From: Leptotrichia sp. oral taxon 218
GTDB taxonomy: Bacteria > Fusobacteriota > Fusobacteriia > Fusobacteriales > Leptotrichiaceae
Direction of reading: 5' to 3'
Assembly: GCF_018128225.1 (NCBI RefSeq)
Contig: NZ_CP072377.1
Coordinates: forward strand, 558,001 to 622,000
DNA length: 64,000 nucleotides
The notes beneath the pieces were generated by a model. That model did not search any database and was not told the DNA's origin. It saw nothing but the letters and a program-made list of their open reading frames with translations. The position numbers and the translations under genes are program-made. Shown piece after piece: positions 1 to 64,000 of the stretch (the first letter of the stretch is position 1; each line of letters opens with the position of its first letter).

Positions 1-140
1 ATACATCTAGCCGCCTGTGTTTCTATGTATTCATCATTTAAAGGGATGTCAATTTCATTAAAATCTTTAATTCTGTCAGAAATTTCCCTAATTTTTTTCT
101 CTTCTCTATGTATTTCTAAAAATCCACCTAGTTTTCCCAT
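1..140 (-). CDS. gltD: Glutamate synthase small subunit, N-terminal fragment (cut by window edge)
   Basis: Reading leftwards from the ATG at 140 gives a protein beginning MGKLGGFLEIHREEKK and reaching IETQAARC at the window edge. This is the start of the GltD family: the MGKxxGFLE opening and the ETQAARC segment just before the cysteine-rich Fe-S region. GltD is the NADPH/FAD and Fe-S subunit that passes electrons to GltB for glutamate synthesis from glutamine and 2-oxoglutarate. It starts 3 bases after the gltB stop codon on the same strand, with a GAGAGAGGTGAGG Shine-Dalgarno inside the gltB end, so the pair is surely co-transcribed and probably translationally coupled. Only about 46 residues are visible. 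Confidence 0.88.
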   Translation of the reverse strand, partial: MGKLGGFLEIHREEKKIREISDRIKDFNEIDIPLNDEYIETQAARC

Positions 141-142
141 TT

Positions 143-3100
143 CTAAGCCTCACCTCTCTCAAATATTTCTTTAAATTCAGGTGCAATAACAACTTTAAAG
201 TTTTGTTTTTCAGTTTCCCAATTGTTTAAAATTTCTTTTGCAACGACACTTCCTGTATAATTAAAGTGTTTTTCCACATAAGTTTTTATTTCATTTTCAT
301 AAACTTCGTTAAGTTCATCAAATTCAACCATTTCTTTATTCAAGTTTTGCTCAAAAGTATTGTTTTTATCATAAACATAAGCAATTCCACCACTCATACC
401 AGCGGCAAAGTTTTTACCAGTTTCTCCTAAAATAACAGCACGTCCACCAGTCATGTATTCACAACCGTGATCTCCAACACCTTCTACAACAGCAACCGCT
501 CCAGAGTTTCTAACACAGAATCTTTCTCCAGCAACTCCGTTTAAATAAGCTTCTCCTCTGATTGCACCGTATAAAATGGCATTTCCTCCAATTATATTTT
601 CATCTGCTTCGTATTTAGAAACTTCAGGTTTTTTAATAATAATTTTTGCACCGAATAATCCTTTTCCGATATAATCGTTTGATTGTCCAGTCAAATTATA
701 TGTAATTCCTTTTGCTCCAAACACACCAAAACTTTGTCCACCGATTCCTTCCAAGTTTAGTGTAATTGTATCATCTTCAAGTTTATATCCACCAAATGTT
801 CTAGCAACTTCTCCACTTAACATCGCTCCAAAACTTCTATCAAAGTTTTCAATTTTTTCATTAATTACAGTTTTTTGAACATTATTTTTATCGCTTTCAA
901 AAGTTGCTTTAGCAAGTTTAATTAATTTTCTATCGATGATATTTTCCATTTTGAAGTCTTGATTTTGAGTTTTTACATTTGGACTGTCGATATTCTTGTT
1001 AGTGTAAAGAATTTTTCCTAAGTCTACATTTTTAACTTTTTCTAATTTTGAAGTTTTAGAAACTTCCAAGAATTCATCAGCTTTTCCAATTAATTCATCA
1101 AGTTTTGTAACTCCAAGTTCAGCCATAATTTCTCTTGCTTCTTGTGAGATAAATCTAAAGTATCTAATAATATTTTCATATTGTCCAGTAAATTTCTTAC
1201 GAAGTTCTTCAGATTGAGTTGCAACTCCAACTGGACACATATTTGTATGACATTTTCTCATCATAATACATCCTAAAATTACAAGCGGCATTGTTGCAAA
1301 TCCAAATTCTTCAGCTCCTAAAATCGCTCCAATTACTAAATCTCTACCTGTTTTTAATTTTCCATCAACTTGAAGAGTAACTCTACTTCTCAATTTATGT
1401 TCCTTTAAAATTTGGTGAGCTTCAGAAAGTCCTAATTCCCAAGGTAATCCAGCATGTTTAATTGAAGATAGTGGTGATGCTCCAGTTCCTCCGTCATGTC
1501 CAGAAATTAAGATCATTTCAGATTTTGCCTTAGCAACTCCAGAAGCAACGACTCCAACTCCAGCTTCAGACACCAATTTAACACTAATTCTAGCTTTTTC
1601 ATTTACATTTTTCAAGTCAAAAATTAATTGTGCCAAATCTTCGATTGAATAAATATCGTGGTGTGGTGGTGGTGAAATCAAGCTAATTCCAGGTGTTGTA
1701 TGACGAGTAGCACCAATTTCTTTATTTACTTTAAATCCAGGTAATTGTCCACCTTCTCCAGGTTTTGCCCCTTGAGCCATCTTAATTTGCAACTCATCGG
1801 CATTTACCAAGTAATCGGTTGTAACTCCAAATCTTCCAGATGCAATTTGTTTTGTAGCACTTCTTCTGTTGTCTAAAAATCTTTCAGGATTTTCTCCACC
1901 TTCTCCAGAATTAGAACGACCACCAATCGTATTTAATGCTCTTGCAATCGCTTCGTGAGCTTCTTTTGAAATTGAACCGAATGACATAGCTCCAGTAACA
2001 AATCTTCTCATAATTGCTTCAACAGGTTCAACTTCATCAATTGAAACAGGTTTTCTGTCAGAATGGAATTTTAGCATTCCTCTTATTGTAAGCAAATGCT
2101 GACTTTGGTCGTTTACAATTTTTGCAAATTCCTTATAAGTGTTATAATCATCTCTATTTGCTGCATCTTGAATTTTTGAAATCGCATCAGGAGTCAAGAT
2201 TCTATTTGTTCCTTCCTTCATCCAAGAATATTCTCCATCCACATAAAGTGTTTCAGCACCAAGATTAATTGAATCAATTGCATCGTCAAAATTATTTAGA
2301 ACTTCATCTTCCAATGTTTTAATTGTAAGTCCTTCGATTCTTGAAACAATTCCTGTGAAATATTTTTTAACTAATTCAGTTGATAATCCAACAGCTTCAA
2401 AAATTTGTGCTCCTCTATAACTGTCAACAGTTGAAATTCCCATTTTTGACATAGTTTTCAAAATTGATTTTTTCTGAGCTTTCAAATAGTTGTATTGCAA
2501 ATCTTTTATTTCAGATTCATCAGCATTCAAGTAAAGTTTATTTTTTACCATATATTCAATTGAATCAAGTGCCAAATAAGGGTTAATTGCAGTTGCACCG
2601 TATCCGATCAGCAATGCAAAATGCATAATTTCCCTAGCTTCCCCAGTTTCCACTAAAATATCAATTTCATTTCGTTTTTTATTTCTAATTAAATAGTGAT
2701 GAAGCCCAGCAACAGCAAGTAAAGCTGGAATTGCCACATTTTCAGTATCAGCATTTCTGTCAGATAAAATAATAGATTTTACTCCACTATCAATTGCATC
2801 TTCAGCAAGTTTAAATATTTTATCCAGTCTTTCTTCTAAGTTTTCAGTTGGTTTGAAAGTTATATCTAAAACAGCAGGTTTTTTCCCATTTCTTTCATAA
2901 TTTTTCAAAAATTCCATAGTTTTGTTGTCCATAATTGGAGAATCCAAAACTACAGTTTCTCCAGCTTCAGGAATTTCTTCTAAAATATTTGCTTTTCTGT
3001 AAAGCTGAGTTCTAAGCGACATAACAAAATTTTCTCTAATTGGGTCAATTGGAGGATTTGTTACTTGTGCAAACAATTGTTTAAAGTAGCTGTAAAGTAA

Positions 3101-4654
3101 TTTTGGCTTTTCGGAAAAAATAGCAAGTGCTGCATCATTTCCCATTGAACCAAGTGGTTCTTGTCCAGTTATAGCCATTCTTGAAATCAAGATGTGTAAA
3201 TCTTCCCTTGAATAGCTAAATAATTTTAATTTGTTGTAAATGTCATCTAAATCGCTAGTTTTGTTGTAATCAAAATTAGCTTCTTTCATTAAATCATTTA
3301 CATTTTTCTTATCTTTAATTAATTTTTTGAAGTCTGTTCCGTTCAAGACTTTTTCAGTAACTTCATCATCACTATACAATTTTTTCTTTTCTAGATCAAT
3401 TACAAAAACTTTTCCAGGTTTAACTCTTCCACTTTGAACAATATTTTCAGGTTTTATTGGTAAAGTTCCAACTTCAGAACCGACAAGCATTTGATTATCA
3501 TCAGTTAAAATATATCTAAGAGGTCTAAGTCCATTTCTATCAAGTTTTGCAACCAAATATCTGGAATCAGTCATAATCATAGCTGCAGGTCCATCCCAAG
3601 CTTCCATTAATCCTGAATAATAGTCATAAAATGCTTTTAGATCTTCAGATTTAGTATGATCCTTTTCCCAAGCCGCAGGAACTAAAATTGAAATCGCTTC
3701 CATCAAAGTTTTTCCAGAAAATACAAGCAATTCAATCACTGCATCAAGATTAGCTGAATCTGACCATTCTTCATCATTTATTGGGAATAATTCTTTAATA
3801 TCTTCGTAATTCGGAGACGCTAATGCAATTTCTCTAGCTTTCATCCAGTTTACATTCCCTTTAACAGTATTAATTTCACCATTATGTGCTAAAAATCTGA
3901 ATGGGTGAGCAAGTTTCCAAGATGGGAAAGTGTTCGTACTAAATCTTTGGTGAACTAGGCAATAAGAACTTACAAGTTTGTCTGATTGCAAGTCGATATA
4001 GAAGTTCTCGATTTGATCAGGTTTTACTAGACCTTTATAAATTATTGATTTTGAAGATAATTTTGTTATGTAAAATTTATCTTCAGTGTCGCAGTTTGCT
4101 TTTTTTACGGCATTTTCAATTTTTCTTCTCAAAATATAAAGATTTTTTTCAAAATCTTCTTTTGATGAATTTACTCTTTTTATGAAAAGTTGCCAGACAG
4201 ATGGCATTGTAGATTGCGCTTGAACTCCAACGGCATCTTTTTTTATAGGAACTTCTCTCCAAGTTAGGATTTCATCTTTTGAATTTTTTACAGTTTCTTC
4301 GACAATTTCCTTTATTTTTTCAAATTCTTCTTTTACAGTCGGGAAAAATATGTTAGCAACTCCATAATCTCCAAATTCTGGAAGATTTGGAACTATTTCT
4401 GCAAAAAATTTGTGTGGCACTTCAAATAAAAGTCCAGCTCCATCTCCAGTTTCACTGTCATATCCTTCAGCTCCACGGTGTTCCAATCCAGCTAAAATTC
4501 TTATTCCACCTTTTACAACTTGATTAGTTTTTTTATTGTCAATATTTGCGATAAATCCCATACCGCAGTTGTCTTTTTCAAAATACGGCTCATAAAGTGA
4601 ATTTTTAGAAAGCTCATATTTTTGTGATTTTACATTTTGAATGTTATTATCCAA
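143..4654 (-). CDS. gltB: Glutamate synthase large subunit (GOGAT)
   Basis: Large GOGAT subunit, about 1503 residues, the usual family length. Domains in order: class-II glutaminase with nucleophile Cys30 in DNCGMGF (exposed after propeptide removal), central domain, FMN-binding synthase domain with GGENPERF and AQGAKPGEGGQLPG, 3Fe-4S cysteines at about 1129, 1135 and 1140 (CIMMRKCHTNMC), and the C-terminal beta-helix with Gly-rich repeats. With GltD it makes two glutamates from glutamine and 2-oxoglutarate. Start choice: an in-frame ATG lies at 4687, but it has no Shine-Dalgarno, whereas a strong GGAGGT (4662-4667) sits 7 bases before a TTG at 4654. I take TTG as the start; the ATG would give 1514 residues. 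It is divergent from the glutamine synthetase gene, giving a GS-GOGAT locus. Confidence 0.95.
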   Translation of the reverse strand: MDNNIQNVKSQKYELSKNSLYEPYFEKDNCGMGFIANIDNKKTNQVVKGGIRILAGLEHRGAEGYDSETGDGAGLLFEVPHKFFAEIVPNLPEFGDYGVANIFFPTVKEEFEKIKEIVEETVKNSKDEILTWREVPIKKDAVGVQAQSTMPSVWQLFIKRVNSSKEDFEKNLYILRRKIENAVKKANCDTEDKFYITKLSSKSIIYKGLVKPDQIENFYIDLQSDKLVSSYCLVHQRFSTNTFPSWKLAHPFRFLAHNGEINTVKGNVNWMKAREIALASPNYEDIKELFPINDEEWSDSANLDAVIELLVFSGKTLMEAISILVPAAWEKDHTKSEDLKAFYDYYSGLMEAWDGPAAMIMTDSRYLVAKLDRNGLRPLRYILTDDNQMLVGSEVGTLPIKPENIVQSGRVKPGKVFVIDLEKKKLYSDDEVTEKVLNGTDFKKLIKDKKNVNDLMKEANFDYNKTSDLDDIYNKLKLFSYSREDLHILISRMAITGQEPLGSMGNDAALAIFSEKPKLLYSYFKQLFAQVTNPPIDPIRENFVMSLRTQLYRKANILEEIPEAGETVVLDSPIMDNKTMEFLKNYERNGKKPAVLDITFKPTENLEERLDKIFKLAEDAIDSGVKSIILSDRNADTENVAIPALLAVAGLHHYLIRNKKRNEIDILVETGEAREIMHFALLIGYGATAINPYLALDSIEYMVKNKLYLNADESEIKDLQYNYLKAQKKSILKTMSKMGISTVDSYRGAQIFEAVGLSTELVKKYFTGIVSRIEGLTIKTLEDEVLNNFDDAIDSINLGAETLYVDGEYSWMKEGTNRILTPDAISKIQDAANRDDYNTYKEFAKIVNDQSQHLLTIRGMLKFHSDRKPVSIDEVEPVEAIMRRFVTGAMSFGSISKEAHEAIARALNTIGGRSNSGEGGENPERFLDNRRSATKQIASGRFGVTTDYLVNADELQIKMAQGAKPGEGGQLPGFKVNKEIGATRHTTPGISLISPPPHHDIYSIEDLAQLIFDLKNVNEKARISVKLVSEAGVGVVASGVAKAKSEMILISGHDGGTGASPLSSIKHAGLPWELGLSEAHQILKEHKLRSRVTLQVDGKLKTGRDLVIGAILGAEEFGFATMPLVILGCIMMRKCHTNMCPVGVATQSEELRKKFTGQYENIIRYFRFISQEAREIMAELGVTKLDELIGKADEFLEVSKTSKLEKVKNVDLGKILYTNKNIDSPNVKTQNQDFKMENIIDRKLIKLAKATFESDKNNVQKTVINEKIENFDRSFGAMLSGEVARTFGGYKLEDDTITLNLEGIGGQSFGVFGAKGITYNLTGQSNDYIGKGLFGAKIIIKKPEVSKYEADENIIGGNAILYGAIRGEAYLNGVAGERFCVRNSGAVAVVEGVGDHGCEYMTGGRAVILGETGKNFAAGMSGGIAYVYDKNNTFEQNLNKEMVEFDELNEVYENEIKTYVEKHFNYTGSVVAKEILNNWETEKQNFKVVIAPEFKEIFERGEA

Positions 4655-4823
4655 AGTCTGTACCTCCAATGTTTTAGATTTTCTCATAAAATATTTTATT
4701 ATATTAAGTAATTTAATAATTGAATATTAATATATCAATATATTAGTTAAGAAATATATATTAATATAAGAAATATAAGTAATATTAACAAAATATTTTA
4801 ACCTTATTATATGCTATGAACCA

Positions 4824-4852
4824 ATTATACATTTCACAAAATCATTTTGCAA
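4824..4852 (-). promoter_or_regulatory. Promoter for gltBD
   Basis: On the minus strand a -35 TTGCAA (4847-4852) and -10 TATAAT (4824-4829) are separated by 17 bases. This implies a 5' leader of roughly 165 bases before the gltB TTG start. The 420-base gap between gltB and glnN otherwise holds only AT-rich sequence and the opposing glnN promoter. Confidence 0.6.
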
Positions 4853-4965
4853 ACATAAAAAAAAATTTGATAACCAAAGTATCCATTTAAAAAAAATGGA
4901 TAAAAACACGATAAACACTAAACTTAAAAAGATTTTTTAAAATAAAATATTATCAAAATTTTTAT

Positions 4966-4994
4966 TTGACTTATAATTTTGCACATTGTATAAT
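4966..4994 (+). promoter_or_regulatory. Promoter for glnN
   Basis: A near-consensus sigma-70 promoter: TTGACT (4966-4971), 17-base spacer, TATAAT (4989-4994). Transcription would begin near 5001, leaving a leader of about 107 bases before the glnN ATG at 5108. The leader start (5001-5015) repeats 15 bases found again inside the gene at 5120-5134. Confidence 0.75.
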
Positions 4995-5107
4995 AAGCCT
5001 ATGAAAAGTTTTGGAAGAGTTTTGAAAAAGTGTAGTTTATTACCACATTTTCAATCTTTAAAAAATGTAAAATTTAGAAAATTAGGAAATAGGAAAGAGG
5101 TAAATTT

Positions 5108-7212
5108 ATGGAAAATGCTATGAAAAGTTTTGGAGAAAATGTCTTTAGAGACAGCAACCTTAAAAAAGAGTTTCTAAAGAAGTTTTCAAAGAATTTAAAG
5201 CATCGCAATTAGGAAAAACAGAATTATCAAAAGAAGCAGCAGAAGTAATTGCAAATGCAATAAAAGACTGGGCAACTAAAAGAGGAGCAACTCACTACTG
5301 CCACTGGTTTCAACCGCTAACAGATTTAACAGCTGAAAAACACGATTCATTCTTGGAACCAACTGAAAGTGAAGAATTAATTTACAAATTTTCAGGAAGC
5401 AATTTGATAAAAGGTGAGCCTGATGCTTCATCATTTCCAAATGGAGGACTTCGTAGCACATTTGAAGCAAGAGGATACACAATTTGGGATACAAGTTCAT
5501 ATCCATTTATAAGAGAAAATAAAAATGGAGTTACATTATATATTCCAACTGCATTTATTTCATTTACAGGAGAAGCATTGGATAAAAAAGTTCCTTTACT
5601 TAGAACAATGAAATATATAAGCGAACAATCGCTAAGAGTATTAAGAGCATTGGGAAATACAACTTCAAAACATGTATTTAACACACTTGGAGTTGAACAG
5701 GAATATTTCTTGGTTAAAAAAGAATTGTTTGAAGCAAGAGATGATTTACTTCTTACAGGAAGAACATTATTTGGAGCTCCAGCACCAAAAGGTCAAGAAT
5801 TGAACGACCACTACTTTGGAAAAATTAAAGATAAAGTTATTAACTTTATGAGCGATGTCGATGTTGAATTATGGAAATTAGGAATTCCATCAAAAACTAG
5901 ACATAATGAAGTTGCACCAAACCAATTTGAAGTTGCACCATTATTCTCAGTTGCAAACTTGGCTTCAGACCAAAACCAAATTATAATGGAAACAATTGAA
6001 AAAACTGCACTAAAACACGGATTAGTTGCATTACTTCACGAAAAACCTTTTGATGGGGTAAACGGTTCAGGAAAACATAACAACTGGTCACTTGGAACTG
6101 ATGATGGGGATAATTTATTCAGTCCAGGAAAAGACCCTAAAACAAATACAAATTTCTTAATCTTTACATCTGCAGTAATTGAAGCTGTTGACAGATATTA
6201 TCCAATGTTGAGATATTCAACTGCAACTGCTACAAATGACCACAGATTAGGAGGACACGAAGCACCTCCAGCAATTATCTCAATCTTCCTAGGTGAAGAA
6301 TTGACAACAATTTTAGACAACATCGCCAACAAAAAAGATGCACCTGTGTCAGAAGCTTCAGAAGTAAACTTGTCAGTTGATGTACTTCCAACATTCAGTA
6401 TGGATGCAGGAGATAGAAACAGAACTTCACCTTTTGCATTCACAGGAAACAAATTTGAATTTAGAATGCCAGGTTCAAGTTCAACTCCAGCAACAACAGC
6501 AGCAGTAATCAATGCAGCAGTTGGAAAAGTATTGTCTGAATATGCCGACAAATTGGAAAAAGCGACTGAAAAAACTTTACCAAAAGTAATAAATGAAATC
6601 ATCGCAAATGCTTACAAAAAACACCACAGAATTATTTTCAACGGTAATGGATATAGCGAAGAATGGGTTAAAGAAGCAAAAAGAAGAGGACTTACAAACG
6701 AAGTTTCTGCAAACACAGCACTTAGAAAAATGGTTGAGCCAGAAATTTTGGAATTAGTAGATGGAATCGGAATGCTGTCAGAACAAGAATCATTAGCAAG
6801 ATACAATGCTTATGCTGAAAGATATGTAAAACAGCTTACTATCGAATCAAGAACATTAATTGACATCGTAAACAAAAACATCTTGCCATCAGCTCTAAAA
6901 TTTGCAAACTTATTGGCAGACCACATTGAAAAAAATTCAAAATACGGAAAAGCCTTCATAAAAGAACAGGAAGAATTGCTAAAAGATGTTTTATCAAATG
7001 TGACAGCATTGAGAAAAGAAACAAAATCACTTGAAAAAGAAATTGCAAGAGTTTCAAACGAAGAAGATTTACCTAAACAAACTGATTTAGCAAAAGAAAA
7101 ATTAGTATCAGGACTTGAAGCATTGAGAGTTCCTTGCGATAATTTGGAAAAAATTATTGATAAAGACTTATGGAAATTCCCAACATATACTGATTTATTA
7201 TTTAAATTATAA
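5108..7212 (+). CDS. glnN: Glutamine synthetase type III, reading frame broken near the N terminus
   Basis: GSIII makes glutamine from glutamate, ammonia and ATP; it pairs functionally with the adjacent GOGAT. The gene starts at ATG 5108 behind AAAGAGGT and reads MENAMKSFGENVF, the usual GSIII opening, but the frame ends at a TAG after 34 codons. Adding one A to the A6 run at 5162-5167 (AAA AAA GAG to AAA AAA AGA GTT) continues it as RVSKEVFKEFKASQLGKTELSKEA and then without break to 7212, about 701 residues, the normal GSIII length. GSIII motifs are present: KGEPDASSFPNGG, the NDHRLGGHEAPP segment and NRTSPFAFTGNKFEFR. Read strictly, only an ORF from an internal ATG (5353) is intact, and it lacks part of the N-terminal domain. 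The break may be a base-calling error, a real mutation, or rescued by slippage. Confidence 0.85.
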
Positions 7213-7220
7213 TAAAAAAT

Positions 7221-7256
7221 ATAAGGGGAGATAAAATTTCTCCTCTTATTTTTTTA
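7221..7256 (+). terminator. Rho-independent terminator of glnN
   Basis: The stem AAGGGGAGA (7223-7231) pairs with TCTCCTCTT (7239-7247), with one G-T wobble, and is followed by an ATTTTTTT tract. It lies 9 bases after the glnN stop codon. Confidence 0.85.
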
Positions 7257-7258
7257 TC

Positions 7259-7287
7259 TTGATTTTATTTTTTTATAATGTTATACT
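7259..7287 (+). promoter_or_regulatory. Promoter for the AEC carrier
   Basis: TTGATT (7259-7264) and TATACT (7282-7287) are separated by 17 bases. The site sits directly after the glnN terminator and about 40 bases before the start codon at 7326. Confidence 0.6.
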
Positions 7288-7325
7288 GTTTTTGTAAAAA
7301 AATTAATGTTTTGAGAGGAGAAAAA

Positions 7326-8288
7326 ATGGTATTTTTTACATCGCTGGGAAGTATTTTTCCCGTTATATTTATAATCGCACTAGGTTATGTTCTAAAAAAA
7401 AGACACTGGTTTCATCATACATTCAGTGAAAATGTGTCAAAATTAATTATGAATGTATCACTACCCGCTTCAATATTTGTTTCAGTATTCAAATATTTAA
7501 AATTAGAAGTATTGGAAAAATTGTCAAATAGACTTATTTTTACATTTTTGTCAGTAATCATAGGTTATTTAGTTGCTTATTTAATGATAAAGGCGGTAAA
7601 GATGAGAGATGGTCGTCGTGGAGCATTTTACAACGCTGTCGTAAATGGTAACACAATTTTTATCGGAATGCCATTAAATGTTGCACTTTTTGGAGAGCAG
7701 AGCTTACCTTATTATTTAATGTATTATATTACAAATACTATATCAATTTGGACTTTGGGATACATTTTTTTAGAAAATGATCCTGCAGAAGTGGATCCAG
7801 AAAATAGGAAAAGAAGTGGAATTAACTGGAAAAAATTGTTATCTCCAGCACTTGTAGCATTTGTAATATCATTCATATTTTTGGCGCTAAAAGTGGAAAT
7901 ACCTAAGCCAATATTTAACACGCTTGACTATGTTGGAGAAATAGTTACTCCACTTGCACTTTTATACATTGGAATTGTACTAGCTGACGCTGGACTTCAT
8001 AGCATTAGATTTGACAAAGATACAATTTTAGCACTAGTTGGAAGATTTGTAATTTCGGCAATTGTAATGATAGTCTTGGTAAAATTGTCGGCTCATTATA
8101 TGGATATAACAAGAGATGATCTAAACACATATGTAATACAATCAGCAACGCCAGTATTTGCCGCACTTCCAATATTAACAAACGAAACAAAAGGAGATAT
8201 TGGATATGCCACAAATGTCGTAACTACAAGTACAATTTTATTTATAATAATAGTACCTTTACTTATGACAATTTTAAAATTTTTGTAA
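7326..8288 (+). CDS. AEC-family (auxin efflux carrier / malate permease type) membrane transporter
   Basis: A 320-residue, very hydrophobic protein with about ten membrane segments in the two five-helix halves typical of the AEC/BASS-like carrier fold. Typical AEC features are an N-terminal IFIIALGYVLKKRHWF segment, a first-half LIMNVSLPASIF motif with conserved Pro, and a second-half VTPLALLYIGIVLADAG stretch. Family members move organic acids such as malate or other small anions; the substrate cannot be read from sequence. The ATG at 7326 is chosen because GAGAGGAG (7312-7319) precedes it; a longer in-frame ORF from 7278 has no ribosome site. It has its own promoter and terminator. Confidence 0.85.
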   Translation: MVFFTSLGSIFPVIFIIALGYVLKKRHWFHHTFSENVSKLIMNVSLPASIFVSVFKYLKLEVLEKLSNRLIFTFLSVIIGYLVAYLMIKAVKMRDGRRGAFYNAVVNGNTIFIGMPLNVALFGEQSLPYYLMYYITNTISIWTLGYIFLENDPAEVDPENRKRSGINWKKLLSPALVAFVISFIFLALKVEIPKPIFNTLDYVGEIVTPLALLYIGIVLADAGLHSIRFDKDTILALVGRFVISAIVMIVLVKLSAHYMDITRDDLNTYVIQSATPVFAALPILTNETKGDIGYATNVVTTSTILFIIIVPLLMTILKFL

Positions 8289-8321
8289 AATTAAAATAAA
8301 TTTAAAAAAATTAATTAATAA

Positions 8322-8366
8322 AAAAATTCAAGTTTTTGAAATATAAAATTTGAATTTTTTTTTTTT
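8322..8366 (+). terminator. Rho-independent terminator of the AEC carrier gene
   Basis: AAAAATTCAA (8322-8331) pairs with TTGAATTTTT (8350-8359) and is followed by a run of T. The stem is AT-rich, but the T tract is long. Confidence 0.7.
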
Positions 8367-8396
8367 AATTTTAGAAAAATAAAAAAGTAAATTTAA

Positions 8397-8424
8397 TTGA
8401 CAAAAAATTAAAATAGGGTATAAT
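8397..8424 (+). promoter_or_regulatory. Promoter for the secreted hydrolase
   Basis: TTGACA (8397-8402), 16-base spacer, TATAAT (8419-8424). The start codon is about 42 bases further on, with AGAAGGAG at 8453-8460 as ribosome site. Confidence 0.7.
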
Positions 8425-8465
8425 AATATCAAATTTTGTTTATAAATAAAGTAGAAGGAGAATTT

Positions 8466-10070
8466 ATGAATATGAAAAAAAATTTAATTATATTAAGTTT
8501 ATTGATTTCAGCTTTTTCAATGGCTATGGATAGTGAAAAAGGATTAACAGATTTCAGCAAATATCAGAAAAATACTGAAGTAAATAAGAATGAAGATAAA
8601 AAATCACAAATGGGAGCACCTATGAATAAAAAAGTAATAACCGAAGATATGATAACAAATAAAATAGAAAATGGTTACAACTTAAATTTTGATGCAAATA
8701 AAAATTATACAACAAAAACAGCGACTGTTAATGGAAAAACTGTTACTTATCGTGCTTATGAAAATATAGTTTATGTTGCAAAACCAGTTGATACTGCATA
8801 TCAAACTATAAATATCTATATTCCAGAAGAATATTTTAAAAATAAATCAGTTGGGAAATACAATGCAAAAAGTGCACCAATATTTTTCCCAAATACAGTT
8901 GGAGGATACATGCCTGGAGCAGCTGGAGTGCCTGGAAATGGAAGAGATGGGAAACCTGATGCTTCATTAGTTGCCTTGTCAAATGGATATGTTGTGGCAA
9001 GTCCTGGAGCTAGAGGTAGAACTTTGGAAAAAGATGGAAAATATACAGGAAAGGCACCTGCTGTAATTGTAGATTTGAAGGCAGCTGTAAGATATTTGCG
9101 TTATAATGATAACAAAATGCCTGGTAGAGCTGACAGAATTATTTCTAACGGGACAAGTGCTGGAGGAGCAGTTTCAGCTCTGTTAGGTGCAACTGGGAAT
9201 AACAAGGATTACGAACCTTATTTGAAGGAAATTGGAGCATTGAAGGCTAGAGATGATATTTATGCAGTATCATCTTATTGTCCAATAACTAATTTAGAAA
9301 ATGCAAATACAGCGTATGAATGGATGTTTAATGATGTGAAAACATATAAAAAGATAGAAATTTCAATGCTAGATTACAATGTGGAAAGAAAATACACTGA
9401 GGGTACGTTGACTGATGATGAAATTTTACGTTCAAATGATTTGAAAAAAATGTTTCCTGATTATGTGAATAGTTTGAAATTGAAGGACAAAAACGGTAAA
9501 CTTTTAATGTTGGATAAAGATGGAAATGGAAGTTTTAAAAATCAAATTAAGCAGTATTACATTGATTCTGCAAATGCGGCTTTGAAAAAAGGAACTGATT
9601 TATCAGAATTTGACTTTTTAACAATAAAAAATGGAAAAGTTGTAGATTTAGATTATGATAAATATATTGCTTATATGGGTAGACAAAAAACGCCTGGAGC
9701 CTTTGATAATGTGGATTTGTCAACAGGAGAAAATAATGAATTTGGAGATGAAACTACGAATAATAAGCATTTTACAGAATATATGCTAGAACATTCGACA
9801 GTAAATGGAACAATGGCTGATAAGAAAATTATAAAAATGATGAATCCGATGAATTATATTGGAAATTCAAAAGTGAAATATTGGAGAATAAGACACGGTG
9901 CAGTTGACAAAGATACTTCACTTGCAATACCTGCGATACTTGCGATAAAATTGGAAAATCTTGGGAAAAAAGTTGATTTTTCATCACCTTGGGCGACACC
10001 GCATTCGGGGGATTATGATCTAAATGAATTATTCAGATGGATGGATAAAGTTGTAGCTGAAGGGAAATAG
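8466..10070 (+). CDS. Secreted alpha/beta-hydrolase, subtype B tannase-like
   Basis: A 534-residue protein with a classic signal peptide (Lys-rich start, hydrophobic run ILSLLISAFSMA). The mature part has the alpha/beta-hydrolase nucleophile elbow NGTSAGG (Ser near residue 231), a late Asp in HGAVDKDTS, and a His in ATPHSGDYD, which I read as the Ser-Asp-His triad. The arrangement, with a long insertion between nucleophile and Asp and the RIISNGTSAGGAVSALLG context, resembles bacterial subtype B tannases and feruloyl-type esterases that cleave gallate or other phenolic esters. Tannase activity is an inference and another esterase is possible. ATG 8466 is chosen over an upstream in-frame start at 8436 because AGAAGGAG lies 5 bases before it. 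Monocistronic, with its own promoter. Confidence 0.7.
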   Translation: MNMKKNLIILSLLISAFSMAMDSEKGLTDFSKYQKNTEVNKNEDKKSQMGAPMNKKVITEDMITNKIENGYNLNFDANKNYTTKTATVNGKTVTYRAYENIVYVAKPVDTAYQTINIYIPEEYFKNKSVGKYNAKSAPIFFPNTVGGYMPGAAGVPGNGRDGKPDASLVALSNGYVVASPGARGRTLEKDGKYTGKAPAVIVDLKAAVRYLRYNDNKMPGRADRIISNGTSAGGAVSALLGATGNNKDYEPYLKEIGALKARDDIYAVSSYCPITNLENANTAYEWMFNDVKTYKKIEISMLDYNVERKYTEGTLTDDEILRSNDLKKMFPDYVNSLKLKDKNGKLLMLDKDGNGSFKNQIKQYYIDSANAALKKGTDLSEFDFLTIKNGKVVDLDYDKYIAYMGRQKTPGAFDNVDLSTGENNEFGDETTNNKHFTEYMLEHSTVNGTMADKKIIKMMNPMNYIGNSKVKYWRIRHGAVDKDTSLAIPAILAIKLENLGKKVDFSSPWATPHSGDYDLNELFRWMDKVVAEGK

Positions 10071-10115
10071 AAATTAAAAAAATAAATAAAAATTTAATAA
10101 ATAATTATCAGAAAA

Positions 10116-10161
10116 AAATCTCTCACTTTTATAATACAAGTTGTTTACTTGTGAGAGATTT
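10116..10161 (+). terminator. Long inverted repeat after the hydrolase gene, possible terminator
   Basis: AAATCTCTCAC (10116-10126) is a perfect inverted repeat of GTGAGAGATTT (10151-10161), with a 24-base loop that contains a further ACAAG/CTTGT pairing. Only a modest T-rich stretch follows, so termination is likely but not certain. Confidence 0.5.
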
Positions 10162-10195
10162 ACAAATTTCTTTTTAGAAAAAATTTATAGAATCC

Positions 10196-10227
10196 TTGAC
10201 AAAAGTGATAAATTATGATAATATAAT
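10196..10227 (+). promoter_or_regulatory. Promoter for tRNA-Lys
   Basis: A consensus TTGACA (10196-10201) precedes overlapping -10 candidates GATAAT (10217-10222, 15-base spacer) and TATAAT (10222-10227, 20-base spacer). The tRNA begins at 10251. Confidence 0.55.
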
Positions 10228-10250
10228 TATGTTGTTTGAAAGTTTTTTTT

Positions 10251-10327
10251 GGGACCGTAGCTCAACTGGTCAGAGCAACCGACTCTTAATCGGTAGGTTG
10301 TGGGTTCGATCCCCACCGGTCCCACCA
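10251..10327 (+). tRNA. tRNA-Lys (anticodon CUU)
   Basis: A full cloverleaf: acceptor GGGACCG pairs with CGGTCCC, there is a D arm with AGCTCAACTGGTCAGAGC, and the anticodon stem ACCGA/TCGGT encloses loop CTCTTAA, which places CTT at positions 34-36. The T arm GTGGG/CCCAC carries TTCGATC, and the 3' CCA is encoded. The anticodon reads AAG lysine codons, rare in this A-rich genome. Confidence 0.97.
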
Positions 10328-10351
10328 CTAAAATTTTAAAAATAGTTGATG

Positions 10352-10374
10352 AGAGTTCTTAGAGCTCTTTTTTT
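10352..10374 (+). terminator. Terminator after tRNA-Lys
   Basis: AGAGTTC (10352-10358), loop TTA, GAGCTCT (10362-10368), then seven T. It is positioned 25 bases after the tRNA. Confidence 0.85.
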
Positions 10375-10530
10375 ATTATTAATTGACAATATATTAATAA
10401 TGTGATATAACAGTTATATTAATAAAATAGCTGAGATTATTTTTAAAATTATAATATTCTTAAGTTGAAATTTATATAAAATAAAATAAAGAAAAGAAAA
10501 AAAGAAAAAGAAAAGAAAGGAAGGATTGAG

Positions 10531-11004
10531 ATGATTTTAAAAAATGATAAAACGAGAGTAGAACTAAACATTTGGAAAGAAGGACTTGTTGATGAAATCT
10601 TTTTTGATGAAAATTCGACAGTGGAAAATCTTCCAAGATTAGAAAAATTGTTAGATGTTCAAGAGTGTGATTTTTTAAGCTTATTTCAAGGAAAAATTGA
10701 AGTTGTGATTGAAGGTCATATTATTGCGATGATGAATGGAAAAGAAACAATAAAATATGATTTTAAGAAAAAATATGAATTTTCTGATCAGTATGGAAAT
10801 ATTTTTAATAAACCAAGTGATGATCAGTTAAAACTTATAGAAAAATCACAAAATATGTTTGAAAAAGCAATGATTTATATTTCAAAAGAGACCAAATGGA
10901 TTGCTGATGCATTTAAATTTTTATCAAGTTCGTTAAATATTTTGAAAGAAAAAAATGAATATAATAAGCAAGAACTTATTAATTATTTGAAAAAAAATAG
11001 ATAA
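10531..11004 (+). CDS. Hypothetical protein (157 aa)
   Basis: I do not recognise this protein. It is soluble, acidic to neutral, with no signal peptide or membrane segment. The first half alternates short hydrophobic strands (VELNIW, FLSLFQGKIEVVIEGHII), suggesting a beta-rich domain; the second half is helical and Lys/Glu-rich. AGGAAGG gives a strong ribosome site before ATG 10531. It begins an accessory stretch of unrelated small genes; the 200 bases before it, after the tRNA terminator, are AT-rich without an ORF. Confidence 0.7.
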   Translation: MILKNDKTRVELNIWKEGLVDEIFFDENSTVENLPRLEKLLDVQECDFLSLFQGKIEVVIEGHIIAMMNGKETIKYDFKKKYEFSDQYGNIFNKPSDDQLKLIEKSQNMFEKAMIYISKETKWIADAFKFLSSSLNILKEKNEYNKQELINYLKKNR

Positions 11005-11087
11005 TAAAAAAAATTAGCAATATAAACTCTTTGGAAAATTGACATTTTTTATGTTACTGACAAAAAAATATATTGTGAGGAGGAAAT

Positions 11088-11396
11088 TTGGAAAATAGAA
11101 GTCATTTCGATGGAGGGCTATTAAGTTATGTTGGATGGATTATTCTGGGAAGCCTAATAACTTCATGTACATTTGGAATTTGTTATCCTTGGGCTTTGTG
11201 CATGATTTATGGCTGGAAAATAAACCATACTGTTATAGAAGGAAGAAGACTGAAATTTAATGGAACTGCAGTAGGATTGTTTGGAAACTGGATAAAATGG
11301 TTATTATTAATAATAGTAACATTGGGAATATATGGTTTTTGGGTACAAATAAAACTGGAACAGTGGAAAGTAAAAAATACAACATTTTTAAATTAA
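11088..11396 (+). CDS. DUF898 (YjgN-like) small membrane protein
   Basis: About 102 residues beginning at a TTG preceded by GAGGAGG; no ATG fits. It has two hydrophobic segments (LLSYVGWIILGSLITSCTFG and the WIKWLLLIIVTLGIYGFWV region) separated by the characteristic ICYPWALCMIYGWKINHTVI and GRRLKFNGTAVGLFGNW motifs of the DUF898/YjgN family. The family is membrane-bound and its biochemical function is unknown. The protein is a single short copy of the repeat found in longer family members. A terminator follows immediately. Confidence 0.8.
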   Translation: MENRSHFDGGLLSYVGWIILGSLITSCTFGICYPWALCMIYGWKINHTVIEGRRLKFNGTAVGLFGNWIKWLLLIIVTLGIYGFWVQIKLEQWKVKNTTFLN

Positions 11397-11406
11397 TTTT
11401 TAATAG

Positions 11407-11430
11407 AAGGCTGATTATTTCAGTCTTTTT
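11407..11430 (+). terminator. Terminator after the DUF898 gene
   Basis: AAGGCTGA (11407-11414) pairs with TCAGTCTT (11420-11427), with one wobble, followed by TTTTT. Confidence 0.8.
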
Positions 11431-11470
11431 GTATTTATTGAATAATTTTTGACGAAGGAGAATTGTGTTT

Positions 11471-11511
11471 ATGAAAAAATTTTTTAGAATGTTAGGATTA
11501 ATTATTTTAAC
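11471..11511 (+). pseudogene. 5' fragment of an interrupted lipoprotein gene
   Basis: GAAGGAG (11454-11460) followed by ATG at 11471 encodes MKKFFRMLGLIIL, the basic and hydrophobic part of a signal peptide. It then runs into the tnpB element and stops at TAG 11519-11521. The rest of the signal peptide and the lipobox resume on the far side of the element at 12880. Joining the two pieces gives a typical lipoprotein signal ending LNSC. Confidence 0.75.
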
Positions 11512-11669
11512 AAAAAGATAGCAAGAAGTCGTAGGCTTTCTATAAGTGGGAGATGAATTGCTTTTTTTAAAAATTTGAAAAAAGGATACACTTATGATAC
11601 AATTTTTGTATAAAATATTGAAGAGAAGTCATTAAAAATAATATTCAAAATCAAAAGGAGGTGTAATTT

Positions 11670-12767
11670 ATGAAATATAATTTAGCATTCAAATACAGAA
11701 TTTATCCAAATAAGGAGCAGGAATTATTGATAAATAAGACTTTTGGATGTGTCCGTTTTGTTTACAATACGATTTTATATATTGCTAATAAAATTTATGA
11801 AGAAACTGGAAAAAATAAAATAATTACACCTGCCAGTTTGAAAAGTGAAAATCAATTTTTAAAAGAAGTAGATAGTCTGGCACTTTCAAATGCTCAATTG
11901 AATGTGAGACGATCGTTTACGAATTTTTTTCAAAAGAGAGCGAAGTTTCCAAAGTTCAAATCTAAAAAGAATAATGTTAAAAGTTATACGACAAATTGTG
12001 TGAATAATTCGATACGAATTGAGGAGAATAAATATTTGGTCTTGCCAAAATTGAAAAGAATAAAATTAAAATATCATAGAGAAATACCAAAGAATTATAG
12101 AATAAAGTCGGTAACATTGACAAACAGTAATGGAAATTACTATGTTTCTATTTTGACAGAATTTGAAAAAGAAATTCAAAAAAATTCAAGTAATGATAAA
12201 GTAATTGGACTTGATTTTTCAATGTCTGAATTATTTGTCAGCTCTGAAAACCAAAGAGCTGATTATCCAAGATATTTTAGGATATTGGAGAAAAAATTGA
12301 AAAAATTACAAAAGTCATTGTCAAGAAAAGTGAAATTTTCTAAAAATTGGTATAAGCAAAAAGCGAAAATATCAAAATTGCATGAATATATCAAAAATTG
12401 TCGAAGAGATTTTCTACATAAATTATCGAAAAAATTGTCTGAAACATATAATGCTATGGTTGTTGAAGATTTGAATATGAAAGGGATGAGCCAGGCATTA
12501 AATTTTGGTAAAAGTGTAGGAGATAATGGATGGGGAATGTTTTTGAGGATGCTTGAGTACAAGTTAATGTTTTTAGGAAAACAATTTTTGAAGATAGATA
12601 AGTGGTTTCCATCGTCGAAAACTTGTAGTAAATGTGGAAATGTTAAAGAGAAACTGGAATTATCAGAAAGAAGTTATAAATGTGAGTACTGTGGAATTGA
12701 AATTGATAGAGATTACAATGCTGCAGTGAATATAAAAAACATTGGAAAATTGATGTTGGAATATTAG
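11670..12767 (+). CDS. tnpB: TnpB RNA-guided endonuclease
   Basis: 365 residues behind AAAAGGAGGTG. It has an N-terminal helical domain with the family opening (KYRIYPNKEQE, TFGCVRFVYN) and FKSKKN. The RuvC-like catalytic set is Asp in VIGLDFSM, Glu in MVVEDLNM and Asp in DRDYNAAVNI, interrupted by a zinc ribbon CSKC...CEYC. TnpB proteins are omega-RNA-guided DNA nucleases that help retain the transposon by cutting the empty donor site. Asp in GLDFS deviates slightly from the usual GIDLG but the acid is kept, so the enzyme looks complete. It is intact, unlike the tnpB at 47.8 kb. Confidence 0.9.
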   Translation: MKYNLAFKYRIYPNKEQELLINKTFGCVRFVYNTILYIANKIYEETGKNKIITPASLKSENQFLKEVDSLALSNAQLNVRRSFTNFFQKRAKFPKFKSKKNNVKSYTTNCVNNSIRIEENKYLVLPKLKRIKLKYHREIPKNYRIKSVTLTNSNGNYYVSILTEFEKEIQKNSSNDKVIGLDFSMSELFVSSENQRADYPRYFRILEKKLKKLQKSLSRKVKFSKNWYKQKAKISKLHEYIKNCRRDFLHKLSKKLSETYNAMVVEDLNMKGMSQALNFGKSVGDNGWGMFLRMLEYKLMFLGKQFLKIDKWFPSSKTCSKCGNVKEKLELSERSYKCEYCGIEIDRDYNAAVNIKNIGKLMLEY

Positions 12768-12878
12768 GAAAATAAAGAAAACAGGGCAGGGACTGTCCGA
12801 AGAGCTTGGTAAATATATTTGGCTAGCAAAAGCAGGTACTTCCCAAGAAGCTCCCACTTCTAAAAGCGGGAGTAGTTC
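12768..12878 (+). ncRNA. Probable omega-RNA scaffold at the right end of the tnpB element
   Basis: The segment after tnpB contains AGCTTGGTAAAT (12803) and GGCTAGCA...CCCAAGAA, closely matching the right end of the second tnpB element at 48962-49035 although the tnpB genes differ. It is preceded by a short hairpin (GGAC/GTCC) in the same relative place. In this family the right end is transcribed as the omega-RNA, with the guide taken from flanking DNA. Here the guide would begin ACTGTTGTTAGGG in the lipoprotein gene. The RNA boundaries are inferred. Confidence 0.55.
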
Positions 12879-12879
12879 A

Positions 12880-13539
12880 CTGTTGTTAGGGATATTTGGA
12901 TTAAATTCTTGTGTTGCATTAGGAGTGGCAGCTGGTGTGGGATATGCAGTACCGTGGGTTGTAGCAATTTCATGTAGTGAGTTTGGAGTATGTTCTGAAC
13001 CAAAGTCTAGGACTCCAAAACAAATTGAAAGAGATGAAAAACTAAAATTGAAAAAAGAAATAGAAGAAAAAAATTATATTCAGAATACAATTTTGAGTAA
13101 AAGAAAAAATAAAGAAATTTTTGAAAATATTTCAATATTGATGCCTGAAAAACTTGAGTTTAGAAAAGTAAAAGAACCTAGAGAATATGAGTACAGTAAT
13201 GTAATCTCAGAATTATATGACAAAGAAAAGAAAAATTTATTTTTACAAAGATTGTTTATAGTTGAAAAAGATAAAAAAGATTTTGAAAAAATAATTAATG
13301 ATGGGAAAGATGAAAAATATAAAGAATATTATGAAAAAGAAAAAGCCGAATACAAATTAAGATTATTATCAACTGATGTAGAAAAAATAGGAGAAAATGC
13401 GTATAAGATTACTGAAAAACTTGAAATGTCAAATGAACCAATAGTTAAAATAACATATGTTAAAATACTAAAAGAAGGTGTCTATGTTATTGGAAATGAA
13501 AATTCAAAAGATATTTTTTTAGCATTATTTGGAAAATAA
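12880..13539 (+). pseudogene. 3' part of the interrupted lipoprotein gene
   Basis: An open frame from the element edge encodes LLLGIFGLNSC followed by VALGVAAGVGYAV. The LNSC lipobox and the preceding hydrophobic run complete the signal peptide begun at 11471. The body (about 200 residues) is Lys/Glu-rich, mostly helical, with two Cys near the start (ISCSEFGVC); I recognise no domain. An ORF can be called from TTG 12883, but it has no ribosome site, so expression probably depends on element loss. The intact ORF implies recent insertion. Confidence 0.75.
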
Positions 13540-13672
13540 AATATTGATTAATTAAAAAATTACTGAAACAAAAAAATTTTTAGACTTTTTAAACAATATT
13601 TAATTACTATTTTTTTTAATTATAAAAATATTCTAATTTTTTTCAAGTTTCTTAAAAATAAAAATAAATATA

Positions 13673-13701
13673 TTGGATAAAAATTAAAAATAAGGTATAA
13701 T
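13673..13701 (+). promoter_or_regulatory. Promoter for the gene at 13743
   Basis: TTGGAT (13673-13678), 17-base spacer, TATAAT (13696-13701), about 42 bases before the start codon. Confidence 0.55.
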
Positions 13702-13742
13702 TTTAATGAAATATAAAAATAAAAGAAAGAGAGTTGGTAGTC

Positions 13743-14930
13743 ATGAAAAAAATCAGAATACTGCTATTATTTGCTCTAGTTATGATTTTTGGTGCGAACT
13801 TATTGGCGAATGACTGGGAATTTGGGTCGGAAGGTGGGCATATTGTGCCAATGAATGTGTCGAATGTTTCGATAAAGAGTGAGAGGCTTCGTTTTAAATT
13901 GGAAAAATTTAAGTCGGAGTATGGGACGATAGACAATGAAATGGTGGTAACTGTTAGATTTGTATTCGATAGTCCTGAAGCTGGGGAGAGATATATTGGA
14001 TTTATTACGCCTGAAGGTGGGAATGAAGCATGGGACGAAAGAGATCATTTCAAGGATTTTAAGACTTCTGTCAATGGACAAAGTGTGAGTACAAAAGCGT
14101 ATAGATTGACTGATTTTGCACCGAAAGATGTAAAACAACTGGAAGAAGTTAAAAAATATTTTAAGGAATATGATGAAGAAAAGATACTAAAAGAATATGA
14201 ATATTACAAAAAGAGTTATGTTTACTATTTTAAGGCTAATTTTAAAAAGGGAGAAAATGTAGTTGAGCACAGTTATCATTATGATGGAAGTAGCGGTGTT
14301 GGAACTGTTGATTTCAACTATGTTTGGTCGACTATTTCAAAATGGAAAAATCAGAAGGTGGATGATTTTGAAGTGATTGTTGAGCCAGGAGATGCTCTTA
14401 TTGCGATGCCTGTGGTAAAAACAAAAGATGGGAAAGAAATAAAATGGCAATTGGCTGGAGAAGGAAATGTTGATTATGCTTACAAAGAAAACTATGAAAC
14501 AAATGAGCCATACAAAGTTCTTTATGCAAAATTAAAAAAAGGTTATTTATATTTTAAAACAAATAATTTCAAGCCTAAAGAAGAATTTGAATTGACAGAA
14601 ATAAAAGGTTTGAGAGTTAATTATGTATTTCCTGATAAAACGGAAAAAGGTTTTAAATTTAAAGATGATTTGACAGACGATGCCTATGCGATAAAATATT
14701 TAGATAAAGATGAAATAAAAGGTATTTCAGATGAAGAATTGAAAATAATGAGAAATTATCCTTATGCGATGGCAGGTTATGATTTTTCAGACAAAAAATT
14801 GAAAGACTATTTTTCAAAATTTTTGTGGTATGTGCCAACTGGAAAAGATGTGAAATTGGGAGAAGCTGATTATGAGTATGTTAAAGATGTGGATAAAGTT
14901 ATAAATGATAGGAAGAATGGAAGTAGATAA
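13743..14930 (+). CDS. Exported protein of unknown function (possibly DUF4424-like)
   Basis: 395 residues with a clear cleavable signal peptide (MKKIRILLLFALVMIFGANLLAN). The mature protein opens with NDWEFGSEGGHIVPMNVSNVSI, then VRFVFDSPEAGERYIGF. This alternation of Gly-rich start and a VRFVF beta strand resembles DUF4424-type periplasmic proteins, but the match is only by eye. The remainder is Tyr/Lys/Asp-rich with no catalytic motif seen. ATG 13743 is preferred; a TTG at 13734 is in frame but would only add three residues. Own promoter and terminator, so monocistronic. Confidence 0.75.
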   Translation: MKKIRILLLFALVMIFGANLLANDWEFGSEGGHIVPMNVSNVSIKSERLRFKLEKFKSEYGTIDNEMVVTVRFVFDSPEAGERYIGFITPEGGNEAWDERDHFKDFKTSVNGQSVSTKAYRLTDFAPKDVKQLEEVKKYFKEYDEEKILKEYEYYKKSYVYYFKANFKKGENVVEHSYHYDGSSGVGTVDFNYVWSTISKWKNQKVDDFEVIVEPGDALIAMPVVKTKDGKEIKWQLAGEGNVDYAYKENYETNEPYKVLYAKLKKGYLYFKTNNFKPKEEFELTEIKGLRVNYVFPDKTEKGFKFKDDLTDDAYAIKYLDKDEIKGISDEELKIMRNYPYAMAGYDFSDKKLKDYFSKFLWYVPTGKDVKLGEADYEYVKDVDKVINDRKNGSR

Positions 14931-14941
14931 TTTGAAGATAG

Positions 14942-14980
14942 AAAAAGGTTACGGGATTTTATTGTAGCCTTTTTTATTTT
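14942..14980 (+). terminator. Terminator after the exported protein gene
   Basis: AAAAAGGTTAC (14942-14952) pairs with GTAGCCTTTTT (14964-14974), with a wobble, and continues into TTTATTTTT. Confidence 0.85.
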
Positions 14981-15031
14981 TGTAAAGAATGTTATAATGT
15001 AAGGAAAATAAAGTAGGAGAAATGAAATAAA

Positions 15032-15334
15032 TTGGATATTAAAGTTAAATTGAGTAAAAAAATGAAAGAGTATATAGAGAAAATAAGGGAAAAGGCTTTG
15101 AGCGAAAATAGAACAGAATATGAGAATGCACTTTGACAAATAGTGAAAATTTAGAATATATTGATGGGGGTATTTATGTGAATAGATAAAGAACATAGTT
15201 TGAAAAATATTATTTTGATATCTCAAAAGACATTAAATACGGAATTTAAGCCTAAGATGGAAATATTTATGTTTTTTGAAAATAAATGTTGGTTAGTGGA
15301 TTGTCCACAACATTTGGTAATTGATGAGGATTGA
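15032..15334 (+). pseudogene. Decayed copy of the tandem TPR gene family
   Basis: Two remnants of the gene family that follows. From a TTG at 15032 the frame reads ...KKMKEYIEKIREKALSE.RTEYENAL then stops (TGA), matching the N-terminal helix of the intact genes (EWARYIQDEIQKN, EWIKYIQEKIRNN). From about 15203 a frame reads FKPKMEIFMFFENKCWLVDCPQH to a TGA at 15332, matching their C-terminal ends (CYLVDCPMHQKLD, CFLIDCPRHQKLD). The whole TPR middle is deleted. The stop overlaps the ORF region of the next copy. Confidence 0.75.
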
Positions 15335-15357
15335 AGAAATACGAAAGGAATAAAATT

Positions 15358-16494
15358 ATGAAACAAACACAAAAAGAATGGGCGAGATATATTCAGGATG
15401 AAATCCAAAAAAATGATAGTTACGATAATTATAAGCATGCGTTTATTGAATATAAGGATTATTTAGAGAAATATCTTTTGAAAAATCCGCGAGATGTAGA
15501 AAAGGTATGTCAATTAGCGATAGCTTATTTTACGGTGTATCAAGATGGAAAAACGAGTGTGAATGTATTAGAGGAGTTTTTGAAAAAATATTCAAAAGAT
15601 TTAAATGATGATGAGAAGGCTATTATTTATCAGGATTTGGCTGATTTATATGAAAAAGATGCTTATGATGATAAAATGTGTAAGTATTATTTGACAAAAT
15701 TAATTAAAATGGGGAAACAATCAGTGGTTGTATGGGAAGTATTGGGAGAATATTATTTAAAAAGAAAAAAATACAAAAAGGCACTTGAATGTTTTCAGGA
15801 AATGGAAAAATTTTCAGATGAGAAGGAAATAGAAGATGATTATAATTATGGGATAACGTTGTTTTATTGTGGTTATTTTGAAAAAGCGAAAGAAATGTTA
15901 TTGAGATGTTATGAAAAGGAACCTGAAAGTGCAGGAATTTTATATGCATTGGCACTGTGCTTACATTATACCAATGATAAAAAATTGGCTGAGCCAATTC
16001 TGGATAAATTGTTAGAGAAAGTGTCGTTAGAGAAATATTATTATGATGAGCAAATTTTATTTGAAGAACTTATAGACTTATATTATTTATTTGAAGAATA
16101 CGATAGGTGTGTCTTGGTTTTTGAAAAAGAGATAGATGAACTTGACTGGGAAGAACGTTTTTATTATAATATGGGTTTTTCATTTTATTTTTACAGTTTA
16201 AAAAAATTAGGAAATTTTAAGAAAGCAGAAAACAAATTGTCAGAATTGATTCAAAAACATAATAAGTATATTGAAAAAATTGAAGTTGGAGAAATTTATG
16301 ACAAAAAATACTGGAATGAAGAAGAGATTGATGAATTTATTGAAGAAGAAAAGAATGAAATAAAAAAGATTTTGGAGATATATAAAAAGATAATGAATAG
16401 TAATTATAAGCCTCAAAATACAAAAATAAATTTAGAAAAAATGTATAAAACTTGCTATTTAGTTGATTGTCCAATGCATCAGAAATTAGATTAG
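15358..16494 (+). CDS. TPR-repeat protein, tandem copy 1
   Basis: 378 residues, no signal peptide, almost entirely helical tetratricopeptide repeats (for example YYLKRKKYKKALECFQEMEKF and YGITLFYCGYFEKAKEMLLRC), followed by a Lys/Glu-rich linker and a conserved tail KTCYLVDCPMHQKLD. TPRs bind other proteins; no enzyme motif is seen, so the role is unknown. ATG 15358 is chosen behind AAAGGAA; an in-frame TTG at 15331 has no ribosome site. The next gene begins 8 bases after the stop, with its Shine-Dalgarno overlapping this stop, so the two are co-transcribed. Confidence 0.85.
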   Translation: MKQTQKEWARYIQDEIQKNDSYDNYKHAFIEYKDYLEKYLLKNPRDVEKVCQLAIAYFTVYQDGKTSVNVLEEFLKKYSKDLNDDEKAIIYQDLADLYEKDAYDDKMCKYYLTKLIKMGKQSVVVWEVLGEYYLKRKKYKKALECFQEMEKFSDEKEIEDDYNYGITLFYCGYFEKAKEMLLRCYEKEPESAGILYALALCLHYTNDKKLAEPILDKLLEKVSLEKYYYDEQILFEELIDLYYLFEEYDRCVLVFEKEIDELDWEERFYYNMGFSFYFYSLKKLGNFKKAENKLSELIQKHNKYIEKIEVGEIYDKKYWNEEEIDEFIEEEKNEIKKILEIYKKIMNSNYKPQNTKINLEKMYKTCYLVDCPMHQKLD

Positions 16495-16502
16495 GAGGAA
16501 AA

Positions 16503-17624
16503 TTGGAAAAACAAAAAAATTTAGAAAGAAAAACGATAAAAGAATGGATAAAATATATTCAAGAAAAAATTAGAAATAATAGTGATTACGATTCTGTTTA
16601 TGAAGAGTATAAAACATTTTTGGAAAATGAATTGAAAGAAAATCCCAAAAATGTGGAAGTTATTTGTCAATTAGCGGCAGTTTACAATGAATTAACTTAT
16701 CAATGGGAGGAGATTTATAAATTATTGAATGAATTTATTAAAAAATATGAAAATGAATTGACTGATGAGGAAAAATCACGGATTTATACTAATTTAGGGT
16801 ATTATTATGATGATCAGAGATATGGCAGTAAGAGAGCAATTAGAACTTTGAGAAAGGCTGTTGCATTTAATCCAAATAATTCAAAGGCTTATTATGGGCT
16901 TGGGGCGGATTATTATGGGGCAAGGAAATATGATAAGTCGGAAGAAATGTATAAAAGAGCTTGTGAATTGGAGGATAATCCAATTTATAAGTTTGAATAT
17001 GCGAATTTGCTAATGGTTAATGGAAAATATCGAGAGGCAAAAATAATTTTGGAAGAATTAATAAAAAAAGATTTTGAGTTTGGAAAAGAGGATTTTGCTA
17101 AGATAAAATATAGTTATATTGCAAATAAAATTCAATTAGGGAAATTTGAAAATATTGAGAATGAAATTAATGAATTAATGCTAGAAACAGTTAATAAAGA
17201 TGATTTTTTTGAGGAAGAATTTGCAGAGCTATATTATTTGGTGGGAAGTTATGAGAAAAGCCGAAAAATTTATTCAAAGTTTAAAATACAAGATTATCAA
17301 TTTCCAGCTTGGTGGCTGAGATTCTATTTTTATTCTCTAAAGCAGTTAAATGAAATAGAAAAATTACAAGAAAATTTTAAAATAGTTTTGAAGATTAAAG
17401 ATGAAGAAGTAGAGAGCATTAAAAATGGAGAATTTTTAACAGAATGTACGAAATCGTATAAAAAAGAAGAAATTAGGGAGATAAAAAGACAAATAAAGAA
17501 TTTGAAGGCAGAATATGAAAAAATATTGAAAACAGATTATAAACCAGAAGTGAAAATTTATCCTAAATTTTTATATGACTGTTTTTTGATTGATTGTCCA
17601 CGGCATCAGAAGTTAGATAAATAA
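16503..17624 (+). CDS. TPR-repeat protein, tandem copy 2
   Basis: 373 residues and clearly paralogous to copy 1 across the full length: same N-terminal KEWIKYIQEKI helix, TPR core (GLGADYYGARKYDKSEEMYKRA and neighbours), and the tail CFLIDCPRHQKLDK. The start is a TTG at 16503 behind AGGAGGAAAA; an in-frame ATG at 16467 lies inside copy 1 without a ribosome site. The repeated family with a shared Cys-x-x-x-Asp-Cys-Pro-x-His tail suggests lineage-specific expansion, as seen for surface-variation or immunity genes, but no partner toxin is visible here. Confidence 0.85.
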   Translation: MEKQKNLERKTIKEWIKYIQEKIRNNSDYDSVYEEYKTFLENELKENPKNVEVICQLAAVYNELTYQWEEIYKLLNEFIKKYENELTDEEKSRIYTNLGYYYDDQRYGSKRAIRTLRKAVAFNPNNSKAYYGLGADYYGARKYDKSEEMYKRACELEDNPIYKFEYANLLMVNGKYREAKIILEELIKKDFEFGKEDFAKIKYSYIANKIQLGKFENIENEINELMLETVNKDDFFEEEFAELYYLVGSYEKSRKIYSKFKIQDYQFPAWWLRFYFYSLKQLNEIEKLQENFKIVLKIKDEEVESIKNGEFLTECTKSYKKEEIREIKRQIKNLKAEYEKILKTDYKPEVKIYPKFLYDCFLIDCPRHQKLDK

Positions 17625-17753
17625 AGTTTATAATTTTTCCAAATTGATTGAAAAAATATTAAAATTTATTTGTAATTATAAAAAAAAATTAAATATTTTA
17701 AAAAATTAAAAGGAAAAGAAAGAGAGTGTGTGAGAGTGTTCAGAATTTATGGT

Positions 17754-17783
17754 ACAGGATGGTAGTTTTATCATCCTGTTTTT
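17754..17783 (+). terminator. Terminator of the TPR operon
   Basis: ACAGGATG (17754-17761) pairs perfectly with CATCCTGT (17772-17779), followed by TTTTT. It lies 130 bases after the last stop; the bases between hold no ORF. Confidence 0.85.
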
Positions 17784-17823
17784 AAATTCTTCCTTCAAAA
17801 TAAATACTTAACTGAGAATATGA

Positions 17824-17857
17824 GTGTGTAAAAACTTTTACACACCCTTATTTTATT
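17824..17857. terminator. Second hairpin between convergent genes, possible bidirectional terminator
   Basis: GTGTGTAAAA (17824-17833) is a perfect inverted repeat of TTTTACACAC (17836-17845), followed by TTATTTTATTTT on the plus strand. It lies between the convergent TPR operon and the oxidoreductase gene. Confidence 0.5.
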
Positions 17858-17914
17858 TTAAATATCAAAGTAGTTAAACTGTTGAGCACCATCACAGCAC
17901 TCAATAAAATTTTT

Positions 17915-18895
17915 CTACACTTCTTCTTCAGGATAAGTCATTCCCCAATCTTTACGCAATTTTGTCATAATATCCATAACATCCACAGTATAATCAAGTT
18001 TCATTTTATTAATTCCAGTTCTTACAGATTCTTCCATGTTTTGAAGTTCGTATTGAAGTGCATTTGCTGTTATTCCTGATAGAATTTCTTGAACTTCACC
18101 TGTTTCAGTATAAACGATTTTAGCTTTGTCAGCTCTTGGATATTCTGTGATTTCAATGTATGCTTTTTCACAAGCGATTACAACTCTTTTTGGCTGTTTT
18201 GAATGAAGTGTAAGAGCGATTGTTGACATTTGTTGTTCTTTATTCATCATAATTATACCTACTTGTTCGTCCACTCCTGTTGGTGCATATTTCACTTGAG
18301 AAAGTATGTTATTAGGTTTTGAAGTCATGAATAATCTTGTAATTGAAATTGCATAAACACCTATATCAAGCAACGCTCCTCCTGCAAGATTTCTATTGAA
18401 AAATCTGTTTGTCATATCATATTCCTTGTAACTTCCAAAATTAACTTGTATCATTTTCACATCGCCAAGTTTTCCAGAATTTACAATTTCCAAAAGTTCA
18501 CCGTAAAGTGGCATATTGAAAATTGTCATTGCTTCGCCTAAGATAAGATTTTTTTCTTTTGCCAATTTTACAGCTTCTTCTAATTCTTCATTATTTAATG
18601 TAATTGATTTTTCACATAACACATGTTTTCCATTTTTCAATGCTTCAATCATAAATTTTATGTGAGTATTATGAGGCGTAGTAATGTAGATAATATCAGT
18701 TTCATCGTCATAAAATATATCTTCTATTTTATCATAAACTTTTTCAACCCCATATTTTTTCGCAAAATCTACAGCTTTTTCATGAGTTCTGTTAGCAACT
18801 GCATAAAGATTTTTACCCATTTTTTCAAGAGCTTGTGCCATTTCATTAGCAATTATTCCTGTTCCCAAAACTGCCCATTTTAAATCTTTTTTCAT
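17915..18895 (-). CDS. Gfo/Idh/MocA-family oxidoreductase
   Basis: 326 residues. The N-terminal Rossmann fold has WAVLGTGIIANEMAQAL, then YITTPHNTH and HVLCEKSITLN, the family EKP-type motif with Ser replacing Pro. The C-terminal alpha/beta domain includes GGALLDIGVYAI. Such enzymes oxidise or reduce sugars, inositols or related polyols with NAD(P); the substrate is not evident. AAGAAGGAG precedes the ATG at 18895. It is monocistronic, and neither neighbour suggests a pathway. Confidence 0.88.
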   Translation of the reverse strand: MKKDLKWAVLGTGIIANEMAQALEKMGKNLYAVANRTHEKAVDFAKKYGVEKVYDKIEDIFYDDETDIIYITTPHNTHIKFMIEALKNGKHVLCEKSITLNNEELEEAVKLAKEKNLILGEAMTIFNMPLYGELLEIVNSGKLGDVKMIQVNFGSYKEYDMTNRFFNRNLAGGALLDIGVYAISITRLFMTSKPNNILSQVKYAPTGVDEQVGIIMMNKEQQMSTIALTLHSKQPKRVVIACEKAYIEITEYPRADKAKIVYTETGEVQEILSGITANALQYELQNMEESVRTGINKMKLDYTVDVMDIMTKLRKDWGMTYPEEEV

Positions 18896-18942
18896 AGTTA
18901 ATTCTCCTTCTTGAAAATATACTTCAAATAATCTTTATTTGT

Positions 18943-18971
18943 ATTTTATCTTATTATTTTACAAAATTCAA
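18943..18971 (-). promoter_or_regulatory. Promoter for the oxidoreductase gene
   Basis: Minus strand: TTGAAT (18966-18971), 17-base spacer, TAAAAT (18943-18948), 48 bases from the start codon. Confidence 0.55.
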
Positions 18972-19030
18972 CTGCAATATTTTAAATTTTTTGATAAAAT
19001 TTAGTAAAATGTTATATTTCATTCATATTA

Positions 19031-19132
19031 TAGTAAAACTACTTTAAAACTAAACTCAAAAGTTATGTCTCTTTACTCAAAATCTAAATTTATATAATTT
19101 TAGTAATTTGATTTTAAATAGATTCAAGTATA
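19031..19132. repeat. Dispersed intergenic repeat, copy 1
   Basis: About 100 bases sharing the same order of blocks with 59133-59234: TAAAACTACTTTAAA, TTTACT, CTAAATTTATATAATTTT, then TTTTAAATAG and GAGTATA or CAAGTATA. The ends are roughly inverted (AAACTACTTTAAA against the complement of TTTAAATAGATT), suggesting a small palindromic or MITE-like unit. It contains no ORF. It lies between the clpB terminator and the oxidoreductase promoter, in the 339-base gap. Confidence 0.6.
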
Positions 19133-19135
19133 AAT

Positions 19136-19165
19136 ACAAAAAAGAAGTACCATTTCTGATACTTC
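19136..19165 (-). terminator. Terminator of clpB
   Basis: Minus strand: GAAGTA (19160-19165) pairs with TACTTC (19144-19149), followed by six T (plus-strand A 19138-19143). Confidence 0.7.
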
Positions 19166-19234
19166 CTTTTCTGTTTTTTAGAAAATTAATTTTTAAGAAT
19201 TAATTTCAAAAGACTAATCTAAAATTATTTTCTT

Positions 19235-21805
19235 TTATTTTTCCACTTTATAAATTAAATCTTTACCATCGCTATCAACTTTAACAATACTGTTTTCAGG
19301 AACTTTTCCACCTAAAATCATTTTAGATAAATTAGTTTCAATATCCTTTTGCACAAATCGTTTCAATGGTCTTGCACCGTAAGCTGGGTCGTATGCTTCG
19401 TCTACGATGTAATCCAACGCTTTATTAGTAAATTCAACTTTGATGTATTGTTCTTTCAATCTTTCGTTAATACCTTCAAGGATAAGATTAACAATGTTTT
19501 TAACACTTTCTTTTCCTAATGCTTTGAACACAATGATATCGTCAATTCTGTTTAAGAATTCTGGTTTAAATCTATGTTTCATTTCATCTAAAACGGCTTC
19601 TTTTGTAGGTTCGCTTACCATTGGGTCATTCAAGATGATTTCACTACCAATGTTTGATGTCATAATTACAATTGTGTTTTTGAAGTCAACGATTTTACCT
19701 TTACCATCAGTAAGTCTACCATCGTCTAATAATTGTAACAATACATTGAATACATCAGGATGTGCTTTTTCAATTTCATCAAATAGGATTACAGAATAAG
19801 GTTTTCTTCTAACAGCTTCTGTTAATTGTCCACCTTCTTCGTATCCAACATATCCTGGAGGCGCTCCTATTAATCTAGTGACGCTGAATTTATCCATATA
19901 TTCCGACATATCGATTCTTACAATATTGTCTTCATCATCAAACAAGTTAAATGCTAATGTCTTCGTCAAATAAGTTTTACCAACACCAGTAGGTCCTAAG
20001 AATATGAACGAACCGATTGGTCTATTTGGATCTTTTAATCCAGCACGAGAACGAATGATTGTATCGCTAATAGTTTTAATTGCATCATCTTGTCCAATTA
20101 CTCTTTTCATCATATGTTCAGCCAAGTGTAAGATTTTTTCTCTTTCCCCTTGCAACAATTTCGCAACTGGAATTCCTGTCCATTTTCCAACAACTTCAGC
20201 AATTTCTTCACTGTCAATTTCTTGTTTCAATAATTTATTTGCGACAGAAGAATTATCTTTAGCTTTTTCTTCTTCAGCTTCTTTTTGTTTTTCTAATTCT
20301 GGCAATTTACCATATTGAAGTTCAGCCAATTTATTATAGTCATTTTTTCTTTGAGCTTCTTCAATTTGCAATTTAATTTTTTCGATTTCTTCATTAATTT
20401 TAGCAACTTTTCCAGCTTCTTGTTTTTCTCTTTCCCATTGTGATTTCAATTCTTTTTCTTCATCCTTTAAATCAGCAATTTCCTTTTCAAGAGTAGTCAA
20501 TCTTTCTTTAGAAGCCTTGTCAGTTTCTTTACTCAACGCAACTTTTTCAATTTCCAATTGCATCAATCTTCTCGTAATTTCATCCAATTCAACTGGCATC
20601 GAATTAATTTCAGTTTTTACCTTCGCAGCAGCTTCATCAATCAAGTCAATCGCTTTATCTGGCAAAAATCTGTCATTAATATATCTGTCACTCATTGTTG
20701 CAGCAGTAACTATCGCATTGTCAGTTATTCTAATTCCATGGAAGATTTCAAATTTTTCCTTCAATCCACGAAGAATTGAAATTGTATCTTCAATTGTTGG
20801 CTCATTAACCATTACTGGTTGGAATCTTCTTTCAAGAGCCGCATCTTTTTCAATATATTTTCTATATTCATCAATTGTTGTTGCACCAATTACTTTTACT
20901 TCACCACGAGCAAGCATTGGCTTTAAAAGGTTTCCAGCATCCATTGAACCTTCAGTTTTTCCAGCTCCAACGATGTTATGAACTTCATCAATGAATAAAA
21001 TTATTCTACCTTCACTATTTTCAATTTCTTCAAGAACCGCTTTTAATCTTTCTTCAAATTCCCCACGATATTTAGCACCAGCTACCAACGCTCCTAAATC
21101 TAATGAAAAGATTGTTTTATCCTTCAAGTTTTCAGGTACATCTCCTTTCAAGATTCTCTGAGCAATTCCTTCGGCGATAGCAGTTTTACCAACACCAGGT
21201 TCCCCAATTAAAATCGGATTATTTTTATTTCTTCTTGATAAAATTTGGATTGCACGACGAATTTCCTGGTCACGACCAATTATTGGGTCCAATTTACCTT
21301 TTCTCGCCAACTCAACCAAATCCTTACCAAACTTATCTAATGCTTCGTAAGTACTTTCAGGGTTGTCTGTCATAATTTTTCTTCCTCCTCTAACCTCATT
21401 TAAAACATTTTCAAATTGTTTTTTATTAACGCCATTTTCCTTCAAGAAAGAGTTGTTATCAAATGCCGCAAGAAATAAGTGCTCTGTACTAATGTAGCTG
21501 TCACCCATCTTTTTAGCATAATCTTCAGCACCGACAATTATTCTATTAACTTCAGCGTTCGGTCTTACTTCACCAACTCCACCTTCAATTTTCGGCATAC
21601 TATTCAATTTTGCCTCAAGCTTTTTAGTCAATTCGGTAGGATTAATTCCCATCTTTTGTAGAATGTTAGGAATAAGTCCATCCATTTGATTAATCAAAGC
21701 AAGAAGTAAATGCTCCGTTTTTATCTCGGAATGTTTATATCTAATCGCAAAGTTATGAGCTTCCGAGATGGCACTCATACTTTTTTGCGTAAAGTTTTGT
21801 TCCAT
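19235..21805 (-). CDS. clpB: ATP-dependent disaggregase ClpB
   Basis: 856 residues, the normal ClpB length. Order: N-terminal Clp repeat domain; NBD1 with GEPGVGKT and [12 protein letters not shown]; a Lys/Glu-rich coiled-coil M domain from about 395 to 515, which distinguishes ClpB from ClpA/ClpC; and NBD2 with GPTGVGKT and [13 protein letters not shown]. ClpB threads aggregated proteins through its hexamer together with DnaK. ATG 21805 is chosen behind AAAGGTG; a GTG 9 bases upstream is in frame but overlaps that ribosome site. The CIRCE operator upstream indicates heat-shock control by HrcA. Confidence 0.97.
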
Positions 21806-21845
21806 ATATATCACCTTTTTATTAATAAATTTATTTATTATTTTG

Positions 21846-21872
21846 TTAGCACTCTTTAACTTAGGTTGCTAA
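21846..21872 (-). promoter_or_regulatory. CIRCE operator (HrcA site) upstream of clpB
   Basis: TTAGCACTC (21846-21854), nine-base spacer, GGTTGCTAA (21864-21872). The CIRCE consensus is TTAGCACTC-N9-GAGTGCTAA, so the left arm is perfect and the right differs at two positions. It lies between the -10 box and the ribosome site, where bound HrcA would block transcription. Confidence 0.9.
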
Positions 21873-21879
21873 CAAATAT

Positions 21880-21908
21880 ACTATAACACAAATTTTTTAT
21901 TTTGTCAA
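21880..21908 (-). promoter_or_regulatory. Promoter for clpB
   Basis: Minus strand: TTGACA (21903-21908), 17-base spacer, TATAGT (21880-21885). The CIRCE operator begins 7 bases downstream. Confidence 0.8.
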
Positions 21909-21986
21909 CACTAAAATTAAAAATTTTTTCAATTTATTTTAATAAAATTTTCAATTAAATTAAGATTTTTGATTTTTTGTCAAATT

Positions 21987-22015
21987 TTGCTAAAAATTTT
22001 GAAATATGTTAAAAT
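21987..22015 (+). promoter_or_regulatory. Possible promoter for cbiB
   Basis: TTGCTA (21987-21992), 17-base spacer, TAAAAT (22010-22015). Weaker than neighbours, but about 50 bases before the start codon. Confidence 0.45.
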
Positions 22016-22064
22016 AATGAAAAATAAAGTAAAAAAATCAAATAACGAATGAAGGGAGAGAAAA

Positions 22065-23087
22065 ATGAATTTAGAGATTAAAATCTTAATTGCATTTATT
22101 TTGGATTTAATTTTTGGTGATCCGCAAAGAATTTTACATCCAGTGCAAATAATTGGAAAATTAATAACTTTTTTGGAAAATAAATTTTATAAATTGGGGA
22201 AAAATAATAGAGCGCGTATGATGCTTTTTGGAGCAATTTTGAGCATAATTGTAATAATTAGCACATTTTTTGCAATGTTTATTATTTCTTTACTTTCTAA
22301 AAATTTTAAGACAATTTTTACAATAATTGAAATTTATTTGATGTATACAGTTTTTTCAGTAAAATCTTTAGGAAATTGCGGAAAAAAAATTTATAAAATT
22401 TTGAAGCTGGGAAATTTGGAAAAGGCAAGAAAAGAGTTGTCAAATTTTGTTTCAAGAGATACTCAAAATATGGACAAAACTACGGTAATTCGAAGTACAA
22501 TGGAAACTATTTCGGAAAATATGACAGATGGAATAATTGCTCCCATGTTTTTTATGTTTTTGGGAGGATTGCCACTTGCAATGAGCTATAAGGCGGTTAA
22601 TACGCTGGATTCGATGATTGGCTATAAAAATAAAAAGTACGAATATTTTGGAAAATTTGCTGCTATTCTTGATGATTTTGCAAATTTTATTCCAGCAAGA
22701 ATTAGTGGAATTTGTATTACAGTTGCAAGTTTTTTCTTGAGATATGATTACCAAAGAGCTTGGAACACTTTTAAAAAAGATAGAAAAAAACACGCCAGTC
22801 CAAATTCTGCTCATTCTGAAAGTGCTGTTGCTGGAGCTTTAGGCGTTCAGTTTGGAGGTGCAACTTCATATTTTGGGAAAGTTGTGCAAAAGCCGACTAT
22901 TGGGAAAAAATTGAAAGAATTTAGAACAGAAGATATAAAAAGAAATATCTATTTGATGTATGCAACAAGTTTTGTGACTTTAATAATTTTTTCTTTGGCT
23001 TATTTAACTATAAAAGGAATTTTCAATGGTTTATTTGCAAAAATTGGATATTTGATATTAAAGTCGTTTGTTGAAATGTTTGTTTAA
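22065..23087 (+). CDS. cbiB: Adenosylcobinamide-phosphate synthase (CbiB/CobD)
   Basis: 340 residues, an integral membrane protein that attaches the aminopropanol arm to adenosylcobyric acid in cobalamin assembly. Family motifs: DLIFGDPQRILHPVQIIG near the N terminus, then FVSRDTQNM, TMETISENMTDGIIAPMFF, KAVNTLDSMIGYKN and the C-terminal PNSAHSESAVAGALGVQFGG. GAAGGGAGAG precedes ATG 22065. No other corrinoid gene is adjacent and no cobalamin riboswitch is visible, so the rest of the pathway, if present, lies elsewhere. Confidence 0.93.
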   Translation: MNLEIKILIAFILDLIFGDPQRILHPVQIIGKLITFLENKFYKLGKNNRARMMLFGAILSIIVIISTFFAMFIISLLSKNFKTIFTIIEIYLMYTVFSVKSLGNCGKKIYKILKLGNLEKARKELSNFVSRDTQNMDKTTVIRSTMETISENMTDGIIAPMFFMFLGGLPLAMSYKAVNTLDSMIGYKNKKYEYFGKFAAILDDFANFIPARISGICITVASFFLRYDYQRAWNTFKKDRKKHASPNSAHSESAVAGALGVQFGGATSYFGKVVQKPTIGKKLKEFRTEDIKRNIYLMYATSFVTLIIFSLAYLTIKGIFNGLFAKIGYLILKSFVEMFV

Positions 23088-23162
23088 AAAATTTTATTTG
23101 TTTTATAAAAAATTAAATTTATTTACACAAAAAGTTTATATTTTTAAATAAATAAATAAACT

Positions 23163-23192
23163 AAAAAGGAGTTATTTTAAAATAGCTCCTTA
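23163..23192 (-). terminator. Terminator of the small lipoprotein gene
   Basis: A 26-base near-perfect palindrome, AAGGAGTTATTTT paired with AAAATAGCTCCTT (23166-23191). Read on the minus strand it is followed by five T. It may also stop cbiB transcripts from the other side. Confidence 0.75.
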
Positions 23193-23199
23193 AATTATG

Positions 23200-23385
23200 T
23201 TAATTTCTTTGGTTTCTCATATGATGTCCACAAGGCATCTCATCATAACGGTTATTATAATTATTGCAATATCCATTTCCGCATCCCATATTTTTATATC
23301 TTCTTGAATGTTCTCTTGAAGATGTAGAGCAGCCAATTACTACTGCCATAGTTATTAAAAATAAAAAAATTAATTTTTTTCTCAT
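23200..23385 (-). CDS. Small Cys/His-rich lipoprotein
   Basis: 61 residues. A short lipoprotein signal (KKLIFLFLITMAVVIGC) is followed by a 43-residue tail with Cys and His clusters: CGNGYC, then PCGHH. The pattern could bind a metal, but no named family is recognised. AGGAGATGAAACGAT precedes the ATG. It has its own terminator; it may belong with the Lys-rich secreted gene upstream on the same strand. Confidence 0.75.
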   Translation of the reverse strand: MRKKLIFLFLITMAVVIGCSTSSREHSRRYKNMGCGNGYCNNYNNRYDEMPCGHHMRNQRN

Positions 23386-23420
23386 ATCGTTTCATCTCCT
23401 GTTAATTTTTTTTATTAAAA

Positions 23421-23672
23421 TTAATTATTAGAAAAATTAATTATATTCAATGTATCAGCATCCAAATTTTTTTCGTTATTTTGAGAATTTTTTTCAATTT
23501 TTGCAGATGCTAATTTTTTATTTTTTGAACTTTCATTTTGAGAATAAATTTCTTCTGTGATAAGATTATCATCTTTTTTAAGATCGCGATCCATCATTTT
23601 TATTCTTTTTTTGATTGCAGCTTCTTTTTTCTTCATTTCTTTTAATTTATCTCTTAAGATTTTTTTATCCAA
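23421..23672 (-). CDS. Lys-rich coiled-coil ORF, probably the C-terminal part of the gene at 23735
   Basis: 83 codons from a TTG with no ribosome site. The product is a charged helix (KLKEMKKKEAAIKKRIKMMDRDLKK) likely to form a coiled coil. The frame is open upstream of the TTG back to about 23737. Adding one A (coding strand) to the middle of three A6 runs at 23731-23750 fuses it to the secreted protein upstream, giving roughly 278 residues. I therefore doubt that it is a separate gene. Confidence 0.45.
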   Translation of the reverse strand: MDKKILRDKLKEMKKKEAAIKKRIKMMDRDLKKDDNLITEEIYSQNESSKNKKLASAKIEKNSQNNEKNLDADTLNIINFSNN

Positions 23673-23734
23673 TTTATCTTGTAATTTATCTTGTTTATTT
23701 AAATTTTTTTTGTCTGAATTGTCACTAATATTTT

Positions 23735-24253
23735 TTATTTTTTATTTTTTAAATTCGTATTAATTGCAATCAAATCTGGATTTGAAGCAAAGTTTTCATT
23801 CTTTTCATTTTCTCTATTTTCTTTATTTTCTCTGTTTTTATCGTTTTTTGCGTTTTCTTTATTTTTTTTATTTTTTTCTTTTGATAAAATTGCCACTTTT
23901 TTATCGACTTTTGCTCTTTTTTCAACTTTTTCGTTTTCTTCATTATTTTGGAAAAATTGTGTAACATCAATAAAATCAATGCCAGATAAAATTTCTTGTC
24001 GTGTTCTGTGCTTTTTCTTTTTTTTAAATCTCATTTTTTTCTTTTTATGAGAAATTTTTTCACTTGTGTTTTTTTTATTTTTAGTTTTTTTTGTATTTTG
24101 TGTATTTTTTACAGATTCATTTTCATTTTTTGATTTTGCAATAGAAGTTACTTCATCTTTTTTATCAAGCACTGGTTGAGTTTTTATCACTTCTTGACTT
24201 GTCGCATTTGCCGCAATCAGCGTTGCAATACCTAAAATATTTAACTTTTTCAT
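23735..24253 (-). CDS. Exported Lys/Asn/Glu-rich protein, probably truncated by a frame break
   Basis: 172 residues from ATG 24253 behind TAGGAAATAAAG. A short signal-like start (KKLNILGIATLIAANATS) leads into low-complexity Lys/Asn/Glu sequence (NTKKTKNKKNTSEKIS, EKNKKNKENAKNDKNRENKEN) with one ordered-looking patch, ILSGIDFIDVTQFFQNN. No family is recognised. The stop codon lies in a poly-A stretch next to the frame of the downstream ORF; a single added A would extend the protein by about 105 residues. The A6-T-A6-T-A6 tract could be prone to slippage. Confidence 0.6.
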   Translation of the reverse strand: MKKLNILGIATLIAANATSQEVIKTQPVLDKKDEVTSIAKSKNENESVKNTQNTKKTKNKKNTSEKISHKKKKMRFKKKKKHRTRQEILSGIDFIDVTQFFQNNEENEKVEKRAKVDKKVAILSKEKNKKNKENAKNDKNRENKENRENEKNENFASNPDLIAINTNLKNKK

Positions 24254-24414
24254 CTTTATTTCCTAATGTTTAATATATTTTAAACATTATTTCCACCTTT
24301 CTTGCAAATGTTGTATCAAAGCATTTCACTAATATTTTAACACATTTTTTTTGAAAAAAGAAATAAATTTGAAAATTTTTTGTAAAATAAAATTTTTAAA
24401 AGATTTAAAATTAA

Positions 24415-24443
24415 TTGACTTTTTTTCTTAAAATCTATATAAT
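24415..24443 (+). promoter_or_regulatory. Promoter for hom
   Basis: TTGACT (24415-24420), 17-base spacer, TATAAT (24438-24443). Transcription would start near 24450, giving a leader of about 66 bases that contains the hairpin described next. Confidence 0.75.
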
Positions 24444-24473
24444 AAATGTATTATAAATAGACTAGTTAAGGAA

Positions 24474-24515
24474 AGGAGAAAGTTTCTTAAAATAAAGTGG
24501 AAACTTTGTGAAAAT
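24474..24515 (+). promoter_or_regulatory. Split ribosome-binding site with intervening hairpin before hom
   Basis: AGGAG (24474-24478) is 37 bases from the hom ATG, far too distant on a linear scale. AAAGTTTC (24479-24486) and GAAACTTT (24500-24507) form a perfect 8-bp stem that begins directly after AGGAG; with this hairpin folded, the effective spacing becomes 8 bases. No alternative start codon in the hom frame lies at a normal distance from AGGAG. Confidence 0.55.
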
Positions 24516-25715
24516 ATGAAAGTAGGAATTATTGGACTTGGAACAGTTGGTGAAGGAGTACTTAAAGTGCTCGTAAACGAAAAAGAGAGCATTTTTGAAA
24601 AATCAAGAGCTAAAGTTGAAGTAAAGTATGCGTGTGATTTGAATATTGATCGTGAATTTTCTTTTGACTTTGATAAAAGTATTTTAGTAAATGACTACAA
24701 AAAAGTACTTGCAGATCCAGAAATTAAAATAGTTGTGGAACTAATAGGTGGAGAAACACTTGCTAAAACAATTATCACAGAAGCGTTTAAAGCAAAAAAA
24801 AGCGTAGTTACTGCAAATAAAGCGCTAATTGCAAAACACGGAGTTGAACTATTCCAAATCGCTAAAGAAAATGGAGTGTCATTTTTATTCGAAGCGGCAG
24901 TTGGTGGAGGAATACCAATTGTAACACCACTTATGGAAAGCCTTGTTGCAAATACAATTACAGAAATTCGTGGAATAATGAACGGAACTTCAAATTATAT
25001 TTTGACAAAAATGAAAAATGACAATTTATCATTTGAAGAAGCACTAAGAATCGCATCTGAAAAAGGATATGCCGAAGCTGATCCAACTTACGATGTAGAC
25101 GGAATTGACGCTGGACATAAAATAAATATTCTAGCTTCTCTTGCTTATGGTGGTTCAATCAAATTTAAAGATATGCAGCTTAAAGGAATAAGAGATATAA
25201 GCACAATTGATATTTTTGCTGCAAGTCAATTAGATTCAACAATTAAATTAATTGCTTCATCAAAATTATTGACAGAAACTTCTGCTCAAATTTCAGTGGA
25301 ACCAACATTAGTTTCAAATACTAGAATTTTGGCAAAAGTTGACGATGTTTACAACGCTATTGAAACAATAGGTTCATATACTGACAAGACATTATTTTAT
25401 GGAAAAGGTGCTGGAATGGATCCGACAGCTTCAGCAGTAGTTGCTGATATTGTAAAAATTGTGACAAGAAATCACATTGAATCAGACTATTTCTTTAATT
25501 CAACAAAAGTTTTTGAAATTGTTGATTCAAATACAGTAAAAAGTTCTTATTATATAAGAGTTTCTGATGATTTTGATATTGAAAAATCACCTTTTGAAGC
25601 GGAAAATAAAATAGAAAATTATTATATTATTTTGGCTGATAATATTTCAAAAAATGAAATAGATGAAATTATTAAAGATGCTAAAGAAAAATTAGTATTA
25701 AAAATATTAAAATAA
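24516..25715 (+). CDS. hom: Homoserine dehydrogenase
   Basis: 399 residues. It reduces aspartate semialdehyde to homoserine for threonine and methionine synthesis. The NAD(P)-binding motif GLGTVGEGV is followed by VELIGG, VTANKALIAKHG, the AAVGGGIPIV and GIMNGTSNYILTKM motifs, and the catalytic region YAEADPTYDVDGIDAGHK. The C-terminal part past about 320 is short and diverged compared with enzymes carrying a clear ACT regulatory domain, so feedback control may be altered. No ribosome site lies at a normal distance; see the structured leader. Monocistronic, with a terminator after it. Confidence 0.95.
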   Translation: MKVGIIGLGTVGEGVLKVLVNEKESIFEKSRAKVEVKYACDLNIDREFSFDFDKSILVNDYKKVLADPEIKIVVELIGGETLAKTIITEAFKAKKSVVTANKALIAKHGVELFQIAKENGVSFLFEAAVGGGIPIVTPLMESLVANTITEIRGIMNGTSNYILTKMKNDNLSFEEALRIASEKGYAEADPTYDVDGIDAGHKINILASLAYGGSIKFKDMQLKGIRDISTIDIFAASQLDSTIKLIASSKLLTETSAQISVEPTLVSNTRILAKVDDVYNAIETIGSYTDKTLFYGKGAGMDPTASAVVADIVKIVTRNHIESDYFFNSTKVFEIVDSNTVKSSYYIRVSDDFDIEKSPFEAENKIENYYIILADNISKNEIDEIIKDAKEKLVLKILK

Positions 25716-25745
25716 TAAATTAATAAATTAATAAAAGTTGAAGTA

Positions 25746-25782
25746 AAAAAAGCGTGCTAAATTGAAAAAAGTGCGTTTTTTT
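25746..25782 (+). terminator. Terminator of hom
   Basis: AAAAAAGCGTGC (25746-25757) pairs with GTGCGTTTTTT (25771-25781) using several G-T wobbles; the 3' arm merges into seven T. Confidence 0.6.
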
Positions 25783-25816
25783 ATTAAAAATATGTTATTT
25801 TTTGCAAAAAATATTG

Positions 25817-25845
25817 TTTACTTAAATTATTATTTGTGATAAAAT
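25817..25845 (+). promoter_or_regulatory. Possible promoter for the TPR / ttcA-like pair
   Basis: TTTACT (25817-25822), 17-base spacer, TAAAAT (25840-25845). The following leader of about 130 bases contains GGAAGGAGAAGG at 25871 and a short 19-codon ORF from 25869, whose use is unproven. Confidence 0.45.
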
Positions 25846-25979
25846 AGACTAAGTAATATAACGGAATTTATGGAAGGAGAAGGGCTACTTTGTAAAATAG
25901 CTATTTTTAATATAAAACTAATTATATAAATAATTAAAAATATAAATTAATAGAAAGTTTTTTCAGTAGCTGAAGAAAA

Positions 25980-26561
25980 ATGTTAGAGACTTTGATTTTT
26001 AGAGAAATAAGATATAATGATAATAACGAAGAATTGCTTAAAGAAAGTTTAGAAAAGTTAAAAAGTGATCCAAATGATGTTAAAACATTACAAACACTAG
26101 CTTCGACATATCACGCCTTAAAAGAAAATAACAAAGCTATCGAAATTTATGAAAAATTGATAAAATTACAGCCAAAAAATCATGAAATTTGGGCATTTTT
26201 AGGATATTTATACTACGAAAATGAAGATTTTGGCAAGGCTTGTAAAAATTTGGAAAAGGCACTGGATTTATGTCCAATAGAGCCGTTTGTTTTATTTTTA
26301 CTAGGAAATATTTATTCGAGAAAAGGGGAAATAACAAAAGCTGTGGATTGCTATGAAATGGCAATTTTCTTTGATTTTGACATGTATATAGCACACATTG
26401 ATTTTGCAAGAAAATATGAACATATGGGAAGACATAAGAAGGCACTTGACGAATATAAGGCAGCTTATGATATTGACTCGAGAGATGAAGGGTTAGCTGA
26501 GAAAATTGAATATTTAGAAAATAAATATAAAAAATATTTGAACGATGAAAAAATTAGTTAA
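25980..26561 (+). CDS. TPR-repeat protein (193 aa)
   Basis: Four or five tetratricopeptide repeats fill the protein (YHALKENNKAIEIYEKLIKLQPKN, LYYENEDFGKACKNLEKALDL, IYSRKGEITKAVDCYEMAIFF, KYEHMGRHKKALDEYKAAYDI). No signal peptide or catalytic motif; presumably a scaffold. The ATG at 25980 has only a weak GAAGA ribosome site, which falls inside a CAG-TAG-CTG hairpin immediately upstream. The ttcA-like gene starts 20 bases after the stop, so they are co-transcribed. It is not closely similar to the tandem TPR pair at 15-17 kb, whose Cys tail it lacks. Confidence 0.82.
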   Translation: MLETLIFREIRYNDNNEELLKESLEKLKSDPNDVKTLQTLASTYHALKENNKAIEIYEKLIKLQPKNHEIWAFLGYLYYENEDFGKACKNLEKALDLCPIEPFVLFLLGNIYSRKGEITKAVDCYEMAIFFDFDMYIAHIDFARKYEHMGRHKKALDEYKAAYDIDSRDEGLAEKIEYLENKYKKYLNDEKIS

Positions 26562-26581
26562 AAAAAAAAAGGAAATTAAAA

Positions 26582-27406
26582 ATGATAAATTTACATTGTG
26601 ATGCAATTATTCCTGACGGACCTATGAAAGAAGTTGGTGAAATTGAAAAAAGCATAACTACAACATATAAAAAAACTATTTGGTCAAAATTTTTAAAAGC
26701 TGTGGATGATTTTGACTTAGTCAAAGATGGCGACAAAATTGCAATTGGAGTTTCGGGTGGAAAAGACAGTTTGCTTTTGGCAAAATTATTTCACGAATTG
26801 AAAAAAGATAAAAGAAGAAATTTTGAATTTAAAGCGGTTAGCTTAAATCCAGGATTTAGAGAAGAAGATTTAAATAATTTTAAAAGTAATTTAGAAAAAT
26901 TAAATATTGACTGCGAAATTATAACGACAAACATTTGGGAAATAGCCAATGAAAAGGCAAAGGATTATCCGTGCTTTTTATGTGCAAAAATGCGGCGTGG
27001 AATACTTTACACAAAAGTCGAAGAAATGGGATTTAATAAACTTACATTGGGACATCATTTTGATGATGTCATCGAAACAACTCTAATAAATATGTTTTAT
27101 GCGGGAACACTAAAGACGATGACTCCAAAAGTTTTATCGACTTCGGGGAAATTAGAACTTATAAGACCATTAATTTATGTCAAGGAAAGTGACATAATTG
27201 ATTACACAAAAACAAATGGAATTAGAGCAATGAATTGCGGCTGCACGATTGAAGCTGGAAAAACTTCGAGCAAGAGAAAAGAAATAAAAAATATGTTGGC
27301 AGAACTTGAAGAAAAAAATCCAGGAATCAAACAAAGTGTTTTTAATTCAATGAAAAATATAAATTTAGATTATGTCTTCGGATATACTTCAAAAAATAAA
27401 AAATAG
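26582..27406 (+). CDS. ttcA: TtcA-like tRNA thiolation enzyme (PP-loop ATPase)
   Basis: 274 residues. The PP-loop SGGKDSLLLAKL (ATP pyrophosphatase), CFLCAKMRRGILY (Cys-x-x-Cys) and a later NCGC are the arrangement of TtcA, which uses a [4Fe-4S] cluster held by the CxxC pair and a third Cys to make 2-thiocytidine at tRNA position 32. GHHFDDVIETTL is the other PP-loop family motif. Paralogues with different tRNA or sulfur roles exist, so TtcA itself is probable, not certain. AAGGAAAT precedes the ATG. Confidence 0.82.
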   Translation: MINLHCDAIIPDGPMKEVGEIEKSITTTYKKTIWSKFLKAVDDFDLVKDGDKIAIGVSGGKDSLLLAKLFHELKKDKRRNFEFKAVSLNPGFREEDLNNFKSNLEKLNIDCEIITTNIWEIANEKAKDYPCFLCAKMRRGILYTKVEEMGFNKLTLGHHFDDVIETTLINMFYAGTLKTMTPKVLSTSGKLELIRPLIYVKESDIIDYTKTNGIRAMNCGCTIEAGKTSSKRKEIKNMLAELEEKNPGIKQSVFNSMKNINLDYVFGYTSKNKK

Positions 27407-27443
27407 TTTGTTCAAAAAATTTTATATTTTTTTTGTTATTTGA

Positions 27444-27472
27444 TTGAAAAATAAAACTAAATATGTTATACT
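27444..27472 (+). promoter_or_regulatory. Promoter for rplS
   Basis: TTGAAA (27444-27449), 17-base spacer, TATACT (27467-27472). It gives a leader of about 113 bases to the rplS start. Confidence 0.6.
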
Positions 27473-27490
27473 ATTTTAGTTATAAAAAAT

Positions 27491-27569
27491 AAATATTCCG
27501 CTTTTATTGTTGCTACCAGTTTTGTTTTGAAATTTTTATGAAAAATTGGTATAGATAAAAAGAATATTT
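27491..27569 (+). promoter_or_regulatory. Structured leader of rplS, candidate ribosomal-protein autoregulatory site
   Basis: The outer stem AAATATTC (27491-27498) with GAATATTT (27562-27569) is perfect. It encloses an inner stem TACCAGTTTT (27514-27523) with AAAATTGGTA (27542-27551), one wobble. Two-tier leaders before single ribosomal-protein genes are often bound by that protein. The ribosome site (27575-27584) lies just after the outer stem. Confidence 0.45.
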
Positions 27570-27592
27570 TAAAAAAGAAGGGAGTGAATTTC

Positions 27593-27943
27593 TTGAAAGA
27601 GAAATTAATCGAATTAGTAGAAAAATCTTATTTAAAATCAGATGTACCTCAATTTAAATCTGGGGATACAGTGGCAGTACACTACAAAGTAAAAGAAGGA
27701 AATAAAGAAAGAATACAGGTTTTTGAAGGTGTAGTAATCAGAGTAAGTGGAGGAAGCGTTGCTAAAAACTTCACAGTTAGAAAAATATCTTCTGGAATCG
27801 GTGTAGAAAGAATCATTCCTTTAAATTCACCATTAATTGAAAAAATCGAAGTTAAGAGAATTGGTAAAGTAAGAAGATCTAAATTGTACTATTTAAGAAA
27901 CTTATCAGGAAAAGCTGCTAGAATTAAAGAAATTAGAAAATAG
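27593..27943 (+). CDS. rplS: 50S ribosomal protein bL19
   Basis: 116 residues. Typical bL19 sequence: [58 protein letters not shown], and the basic tail [20 protein letters not shown]. It sits at the 30S-50S interface. Start chosen at TTG 27593, eight bases after AAGGGAG; an in-frame GTG at 27584 overlaps the ribosome site. Monocistronic here, with its own promoter, structured leader and terminator. Confidence 0.96.
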
Positions 27944-27949
27944 CAAGCG

Positions 27950-27975
27950 AGCTAGCATATTTTTGCTAGCTTTTT
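27950..27975 (+). terminator. Terminator of rplS
   Basis: AGCTAGCA (27950-27957), loop TATTTT, TGCTAGCT (27964-27971), then T. Confidence 0.88.
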
Positions 27976-28038
27976 CTGTTTTTAGATATTAATAAAAAAA
28001 TAAAAAAATTAAAAAGTTAAAAAGAAAGGGGAAAATTA

Positions 28039-29697
28039 GTGAATATAGTATTGTGGGTAGTATTTTATATTATTACTACATTGTGCTTGTTGTATTTCTT
28101 TTTTAGAGAAAAAAAAGTGATGAGCTTTTTGAGAAAAAAAGAAGACGATATACTTAAAAATATTGATTTGGAAGAAAATAACAACCTTTTTTTGGGGAAT
28201 ATTTTGACAGTTATAAGTTTAGTTGTGACCGCCGTGTTTTTTTCAATTATTGACAAAACTCCTGACAATGTCATTAAAATAAAAGTTTTTGGAATTTATG
28301 GAGTTTTTATCTTAAATTTAATTTTTTATGTTTTGAGAGAACAGCATGAATGGATTTTTTTAGGAAATTTAGTTATGTTGTTCTTGGGAAAAGCGATGTT
28401 TAATATTTTGGATGTGAAATATTATATTTATCTTGCGATAAATGTCGTGTTGTCGCTATTGCTTGTCTATTTTTTGAGAAAACCAGCGAAAGAGGAAATA
28501 ACGGAGCAGTCAATTTTGAAAGAAATGACTCAAAATAACAAAGATTTGGAAAAAATATTTACTGAAGCGAAAATTAAAAATGAATCAACACAGGAAATTA
28601 TAAAAAAAATATTTAAAGATGAAAATCTTACGGCAGAAGAAGTTGTATCAAGAGAAAAAAGAAAAAGAAGTTCACTTGGAAGAGCTTTTACAAGAATTAC
28701 AAATTCAATTCTTGCAATTATTCTTGTACTTTTGATTCAGATGTTTTATCTTGGAAACTATGTTATTCCAACAGGTTCGATGGAGCCGACAATTGCTGTA
28801 AAAGACAGGGTTTTTGCAAATATGATAAAATATAGATTTGAAGCACCTAAAGTTGGACAGATTATTGCGTTTAAAGAGCCAGTGACTAACAAGATGATGT
28901 ATACCAAAAGAATAGTTGGTGCATCTGGAAATACTCTTCAAATTTCAAAAGGAAAAGTTGATTTAAAGACATTTATGATGGCAAATGTTGACAATCAGCC
29001 GATTTATCCTGATGCTTCGCAATTTTCAGACAAAAAGGCATTTGAAGAAGCTGTAAAAAAATATTATGCGGATACAAAGGCGTTTAATAGCTTAAAAGTG
29101 GCTAATGTCGGAGGAGAAATGCTTATAAACGGGGAGAAATCACAAGTTTTGGCCAAAGTTAAACCTGAGAAAAATTATCTTCCTGAAGGACTTATGGGAA
29201 ATAACAAAATTTATATCCCTAAAAAAGGTGACAAAGTTAAATTAGATAAAATTATAGCAATTTCAAAATCTGAATATATGACAATTTATAATGAGAGAAG
29301 TTTTGACATTGACTGGGAAAAATTCAGTTTTGGGGAAAATTATAAAACTATGAGCGGAAAAGAATTTTTGGAAAAAATAAAAATGGCTAAAAACTTTAAA
29401 GATATAATTGGAAATGATGATTCAAACAGCACTGAAAATTATTATACTTTCTTATTGAAAGTGGAAGGAAGACCAGAAATGGTTATGCCTATTATGGACT
29501 TTAAATATGATGATGCGCTGTTTACAAGACTGTTAAATGGTGAAACTATAACGCTTGATAAGGATTATTACATGGCTATGGGAGATAATACGGCAAACAG
29601 TTTGGATACAAGATATTTTGGGTTGGTTGCAAAAAATCGTATAAAAGGTGAGCTGCTTCTTAGATGGTGGCCATTAAACAGAATAGGACTTATGTAA
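28039..29697 (+). CDS. lepB: Signal peptidase I, unusually large
   Basis: 552 residues against about 170-325 for most type I signal peptidases. The N-terminal 150 residues hold four or so membrane segments, then a charged helical linker. The catalytic part has the Ser motif IPTGSMEPT (Ser near 247), the Lys motif MYTKRIVGA (Lys near 290) and the box E motif MGDNTANSLDTRYFG, ending RWWPLNRIGLM. Between the Lys motif and box E lies an extra region of about 200 residues (DASQFSDKKAF to KFSFGENYKTMSGK), longer than usual for the cap subdomain. It cleaves signal peptides of exported proteins on the outer face of the membrane. GTG start behind AAAGGGG. The next gene starts one base after its stop. 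Confidence 0.92.
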   Translation: MNIVLWVVFYIITTLCLLYFFFREKKVMSFLRKKEDDILKNIDLEENNNLFLGNILTVISLVVTAVFFSIIDKTPDNVIKIKVFGIYGVFILNLIFYVLREQHEWIFLGNLVMLFLGKAMFNILDVKYYIYLAINVVLSLLLVYFLRKPAKEEITEQSILKEMTQNNKDLEKIFTEAKIKNESTQEIIKKIFKDENLTAEEVVSREKRKRSSLGRAFTRITNSILAIILVLLIQMFYLGNYVIPTGSMEPTIAVKDRVFANMIKYRFEAPKVGQIIAFKEPVTNKMMYTKRIVGASGNTLQISKGKVDLKTFMMANVDNQPIYPDASQFSDKKAFEEAVKKYYADTKAFNSLKVANVGGEMLINGEKSQVLAKVKPEKNYLPEGLMGNNKIYIPKKGDKVKLDKIIAISKSEYMTIYNERSFDIDWEKFSFGENYKTMSGKEFLEKIKMAKNFKDIIGNDDSNSTENYYTFLLKVEGRPEMVMPIMDFKYDDALFTRLLNGETITLDKDYYMAMGDNTANSLDTRYFGLVAKNRIKGELLLRWWPLNRIGLM

Positions 29698-29698
29698 A

Positions 29699-30220
29699 AT
29701 GAAAATATTGAAAGATTTGGTAAAAATTCATAATGAAAATTTTGAAAAAAAAGTAAAGACCGAATATTTTTCTGAGATGATATTGAGTAAGCAGTATGCT
29801 ATATACTGCTTATTTGATTTTATGGATGAAAAAGAAAATAAAATTTTTGAAATTTCTGAAATTAAAAATTTAGTCTTTGAAAAAAAAATAAAAAAAATTT
29901 TGGGTTACATCGCATTTTATGGTACAATAGAGAGCACGGATATATTTGAAATTGCCATTTTGAAAAGCTGCCAAAATAAAGGATTTGGGAAAATACTTTT
30001 GGAAAATTCAATAAAAAAGCTGTTTTTCTCAAAAATAAAAAATAATGTTTCTTGTGATATAAATTTTTTTGGAGAAGAAATTTTTCTGGAAGTTTGCGAA
30101 AAAAATCTTTTTGCAATAAAATTATATGAGAAAACGGGTTTTGAAAAAATATCTGTACGAAAAAATTATTATGGACAAAACAAAAATGCAATAATAATGA
30201 TGTTAAAGATAAAATTGTAA
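29699..30220 (+). CDS. GNAT acetyltransferase, RimI-like
   Basis: 173 residues. The acetyl-CoA motif is CQNKGFGKILLENSI (Q-x-x-G-x-G), followed by NLFAIKLYEKTGFEKISVRKNYY, which strongly resembles the C-terminal signature of RimI N-terminal acetyltransferases. An insertion of Lys-rich sequence splits the N-terminal half. RimI acetylates ribosomal protein bS18 or related N termini. The start lies one base beyond the lepB stop, indicating translational coupling. Confidence 0.72.
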   Translation: MKILKDLVKIHNENFEKKVKTEYFSEMILSKQYAIYCLFDFMDEKENKIFEISEIKNLVFEKKIKKILGYIAFYGTIESTDIFEIAILKSCQNKGFGKILLENSIKKLFFSKIKNNVSCDINFFGEEIFLEVCEKNLFAIKLYEKTGFEKISVRKNYYGQNKNAIIMMLKIKL

Positions 30221-30273
30221 AAAGTTAGAAAACGGCTATATATAATAACAAGATATAATAATAACAATAATAT

Positions 30274-30301
30274 TTGACTCTTGTAAAAAATATCGTATTA
30301 A
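30274..30301 (+). promoter_or_regulatory. Possible promoter for the SNF2 helicase
   Basis: TTGACT (30274-30279), 16-base spacer, TATTAA (30296-30301), in the 203-base gap after rimI. Confidence 0.45.
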
Positions 30302-30423
30302 TAGAATTTTTTAAATTTTTGAAAATTATAAATAATTAAATAATTAAATAATTAAAAGATTATAAAGACTAAAAGATAAAAAGATAAAGATAAAAGATTA
30401 AGAAAAAAAAGTAAGGGAGAAAA

Positions 30424-33400
30424 ATGGGAAAAAATAATATTTTAATGAAGTTAAAAGAAAAATTTACACCGACAATTTATTCAATTGGGATGGAATATTA
30501 CAAAAAGAGAATTGGAGGAATTACAGCACTTTATGCGGATGGAAATCTAGTTACATTGGATGGAGAATTTCAGGAAAATAAACTTTATCATACATCTCTT
30601 ACGCTAAATCAGAAAACCGCTGCGCTAGAAGAGGCAAGTTGCGATTGCATGTTTTTTCAAAATAATAAGAAGCATGGAGCTTGTAAGCATATTGTGGCAC
30701 TGAGTATCATTGCGGATAAATCTGAGAAAATTAATAATATTGTTGGAACGGACGATTTTGAGGTGCTTTTTGAAGATGACTTCGAAGAAGAAAATAAAAA
30801 AGAGGAAATTGTAAAAGTTAAAAAAGAAGAAACTAAAAATGAAAATTTGGAAAAAGATGGAGAAAAAAAAGATTTAAAAAGAAGTGAAAGAAAGTCTTTG
30901 GAGCAAAAAAAAGAAGTTAATGATTTTTCGGACAAAAAAAATAATAAAAAAGTGGGAATTTTATCAGAAATTGAAGAAAATAAAAAAGTTAAAAAAGAAG
31001 AAGATAAAGAAGATAAAAATGAAAATTTTGACACAAAAGTCGAAACTAAAAAAGAAAAAAGTTTTGATGATTTGGAAAATTTGGAAAATGTTGAAAGTAT
31101 AAGTCAAAAAATAGATGAAATCTATAATTTTCATCTTCAAAAAGAAAAAATTTTAAATGAAAATAAAAAAGAGTTACGACTAGAAGTGGAAATTGATGAA
31201 GGAAGCTATAGTGACTATAAATACGGCTACGACTATAATGAAGAGAATAATATTCCAGATTATATTTTGAGAATAAAAACTGGTTTTCAAAAAACTTATT
31301 ATGTCAAAGATATTATAAAATTTGTACAAGCAATTGTTTTAGAAGAAGAATTTGAGATAACTTCTAAAATTAAATATGAGCCTGAAAAATGTTATTTTAG
31401 CGAGATAAATAAAAATATTATTTTAGCGATTTATGAATACAGCAAACAGATTCAAACTGTTATTGAAAATGGAATAAAAGATAAAAAAGGATTAAAAGTT
31501 TATGATATGCTTTTAAATAAACTTCTTTTTGCGATGGAAAAAGGGAAAAACTTTTTGCTTTTGGGGGAAGACAAGCAAGTTATGTCTAGTTATGAGCCAA
31601 TTTTTGTTTTTGAAAATGGAAAAATTGAAATGCGAGAGATTGAAAAAATTAATGAGACAAGTCCATTTTATCATTTTGAAAATGATTCTTCCAAAATATT
31701 TAAAATGGCGGAAAATGAAGCTAAGTTTTTAGAAAAATTTGATTTTATTGACGCTGAGCTAGTTAATCAACTACCAAAAAAAGAAAGTGAAAAATTAAAA
31801 AAAACATTGGAATTTGAAGACATAAATGTCGCCGAATATGTTGAAGAAGACGGAGAAATTGATATTTTTGTGCTGGAAACTGAAGAAGATGAAATTGTAA
31901 AAGTCAATATTTCAAACACGGTTTGTGCGACAAGAAAAGGTAATAAATATTATATTCCACGAAGAAATGTGGAACTTTTTGAAAAATTGGAAGAAATTGT
32001 TGGAAATTTTGCTATTTCAAATCCGACTTTGACAAAAAATACTTATATTTTAAATTATGAAGGATTGAGCAAACTTTCTGAAATAATTGATAAAAAATAT
32101 TCTGACAAAGTGAAAATTCATTTGGAAAATAAAATAAAAAATGCAAGAAGCATTAATGTTGGAGTTGAAGTAAAAAAGGCTAGTAATAACTTTTTAGATG
32201 TAAATTTTGAGATTGAAGGGATTAAGCCGCAAGATGTTGAAATTGTGACAGAAGCAATAAAAAAAGAGAAAAAGTTCATAACGCTGTCAAGTGGAGAACT
32301 TGTCAAAATTGCCAATAAAAGTATGGAAGAACTGCTTGGAATCGTCGATTCAATCGGAAATATTAAAATTGGGAAAAATAGAATTTCAAAAGTAAAAGCG
32401 CTACAACTTGCACAAATTTCTAAAAATATTAAAAATGATTTGGAAAAATTGGATGAATTTAGAGAGCTTTTTCATAAAATAAAAAATCGGAAGGAAGTTG
32501 AGCCGAAAAATGTGAAGGTTAGTTTGTTTCCGTATCAGAAATTGGGATTTAACTGGCTAAAAAATATGTATGACATCGGATTTGGAGGGATTTTGGCGGA
32601 TGATATGGGTCTTGGAAAGACACTTCAGACAATTTCTCTGTTAAATGAAGTTTATCAGGAAAATAAAGATTTTCTGGGACTCATAATTGTGCCAAGTTCG
32701 CTTCTTTATAACTGGAAGGAAGAAATTATCAAATTTACTGGAATTACTCCGACACTTGTGGAAGGTGTGGCAAGTAATAGAAAAAAAATTATTGCCAATG
32801 AGAAAAATGGATTTTTGATAACAACATATCAGGCGTTAAGAAACGATATTGAAGAGTATAAAAACAGAAATTTTGACATTGTTGTACTAGATGAAGCGCA
32901 AAATATTAAAACTACAACTTCGCAGATTAAAAAAGCGGTTATGAAAATTAACAGTAAAGTAAATTTTGCACTTACAGGAACTCCTGTGGAAAATAATATT
33001 TTAGAGCTGTGGTCAATCTTTGACTTTGTCATTCCTGGGTATTTGGATTCTTTGAGCAAATTTAAAAAAACTTATAAAGAAGCGATTGTAAATCCAAATT
33101 CTTCAAAAATAAATAATTTGCGTGAGATTATTGCGCCATTTTTGCTTAGAAGAACAAAAAAGGAAGTTTTGACTGAACTTCCAGAAAAAATGGAATCAAA
33201 TGTATTTGTAACTTTGAGCAGTGAGCAAAAACAGCTTTATTTGTCGTATGTAAAACAGGCTAAAAAAGAAATGAAAAAATTTGATAAAAATGAAAATAAC
33301 AGAATAAAAATTCTTGCGATTTTGACAAAACTTCGTCAAATTTGTAATTCTCCAGCTTTATTTAAAGAAGATTACAGCGGAGAAGTGGCTAAAATTGAAG

Positions 33401-33900
33401 TTTTAAAAGATTTGATGCCAGATATTACTGAAAATGGACATAGACTTTTGATTTTTTCTCAGTTTGTCGGAACGCTGAAAGAAATTGAAAAAGAACTTGC
33501 AAATATGGGAATTGAATATTTTTACATCGACGGGAATGTGAAATCTAAAGAGAGAGTGGAAATTTGTAATAGATTTAATGATGGAGAAAGACAAGTTGTG
33601 CTGATTTCGTTAAAAGCTGGAGGAACAGGGCTTAATCTTGTGGGAGCCGATGTTGTTATTCACTACGACCCTTGGTGGAATATTGCGGTGGAAAATCAGG
33701 CGAGTGACAGGGCCTATAGAATTGGGCAGAAAAAAAGTGTGCAAGTTATAAAACTTGTGACAGAAGGGACAATTGAAGAAAAAATTATAAAAATTCAGGA
33801 GAAAAAACGGCAGTTAAGTGAAAATCTTTTGGAAAGCAAAGATGGAGAAAAAGTGCTATTTGAAATGAGTGATAAAGAACTTATGGAATTATTGGGATAA
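30424..33900 (+). CDS. SWIM zinc-finger SNF2/Rad54-type helicase
   Basis: 1158 residues. A SWIM zinc finger near residues 75-95 (CDCMFF...GACKHIV) comes first, then a Lys/Glu-rich linker of about 100 residues, a long middle domain, and the SNF2 ATPase: ILADDMGLGKTLQT (Walker A), VVLDEAQNIK (DEAQ box), LTGTPVEN, FSQFVGTL, and GGTGLNLVGAD with the arginine-finger region QASDRAYRIGQ. Bacterial members translocate on DNA and are thought to act on protein-DNA or transcription complexes; the precise role is unknown. GGGAG precedes ATG 30424. The linker resembles the low-complexity inserts in AddA and AddB. Confidence 0.9.
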   Translation: MGKNNILMKLKEKFTPTIYSIGMEYYKKRIGGITALYADGNLVTLDGEFQENKLYHTSLTLNQKTAALEEASCDCMFFQNNKKHGACKHIVALSIIADKSEKINNIVGTDDFEVLFEDDFEEENKKEEIVKVKKEETKNENLEKDGEKKDLKRSERKSLEQKKEVNDFSDKKNNKKVGILSEIEENKKVKKEEDKEDKNENFDTKVETKKEKSFDDLENLENVESISQKIDEIYNFHLQKEKILNENKKELRLEVEIDEGSYSDYKYGYDYNEENNIPDYILRIKTGFQKTYYVKDIIKFVQAIVLEEEFEITSKIKYEPEKCYFSEINKNIILAIYEYSKQIQTVIENGIKDKKGLKVYDMLLNKLLFAMEKGKNFLLLGEDKQVMSSYEPIFVFENGKIEMREIEKINETSPFYHFENDSSKIFKMAENEAKFLEKFDFIDAELVNQLPKKESEKLKKTLEFEDINVAEYVEEDGEIDIFVLETEEDEIVKVNISNTVCATRKGNKYYIPRRNVELFEKLEEIVGNFAISNPTLTKNTYILNYEGLSKLSEIIDKKYSDKVKIHLENKIKNARSINVGVEVKKASNNFLDVNFEIEGIKPQDVEIVTEAIKKEKKFITLSSGELVKIANKSMEELLGIVDSIGNIKIGKNRISKVKALQLAQISKNIKNDLEKLDEFRELFHKIKNRKEVEPKNVKVSLFPYQKLGFNWLKNMYDIGFGGILADDMGLGKTLQTISLLNEVYQENKDFLGLIIVPSSLLYNWKEEIIKFTGITPTLVEGVASNRKKIIANEKNGFLITTYQALRNDIEEYKNRNFDIVVLDEAQNIKTTTSQIKKAVMKINSKVNFALTGTPVENNILELWSIFDFVIPGYLDSLSKFKKTYKEAIVNPNSSKINNLREIIAPFLLRRTKKEVLTELPEKMESNVFVTLSSEQKQLYLSYVKQAKKEMKKFDKNENNRIKILAILTKLRQICNSPALFKEDYSGEVAKIEVLKDLMPDITENGHRLLIFSQFVGTLKEIEKELANMGIEYFYIDGNVKSKERVEICNRFNDGERQVVLISLKAGGTGLNLVGADVVIHYDPWWNIAVENQASDRAYRIGQKKSVQVIKLVTEGTIEEKIIKIQEKKRQLSENLLESKDGEKVLFEMSDKELMELLG

Positions 33901-33947
33901 ATGTAGTATAATAAAAAGATGAAAAATAGAAAAAATAGGAGGAAAAG

Positions 33948-36596
33948 ATGTCAGAAGAATTAAGCAAAGCATATTCACCAAATGAAATTGAAGATAAATG
34001 GTATAAAATATGGGAAGAAAATGGATATTTTACTGCTCAGCACAATGCTGAAAAACCAGGATATTCAATTGCGATTCCACCGCCAAATGTAACAGGAATT
34101 TTGCATATGGGACATATGTTAAACAATTCCATTCAAGATGCGATTATTAGATTTAAAAGAATGAGCGGATTTGATGCACTTTGGATTCCGGGGATGGATC
34201 ATGCTGGGATTGCGACTCAAAATAAAGTTGAGAGAATGTTAAAAGAAGAAGGAACTTCTAAAGAAGAAATCGGATATGATGAGTTTTTAAGAAGAACTTG
34301 GGAATGGAAAGAAAAACATGGTGGCCTTATAACTAAGCAGCTTCGTAAATTGGGAGTTTCTTTGGATTGGTCAAGAGAGAGATTTACGATGGATGAAGGA
34401 CTTTCAGATGCCGTAAAAGAAGTATTTATAAAACTTTACAACGACGGGCTTATTTATCGGGGAGAATATATTGTAAACTGGTGTCCATTTGATAAAACTG
34501 CACTTGCGGACGATGAAGTTGATCACACTGACGAAAAAGGAAAAATTTGGGAAATTAAGTATAAAATAAAAGATAGCGACGACTATGTGATTATTGCAAC
34601 AACTAGACCTGAAACAATGCTTGGAGATACTGGGGTTGCTGTTAATCCAAATGATGAAAGATATAAAGATTTGGTTGGAAAAAAAGTTATCTTGCCGCTT
34701 ATGAATAGAGAGATCCCTGTAGTTGCCGATGAATATGTCGATATGGAATTTGGAACAGGAGTTGTAAAAATGACACCTTCTCACGATCCTAACGACTTTG
34801 AAGTGGCAAAAAGAACAGGACTTGAATTTATAAATATCTTTACCGAAGATGCGCATGTCAATTCAAACGGAGGAAAATATAAAGGTCTTGACAGATATGA
34901 GGCAAGAGATGCTATTTTAGCTGATTTGGAAAAAGAAGGTCTTTTGGTTGGAGTAAAAGAGCATAATCACGCAGTTGGGCATTGCTATAGATGTAATTCA
35001 GTAATTGAGCCGAGAGTGTCGACACAGTGGTTTGTAAAAATGAAGCCACTTGCTAAAAGAGCTTTGGAAGTAGTAAAAAATGGACAGATTAAAATAACTC
35101 CGCAAAGATGGGAAAAAGTTTACTATAACTGGCTTGAAAATATCAGAGACTGGACAATTTCTCGTCAAATTTGGTGGGGACATAGAATTCCTGCTTATTA
35201 TGCTCAAGATGGAACGGTTTTCGTGGCAAAGAGCTTGGAAGACGCTAAAAAACAAGCAAAAGAAAAATTTGGAGTTGAAACTGAATTGACAGAAGAAAAA
35301 GATGTGCTTGACACTTGGTTTTCATCGGCATTGTGGCCATTTTCAACACTTGGATGGCCAAAGGAAACTGAAGATTTGAAAAAATTCTTTCCGACAAATG
35401 CACTTGTGACAGGAGCAGATATTTTATTTTTCTGGGTTGCAAGAATGGTTATGATGAGTCTTTACATAAAAGATGAAATTCCATTTAGCTATGTATATTT
35501 GCACGGAATTATAAGAGATGAGCTTGGCAGAAAAATGTCAAAATCTCTTGGAAATTCGCCAGATCCACTAGATTTGATTGCAAAATATGGAGCAGATGCG
35601 ATAAGATTTAGCTTTTTATACAATACTTCACAAGGTCAAGACATTCACTTTTCAGAAAAATTGATTGAAATGGGATCGACTTTTGCTAATAAAGTTTGGA
35701 ATGCGTCAAGATTTGTGTTGTCAAATTTGGAAGATTTTGATTCAAGCGTAAAAATTGATAGTTCAGAATTTAAGTTAGAAGATAAATGGATTTTATCAAA
35801 ATTGCAAAATACGGCTAGACAAGTTAATGAAAGTTTTGAAAAATATGAGCTTGACACGGCAGCAAAACTTGCTTATGAATTCTTTAGAGGAAATTTCTGC
35901 GATTGGTATGTTGAAATTGCGAAAACTCGTGTTTATGGACAAGAAGGAAGAGATAAGACAGTAGCGCAATATGTTCTAAAAACTGTTCTTGACAAAGGTT
36001 TAAAAATGCTTCATCCATTTATGCCGTTTATCACGGAAGAAATTTGGCAAAAACTGGATTTAGGAGAAGAAACAATAATGTTATCGGACTTTCCTAAAGA
36101 AGAAAAAGAATTTGTTAATTTGGAAGCTGAAAAAGAATTTGACTTCTTAAAAGAAATTGTCAATGCGATTAGAAATATTAGGGGAGAAGCTAATGTAAGT
36201 CCAGCTAAGAAAATCGAAGTGATTTTCAAAACTGTAAATGATGCAGAAAAAAATATTTTGCAGCATAATGCTAAAATATTGGATAAATTGGCAAATGTTG
36301 AAAAATATGAATTTAACGCAGAAATTCCTGAGCTAGTTGGCTTTAAATTGGTTGAAACTACTGAAATTTATGTACCGCTTAACGATTTGATTGACAAGGA
36401 AAAAGAAATTGCTAAACTTATAAAAAATATTGAAAAAACTGAAAAAGAATTAAATAAAGTTTTAGGAAAATTATCAAATGAAAAATTCTTGTCTAAAGCG
36501 CCAAAAGAAGTTATTGACAAAGAAAAAGGGATTAAAGAAGAACTGGAAAACAAAATTGCTAAATTTAGAGAATCGATTAATTTGTATAAAAACTAA
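33948..36596 (+). CDS. valS: Valyl-tRNA synthetase
   Basis: 882 residues, the normal ValRS length. The class I signatures are PPPNVTGILHMGHMLN (HIGH equivalent) and GRKMSKSLGNSPDP (KMSKS). The editing domain lies between them with ATTRPETMLGDT, and a C-terminal coiled coil (EKEIAKLIKNIEKTEKELNK) binds tRNA. It charges tRNA-Val and clears Thr-tRNA-Val. TAGGAGG precedes ATG 33948, 47 bases after the helicase gene. There is no T-box in the short gap. Confidence 0.97.
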   Translation: MSEELSKAYSPNEIEDKWYKIWEENGYFTAQHNAEKPGYSIAIPPPNVTGILHMGHMLNNSIQDAIIRFKRMSGFDALWIPGMDHAGIATQNKVERMLKEEGTSKEEIGYDEFLRRTWEWKEKHGGLITKQLRKLGVSLDWSRERFTMDEGLSDAVKEVFIKLYNDGLIYRGEYIVNWCPFDKTALADDEVDHTDEKGKIWEIKYKIKDSDDYVIIATTRPETMLGDTGVAVNPNDERYKDLVGKKVILPLMNREIPVVADEYVDMEFGTGVVKMTPSHDPNDFEVAKRTGLEFINIFTEDAHVNSNGGKYKGLDRYEARDAILADLEKEGLLVGVKEHNHAVGHCYRCNSVIEPRVSTQWFVKMKPLAKRALEVVKNGQIKITPQRWEKVYYNWLENIRDWTISRQIWWGHRIPAYYAQDGTVFVAKSLEDAKKQAKEKFGVETELTEEKDVLDTWFSSALWPFSTLGWPKETEDLKKFFPTNALVTGADILFFWVARMVMMSLYIKDEIPFSYVYLHGIIRDELGRKMSKSLGNSPDPLDLIAKYGADAIRFSFLYNTSQGQDIHFSEKLIEMGSTFANKVWNASRFVLSNLEDFDSSVKIDSSEFKLEDKWILSKLQNTARQVNESFEKYELDTAAKLAYEFFRGNFCDWYVEIAKTRVYGQEGRDKTVAQYVLKTVLDKGLKMLHPFMPFITEEIWQKLDLGEETIMLSDFPKEEKEFVNLEAEKEFDFLKEIVNAIRNIRGEANVSPAKKIEVIFKTVNDAEKNILQHNAKILDKLANVEKYEFNAEIPELVGFKLVETTEIYVPLNDLIDKEKEIAKLIKNIEKTEKELNKVLGKLSNEKFLSKAPKEVIDKEKGIKEELENKIAKFRESINLYKN

Positions 36597-36603
36597 TAGA
36601 TAT

Positions 36604-36701
36604 GTTTGATAACCTAAGTTTTTTTATCTATACAAGGGGTCAAGACCCCTTGCTTCAAGATGTTTATTTTATTAAATTCTAAGTTTGTATAGTTATCGAA
36701 C
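36604..36701. repeat. Complex inverted-repeat element downstream of valS
   Basis: Three nested dyads: GTTTGATAAC (36604-36613) with GTTATCGAAC (36692-36701), CTATAC (36628-36633) with GTATAG (36687-36692), and the hairpin CAAGGGGT (36633-36640) with ACCCCTTG (36645-36652). CTAAGTTT is also directly repeated. The CAAGGGGT hairpin recurs after the autotransporter gene. No T tract follows the hairpin here, so this is probably a repeat element or structured 3' end, not a simple terminator. Confidence 0.5.
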
Positions 36702-36739
36702 AGGTCTAATAAAAAAATTTAAAAAAAAAAGATTTTTTA

Positions 36740-36776
36740 GAAATTATCTAAAATTTTTAGGTAATTTCTTTTTTTT
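36740..36776 (+). terminator. Terminator in the valS-autotransporter gap
   Basis: GAAATTATCTAAAA (36740-36753) pairs with its complement ending at 36768 (TTTTAGGTAATTTC, one wobble), followed by about eight T. The remaining 200 bases before the next promoter are AT-rich without an ORF. Confidence 0.85.
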
Positions 36777-36972
36777 ATAAAATTAAATATTTAAAAAATA
36801 AATAAAAATAATTAATTTATCTAAAAATAATAATTAATTTTTTTGTGCGAAATAATTTGTATTTTATCTAAAAATATAATAATTATAGAATTTAAATAGA
36901 ATAAATTTAAAATATTTTTTTAATAGTTCATTTGAAACTGTGAAAATTTTTAAAATAAAAATAAAAAATTGC

Positions 36973-37001
36973 TTTACTTTTTTTAAAAATTTTTATATAA
37001 T
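36973..37001 (+). promoter_or_regulatory. Promoter for the autotransporter gene
   Basis: TTTACT (36973-36978), 17-base spacer, TATAAT (36996-37001). The leader of about 155 bases contains a perfect hairpin GAAATAGC/GCTATTTC (37023-37030 and 37040-37047). Confidence 0.6.
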
Positions 37002-37162
37002 AAAAAAGCTGATAAAATTATTGAAATAGCGGAATATTGGCTATTTCTCAAAAAATTTTGTTGAAACAAAAATTAAAAATTAATAAAAAAATAAAAAAAC
37101 AAGATAAAAAATATTAGAAAATTTTATACCTAGTTTTTTTATTTTTTTGGAAGAAGGAAGAT

Positions 37163-40100
37163 ATGACAAATAATTTAAAACATTTGAAACAGGAATTGAA
37201 ATCTTTTGCCAAGAGAGTAAAAGATTTTAAATATACAGATTCAGCGCTGATTTCGTTTTTATTAACGGGAGCGATTGGAACTGGAGGACTTTCATTCAAT
37301 CTTTTCTCGGCTCAAGACGAAATAAAAGAGCAGACAAAGGCGATTAACAATTCAATCGGACAATTAAAACAGGATTTTAAAAAAGCAAGAGAACAAAATA
37401 ACAAGCTACTTCGTAACACAAATTTAGAATTAATTCAACTGACAGAACAAGGAGATCATGTAGTAAAATCCCCTTGGAGCAGCTGGCAATACGGAATAAA
37501 TGGAATTTACAACAATTGGCAAGGACATTACAAAGGTCGTGGGGATAAAACTCCTGATGTAAAATATGAAAGAGATAAGACAATGGGGAAATATAAATAT
37601 AATACGACTCCAAATACACATGCTCTTTACGGAAATACAACAGAACTTGGATTAAAAAGAGAACCAAATGCAATGATACCAGTATCAGCTTCACTTACAC
37701 CACTTGTGCCAAAGATAAAGGTGGCGGATGTGTCAATGGCAGTTGATATTAGTAATTTACCTTCATTTACTCCAAGAACAGTGAAATCTCCACAAAAACC
37801 TGAAGTTACATCATTGGGTACAGTAAATGAACCTGTTTTTGAAATGAATGCAGTTTCAATTGGGAATGAAACAGATAAATACTTTTATAGTCCATATAAT
37901 CAACAAAGTACATCTCAAAAGACATCAGCTGGGCGTGGGATAATTGAGCCAGTTGCTGTTACTGGTGGAAATATTATAGCTATGAGAGAAAATATTGATA
38001 TGAATCCTGCTTTACCTATAAATCAAAAATATTATACTGAACCAAATCACGGTATATGGCATTATTCAAATAAAAATTTAAATATTTCAAATGTATTCAG
38101 AGGGGATACAATGCAAAGTTATACAGATAGTGCACATAGTGATCTTAGTGTTCATACTTGGGAAAATCCAACTGCTACGCTTACAATAAATAATTCGGCT
38201 ACAGTTGCTGACAATTCAATGACTGCTCCTATTACTTCGGATCCTAAAACTGGTTTTTTTAAGATGACAGGTGGATATGGGTCTCCTGCAAAAAAAAATA
38301 AAACTACAGGTGAGTTGAAACCTACTTCTCAACCTGCGGGTGGATCATTTTTTGATTATTCTGCACCAGGAAAAACATTAGATCCAGACGATCTTTCAAT
38401 ATTGTATAATAATGCAAATGTGGTCTATACTAGAAAAAATCAATCAAATCTTGGGGATACAGATAATTTGATGGAATTGGCACATTTAGATTTACATTAT
38501 GCGAGTACAATAGATAAAGAAAAAAACAAATTGAATTCACTAGCAGGTAGTGGTGTTGTTTCGAACGAAGCTAAAGTTGCATTTGATGATGCTTCAAAAA
38601 TTGCAATATTCAATAATAGTGATATTGATAGTGCTAAAGATGGTTCCAAAACAATGGCTCAAACTTTTATAAATAACAGTAAAATTATATTAGAAGGTAG
38701 AAATATAGCTTTTTCTAATAGTTATGATCACTTTCAAGCAGCGCATTTTGGAGCTGATACAGCAACTAATATAAATTATGTAGATAAAATGAGATTTGAT
38801 GTTGGAGGTATTGTAATAAATACTGGAGACATTGTATCACATCCGTATCAAGAAAGTGGAACAAATACAACACCTTATGATTTACTTTCGGCTGCATTTA
38901 TAGTTTCAAAAGATACAGCAAGAGGTGACTCTAATTCATTGGCGCAATATCAAATATTATATAACTCGGGAAATATAGATTTGTATAATAAAAAATCATC
39001 AGTATTTTTCTTGAATCCTAATGAGAATTTTTTATTAGATTATAGACTTAAATTTGGTCCAGCAGGAAGTCTTGAATATAGTGGAAATGCTGGGACTCAA
39101 GCGCCAAAAAGACCTATTACAGTAGTTAATAGAAATAATATAAAACTTTATGGAGAAAATTCTGTTGGGGTTTATGTAAAAACACCTGTAGATTTGACGA
39201 TGGATTTTAAGGATAACGCAGGTACAAATTTTAAACCTATGAATATATATGGAGATGAAAGTGTTGGATTATTTGTACAAAAAACAGCAGCAAATGCAAG
39301 AGCTACTGTAAATGGGAATTTTGCAGTAAATATTGGAGATTCAAGTGATAACGGAAATCAGACTTATACTTCTAATAATACAGCAGATCTTGATAATGCA
39401 CCAACAGATAAAACAACAACAGGAAATTATTTAACAGCATATGGATTAAATAACAATGATGAAGCAATAGAAAATTCATACGGAATTTTTGCCGCTACAG
39501 ACATTGATTTTTCTCAAAATTTAGCTAACGGCATAAACGGCGGACATCAAATAGTTATATACGGAAACAGTAAAAATAATATTGGTGTCCTAACAAGTAC
39601 AAAAGGAGCTTCTAATGATGGAACTAATTATAATCTAGGTTCTGGAATAATTGGACTTAAAGAAGGTTTAAAAAATATAGGAATAGCGCTTAATGGTCAA
39701 AAAAATGCGCAAGTGACTGCTGATAAAATAGTTATGTCTGGCGGTGATGAAAATACGGCTATTTATGCTATGGGAGATAATAACGCAGGTACAACTGAAA
39801 AAGTGACAGTAAATAGTGTAAATGATGCAAGTGTTACTTCGCCTTTTGCGCCATCACAAACTAGAAATTCTATTGCAATTTATGCAGCCAAAGGATCTAA
39901 TGTAACAGTAAATAAGGATTTTAAAGTTAATACAAAAGTTATTAGTGCAATACCTGCTTCAGGAACAAGTACACAAAATGCTGGTGGAGTTTATGCTACT
40001 GGAGAAGGTACTGTAGTTACACTAGGTGCTACAACTCCTGCTACAAAAATTGAAGTTGAAGGAGCGGATATTTTAGATAGTGCTGGAAAATCGACTGGAG

Positions 40101-43100
40101 ATAAGGCTGGATTTGGATTATTTGCAGATGGCGGAGCTAAAATTAGTGCTATTGGAACAGGTGGAAGCAGTTTGGTAAAAGTTAAAAATGGTTCGGCTGC
40201 TGTAGTTTCACTTGGAGATACTAGTACTAGTACTAGTACTTCATCAGAAATAAATTTAACTGGTGCAACTGTGGATTATGATGGTGAAGGGTATGCGCTT
40301 TATACTGATAAATCTAGTGGAAGTGGATCTGGAGCTATTAATATGACAAATGCGACATTGGAGTTGAGAGGAAAAGCTGTCGGATATGTAAACGATAGAA
40401 ATAACGCTGGTGCTGTAACTTTTAATAATACTACAATTAATGTGTATGATAATGATGTGATAATTGCAGATTTGAAAGATACAAGCGGAAATAAGATAAA
40501 TATAAACATTGATGGTAAGACTACCTTGAAAAGCCAATTAATTGGTTCTGGAATTGTCGCAATAAATGATAAGACAAAAAATGCTCCTAACGGTACTTTT
40601 AAATATGCGGTTGTGGATGGAGCCAAAATTACTATAAGCTCGGCTATAGATAGATCAGATAATTCAGGTACAGATACTGATAGTGAAGTTTTTTCAAAAA
40701 GATTTTTATATCAAAATTCTATAATTGATGTAGATAAAACAGGTTTGGTAAAAGCAGAATTAAATGATTCGCAATTGCAAAGAATAGATTCTAATCTTAA
40801 AACTCCTGTCGGACTTGCAGTAACAGCAAGTGCAAAAACAGAAAATACTTCAACAACAGGAATTAATAATAGTGGGAAAATAGAAGCAGATAGAACAGTT
40901 GGTACTGATAAAGGTGGAATTGGTCTTTATGTAGATTACGGATTTATTAATAATAATTCTACGGGAGTGGTAAATGTAGAGAAAGGAACATTTAATGCTC
41001 CTAATGAAAAGGCAATAGGAATATTTGGAACAAATAGCACTAAAATAGTCAATGACGGACAAGTAAATGCTGGAGGTAAAAAGTCAATCGGTATTTTAGG
41101 ACTTTCTTATAGAATTGATTCAGCGACAGGTATTGTAAAAAATCCAAAAGATGAACTATATTATGATAATGTAGTTGCTCATTCTGGACACAAATTCGGA
41201 ATAGTAAATGTTGAAAATAGTACAACTGGTAAAATTACAATGGATGGTGACGGAGCTGTTGGGATGTTTATAAAAAATAACAGCAACGATAAAAATGGTA
41301 CAGCATATATCGTGACAAATGCTCTTGACAGAAGAACTAAAAATGACACACATGGTGTAAATAAAGGTGAAATTACGATTAATGGAAGCAGTAGTTCGGT
41401 TGGAATGGGAGCAAATAACGGTATAATTACAAATGATACAACTGGTAAAATCACTGTAAACGGAACAAAATCAGCTGGAATGTACGGAACAAACGAATCT
41501 GACTTAATAAACAACGGAGAAATCAATGTTGCAGCTACATCCGCTAAAAACGAGTCAATTGGAATGTACATTGACGACCAAAAATCTACAATTACAAATA
41601 CAGGAAAAATAAATGTCGGAAAATCTTCTTACGGAATTTTTGGGAAAAAAGTTGATATGACAAGTGGAGAAATTAATGTTGATGACAATGGAGTTGGAGT
41701 TTACTCAACTGGTCCTGCTGTAAGTCTAACAGGTGGAAAAATTAATGTGGCAAACAATAACGCCGTTGGAGTTTACATCGCTGATGATGCGACTAATCCG
41801 CAACCTGCAACAGTTACAGGAAATGTGGATATGAAAGTTGGAGATACGGATTCATTTGGATATTTGATAACAGCTAAGAATGCCAAGACTGATTTGACAA
41901 CACATGCGCCAAACGATGTTCACATTGGAGAAAAATCTGTATATATTTATTCAGGAGCGCCAAAAGCGTTAGGTGGAAAAATTGAAAACTACTCTAATAT
42001 TGTGACTGATAAAAATAACGGATATGGAATTTATTCATCGCAGGATTCAATAAATTATGGAAATATTGACTTGAGATCTGGAGATGGGAATATAGGAATT
42101 TACTCAACGCAGGGAGTCGGGAAAAACTATGGAACGATTACAGTTGGGACAAGTAATATAGCTAATAAACAATATGGAATTGGAATGGCGACTGGGTATT
42201 ATGATGAAACTACAAAAGCAACATCAAATGTAGGAACGATTGAAAATTATGGAACGATAAATGTTTCTCAGGAAAACAGTGTTGGGATGTATGCCGTTGG
42301 AAAAGGAGCAAAAGCGATAAATAGAGGAACAATTAACTTAGACGGCAAGAATACGACAGGAATGTATATTGACAGATATGCAGAAGGGGAAAACTACGGA
42401 GTAATTCAGACTACGCCGACAGCAAACGGAACAGGAATAAAAGGTGTGGTAGTGACAAATGGAGGAGTTATCAAGAACTACGGAACGATAAATATAGCAG
42501 GAAATAAAAATATGGGAGTGTACGCATTTAGAGGAGATGAGACAGATCCGTCATATGTGCCGTATGTAGAAAGCGGGACAGGAAACACATCGACAAGACC
42601 ATATTTAGAAGGAACGGCGACAGACAGGAAAATAACAGGAAGTTCAGTAGTAAAAGTTCCACCGGCATCATTACCGAGCGCAGTATCAATTTCAATAAGC
42701 GGAGTGGAAGTATCGCCAGTAAAAGTTGATACAAATGTAGCATCACCAAAGGCGCCAGAAGTTCTTATTACTGACTTGACAGGACTTACTAAACTGAATT
42801 TGGCGACAGAGCAGATGGATCACGATCATACGCAGTCAAATGCAGAAATATCAAGTATAGGAATGTATGTAGATACATCGGGAATAAATTACACAAAACC
42901 AATTCAAGGATTGAGCAATTTATACGGATTAACAGACATTGACTTGATAATGGGAACAGAAGTAACAAAATACTTAAATGCCAAAGCAATACAGATAGGA
43001 GACAACATATTGAAGCCGTATAATGATGCGTTGGCAGGTGTTGTGTCTTCGGGAGTTACATTGAATGTAAATTCAGCCAGTCTGACTTGGATAGCGCAGC

Positions 43101-44284
43101 CAGTGGAATCAAAAAATATAAATGCACCAATAAAGACTGTATATATGGTAAAAATTCCTTATACTGACTTTGCGAGTGAAAATGATACGGACACAGCACA
43201 TTTCTTGGATGGACTTGAACAGAGATATGGAGTTGAAGACATTCATTCGAGAGAAAAACAGATTTTCAACAAACTTAATAGCTTAGGAAAAGGGGAAAAT
43301 CATATATTTGCACAAGCTGTAAATGAAATGAAAGGTTACGAGTATTCAAATACGCAGATGAGAATTAATTCGACTGGAAATGCTTTGGATAAAGAGTTCA
43401 AATATTTGCACGACGAATGGAGAAATCCTTCTAAACAGAATAACAAGATAAAAGTGTTTGGACAAAAAGATGAATTTAATACAGATACTGCAGGAGTAAT
43501 TGACTATGACAGCAATGCTTACGGAGTGGCTTATGTTCACGAAGATGAAGCAGTTACGCTTGGAAATTCAACTGGATGGTATGCTGGAGCAGTTTCAAAC
43601 AGATTTAAGTTTAAAGATTTAGGAAAATCAGCTGAACAGCAGTCAATGATTAAAGCAGGACTGTTTAAGACAATGTCGCCAGTAAAAGACCACAACGGAA
43701 GTTTAAGATGGACAATTGCAGGAGATGTGTTTGGCGGAGTAAATAATATGCACCGTAAATTCTGGGTTGTAGACGATGTGTTTGAATCAAAAGCTGACTA
43801 CTACAGCTATGGAGCGGCACTAAAAACAGATTTAGGTTATGACATAAGATTGTCTGAAAGAACGCATCTAAGACCTTATGGAGCGTTAAAGATGGAATAT
43901 GGAAGATTCTCAAGCGTGAAGGAAGACAGAGGTCAGATGAACTTGGAAGTAAAAGGAAACGACTACTTCTCAGTTAAACCAGAAGTTGGAGCAGAGTTTA
44001 AATATGTTCAGCCACTAGCGGTTAGAACTCAGTTGTCGGTTGGACTTTCAGCTGCATATGAAAATGAACTTGGAAAACTTAATAGACTTAATCAGGCAAG
44101 AGTTCGTTATACGACAGCGGACTGGTATAACTTGAGAAATGAGAAAGAGGACAGACACGGAAATGGTAAGTTTGATTTGAATTTGGGAATTGACAATACT
44201 AGATTTGGAGTGACAGTAAACGCAGGATATGACACTAAAGGAGAAAATATTAGAGGTGGACTTGGATTTAGATTGATTTACTAA
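37163..44284 (+). CDS. Giant type V autotransporter (surface adhesin type)
   Basis: 2373 residues. The first 30 residues are charged, then a hydrophobic run (ALISFLLTGAIGTGGLSFNLFSA) and a short coiled coil: the extended N-terminal region found on fusobacterial autotransporters. The passenger (about 200-2030) is a long Asn/Gly/Thr-rich beta-helix with recurring units of the form N-x-G-x-I and G-x-G-I/V-Y (YGIFAATD, IGMYIDDQ, YGIYSSQD). A Pro/Val-rich linker precedes the C-terminal barrel (about 2100-2373), which ends GGLGFRLIY with the terminal aromatic residue needed for outer-membrane insertion. Probably an adhesin like RadD-type proteins; the ligand is unknown. GAAGGAAG precedes ATG 37163. 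Monocistronic. Confidence 0.92.
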   Translation: MTNNLKHLKQELKSFAKRVKDFKYTDSALISFLLTGAIGTGGLSFNLFSAQDEIKEQTKAINNSIGQLKQDFKKAREQNNKLLRNTNLELIQLTEQGDHVVKSPWSSWQYGINGIYNNWQGHYKGRGDKTPDVKYERDKTMGKYKYNTTPNTHALYGNTTELGLKREPNAMIPVSASLTPLVPKIKVADVSMAVDISNLPSFTPRTVKSPQKPEVTSLGTVNEPVFEMNAVSIGNETDKYFYSPYNQQSTSQKTSAGRGIIEPVAVTGGNIIAMRENIDMNPALPINQKYYTEPNHGIWHYSNKNLNISNVFRGDTMQSYTDSAHSDLSVHTWENPTATLTINNSATVADNSMTAPITSDPKTGFFKMTGGYGSPAKKNKTTGELKPTSQPAGGSFFDYSAPGKTLDPDDLSILYNNANVVYTRKNQSNLGDTDNLMELAHLDLHYASTIDKEKNKLNSLAGSGVVSNEAKVAFDDASKIAIFNNSDIDSAKDGSKTMAQTFINNSKIILEGRNIAFSNSYDHFQAAHFGADTATNINYVDKMRFDVGGIVINTGDIVSHPYQESGTNTTPYDLLSAAFIVSKDTARGDSNSLAQYQILYNSGNIDLYNKKSSVFFLNPNENFLLDYRLKFGPAGSLEYSGNAGTQAPKRPITVVNRNNIKLYGENSVGVYVKTPVDLTMDFKDNAGTNFKPMNIYGDESVGLFVQKTAANARATVNGNFAVNIGDSSDNGNQTYTSNNTADLDNAPTDKTTTGNYLTAYGLNNNDEAIENSYGIFAATDIDFSQNLANGINGGHQIVIYGNSKNNIGVLTSTKGASNDGTNYNLGSGIIGLKEGLKNIGIALNGQKNAQVTADKIVMSGGDENTAIYAMGDNNAGTTEKVTVNSVNDASVTSPFAPSQTRNSIAIYAAKGSNVTVNKDFKVNTKVISAIPASGTSTQNAGGVYATGEGTVVTLGATTPATKIEVEGADILDSAGKSTGDKAGFGLFADGGAKISAIGTGGSSLVKVKNGSAAVVSLGDTSTSTSTSSEINLTGATVDYDGEGYALYTDKSSGSGSGAINMTNATLELRGKAVGYVNDRNNAGAVTFNNTTINVYDNDVIIADLKDTSGNKININIDGKTTLKSQLIGSGIVAINDKTKNAPNGTFKYAVVDGAKITISSAIDRSDNSGTDTDSEVFSKRFLYQNSIIDVDKTGLVKAELNDSQLQRIDSNLKTPVGLAVTASAKTENTSTTGINNSGKIEADRTVGTDKGGIGLYVDYGFINNNSTGVVNVEKGTFNAPNEKAIGIFGTNSTKIVNDGQVNAGGKKSIGILGLSYRIDSATGIVKNPKDELYYDNVVAHSGHKFGIVNVENSTTGKITMDGDGAVGMFIKNNSNDKNGTAYIVTNALDRRTKNDTHGVNKGEITINGSSSSVGMGANNGIITNDTTGKITVNGTKSAGMYGTNESDLINNGEINVAATSAKNESIGMYIDDQKSTITNTGKINVGKSSYGIFGKKVDMTSGEINVDDNGVGVYSTGPAVSLTGGKINVANNNAVGVYIADDATNPQPATVTGNVDMKVGDTDSFGYLITAKNAKTDLTTHAPNDVHIGEKSVYIYSGAPKALGGKIENYSNIVTDKNNGYGIYSSQDSINYGNIDLRSGDGNIGIYSTQGVGKNYGTITVGTSNIANKQYGIGMATGYYDETTKATSNVGTIENYGTINVSQENSVGMYAVGKGAKAINRGTINLDGKNTTGMYIDRYAEGENYGVIQTTPTANGTGIKGVVVTNGGVIKNYGTINIAGNKNMGVYAFRGDETDPSYVPYVESGTGNTSTRPYLEGTATDRKITGSSVVKVPPASLPSAVSISISGVEVSPVKVDTNVASPKAPEVLITDLTGLTKLNLATEQMDHDHTQSNAEISSIGMYVDTSGINYTKPIQGLSNLYGLTDIDLIMGTEVTKYLNAKAIQIGDNILKPYNDALAGVVSSGVTLNVNSASLTWIAQPVESKNINAPIKTVYMVKIPYTDFASENDTDTAHFLDGLEQRYGVEDIHSREKQIFNKLNSLGKGENHIFAQAVNEMKGYEYSNTQMRINSTGNALDKEFKYLHDEWRNPSKQNNKIKVFGQKDEFNTDTAGVIDYDSNAYGVAYVHEDEAVTLGNSTGWYAGAVSNRFKFKDLGKSAEQQSMIKAGLFKTMSPVKDHNGSLRWTIAGDVFGGVNNMHRKFWVVDDVFESKADYYSYGAALKTDLGYDIRLSERTHLRPYGALKMEYGRFSSVKEDRGQMNLEVKGNDYFSVKPEVGAEFKYVQPLAVRTQLSVGLSAAYENELGKLNRLNQARVRYTTADWYNLRNEKEDRHGNGKFDLNLGIDNTRFGVTVNAGYDTKGENIRGGLGFRLIY

Positions 44285-44317
44285 TTTTTGTTACTAAAAT
44301 TTGATATAATTATTCAG

Positions 44318-44342
44318 CAAGGGGTAAAAACCCCTTGTTTTA
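44318..44342 (+). terminator. Terminator of the autotransporter gene
   Basis: CAAGGGGT (44318-44325), loop AAAA, ACCCCTTG (44330-44337), then TTTTATTTT. The same two 8-base arms occur downstream of valS. Confidence 0.88.
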
Positions 44343-44390
44343 TTTTGAATATTAGAATTGAATTCAAAGCTATAAAATTTTTTTTAGAAG

Positions 44391-44420
44391 AGAAAAAAAT
44401 TGAGTGCCACGATGGCACCC
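44391..44420 (-). terminator. Terminator of cadA
   Basis: Minus strand: GGGTGCCA (44413-44420) pairs with TGGCACTC (44402-44409), then AATTTTTTT. It lies 62 bases past the cadA stop. Confidence 0.85.
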
Positions 44421-44482
44421 AAAAATAAAAAATATTTAAAAGATATTTTTTACTATATTGAAAATTTTTGATAATTTAGAAT

Positions 44483-46629
44483 TTAATTTTCTTTGTAAGT
44501 TAATGCTCTTGTTGCGTTTAATATTGCAATTAATGCGACTCCGACATCTCCAAATACGGCTTCCCACATTGTAGCAAATCCTAGTGCTCCCATTACTAAA
44601 ATTATGATTTTTACACCTAGTGCAAAAATTATATTTTGCCAGACAATTTTTTTTGTCTTTTTGGCAATTTTTAGAGCGGTTACTATTTTTGAGGGTTCAT
44701 CGTTCATTATAATCATATCAGCAGCTTCGATTGCGGCATCACTTCCTACACCACCCATTGCTACTCCAATATCAGATCTTGCAAGAACTGGTGCATCGTT
44801 TATTCCATCACCCACAAATAGCACTTTTCCATTCGTACTTTTATTTTTCAAAAATTCTTCCATTTTTTCAACTTTTCCAAGCGGTAATAAATCAGTGAAT
44901 ACTTTTGAAATATTTAATTTACTAGCCACATTTTCCCCAATTTTTCTGTTATCACCTGTTAGCATTACAACATTTTTTATCCCTAAATTATTAAGTTCTT
45001 CAACTGTTTTTTTAGCGTCTTCTTTTATTTCGTCCGCAATTATTAAATTTCCCAAATATTTCCCATCTTTTGCGACATAGACAACTGTTCCAACAGCGTC
45101 TTTTTCAGCAGCTTCTACATTTTCTTTTTTAATAATTTAAGATTTCCTGCTAAAATTTCGCTATTTTCATATTTTACTTTTACTCCATGACCTGCGATTT
45201 CTTCAAATTCAAATTCTGAACTGTCAGTTTTTTCAAGTTTTTTATTGTTTTTTTCATATTCTAAAACAATTGATTGTGCAATTGGGTGATTTGAAAAACT
45301 TTCTGCAATAGCTGCGTATTTTAATAAATCGTCTTTTGTGTATTTGGAATTTTGAACATTTATTTCTGAGACTTTAAATTTACCTTTTGTAAGTGTTCCA
45401 GTTTTGTCAAAAACAACAGTTTCCAAATTGTTTAATGCTTCTAAATAATTTGCTCCTTTTATTAAAATTCCATTTTTTGAAGCTCCACCGATTCCCCCAA
45501 AAAATCCTAGCGGAATTGAAACAACTAAGGCGCACGGACACGAAACTACTAAAAAGATAAGCGCTCTGTAAAGCCAAGTTGAAAACTGTGCATCTTTTAC
45601 AAATATCATTGGCAAAATTGTAATAAGTAAAGCGATTATTACAACTGCTGGTGTGTAAAATCTTGCAAATTTTGTAATAAAGTTTTCAGTTTTAGATTTT
45701 TTAGAACTTGCATTTTGTACCAAATCTAATATTTTTGAAATTGTAGAATTTTCAAATGACTTTGTAACTTCGATTTCTACAAGATTTGTGGTGTTTATAA
45801 ATCCACTTAGAATTTCATCTCCAATCTCAAATGTTCTTGGAATGGCTTCTCCAGTCAAAGCGGATGTGTCAAAAGTTGAACTTCCATTTATAATTTTTCC
45901 ATCTAATGCGACTTTTTCTCCAGGTTTTATAACTATTATATCGCCTAATTTTACTTCTTTTGGCAAAACTTTTTTAATTTCTCCCTCAATTTTTAAGTTT
46001 GCATAATCAGGTCTAATATTCATAAGTGAGGTGATGGATTTTCTCGATTTTCCAACTGCCAAATCTTGGAACATTTCTCCAATTTGGTAAAATAACATAA
46101 CTGACACAGCTTCAGGAAACTCTTTTATCGCAAAAGCTCCAAGTGTCGCAATCGCCATCAAAAAGTTTTCATCAAAAATTTGTCCTTTTTTTATATTTTT
46201 CACAGCTTTAAATAAAACATCATATCCGACTGTAAAGTAGCTTATTAAAAATAAAATTAATCTTAGAACAAATAAATTTTTTGGAACAAATATTGCGGCT
46301 GCAAGTATAATTGCACCTAAAATAAATCTATTTCTTATACTTTTAAAATTTTCTTTCGTTTCTTCTATTTCCTCATCTTCTTCAATTGCAGAATTTGGCA
46401 TTAAAACAGTCACACCTTCTTCAACTCTGTCAACTTCTTTTTGAACAAGTTTTGTGATGTCTTCGCTAGAAAATTTTTTGTTAGGATTAATTACAATTTT
46501 TTTTCCTAAAACATCGACAGTAGCTGCTTTTATTTCATCCAAAGCATTTAGATTATGCTCGATTTTTGCGGCACATTGGGGACATTCAAGACCTTTTATT
46601 CCCAAAGTGCATTCGTTATTTTTTTCCAT
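44483..46629 (-). CDS. cadA: Heavy-metal P1B-ATPase, CadA/ZntA type, with a -1 frame break
   Basis: One gene in two frames. The first part (46629-45115) has an N-terminal metal-binding domain with ECPQC, the actuator TGEA, the membrane CPC motif SCPCALV, DKTGTLT and the SNHPIA motif, and ends LKKKM-stop. The second (frame open from about 45130 to 44483) continues with MLTGDN, GDGINDAP and a last helix pair ATMWEAVFGDVGVALIA typical of the Zn/Cd/Pb class. Adding one A at the A6 run (plus-strand T 45125-45130) joins them into about 715 residues, the normal length. The site reads TTA AAA AAG, an in-phase slippery heptamer. ATG 46629 is chosen behind AGAGG; a GTG at 46638 overlaps that site. It would export Zn, Cd or Pb; a SmtB/CzrA-like operator covers the transcription start. 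Confidence 0.82.
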
Positions 46630-46655
46630 TTTTTTCACCTCTATTATTTAATATA

Positions 46656-46669
46656 TGAACAACTATTCA
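46656..46669 (-). promoter_or_regulatory. SmtB/CzrA-type metal-sensor operator
   Basis: TGAACAACTATTCA lies just downstream of the -10 box, over the expected transcription start. ArsR/SmtB-family zinc and cadmium sensors bind imperfect repeats of the form TGAACA-n-n-ATTCA, and metal releases them. The sensor gene itself is not in this window. Confidence 0.7.
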
Positions 46670-46675
46670 TTTGTT

Positions 46676-46704
46676 ATAATACAATATTTTTTTTATTTTG
46701 TCAA
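46676..46704 (-). promoter_or_regulatory. Promoter for cadA
   Basis: Minus strand: TTGACA (46699-46704), 17-base spacer, TATTAT (46676-46681). Confidence 0.75.
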
Positions 46705-46810
46705 TAGTTTTATCAAATATTTTGTGAAACAAAGTTTTTTTTGATATGAAAAAAATTGTGGTATAATTTTAGTAAAAAGTTTTGGTTGAAAGGGGAAAAG
46801 GAAAAGAAAG

Positions 46811-47257
46811 ATGGAAATAAATTATTTAGGACTGGGAGCAGATTTGAAGCAAAATTTATTTTGTGAATTTGAAAAAAATGAAAGGGTTTTGTATGTTTTT
46901 GAAAATGCTTCGACTTTTTATGAAATAAAAAAAGAACTTTTACAAGATGTGGAATTTAACGAAAAAATTGGGATTTTTCATAATTTTAAACTTATGAATA
47001 GTTATGATTTTAATGAAAATCTTTTTTTTACAGATAAAATTTTGATAAAAGAAGAAAAGCAAGTTATATTTTTTTATAATGCGATAAAAAATAAAATTGG
47101 GAAAAAACTGAAAGTTAAAAATTATTATGACATAATTGATGTGGCTTATAATTATTATAATTTGTTTGCAGAGTTGCAGGAATATAAAATTGATGCACAA
47201 AAAATTGAAGTGGAAAATTGGCAGCGGGAAATTTTTGAGAATTTGAAGGAAATTGAT
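46811..47257 (+). pseudogene. addB: AddB-like nuclease/helicase subunit, 5' part interrupted by the IStron
   Basis: 149 codons (MEINYLGLGADLKQNLFCEF to EIFENLKEID), then the IStron supplies a stop. The piece resembles the N-terminal domain of AddB/RexB-like proteins and lies directly before addA in the standard addB-addA order; it lacks a visible Walker A motif. Removing 47258-49037 rejoins GAT to AGA AGC ATT AAA in the same frame, giving a protein of about 1001 residues once two further single-A breaks are repaired. GGAAAAG precedes ATG 46811. Confidence 0.7.
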
Positions 47258-47745
47258 TAAAAATGCGGTCGCACACTCGTGACGCAAGGAATGAGTTAGA
47301 CCGAGAAGTATAGTCAGCATATATAGAAATATGTATGTGGAGATAGCAACTTAAAAAAAGCTATCCAATACTACTCGAATTGCTGGGAACCCCTAAAGCT
47401 GGTATAACTACAACATAATACCTAAATAAATACAGTACAGATGTGAAAGTGGCGAAAGCAGAAAAAATATACTAGATGACATAAGGTTAAATCCTAAGTG
47501 TTAAGATAATGGGCAATCAGCAGCCAAGACCGAAAGGTAAGGTTCAACGACTATTCCTCCTGAGGGAAGTACACCAAAGCTGGTGGAAGTGGGTAGACCC
47601 AAACAGGTAGAGCTGTGGGATAAGATATAGTCTGTGCTTAATAGAAATATTAAGAAGTTCATAAGAGAACTGCATAGGTGGTAGCGTACTTATGTGAACG
47701 ACAACCTCTAAAACGACTAAGTCGGTTTTTAGGTTCATATATTTA
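47258..47745 (+). ncRNA. Group I intron ribozyme portion of the IStron
   Basis: The conserved elements are in order: P AATTGCTGGGAAC (47378-47390), Q AATCAGCAGC (47515-47524), R GTTCAACGACTA (47542-47553), S AAGATATAGTC (47622-47632). GCTG in P pairs with CAGC in Q (P4), and GACTA in R pairs with TAGTC in S (P7). An internal guide GTCAG (47313-47317) can pair with the 5' exon TTGAT, placing the required G-U pair at the splice site. Downstream hairpins (CTTAAT/ATTAAG and a longer one near 47703-47735) resemble P9 extensions. If active, it would splice the whole element out of addB mRNA. The 3' limit given is approximate; the real 3' splice site is at the far end of the element. Confidence 0.82.
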
Positions 47746-47822
47746 GAAAAATTTTACTTTTTCATTTACTTACAGTATAAAAAATAGTATACTTATGTAT
47801 AAGTAAATGGAGGTGAAATCAA

Positions 47823-48925
47823 ATGGAAAAAGCATACAAGTTCAGATTTTATCCAACTAAAACTCAAATAGAAAAGTTAAATTGTACTTTTGGTTGTGTT
47901 AGATATGTCTATAATCATTTTTTAGGTTTAAAACAAAAGCTGTATAATACAGAGAAAAAGTCTATGTCATATAGTGAGTGTAGTAAAGAATTAACAGTTT
48001 TAAAGAAAGATAAAGAATGGTTAAAAGATGTAGATAAATTTTCTTTACAAAATTCTTTAAAAGATTTAGATAAAGCCTATAAGAACTTTTTTAGCGGAAA
48101 TGGCTATCCAAAGTTTAAATCTAAGAAAGATAATAGAAAATCATATAGAACCGGTTATACAAATAATAATATAGAGTTTTTAGATAAATGGATAAAAGTA
48201 CCTAAGTTAGGAAAACTAAAAATAAGAGATAAGATGAAGCCACAAGGAAGAATAATAAATGCAACAATAACACAAGCACCTAGCGGAAAATACTATATAT
48301 CTCTATGTTGTACAGATGTAGAAGTAGAAAAGTTAGAGAGCACAAATAAAAATGTTGGAATAGATTTAGGTATAAAGAACTTTGCGATTACCAGTGATGA
48401 AACCTTAATAGAGAATCCAAAATATTTACAGAAGTCTTTGAAAAAACTAGCTTTATGCCAAAGAAAACTGTCACGAAAAACAAAGGGCAGTTCAAATAGA
48501 AATAAGGCTAGAATAAAAGTAGCGAAATGTTATGAAAAGTAACAAATCAAAGAAAAGACTTTTTGCAGAAATTATCGACAGAGCTAATAAGAAAATATGA
48601 TATTATTTGTATGGAAGATTTACAAGTAAAAAATATGGTGAGAAATCATAAATTAGCAAGAAATATTGTAGACGTATCATGGAGTGAATTTAGTAGAATA
48701 CTGGAATATAAAGCAAAGTGGTATGGAAGAACGATAGTAAAAGTAGATAAGTTTTTTGCAAGTAGTCAAATATGTAACTGTTGCGGATATAAGAATGAAG
48801 AAGTAAAAGACTTAAGCATAAGAGAATGGAATTGTACATTCTGTGGAGCTGTACATAATAGAGATATAAATGCAGCCAAAAACATACTAAAAGAAGGGCT
48901 AAGGATATTAAGAGAAAGTGCTTAA
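47823..48925 (+). pseudogene. tnpB: IStron tnpB, reading frame broken once
   Basis: Two ORFs (to 48542, and from about 48540 to 48925) join into one TnpB of about 367 residues if one A is added to GAAAAG at 48534-48539, giving [17 protein letters not shown]. Catalytic acids are all present: Asp in VGIDLGIKNF, Glu in CMEDLQVKN, Asp in NRDINAA; zinc ribbon CNCCG...CTFCG. The N terminus matches the family (KFRFYPTKTQ, FGCVRYVYNHF). As read, the product lacks the last two acids and zinc ribbon and would be inactive. AAATGGAGGTG precedes the ATG and lies at the edge of an inverted repeat (47763-47774 with 47796-47809). Confidence 0.8.
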
Positions 48926-49037
48926 ATATATAAATATATGAACCGTAGGAACTATGGGGATAGCTTGGTAAATTTAGTTGGCTAACAGAAGCAACTACTA
49001 CCCAAGAACCTCGCGACTTCAGTCGTGAGAGGTTCAG
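48926..49037 (+). ncRNA. Probable omega-RNA scaffold at the IStron right end
   Basis: From 48962 the block AGCTTGGTAAATTTAGTTGG, then CTAACAGAAGCA and CCCAAGAACCTC, aligns base for base in order with 12803-12878 of the other tnpB element, and both are preceded by a small hairpin and end in a terminal stem and GTTCA. Conservation between elements with different tnpB genes and different left ends supports a functional RNA. Splicing and guide-RNA function would compete for the same 3' sequence. Confidence 0.55.
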
Positions 49038-51594
49038 AGAAGCATTAAATTGCAAGTTGAGAAAAAAAATTTAATTTTGCCTTATATGATTAGAAAAATT
49101 GAAAATATTTCAAAAGATTTTTTGAAAAAAATAAAAAAATTTGTTTTGTGAATAAAGTTAATTTTACTCCATTTGAAAAAGAAATAATTATTTATTTGAA
49201 AAAAAATGGAGTAGAACTAAAAAATATTTTGCAGCTTTCAAAAAAAGATTTTGACGAAAAGGAATTAAAAATAAAAAGTGGCTTTTCAATTTTGCCAAAA
49301 GAAAAATTTTTGGAAAAAAATATAGATATTAAAATTTTTGAATACAGCTCAAAATTTAATCAGCTGTTAGGCTTGGTAAAAAAATTATCGGATGAAAAAG
49401 AGCAATGTCAAATTTACGATGTTCAGGATATAAATAGTGAAACTAAAAGAGATTATCAGCTGTTAAACCAAAAGAAAATAATTTACAATTTGGAAGAAAC
49501 TTTACAGGAAACTAAGATTTATAAAGTTTTGGATGTGCTTTGCAACATTTTGAATGAAGTGAGAATTAAAAAAAGAGAAAATGGGATTGAATATATTTTT
49601 AAAGTGAAAGAATTATATAACGGGTTTAAGTTAAAAGAATTTTTAGAAACATTTAAAATTGAAAATATTTACTGGCTTTTTCAAAAATTTGTCAGAGAAG
49701 ATTATAAATATTTATCGATTGAAATGTTGAAAAAATATTTGGAAAACGAAAGCAAAAATTTTAAAATTAAAGAGAAAATTTATTTTAATCTTGAAAAAAA
49801 ATATAAAAAATTTGAAGAAAATTTTGATTTTGATTTTAAAAATTGTGAAAATAAAAAAGATAAAAAAGAAAAAAATAAAAAAGAAGAAGATAAAGAAAAT
49901 AAAGAAATTAAAAAAAATAAGAAAATTGAAAAAGTTGAAAAGATTGAAAAATTAAAAAAGAGAAAAATAAATTTTCTGAACTGAAAAAAAATATAAATAA
50001 ATTTATAAAATTTTTAGAAGAATTAGAAAAAATTTTTGAAATAAAAAATTTGCAGGATTATTCAAAATTTTTGGAAGAAGTATTTGACAGACAAAAAAAT
50101 AGCGGGAAAAAAATTAGGGACAAATATTTTGAAGCTCTCTCAGAAATTGCAGTTTTAGAAGAATTTGACTTTGACAATCTTTGGGACAAATTTTTTGACA
50201 AGGGAAATATTTCGGCGGGACTTTTAAAGATGTTTTTAAAATATTTGGACAAGAAATCAATTAGCTTGGACTTGGAAGAAATTGCGGGACAAGAGAATGA
50301 CAATCAATACAAAATTAACGAATTTAAAACTTTGCCTGAAACGAATAAAAAAAACATTGTGTTTTTAAATTTTCAGGATACTTTTCCAAAAGGCAAGGTT
50401 AACAATTATTTATTTTCGCAAATTCAGAGAAAGAAAATGGGACTACCAGTTCCAGAAGATGTGAAAGCGATAGAAATTTTTAGATTTTTGAACGCAATTT
50501 TTGGTGCAAAAAAAGTTTGTCTTTCATATATAAAAAATTTGGACGAAAATGTTGATTGCTCTGGGATTTTGGAAGAAATTAAATTAAAATATGATTTAGA
50601 GATAAATAACAAAAATAAAAAAATTTCTGAAGAAGAAGAGATGGAATTTATAAAAAATTATTTTATAGAAAATTATAAAGAGAAAAAAATTGGGAAATTT
50701 ATTCAGTCAAGACTTTTAAAAGATGTGGAAGAGTTAAAAAATGAAAAAATAACTTTGGGTTATTACGATTATAAAAATTTAAAAGAATCAGAATATGCCT
50801 ATTATATTGATAAAAAATTGGGAAAAGTGGAAAGAGAAAAAATTGAAGAAGTTATTGATGCGAGATTTTTTGGGACGATAATTCATTCGATTTATGAAAA
50901 TATTGTGAAAAAAAATAAAAAAATGTTGGAAAAAGGAAATTTTGACATAAGTGAGGAAGAAATTGCAAGTGAATTTGAGGCTGGAATACAGTCCTACAAA
51001 TATAAAATTCCGCAGGAATATTTGGAATTTTATAAAAATATTTCGTTTGAAGATTTAAAAATTGGAATAAAAAAATATTTTGTTGACTTATCAAATAAAA
51101 TTAGTGATAAAAGTGTGATAAAAGTTAGCTCGGAAGAAAGAATTAAAGAAAAGTTTGAAAAAGAGATTGACAGCGAAAAATTTGGAAATGCAGCTTTTAA
51201 TATTTCAATTGACTTGCACATAAAAGATGAAAAAAAAGATAAAAAAGAAGAAATTTTGGTTGACTATAAAACTGGAAATTTGACGCAAAAAAGAATTGAT
51301 GATGCATTTACGCAACTTGACTTTTATTCGATTGTTTTGGGAGAAAATGAATATAAAAAATATGTTGTGGATGTCTGGGATGGGAAAATTATTTCCGACA
51401 GTCGAAAAGATAATAAAAAACTTACGAAAGATGAAGTGATGGAAGTTTTGAAAAAATATTTTGAAGTGGAAAGTGATAAAAAAGTAAGTTTTTACAGATT
51501 GGGAGAAAAAAATAGCACTTTAGAAAGTTCAAATCAGAAAAAATACGAATTGATTTTGCGATGGGAGGACGAAAATGAAAAAGCAGGAAAGTAA
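49038..51594 (+). pseudogene. addB: AddB-like nuclease/helicase subunit, 3' part with two frame breaks
   Basis: The frame resumes RSIKLQVEKKNLILPYMI, breaks at A7 (49133-49139), continues from about 49140 as CFVNKVNFTPFEKEII to 49984, breaks again at A6 (49954-49959), and then runs to 51594. Each break is healed by one added A. The C-terminal part has the PD-(D/E)XK nuclease core: RFFGTIIHSIYENI and EILVDYKTGNLTQ. A Lys/Glu-rich stretch (KKDKKEKNKKEEDKENKE) holds the second break. With AddA this enzyme would process double-strand breaks for RecA. addA begins inside its last 20 bases. Confidence 0.68.
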
Positions 51595-54500
51595 TAAAAT
51601 AATATTAAAAGCGAGTGCAGGAACAGGAAAGACTTATAGACTGTCGCTTGAGTATATTTACAATTTATTAAAAAATATAGACTTTAAAAATATCGTTGTC
51701 GTAACTTTTACAAAAAAGGCAACTGCGGAAATAAAAGAGCGGATTTTTGATTTTTTGTATCAAGTCGCTTTTGAAAAAAGTAAAGGAATTGAGTTAAAAA
51801 AAAATCTGAAAGAAATTTATAATTTGAGTGAAGATGATTTTGATAAGGAAAAATTGCAGAATATTTATTTTGAAATGTTGAAAAATAAAGAAGATATTAG
51901 AATTTACACAATTGACAGTTTTACAAACAGAATTTTTAAACAGGCGATTGCTCCTTATTTTGAAATTTCGAGTTTTGAAACTCTTGACAGTGAGAGCAGT
52001 GATTTTTATGAAAAAATATTTAAGAAAATTATGGACAACGAAAATTATTATAAAAAATTTGAGTTTTTGATTGAAGAAGTTGGAGAAAAAAAAGAAATTA
52101 AAAATTATGTAAAAATCATTGAAGAGCTTGTGGAATTTCAAAAAAAATATGTTATTGCAAAAGATTTTGAGTTAAAAGAAGAAAAACAAAAAAAACAAGA
52201 AAGTGACAAAAAAGTTTTAGAAGTATTTGATTTTTTGACGCCGCTTCAAGAAATTTATTCTGAAGTAAAAATATTTTCTGAAGAAAAAGGGAAAAATATT
52301 TCTGAATGTTTTAATGACAAACTTTTTGAAATTTTTGACCAAATAAAAAAAGAAAGTGAAAATTCTTCTGAAAAAAAAATAGAAATTGTGGTTAAAAATT
52401 TGGAAAAACTTTTAGATTCTAAAATAAAAAATTATTATAACGGAAAGTTTATTCGGAAAAAAGAATTAACAGAAACTTTGCAAGAACTTCAAAAAAACTT
52501 TTTAGATAAATTTTCAAAATATATTTTAAAAAATAAAGTTTATCCGTTTCACAATAAATTAAAAGAATTTTGTGAATTTTTGTATGATTTGGTCCGAAGA
52601 GAAAAAATTTCTTCCAAAAAATTTACGCACGACGATATTTCGATTTATACTTACGAATTCATTTTTGACAAAAATTTAAAATTTATAAAAAATAATAAAT
52701 TTACTCAAGATTTTTTTGAAATAATTGGTGGAAATATTGATACAATTATGGTCGATGAATTTCAGGACACAAGCATTTTGCAGTGGAAAATTTTAAAGCT
52801 CATAATGGACTGCGCTAAAAATGTAATTTGCGTGGGAGATGAAAAACAAAGTATTTATGGTTGGCGTGACGGAGAAAAAGAGCTTTTTGAAAATCTTGAC
52901 GAAATAGTTGACGGCTCGAAAGTGGAAACTTTGAAAAAATCGTACAGAAGTTATAAAGCGGTTATTGAAAATGTAAACAAAATTTATTGCGATTATGATG
53001 AAAAAAGCAATTGGAATTATGAAAAAGTTGATTATAAATCTGAAGATGCTGAATACCAAAAAGGTTATTTTGAGTTTGAAATAAATGAGTTGGAAGATAA
53101 AAAGTCGCCAACTGAAAAGAGAATTTTTAAAAATATTATTCAAATGGTGGAAAATAAAGAGATTAAAAATCTTGGAAAAAGTTGTATAATCGCTGGAAAA
53201 AATAAATATTTATCTGAAATCGCAAGTGAATTGAATGCTCATAATATTCCATATACTTTGAAGAGTAACAAGTCAATTTTGGAGCACAGTGCAGTTAATC
53301 CAATTTATAGACTTATAAAATATTTTTTATACAATAACTTTCAATATTTGTTAGAATTTCTTCGTTCAGATTTAATCGGATGTCTGAATAGCCATGTGAA
53401 ATATATTTTAGAAAATAAAAATATTATTGAAATTTTTATGAAAAATTCAAAAGAAGAAGATTTTGATTTGTTTTTAGAAAATTTTGATTTTAATTTTGAT
53501 TTTGAAAAAAATAAAAATGAAAATACTAAAAATATAAATATAAATATTGAAAGAATAGAAAAAAGTGAAAGAAAAAGAGAAAAAGAAAGTGAAAGAGAAT
53601 ATGAAAGAGAAGAAGAAAAATCAAGAAAAGAAGAAATAAAAGATGAAAAAATAGAAAAAAAATATGAAGATAAAAAAGAAGAAATAAAAATAGAAGATAA
53701 AGAAAAAGAAAAAGATAAAGAAATAAAAATAAAAAAAGAAGAATTATTGAAATATAAAAAAATAAATTTAATTGAAAGAAATGGCTTTTTATTTTCGGAT
53801 GTTTTGAGTAAAATAAAAAAATTAAAAAAATTGTCTGAAAACTTAAATTCAAAAACAAAAAAAGAAAATTTTTCGCTAGAAGTTATAAAAGATTTTGAGA
53901 TAACAAATTTTTATTCAACAAATAGCGACATAAAAAATATTTTTGAATTTTTCAATATTTTAAAAAGTCACACAGATTTATTTGACTTTATAAATTATAT
54001 CGAAGAAAAAAAGAAGAGATAAAGCAATTTGGAAGTGAGGATAAAAACGCAATAAATCTTATGACGGTGCATAAATCAAAAGGACTAGAATTTGATACGG
54101 TTTTTTATTATAAATGTAAGAGAATGAGCAAAAGTTCCCGAAATGAAACATCAAAAATAAAGACATTTATTCAATTTGACAGAAATTTTGAAAAAGTTAC
54201 GGAATTTTTGGTGACTTTGAAAAAATATGAAAAATTGATTTTAAAAGATGAAAAATATAAAAAAATCAGAGAATTGGAAGAAGAAAAAGAAAGAATTGAA
54301 GAAATTAACAGAGATTATGTGGCACTTACAAGAGCCAAGAAAAATCTGATTTTGCTGTTTGACATAAAAAAATCAGGTGGGAAATATTGCGATGAATTAA
54401 CTAAAAAATTGACTGAAAAATATTCAAAAGATTGTTCAGAAGATTGCTTAAATGAATGTGAAAAGTATTCAGCTGGAAAAATTTATGAAGAAATCAGAGA

Positions 54501-55139
54501 AAATAAAGAAAATAAAAAAAATGGAGAAAAAAAAGAAAAAAGAGAAAATAGAGAAGATAGAGAAAAAGAAAATGAAAAAAAAGAGAAAGAAAAAAAATAA
54601 AAAATACAAAAGAAATAAAGATGTTAGATTTAAAAAAAATTCTTCCATATTTTTCAGATAATATTACAAAAAATGATAGAAATGCCAGTAAGATTAATTT
54701 GGAAAAAGAATTTAAAAGAAAAAAGGGACTTGCAATGCATTATTATTTTGAACATATTTTAACAGATGTGGAAAATGAAAAGAAAGTTGCAAATTCAGCA
54801 ATTTTTAGCCGTTATGGAAATATGATTGGGAAAAATAACATTTTTGAGATGATTGAGCGTATGGAAAAATTTATTGAAAAAAATCTTGAAATTTACGATC
54901 CAAAATATAAAGTTTATAATGAATTTGAAATTTTTGACGATGAAAAGATGGAAAAAAAAATAATAGATAGAATTAATATCGATGAAAAAAATAAGAAAAT
55001 TTATATTTTTGACTACAAAACAGGTTATGAACCTGAAAAAAATGAAAAATATAAAGAGCAAATAGAAAATTACAAAAGAATTTTAGAAAAAAAAGTTGGA
55101 AAAAGTTATGAAATTATAACAAAAATCTTAGAAGTATAA
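51575..55139 (+). pseudogene. addA: AddA-type helicase-nuclease, reading frame broken twice
   Basis: UvrD-family helicase subunit of the AddAB (RecBCD-like) complex. ATG 51575 lies in the end of addB behind GGGAGG. Part 1 (to 54022): Walker A ASAGTGKTYRL, VVVTFTKKATAEIKER, YTIDSFTNRIF, Walker B TIMVDEFQDTSILQW, GDEKQSIYGWRDGE. Part 2 (to 54600): MTVHKSKGLEFD and YVALTRAKKNL. Part 3 (to 55139): the C-terminal nuclease with IDRINIDEKNKKIYIFDYKTG. Parts join with one added A at A7 (54006-54012) and one at A8 (54590-54597), giving about 1188 residues, normal for AddA. A 60-residue Lys/Glu/Arg low-complexity insert lies near 660-720. No substitution nonsense codons are seen, so decay, if real, is recent. 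Confidence 0.78.
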
Positions 55140-55158
55140 TAAAAAACAAAAAATGGTG

Positions 55159-55187
55159 TTGACAAAGTTAAAAAACTGTGTTATAAT
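55159..55187 (+). promoter_or_regulatory. Promoter for the rpmG-nusG-rplKA cluster
   Basis: Consensus TTGACA (55159-55164), 17-base spacer, TATAAT (55182-55187). Transcription would start near 55194. Confidence 0.85.
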
Positions 55188-55243
55188 CTTTTTGCTAGTT
55201 TATTCTGGTAATACCAATATTTTATTGGGAGGGATAGAAAAAG

Positions 55244-55393
55244 ATGAGAGTACAAGTAATTTTAGAGTGCACTGAAACTAAGTTGAGACATTATGTTACA
55301 ACTAAAAATAAAAAAACTCATCCAGAAAGATTGGAAATGAGAAAATATAATCCAGTGCTAAAAAGACATTCTCTTTACAGAGAAGTAAAATAA
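55244..55393 (+). CDS. rpmG: 50S ribosomal protein bL33
   Basis: 49 residues: [32 protein letters not shown] and [16 protein letters not shown] are the standard bL33 pattern. GGGAGGGATAG precedes ATG 55244. It lies first in the conserved order rpmG-tRNA-Trp-secE-nusG-rplK-rplA and is only 16 bases from the tRNA. Confidence 0.95.
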
Positions 55394-55409
55394 TCTCATA
55401 TAAAAAGAT

Positions 55410-55485
55410 AGGTCAGTAGTTCAATTGGTAGAGCGTCGGTCTCCAAAACCGAAAGTTGCGGGTTCGATTCCTGCCTGGCCTGCCA
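55410..55485 (+). tRNA. tRNA-Trp (anticodon CCA)
   Basis: Acceptor AGGTCAG pairs with CTGGCCT, the D arm has AGTTCAATTGGTAGAGC, the anticodon stem TCGGT/ACCGA encloses loop CTCCAAA with CCA at 34-36, the T arm is GCGGG/CCTGC with TTCGATT, and the 3' CCA is encoded. It lies inside the rpmG-secE transcription unit and would be released by processing. Confidence 0.97.
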
Positions 55486-55565
55486 TTTTAAAATATGAGT
55501 ATTTTTTTTTAGAAAAATAAAATAGAAGTTTAAGATATATCTTAAATAATTCTAGGAGAATATTT

Positions 55566-55781
55566 ATGGGTAAATTTAATTTAGGAGAAAGTCTAAAAAA
55601 TTTGCGTGAAGAATATAAAAAAATATATTGGCCTAGTAGGGAAGAAGTTTATCATGTAACTGTAATTGTAATTTTAATAACAATTTTTATAGCACTTTAT
55701 ACACTTCTTTTTGATACAGCATTTAGTTTTGTATTGACCAATGTGAGCAACATTATAAAAAATTTTATAGGAGGCGCGTAA
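55566..55781 (+). CDS. secE: Preprotein translocase subunit SecE
   Basis: 71 residues with one C-terminal membrane helix (VTVIVILITIFIALYTLLFD) preceded by the amphipathic SecE motif LREEYKKIYWPSREEV. It clamps SecY in the protein-conducting channel. TAGGAG precedes the ATG; nusG starts one base after its stop. Confidence 0.95.
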   Translation: MGKFNLGESLKNLREEYKKIYWPSREEVYHVTVIVILITIFIALYTLLFDTAFSFVLTNVSNIIKNFIGGA

Positions 55782-55782
55782 G

Positions 55783-56415
55783 TTGACTGAAAAAAATGAA
55801 AATGAAAATGAAATTGTATACGAAAAAAAATGGTATATAATTCATACTTATTCTGGTTACGAAAAAAAAGTAGCAACAGATTTGGAAAAAAGAATCGAAT
55901 CATTGGATTTAACAGATAGAGTTTTTAGAATTTTAGTACCTGAAGAAGAAGTATTAGAAGAAAAACGAGGAAAAATGGTAAAAGTTTCAAGAAAATTATT
56001 TCCTAGTTATGTAATGATTGAAATGCTATCTGTGAAAGAAGAAAATGAATTAGGATTAGGTTACCGTGTTGACAGTGATGCTTGGTATGTTATAAGAAAT
56101 ACTAACGGAGTTACTGGATTTGTAGGAGTTGGAAGTGATCCAATACCGCTATCTGACGAAGAAGCACAAGAGTTACTTGCTAAAGTTGGAATTGATATAA
56201 TAAATGGCGATACAGTTGAAAAAGGACCTAGATATAATATTGATTTTAAAGTTGGAGAAAAAGTAATTATTAAAAAAGATTCATTCTTGGATCAAGAAGG
56301 AGAAATTTCAGCTATTGACGACATAAATGGAAAAGTAACTGTCATGCTAGAAGTATTTGGGAGACAAACGCCAGTAGAACTTGAATACACAGAAATTGCA
56401 AAATTAGACTATTAA
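55783..56415 (+). CDS. nusG: Transcription termination/antitermination factor NusG
   Basis: 210 residues. The NGN domain begins KKWYIIHTYSGYEKKVA and includes RKLFPSYVMIEM; NTNGVTGFVG and the C-terminal KOW domain (FKVGEKVIIKKDSFLDQEGEI) follow. TTG start behind GGAGGCG, which overlaps the secE end. NusG couples RNA polymerase to Rho or the ribosome. Confidence 0.96.
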   Translation: MTEKNENENEIVYEKKWYIIHTYSGYEKKVATDLEKRIESLDLTDRVFRILVPEEEVLEEKRGKMVKVSRKLFPSYVMIEMLSVKEENELGLGYRVDSDAWYVIRNTNGVTGFVGVGSDPIPLSDEEAQELLAKVGIDIINGDTVEKGPRYNIDFKVGEKVIIKKDSFLDQEGEISAIDDINGKVTVMLEVFGRQTPVELEYTEIAKLDY

Positions 56416-56498
56416 TAAAAGTCAAAAAATATTAACTACATTACTAAAATAGTATTAAAAGTATTATTTAAGAATAACTATTAGCAAAATTTATGAAA

Positions 56499-56538
56499 AA
56501 GTGGGAGATTTAAAAAAATTCACTGACCACAGAGGAGG
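56499..56538 (+). promoter_or_regulatory. Putative ribosomal protein L1 binding site before rplK
   Basis: AAGTGGGAG (56499-56507) and TGACCAC (56524-56530) form a GTGG/CCAC stem with purine-rich internal loop, running directly into the ribosome site AGAGGAGG. The same arrangement occurs before rplA. L1 is known to repress its operon by binding a leader that mimics its 23S rRNA site. Confidence 0.6.
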
Positions 56539-56542
56539 AAAA

Positions 56543-56968
56543 ATGGCTAAAGAAGTAATCGGAAAGATTAAATTACAATTAGAAGCAGGGAAAGCGAATC
56601 CTGCACCACCAGTAGGACCTGCATTAGGACAACATGGGGTAAATATCGCAGAATTTTGTAAATCATTTAACGCACAAACACAAGATAAAATGGGATTTGT
56701 AATTCCAGTAGAAATTACAGTATATGCTGACAGAAGTTTTACATTTGTTTTAAAAACTCCACCAGCATCAGACTTATTAAAAAAAGCAGCTAAAGTTAAA
56801 AAAGGTGCTGGAAACTCATTAAAAGAAGTTGCTGGAACTATAACTAAAGCTCAATTACAAGAAATTGCAGAAACTAAAATGCCAGATTTGAATGCTGGAA
56901 GTGTTGAAGCAGCTATGAATATTGTTGCAGGAACTGCAAGAAGCATGGGAATTAAAATTTCTGAATAA
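56543..56968 (+). CDS. rplK: 50S ribosomal protein uL11
   Basis: 141 residues beginning [32 protein letters not shown], the invariant uL11 start, and ending in the rRNA-binding domain ([21 protein letters not shown]). ATG 56543 is chosen behind AGAGGAGG; a longer in-frame ORF from 56501 would run through the L1 motif and ribosome site. It forms the base of the L7/L12 stalk. Confidence 0.97.
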
Positions 56969-57001
56969 TTATATATAAAAAATAAAAAACATTATTGGAA
57001 G

Positions 57002-57038
57002 AAGTGGAAGGTTTTCTAGCCAATGACCACAGAGGAGG
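57002..57038 (+). promoter_or_regulatory. Putative second ribosomal protein L1 binding site before rplA
   Basis: AAGTGGAAG (57002-57010) and TGACCAC (57024-57030) form the same GTGG/CCAC stem as before rplK, again running into AGAGGAGG. The 18 bases TGACCACAGAGGAGGAAA are identical at both sites. Confidence 0.55.
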
Positions 57039-57047
57039 AAATAATAA

Positions 57048-57755
57048 ATGGCAAAAAAAGGTAAGAGATATAATGAAATATCTCAAAAAGTAGATAAAAT
57101 GAAAGTTTATACTCCAGAGGAAGCTTTGGAATTAGTATTTGATACAAAAAGTGCAAAATTCGTTGAAACAGTTGAATTAGCTGTAAGACTTGGAGTTGAC
57201 CCAAGACATGCTGATCAACAAGTAAGAGGGACAGTTTCGTTGCCACATGGAACAGGAAAAACTGTAAGAGTATTAGCAATTACTTCAGGAGATAACATCC
57301 AAAAAGCGTTAGACGCTGGAGCAGATTTTGCTGGAGATGATGAATATATCAGTAAAATTCAAGGTGGATGGTTAGATTTCGATTTAGTTATAGCTACACC
57401 TGATATGATGCCTAAATTAGGAAGATTAGGAAGAATTTTAGGAACTAAAGGACTTATGCCTAACCCTAAATCAGGAACAGTTACAACAAATATCGAACAA
57501 ACTGTAACAGAATTTAAAAAAGGAAAAGTTGCATTTAAAGTTGATAAATTAGGTTCGATTCATTTACCAATTGGAAAAGTTGATTTTTCAAAAGAAGCAA
57601 TCATAGAAAACTTTAAAGTTGCATTAAATCAAATTGTTAAATTAAAACCAGCAGCTTCTAAAGGACAATATTTAAGAACAGTTGCAATCTCATTAACTAT
57701 GGGACCTGGAATTAAAATTGATCCATTATTAGCAGGAAGCTTTGTTGCTGAATAG
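57048..57755 (+). CDS. rplA: 50S ribosomal protein uL1
   Basis: 235 residues with the uL1 landmarks [51 protein letters not shown] and the C-terminal [10 protein letters not shown]. It forms the L1 stalk and is the expected repressor of this transcript. A terminator follows at once, so rplJ-rplL and rpoBC are not in this unit. Confidence 0.97.
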
Positions 57756-57767
57756 TAAATAAAATTA

Positions 57768-57798
57768 CTATCTCATATTTTGAGATAGTTTTTTTTAT
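57768..57798 (+). terminator. Terminator after rplA
   Basis: ACTATCTCA (57768-57776) pairs perfectly with TGAGATAGT (57782-57790), then eight T. Confidence 0.92.
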
Positions 57799-57942
57799 AA
57801 AAAATATTAAATTAAAATATTTTAATTTTATCATTAAATTTTTAATTATTTTTTAATTAAAAAAATAAAAGTTTTTATTTAAAAATAAGAAAAAATAAGG
57901 TATAATATTAGTATTATGATAAAATAAATTTAGGAGGAAAAA

Positions 57943-58983
57943 ATGAAAAGAATTTTGACAATTTTTGGTGTACTTTTTGCATTAATGTTTATTGTTGCGT
58001 GTGGAAATAAACCTGCAACAGCGGATCAAGTAAAAGACGGAAAAACTTCAACTGATTCGACAAATGCTAATAAGAGAGTAGCAGTTGTTTATTCTACTGG
58101 TGGAAAAGGTGATAAATCTTTTAATGACTCAACTTTCAGAGGTCTTGAAAAGGCTAAAAAAGAATTGGGAATAACTTATAGCGAATATGAGCCAAAAGAT
58201 CCGACTTCAGAAGCAAAAGATGCTTTAACAAGATTTGCTGAAGAAGGACAATATGATTTGATAATCGCAGTTGGATATACAATGCAAGATGCTGTAGTTG
58301 CAGTAGCTGATGCATTTCCAGATCAAAAATTTGCGATTATTGACAGTGTAGTTAGTGGTAAACCAAATGTTGCTTCACTTGTATTTAAGGAAGAAGAAGG
58401 ATCATTCTTGGTAGGAGCTTTGGCGGCTATGATGGATAAAACAGGAACAATTGGATTTGTAGGCGCTGACAATTCTGATTTGATAGCTAAATTTTTTGCA
58501 GGATATGCACAAGGTGCAAGATATATAAAACCTGATATTAAAGTTGTGCCAGTTACAATTGGTGGAACATCAGCATTTAATGATCAAGCTTCAGCAAAAG
58601 CTAAAACTGAAACTTTGATTCAACAAGGTGCAGATGTTGTTTATCATGCAGCTGGAGCAAGTGGACTTGGAGTATTTCAAGCTGTTAAAGAAAAAAATAT
58701 TTATGGAATAGGTGTTGATTCAAATCAAGATGGTTTATATCCAGGAAATATTTTGACTTCTATGATGAAATATGTGGATAACGCAGTTTTTGATGAAATT
58801 AAAACAACTTTAAATGGAAAGTTTGCCGCAAAAGTTCAAACATATGGAATAAAAGAAGATGGAATTGGAACAACAAACTTTGAATTTACAAAAGATAAAA
58901 TTGGTGAAGAAAATATTAAAAGACTTGAACAAATTAAACAAGATATTAAAAATGGAAAAATTGTTGTAAAACCAAAAATATAA
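57943..58983 (+). CDS. BMP/Med-family nucleoside-binding lipoprotein
   Basis: 346 residues. Lipoprotein signal ending MFIVACGN, then the BMP family pattern: VVYSTGGKGDKSFNDSTFRGL, DLIIAVGYTMQDAV, FAIIDSVV, GTIGFVGADN, QGADVVYHAAGASGLGVF, and GIGVDSNQDG. Members such as PnrA/TmpC are the receptors of ABC importers for purine nucleosides. The downstream pyrimidine-nucleoside phosphorylase supports a role in nucleoside salvage. TAGGAGG precedes ATG 57943; TATAAT at 57901-57906 is a likely -10. The permease and ATPase genes are not adjacent. Confidence 0.9.
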   Translation: MKRILTIFGVLFALMFIVACGNKPATADQVKDGKTSTDSTNANKRVAVVYSTGGKGDKSFNDSTFRGLEKAKKELGITYSEYEPKDPTSEAKDALTRFAEEGQYDLIIAVGYTMQDAVVAVADAFPDQKFAIIDSVVSGKPNVASLVFKEEEGSFLVGALAAMMDKTGTIGFVGADNSDLIAKFFAGYAQGARYIKPDIKVVPVTIGGTSAFNDQASAKAKTETLIQQGADVVYHAAGASGLGVFQAVKEKNIYGIGVDSNQDGLYPGNILTSMMKYVDNAVFDEIKTTLNGKFAAKVQTYGIKEDGIGTTNFEFTKDKIGEENIKRLEQIKQDIKNGKIVVKPKI

Positions 58984-58996
58984 TTATAAAAGTTAA

Positions 58997-59032
58997 AAAA
59001 AGCGGGATCTTTTTGGTCTCGCTTATTTTTTT
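58997..59032 (+). terminator. Terminator after the BMP lipoprotein gene
   Basis: AAGCGGGA (59000-59007) pairs with TCTCGCTT (59017-59024), one wobble, followed by ATTTTTTT. Confidence 0.85.
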
Positions 59033-59132
59033 AAAAAAATTTAAAACTTTATTTTTTTATTTTAAAAATTAATTTAGTTTAATTAATTGAGAGATTAATT
59101 AATTAAATAAATAATTTAATTAAATAAATATA

Positions 59133-59264
<132 letters not shown>

Positions 59265-59275
59265 AAGGAAAGATT

Positions 59276-60589
59276 ATGAGAGTAGTGGATTTGATTGAGA
59301 AAAAAAGAGAAAAAGAAGAACTTGCAAAAGAAGAAATTTATTTTTTATTGAGTGAATACTTAAAAGGAAATGTTCCAGATTATCAGATGTCGGCATTTTT
59401 AATGGCAGTTTATTTTAATGATATGACAAAAAATGAACTTTTGGAATTTACAACTTTAATGAGAGATTCGGGAGAAATTATAAAATTTGAAAAAATTAAT
59501 AAATTTTTGGTCGACAAACATAGTACAGGTGGAGTGGGAGATAAAGTAACTGTTGTATTAGCACCAATACTTGCGGCACTTGGTTTGGCTTCGACTAAGT
59601 TATCGGGTAAAGGTTTAGGACATACTGGCGGTACGATAGACAAATTTGAAGCGATAAAAGGATTTAAATTTTCGAGTTCAAAAGAAGAAGTTGAAAAAAT
59701 TGCAAGTAAAACAGGGATTGGTCTTATGGGATACAGCGATAAAATTGTTCCGCTTGACAAAAAATTGTATTCGTTAAGAGATGTTACGGCGACAGTTCCG
59801 AGTATTCCATTAATTGCAAGCAGCATAATGAGTAAAAAACTGGCGATTCAGTCGGATGTGATAATTCTTGATGTGAAAGTTGGTGACGGAGCTTTTATGA
59901 AAAATATTGATTGTGCAAGAGAATTGGCAAAAAGAATGATTGAAATTGGGATTGGATTTAAAAGAAAAGTAAGAGCAGTTTTGAGCAATATGGATGAACC
60001 GCTTGGATATTCGGTGGGAAATGCGATTGAAATAATAGAAGCAATTGAAACATTGAAAGGAAATGGAGCAAAAGATGTAAAAGAAGTAGTTTACACAATT
60101 GCTGCACTTGCATTAGAGGCGAGGGGAGAAATAAAAGAGTTAAAAGATGGATATAAAAAAATTGATGAAGTGATAAATAATGGACTTGCACTTTTAAAAT
60201 TAAAGGAATTTATAACAGAAAGTGGAGGGAATGGAAATTTAGTAAATGATTATTCGATTTTATCAGTTGCAAAAGAAAAATTGGAAGTTTTTTCTAAAAA
60301 TAGTGGCTATGTATCAAAAATAAAAACTGAAGAAATTGGAAAAGCGGCGATGATAATTGGAGCGGGTAGAGCTACAAAACAAGATAAAATTGATTATTCT
60401 GTCGGAATTAAAATTTTTAAAAAAGTTGGAGATAAAGTGGAAAAAGGGGAAAAATTGGCGGAAATTTATTATAATGATTCAAAAAATGTGAAAGATTCAA
60501 AAGAAATGATTTTGAAAGCATATATATTACAAAATGAGAAAATTGACAAACAAAAAGTTGTATTAGAAATTATAAACTGTAAATTATAA
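59276..60589 (+). CDS. Pyrimidine-nucleoside / thymidine phosphorylase
   Basis: 437 residues. MRVVDLIEKKREKEELAKEE starts the helical domain; KHSTGGVGDKVT binds phosphate and SGKGLGHTGGTIDKFEA is the family signature. It cleaves pyrimidine nucleosides with phosphate to base and (deoxy)ribose-1-phosphate. DeoA and Pdp share these motifs; which specificity applies is not decided here. ATG 59276 is chosen behind AAAGGAAAG; an in-frame upstream start at 59228 would translate the TA/GA microsatellite. Confidence 0.93.
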   Translation: MRVVDLIEKKREKEELAKEEIYFLLSEYLKGNVPDYQMSAFLMAVYFNDMTKNELLEFTTLMRDSGEIIKFEKINKFLVDKHSTGGVGDKVTVVLAPILAALGLASTKLSGKGLGHTGGTIDKFEAIKGFKFSSSKEEVEKIASKTGIGLMGYSDKIVPLDKKLYSLRDVTATVPSIPLIASSIMSKKLAIQSDVIILDVKVGDGAFMKNIDCARELAKRMIEIGIGFKRKVRAVLSNMDEPLGYSVGNAIEIIEAIETLKGNGAKDVKEVVYTIAALALEARGEIKELKDGYKKIDEVINNGLALLKLKEFITESGGNGNLVNDYSILSVAKEKLEVFSKNSGYVSKIKTEEIGKAAMIIGAGRATKQDKIDYSVGIKIFKKVGDKVEKGEKLAEIYYNDSKNVKDSKEMILKAYILQNEKIDKQKVVLEIINCKL

Positions 60590-60854
60590 ATTATTAATAT
60601 TAAAAAAATATTTTTACATTAAATATTATAAATTTGAAAAATATATAAATTAACATAAAAAATTAAGTTATTTAAATTATAAAAAAATCAATTAAAATTT
60701 TAAAATTTTTAAAAAATTTTTTTCATTAAAAAAATTAATTATATTGTAAAATTTTAAAATTTATGATAAACTTATTGTGTAAGTATTAAAATTTGCGAAT
60801 AAAAAAAGCGGTTAAGATAATAAATTTTATAAAATTTAAGAAAAGGAGAAAAAA

Positions 60855-61832
60855 ATGAGAGTAGGAATTTTGGGGACGGGTTCTTATGTTCCAGAAAAAG
60901 TGTTGACAAATGACGATTTAGCAAAGATAGTCGATACTAATGACGAGTGGATAACAACGAGAACTGGTATCAAGGAGCGAAGAATAGCCTCTGAAAATGA
61001 AGCCACTTCGGATTTAGCATATGAAGCTGCCAAAAGAGCTATAGATGACGCTGGAATAAATAAAGACGAAATTGATTTAATCATTGTTGCAACGATGACA
61101 CCTGATCATTTTACACCATCAACAGCGGCATTAGTTCAAGATAAATTAGGAATAAAAGCTGCGGCTTTTGATATGAGTGCAGCATGTACTGGATTTGTCT
61201 ATGCGTTTACGACTGGATACAGCTTTATAAAATCAGGAATTTATAAAAAGGTTCTTGTGATAGGTGCTGAAACTATGTCAAGAGTTACAGATTGGAGCGA
61301 TAGAGGGACTTGCATCTTATTTGGAGATGGATCTGGAGCGGTTGTGCTTGGTGAAGTGCAAACTGGAGGATTTTGTGCAAGTCATTTGGTGGCAGATGGT
61401 TCTGGCGCTTGTGAATTAATTGTTCCTGCTGGTGGTTCGAGAAAAGCTGTTACTGTTGAAGCACTAAAAAATAAAGAGACATATTTACAAATGAATGGAA
61501 GGGAAATATTTAAATTTGCAGTAAAAGTATTTCCTGAGAGCGTTGATAATGTTTTAAGCCAGCAAAATATTACGGCGGACGATATAGATTTATTTATACC
61601 TCATCAGGCAAACATAAGAATAATTGAGTCGATTGCCAAAAGATTTAAACAACCATTAGATAAGTTTTTTGTAAATTTGAATAAATATGGAAATACTTCA
61701 GGAGCTTCAATTCCTATTGCGATAGACGAAGCAAATAGACAAAATAGGCTTAAAAAAGGTAATAAAATCGTAATAACAGGATTTGGTGGCGGACTGACAT
61801 ATGGTTCTATTTTATTTGAATGGTCAAAATAA
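60855..61832 (+). CDS. fabH: 3-oxoacyl-ACP synthase III (FabH)
   Basis: 325 residues. The catalytic triad is Cys in DMSAACTGFVYA, His in IPHQANIRI and Asn in NKYGNTSGASIPI. It starts fatty-acid synthesis by condensing acetyl-CoA with malonyl-ACP. AAAAGGAG precedes ATG 60855. It heads a fab gene cluster in the usual order with fabD, acpP, fabF. The 265 bases upstream are AT-rich with no FapR- or FabT-like palindrome that I can see. Confidence 0.96.
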   Translation: MRVGILGTGSYVPEKVLTNDDLAKIVDTNDEWITTRTGIKERRIASENEATSDLAYEAAKRAIDDAGINKDEIDLIIVATMTPDHFTPSTAALVQDKLGIKAAAFDMSAACTGFVYAFTTGYSFIKSGIYKKVLVIGAETMSRVTDWSDRGTCILFGDGSGAVVLGEVQTGGFCASHLVADGSGACELIVPAGGSRKAVTVEALKNKETYLQMNGREIFKFAVKVFPESVDNVLSQQNITADDIDLFIPHQANIRIIESIAKRFKQPLDKFFVNLNKYGNTSGASIPIAIDEANRQNRLKKGNKIVITGFGGGLTYGSILFEWSK

Positions 61833-61859
61833 AAAATTTTTTTAGAAAGGATGATGATT

Positions 61860-62228
61860 ATGAATAAAAAAATGTTTTGGGGATTAGTAATTGTAGTATT
61901 AAGTTTGTTTCAATTTATTCCTGAAGAAATTCAAAAGTATATTTTTAATTATCAAGTTATATTAATTCTTTTAGGAATTTATTTTGTGTTTAAGAAAAAG
62001 GTTTTAGGATGGGTTCTTACAGGTGTGGGAATTTATTCTTATTTGTCATTAATTTGGGAAGATTTGCCATTTTGGATACTTCTTTTAATAGCAGGACTTG
62101 TAATTTTTGGACTTGGTGTGAAAGAAATTGTTGATAAGAGAAATTTTAACAAATTTCCTAAAAAATCTAAACCTAAAAAAGTTGAAGAAGCTGAAGAAAT
62201 CGAAGAAGCTGAAGGAATTAATAAATAA
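61860..62228 (+). CDS. Small membrane protein between fabH and fabD
   Basis: About 122 residues with four hydrophobic segments (MFWGLVIVVLSLFQFI, VILILLGIYFVF, LGWVLTGVGIYSYLSLI, FWILLLIAGLVIFGLGV) and a charged tail with Glu/Ala repeats. The short paired helices resemble the LiaI/LiaF-type transmembrane region, but I do not assign a family. Starts possible at 61851, 61854 and 61860; 61860 has the best distance from GAAAGG. Its place inside the fab operon suggests a membrane-lipid connection by context only. Confidence 0.7.
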   Translation: MNKKMFWGLVIVVLSLFQFIPEEIQKYIFNYQVILILLGIYFVFKKKVLGWVLTGVGIYSYLSLIWEDLPFWILLLIAGLVIFGLGVKEIVDKRNFNKFPKKSKPKKVEEAEEIEEAEGINK

Positions 62229-62237
62229 GGAGAAAAA

Positions 62238-63143
62238 ATGTCAAAAGTTGCTTTTGTATTTCCTGGTCAAGGAACACAATATGAAAAAATGGGTGAAGTT
62301 TTGTACAGCAGTGTAAGCTGTGAAAATAAAAAGATAATAGACGAAATTTTTGAAAATAATGAAGAAGTGAAAAAAGTTGTATTTGAAGGAACAAAAGATG
62401 AATTAAAAGATACAAAATTTGCACAACCAGCAATAGCTTTATTTTCAGTAATTTTAACAAAATTGTTAAAAGAAAAAGGAATAAATCCAGATTTTGTTGC
62501 AGGACATAGCTTGGGAGAATATAGTTCGCTGTATGCGGCTGGATTTTTGAATGAAATTGATACATTAAAATTGATTTCTGCCAGAGGGAAAATAATGAGT
62601 GAAGCTAAAATAGACGGTTCAATGGCTGCAATTTTAGGATTACCTGCAAATGAAGTGGAAAATATTTGTTGTGAAATTGATGGAGTAATTGAAGCGGTAA
62701 ATTATAATGAACCTAAACAAACAGTTGTTGCGGGAGAAAAAGCTGCAATTGAAAAAAGTTTGGAGATCTTTAAGGAAAAAGGAGCTAGAAGAGCATTGCC
62801 ACTTGCGGTATCAGGACCATTTCATTCATCACTTATGAAACCTGTTGCCGAAGTTTTGAAAAAAGAATTTGAAAATTATAGCTGGAGTGACGCAAAAACA
62901 CCAATTGTAGCTAACACTACGGCAAATATTTTGACTTCATCTGATGAAATAAAAACGGAACTTTATAATCAGACATTTGGTCCTGTAAAATGGGTTGATA
63001 CAATTAACAAACTTAGCGAAAATGGAGTTACAAAAATTTATGAAGTTGGACCTGGAAAAGTTCTTGCTGGACTTATTAAAAAAATCAATAAAGAAATAGA
63101 AGTTATTAACATTGAAAATGTAGAAAATATAGAAAATATATAA
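62238..63143 (+). CDS. fabD: Malonyl-CoA:ACP transacylase (FabD)
   Basis: 301 residues. FPGQGTQYEKMGE, the nucleophile GHSLGEYSSLYAAG, and GPFHSSLMKP with the catalytic His are all present. It loads malonate onto the ACP encoded just downstream. AAGGAG precedes ATG 62238, 9 bases after the membrane protein stop. Confidence 0.96.
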   Translation: MSKVAFVFPGQGTQYEKMGEVLYSSVSCENKKIIDEIFENNEEVKKVVFEGTKDELKDTKFAQPAIALFSVILTKLLKEKGINPDFVAGHSLGEYSSLYAAGFLNEIDTLKLISARGKIMSEAKIDGSMAAILGLPANEVENICCEIDGVIEAVNYNEPKQTVVAGEKAAIEKSLEIFKEKGARRALPLAVSGPFHSSLMKPVAEVLKKEFENYSWSDAKTPIVANTTANILTSSDEIKTELYNQTFGPVKWVDTINKLSENGVTKIYEVGPGKVLAGLIKKINKEIEVINIENVENIENI

Positions 63144-63189
63144 TTTACACTAAAAAATTAAGTATTTTTAAAAAAAATTCTTAAAATAG

Positions 63190-63218
63190 TTGCAAAATTT
63201 AAATTCTTTTGGTATAAT
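63190..63218 (+). promoter_or_regulatory. Internal promoter for acpP
   Basis: TTGCAA (63190-63195), 17-base spacer, TATAAT (63213-63218), in the gap after fabD. An extra promoter fits the high demand for ACP. Confidence 0.65.
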
Positions 63219-63252
63219 AATTTTAGATATATTAAAACGGAGGTGGCATTTA

Positions 63253-63474
63253 ATGCTAGATAAAATTAAATCAATAGTTGCTGAACAATTAGGAGTTGAC
63301 GAAGATCAAGTTACTGAAGATGCGTCATTTGTTGATGATTTAGGAGCTGATTCACTAGATACAGTTGAATTGATTATGGCATTCGAAGAAGAATTTGATG
63401 TAGAAATTCCTGATGAAGATGCACAAAAAATTAAAACAGTTAAAGATGTAATGGAATATATTGAATCTAAATAG
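63253..63474 (+). CDS. acpP: Acyl carrier protein
   Basis: 73 residues, strongly acidic, with the phosphopantetheine attachment site [16 protein letters not shown] (Ser of DSL). ATG 63253 is chosen behind GGAGGTG; a longer in-frame ORF from 63190 lies over the promoter. It carries growing acyl chains between Fab enzymes. Confidence 0.97.
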
Positions 63475-63489
63475 TTATTAGATTTACTT

Positions 63490-63513
63490 TTAGGGGGTGT
63501 TTCCCCCTTTTTT
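63490..63513 (+). terminator. Terminator of acpP
   Basis: AGGGGG (63492-63497), loop TGTTT, CCCCCT (63503-63508), then T. The GC-rich stem stands out in this AT-rich DNA. Confidence 0.9.
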
Positions 63514-63514
63514 A

Positions 63515-63543
63515 TTGAAAAATTTTAAAAAAAATGTTAAAAT
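63515..63543 (+). promoter_or_regulatory. Promoter for fabF
   Basis: TTGAAA (63515-63520), 17-base spacer, TAAAAT (63538-63543), after the acpP terminator. Confidence 0.55.
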
Positions 63544-63610
63544 ATAAAAGAGTAGATAATAATTAAATTATAGATCTAAATTGATAATAATAAAAATGAG
63601 AGGTGTATCG

Positions 63611-64000
63611 ATGAAAAGAGTAGTTATAACGGGAATAGGCTTAGTAACGCCATTAGGAACTGGAAGAGAAAAAGCTTGGAAAAATTTGTTGGCTGGGGAG
63701 TGTGGAATTGATAAAATCACTCAATTTGATAGTTCAAATCATCCTGTACATATTGCAGCCGAAGTGAAAGATTTTGAGGCAGAAAAATTTATTGAAAAAA
63801 AAGAAATGAAAAAAATTGCTAGATTTTCACAATTTGCAATAGCGGCGTCTAAAGAAGCATTAGAAGATGCAAAACTTGAAATTACAGAAGAAAATGCGGA
63901 TAGAATTGGAACAATTATTGGATCAGGAATTGGTGGACTTGATGTGATAGAACAAGAAGTGGAAAAATTAGTTACAAGAGGACCAAAAAGAGTGTCTCCA
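63611..64000 (+). CDS. fabF: 3-oxoacyl-ACP synthase II (FabF), N-terminal part, cut by window end
   Basis: 130 codons open to the window edge. MKRVVITGIGLVTPLGTGREKAW and FSQFAIAASKEALEDA, then IIGSGIGGLD, are typical of FabF ketosynthases. The catalytic Cys lies beyond the window. GAGAGGTG precedes ATG 63611. It extends acyl-ACP chains with malonyl-ACP. Confidence 0.93.
   Translation, partial: MKRVVITGIGLVTPLGTGREKAWKNLLAGECGIDKITQFDSSNHPVHIAAEVKDFEAEKFIEKKEMKKIARFSQFAIAASKEALEDAKLEITEENADRIGTIIGSGIGGLDVIEQEVEKLVTRGPKRVSP

Follow-up and report, generated by a model that had tools for sequence, protein, structure and literature searches.

Comparative analysis supports the identification of the 1780-nt insertion in addB as a group A IStron, a group I intron combined with a tnpB gene of the IS200/IS605 type, located at a TTGAT target. 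The element lies within a 64,000-nucleotide stretch of DNA (the window) that spans positions 558001-622000 of the single contig of 2,172,496 bases representing its genome, designated G000. It is one of at least 34 IStrons in this genome, six at TTGAT (family 1, the TTGAT type) and 28 at TTTAT (the second, or TTTAT type), and every insertion classed as coding is in the sense orientation. We are confident in an overall account in which this group A IStron would have been placed 3' of TTGAT by a Y1 transposase, would be spliced from sense transcripts, and would be mobilised in trans by a separate insertion sequence (IS).

The sequence-only reading had set the 5' boundary of the element at TTGAT and its 3' boundary at a terminal G, position 49037, the last base of the end ...GGTTCAG, and both boundaries were confirmed by empty sites in G006 and G008. 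The comparison with related strains suggested in that reading found addB uninterrupted and with the same flanks in both genomes, at 97% identity in G006 (L145; 179 nt compared) and 82% in G008 (L146), and the alignments across 47257/49038 contain no gap and no target duplication. Open frames at this position comprise 1003 (G006), 1000 (G008) and 961 (G002) residues. Features of the element and its host gene are listed in Table 1.

Table 1. Features of the addB IStron and its host gene, in window coordinates.
Feature	Position	Strand	Basis
addB 5' exon, 149 codons	46811..47257	+	ORF list; open frames in relatives
TTGAT: target of the transposon, 3' end of 5' exon (P1 strand) and presumed TnpB TAM	47253..47257	+	precedes 6/6 family-1 copies; IGS pairing
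IStron, 1780 nt, family 1 (TTGAT type)	47258..49037	+	empty sites and family-1 copies
GCACA, candidate transposase guide, 5' of left-end hairpin	47271..47275	+	second base follows target; role inferred
Left-end subterminal hairpin, within P1 loop of intron	47276..47295	+	resembles left end of intron-less IS L103/L104
Internal guide sequence (IGS) GTCAG, P1	47313..47317	+	IGS/target agreement, 55/55 rows
Group I core P3-P9.2, with P7.1 and P7.2	47371..47694	+	pair counts
Inverted-repeat hairpin separating tnpB from the intron core, directly after GAACGA (47696-47701)	47703..47735	+	read by eye
tnpB, IS605 OrfB type, frameshifted into ORFs 47823-48542 and 48563-48925	47823..48925	+	Pfam
Right end of transposon, a presumed omega-RNA scaffold, with terminal hairpin at 49009-49032	48930..49037	+	34-nt end shared with L103
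addB 3' part, frameshift-broken in assembly; PDDEXK_1 domain in 50050-51591	49038..51594	+	ORFs, Pfam

The predicted restoration of the host frame stands at the junction, where excision joins GAT to AGA AGC ATT AAA in phase 0 with 37 codons open, but not beyond it, as the addB frame is broken further downstream by frame-changing single-base differences between the assembly and G006. Restoration at the junction is automatic because insertion neither duplicates nor deletes target bases. A P-type ATPase gene, addB and addA (window 44483-46638 and 49038-54022) are all split by single-base differences relative to G006. Since the neighbouring P-type ATPase and addA genes are broken by the same kind of difference as addB, homopolymer sequencing error is suspected; the pattern points to such errors around addB, although the frameshifts may reflect true decay and addB may be a pseudogene in this genome. 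It is quite improbable that the element is a dead relic that no longer splices from a decayed addB: frameshifts in both the assembled addB and the window tnpB would suit such a history, but over its first 503 nt the element shares 94-100% identity with the five other family-1 copies, its intron retains the core pairs, the flanking genes carry like differences resembling homopolymer error, and at least 40 codons are open on both sides at 17 of the 34 host sites. Upstream in the window (37163-44284) is an autotransporter-like ORF of 2373 residues, and a similar ORF lies downstream of another IStron (L048).

The tnpB gene of the element matches the Pfam families HTH_OrfB_IS605, OrfB_IS605 and Cas12f1-like_TNB. 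It has no intact frame, being divided into 239 and 120 residues, while an intact TnpB of 367 residues is encoded by three of the six family-1 copies (L043, L044, L045). Among solved structures, the nearest natural relatives of family-1 TnpB are 8bf8 and 8h1j (E 1.8e-103), which we take to be ISDra2 TnpB. TTTAT-type TnpB had no match to solved structures at E 0.001, and a related-locus search of genome contigs returned only two distant TnpB loci. The IS component of group A IStrons is described as following P9.2 and a GAACGA-like motif and as flanked by inverted repeats (PMC4227781), and the position of the hairpin in the window element fits this arrangement. By analogy with ISDra2 (PMC8612924), the right end may serve as an omega-RNA.

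The group I structure of the element is supported by covariation. Segments P, Q, R and S, claimed in the sequence-only reading, were recovered in order at 47378-47390, 47515-47528, 47542-47554 and 47622-47634, with labels that we assigned from the group I consensus. Helices were drawn on the window sequence with both IStron families in view, and were scored in an alignment of 34 introns from eight genomes, drawn from 49 rows plus extra rows. Standard pairs occupy 92.4% of 3062 cells, compared with 33.3-46.2% after a shift of the 3' partners by one to three columns; the rows represent few lineages, and counts of cells and rows overstate independence. Changes on both sides occur somewhere in 39 of the 91 pairs, and P3, P5, P5a, P6, P6a, P7.2 and P9 include pairs changed on both sides yet are 100% paired. 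In the long-range pairing P3, all cells are paired and four of six pairs are changed on both sides. The P4 (47381-47385/47518-47522) and P7 (47549-47554/47627-47632) pairings that had been noticed by inspection form in all 34 aligned introns, and being invariant are uninformative on covariation. For three of the helices as drawn, the paired fraction falls to 47-59%, and one of the five measures compared with shuffles, the number of further pair types, showed no excess, with 375 of 500 shuffles scoring as high. None of 100 shuffles folds as well as the intron RNA (z -3.3).

Pair counts from P3 to P9.2 reveal the IA2 features P7.1, P7.2 and an extended P9 in the window intron, and its class label (group A, with IA2 features) follows PMC4227781. 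Rfam covariance models, whose failure the sequence-only reading had listed as a refutation, gave no group I intron match in the window element up to E 10, a result that is uninformative because the models also missed the control, L166, presumed to be the published IStron LbISt1, up to E 1. A P-Q-R pattern search gave zero matches with an allowed gap too short for this to be meaningful. Group I introns without an IS part occur at TTGAT in one gene, which by eye is precorrin-6x reductase-like, in G007 (L167), G011 (L168) and G012 (L169); two were located in G007, two in G012, and one in G011, where a second was matched.

Taken singly, the window element is ordinary for its kind, and what is new is the genome-wide picture. 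As the sequence-only reading had stated, TTGAT IStrons are on record: group A elements with TTGAT and TTTAT targets are in print (PMC4227781), and the group is characterised there by a T-rich pentanucleotide target (TTGAT, TTTAT, ATTAT), a 3' end of TCAG and no target duplication. The Cas13a of genome G001 aligns over all 1159 residues with PDB 5xwp/5xwy, structures of the Leptotrichia buccalis protein; G001 is accordingly taken to be L. buccalis, and the congeneric G000 to belong to Leptotrichia. Its single match to the element, L166, follows TTGAT and has an intron 87% identical to that of the window element; its 1755 nt and the 5-nt target sum to 1760, the published size of LbISt1 (PMC4227781). 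LbISt1 of L. buccalis is an IStron already published (PMC4227781 Table 1), and like the window element it belongs to group A and to the genus Leptotrichia, with a truncated ORF A and an ORF B (PMC4227781), but it occupies a different host gene and has one copy where G000 has six TTGAT-type and 28 TTTAT-type elements.

More distant systems share part of this arrangement. A CdISt1-type element on the Clostridioides difficile plasmid CP103805.1 (L189) has an intron 77% identical to that of the window element, a TTGAT target, the ...GGTTCAG end and an annotated tnpB. Splicing of CdISt1 variants has been confirmed (PMC4227781); published CdISt1 forms include an ORF A, whereas the IStrons of G000 have no Y1 TnpA match. 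Fusobacterium nucleatum, of the same phylum, likewise has two IStron types per genome, FnISt1 and FnISt2, but at 3-5 and 1-6 copies per strain rather than six and 28 (PMC4227781; PMC1924603). ISDra2 of Deinococcus radiodurans resembles the window element in its TTGAT target and TAM, its homologous TnpB and its lack of target duplication, and differs in having no intron and its own tnpA (PMC8612924). The 2014 survey recorded at most 24 IStrons per strain, in C. difficile, and the words 'orientation' and 'antisense' are absent from its main text (PMC4227781). No paper on the 34 copies, the shared ends or the sense-only bias was among the literature matches listed, in a search that most subscription journals fall outside. 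A 2024 study reportedly described how, in IStrons, splicing conflicts with the TnpB guide RNA.

The copy number of 34 may be a lower bound, because only 40 of the 221 candidates were scored when the element was used as query; a second search found the same 28 TTTAT copies. The five further family-1 copies are 94-97% identical to the window element. Insertion is directly 3' of TTGAT in six of six and of TTTAT in 28 of 28, and all 34 end in TTCAG. Empty sites were present at all 19 host loci compared, out of the 34 insertions, and these are gap-free over the 45 nt shown on each side. One phase-1 insertion (L049, at about 1788871 of G000) has an extra T at the 5' end of the element, which brings the host frame to a stop codon immediately within the intron. 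A count by eye in the relatives came to about 35 IStrons, 30 of which were resolved, and about 15 TTTAT-type copies occur in G012.

The identity of the target is mirrored within the element. The internal guide that had been proposed, GTCAG, is complementary to TTGAT, and GTAAG takes its place in elements at TTTAT. Over 55 rows from G000, its relatives and one C. difficile plasmid, the guide base agrees with the target base in every case (C/G 11/11, A/T 44/44). In the DNA, a candidate guide base lies beside the left-end hairpin, and was parsed in all but three of these 55 rows; two rows of L169 are introns that lack a transposon left end. All 42 parsed TTTAT rows have A at this base. At TTGAT it is C in seven rows and in L189 (misread by the program; GCACACTC by eye), and exceptionally T in L166. 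The target of IS608 is picked by base pairing with a guide that adjoins the left hairpin (PMC5934647). In RNA, the target pentanucleotide would be read by the IGS; in DNA it is probably read by the left-end guide, and TnpB presumably recognises it as its TAM.

Coding insertions in G000, classed as such by a reading of open frames, number 28 (six TTGAT, 22 TTTAT), and all are sense. Six insertions were classed as leader or intergenic (L048, L053, L054, L055, L062, L071). In a frame scan of 32 copies the best frame was antisense at L053 and L055, where one side of each holds 3 codons; L065 and L071 were scanned for sense frames alone, and L065 is sense according to its empty site. Antisense frames of at least 40+40 codons lie beneath longer sense frames at L046 and L064. 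Five of the 28 coding insertions are 10 or fewer codons from the stop (L050, L056, L057, L069, L070), and one (L047) is at a start codon, splitting the AT|G of guanylate kinase (gmk). Among sampled genes, TTTAT occurs 681 times in sense and 1124 times in antisense, and against this strand background the sense orientation of 22 of 22 TTTAT coding copies has a P of about 5e-10. In seven related genomes the sense frame was the best in 30 of 30 resolved copies, a count that includes shared sites (L171 and L172 are apparently one site in two genomes, and the site of L170 resembles that of L069), leaves out three starts without a right end, and has no row for L240 and L241.

The host genes identified by Pfam include a bacterial topoisomerase, topA (L046), a DNA_processg_A/DprA gene (L044), guanylate kinase (L047), phosphomannose isomerase (L063) and a queuosine synthesis gene (L069). 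Both topA and gmk are usually essential. The L068 host is a DHH protein that we label RecJ-like; the L066 host, which we label SbcC-like, had no Pfam match. Hosts in the relatives, assigned by eye, include RuvB, RecG, MutL, NagB and a dehydrogenase E2. Genes of DNA repair and recombination look frequent among the hosts, a post hoc observation (addB, dprA, topA, recJ-like; in relatives ruvB-, mutL- and recG-like genes by eye at L247, L249 and L251). The idea of phase selection, in which a stop codon lies just inside the intron (PMC4227781), was unsupported: phase 1 accounts for two of 22 TTTAT coding insertions where 5.5 are expected (one-sided P 0.06; chi-square over three phases P 0.04), and for five of 30 copies in relatives. 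The phase pattern of family 1 arises because TTGAT cannot end in phase 1, which would contain TGA (0 counted).

It is very unlikely that the sense-only pattern is an insertion bias tied to replication, with no contribution from selection for splicing. With origin and terminus placed by a guess from the way the elements point, 31 of the 34 IStrons and 17 of the 24 TnpB elements lacking an intron follow the leading strand, which carries about 74% of the coding bases in a sample from which the filter intended to exclude TnpB genes removed none. However, the two coding copies that run the other way (L063, L074) are sense within genes of their own strand, a fork-only model has a P of 2.4e-5, and intron-less elements are seldom inside genes. 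Replication direction accounts for part of the orientation bias.

Elements without an intron provide the comparison for selection on splicing. With a sense frame open for 40+40 codons as the criterion for lying inside a gene, 17 of 34 IStrons do so compared with two of 29 intron-less elements (Fisher P 2e-4). The latter comprise one of 20 TnpB elements (24 were found, and four without ends were left out), one of two TnpA-bearing IS copies, and none of seven miniature elements, three from G000 and four from relatives, with L230, which has no right end, left out. The TnpB element within a gene is L098; L084 is one codon short (39+45) and L081 has an antisense frame of the required size. The TnpA-bearing copy is L104, in an open frame of 216+129 codons, and the miniature element L233 has an antisense frame of 47+70. 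The group I intron that begins the element could splice all of it from sense transcripts and leave the host message intact. Indirect support for the idea that the window element hides itself by splicing, put forward in the sequence-only reading, comes from the sense-only coding insertions, from hosts such as topA and gmk, and from the rarity of intron-less elements in genes.

The IStrons carry tnpB but no tnpA, and for this reason mobilisation in trans is proposed. Four Y1 TnpA genes occur in G000, none of them within an IStron. Two belong to copies of an intron-less 2.1-kb IS (L103, L104) with a TTTAT target, whose second protein, of 475 residues, has a weak OrfB_IS605 match (E 7e-4, below cut-off). 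The right-end 34-mer of the window element (49004-49037) is identical in L103 and one base off in L104, and the left hairpin of this IS resembles that of the window element; by this comparison, subterminal palindromes like those of IS200/IS605 are present. Miniature elements of 265-320 bp at TTTAT, with IStron/IS-like ends but no intron core and no intact gene, were found in G000 (L036, L224, L227), G008 (L231), G006 (L232), G012 (L233) and G011 (L234). The 265-bp L036 joins a TTTAT-type left hairpin to a family-1 right end, and others (302-320 bp) have both ends of the TTTAT type. Some TTTAT-type IStrons (L047, L063, L176, L178) have a GACGCAAGGA-type left hairpin, as in the TTGAT type and the TnpA-bearing IS, which suggests that ends may be exchanged between element types.

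A Y1-type transposase of the IS200/IS605 kind would insert element DNA exactly 3' of TTGAT, and most likely the IStron is mobilised in trans by the TnpA of the separate intron-less IS with matching ends. The survey judged trans-mobilisation by an intact IStron unlikely, none being present, and inferred ORF B to be sufficient; a separate IS as transposase source is not considered in the available text of that paper (PMC4227781). It is rather unlikely that TnpB alone moves these elements, as that paper suggested, with shared ends reflecting only common descent. The spread of IStrons without ORF A in the survey (PMC4227781) would agree with movement by TnpB, as would G012, which has no closely matching TnpA despite its many IStrons; among 13 genomes such a TnpA (93-100%) is found only in G000 and G008. 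Against this, gene-less miniature elements with such ends and the same target occupy several sites, one of them combines the left hairpin of one type with the right end of the other, and ORF A is the essential one for ISDra2 and IS608 (PMC4227781).

Extending the proposal of mobilisation in trans, one pair of ends may in this genus be common to the TnpA-bearing IS, the miniature elements and the IStrons, so that one TnpA would move them all, the intron would be an adaptation for life in genes, and a switch of target would need matched changes in guide and TnpB. We give this broader scheme an even chance of being correct. The change from TTGAT to TTTAT co-varies with a C-to-A change in both the ribozyme guide and the left-end DNA guide and with the TnpB type, the DNA guide of L166 being the one exception; this exception, the weak TnpB match of the 475-residue protein and the situation in G012 weaken the scheme.

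The genome stands out for its at least 34 IStrons, with coding insertions that are all sense and hosts that include topA, dprA, a recJ-like gene and guanylate kinase. The TnpA-bearing IS offers a concrete answer to the question, left open by the survey, of how IStrons without ORF A would move. The presence side by side of elements that have related ends, some with the intron and some lacking it, also constitutes a natural experiment on the benefit that splicing may bring to a transposon.
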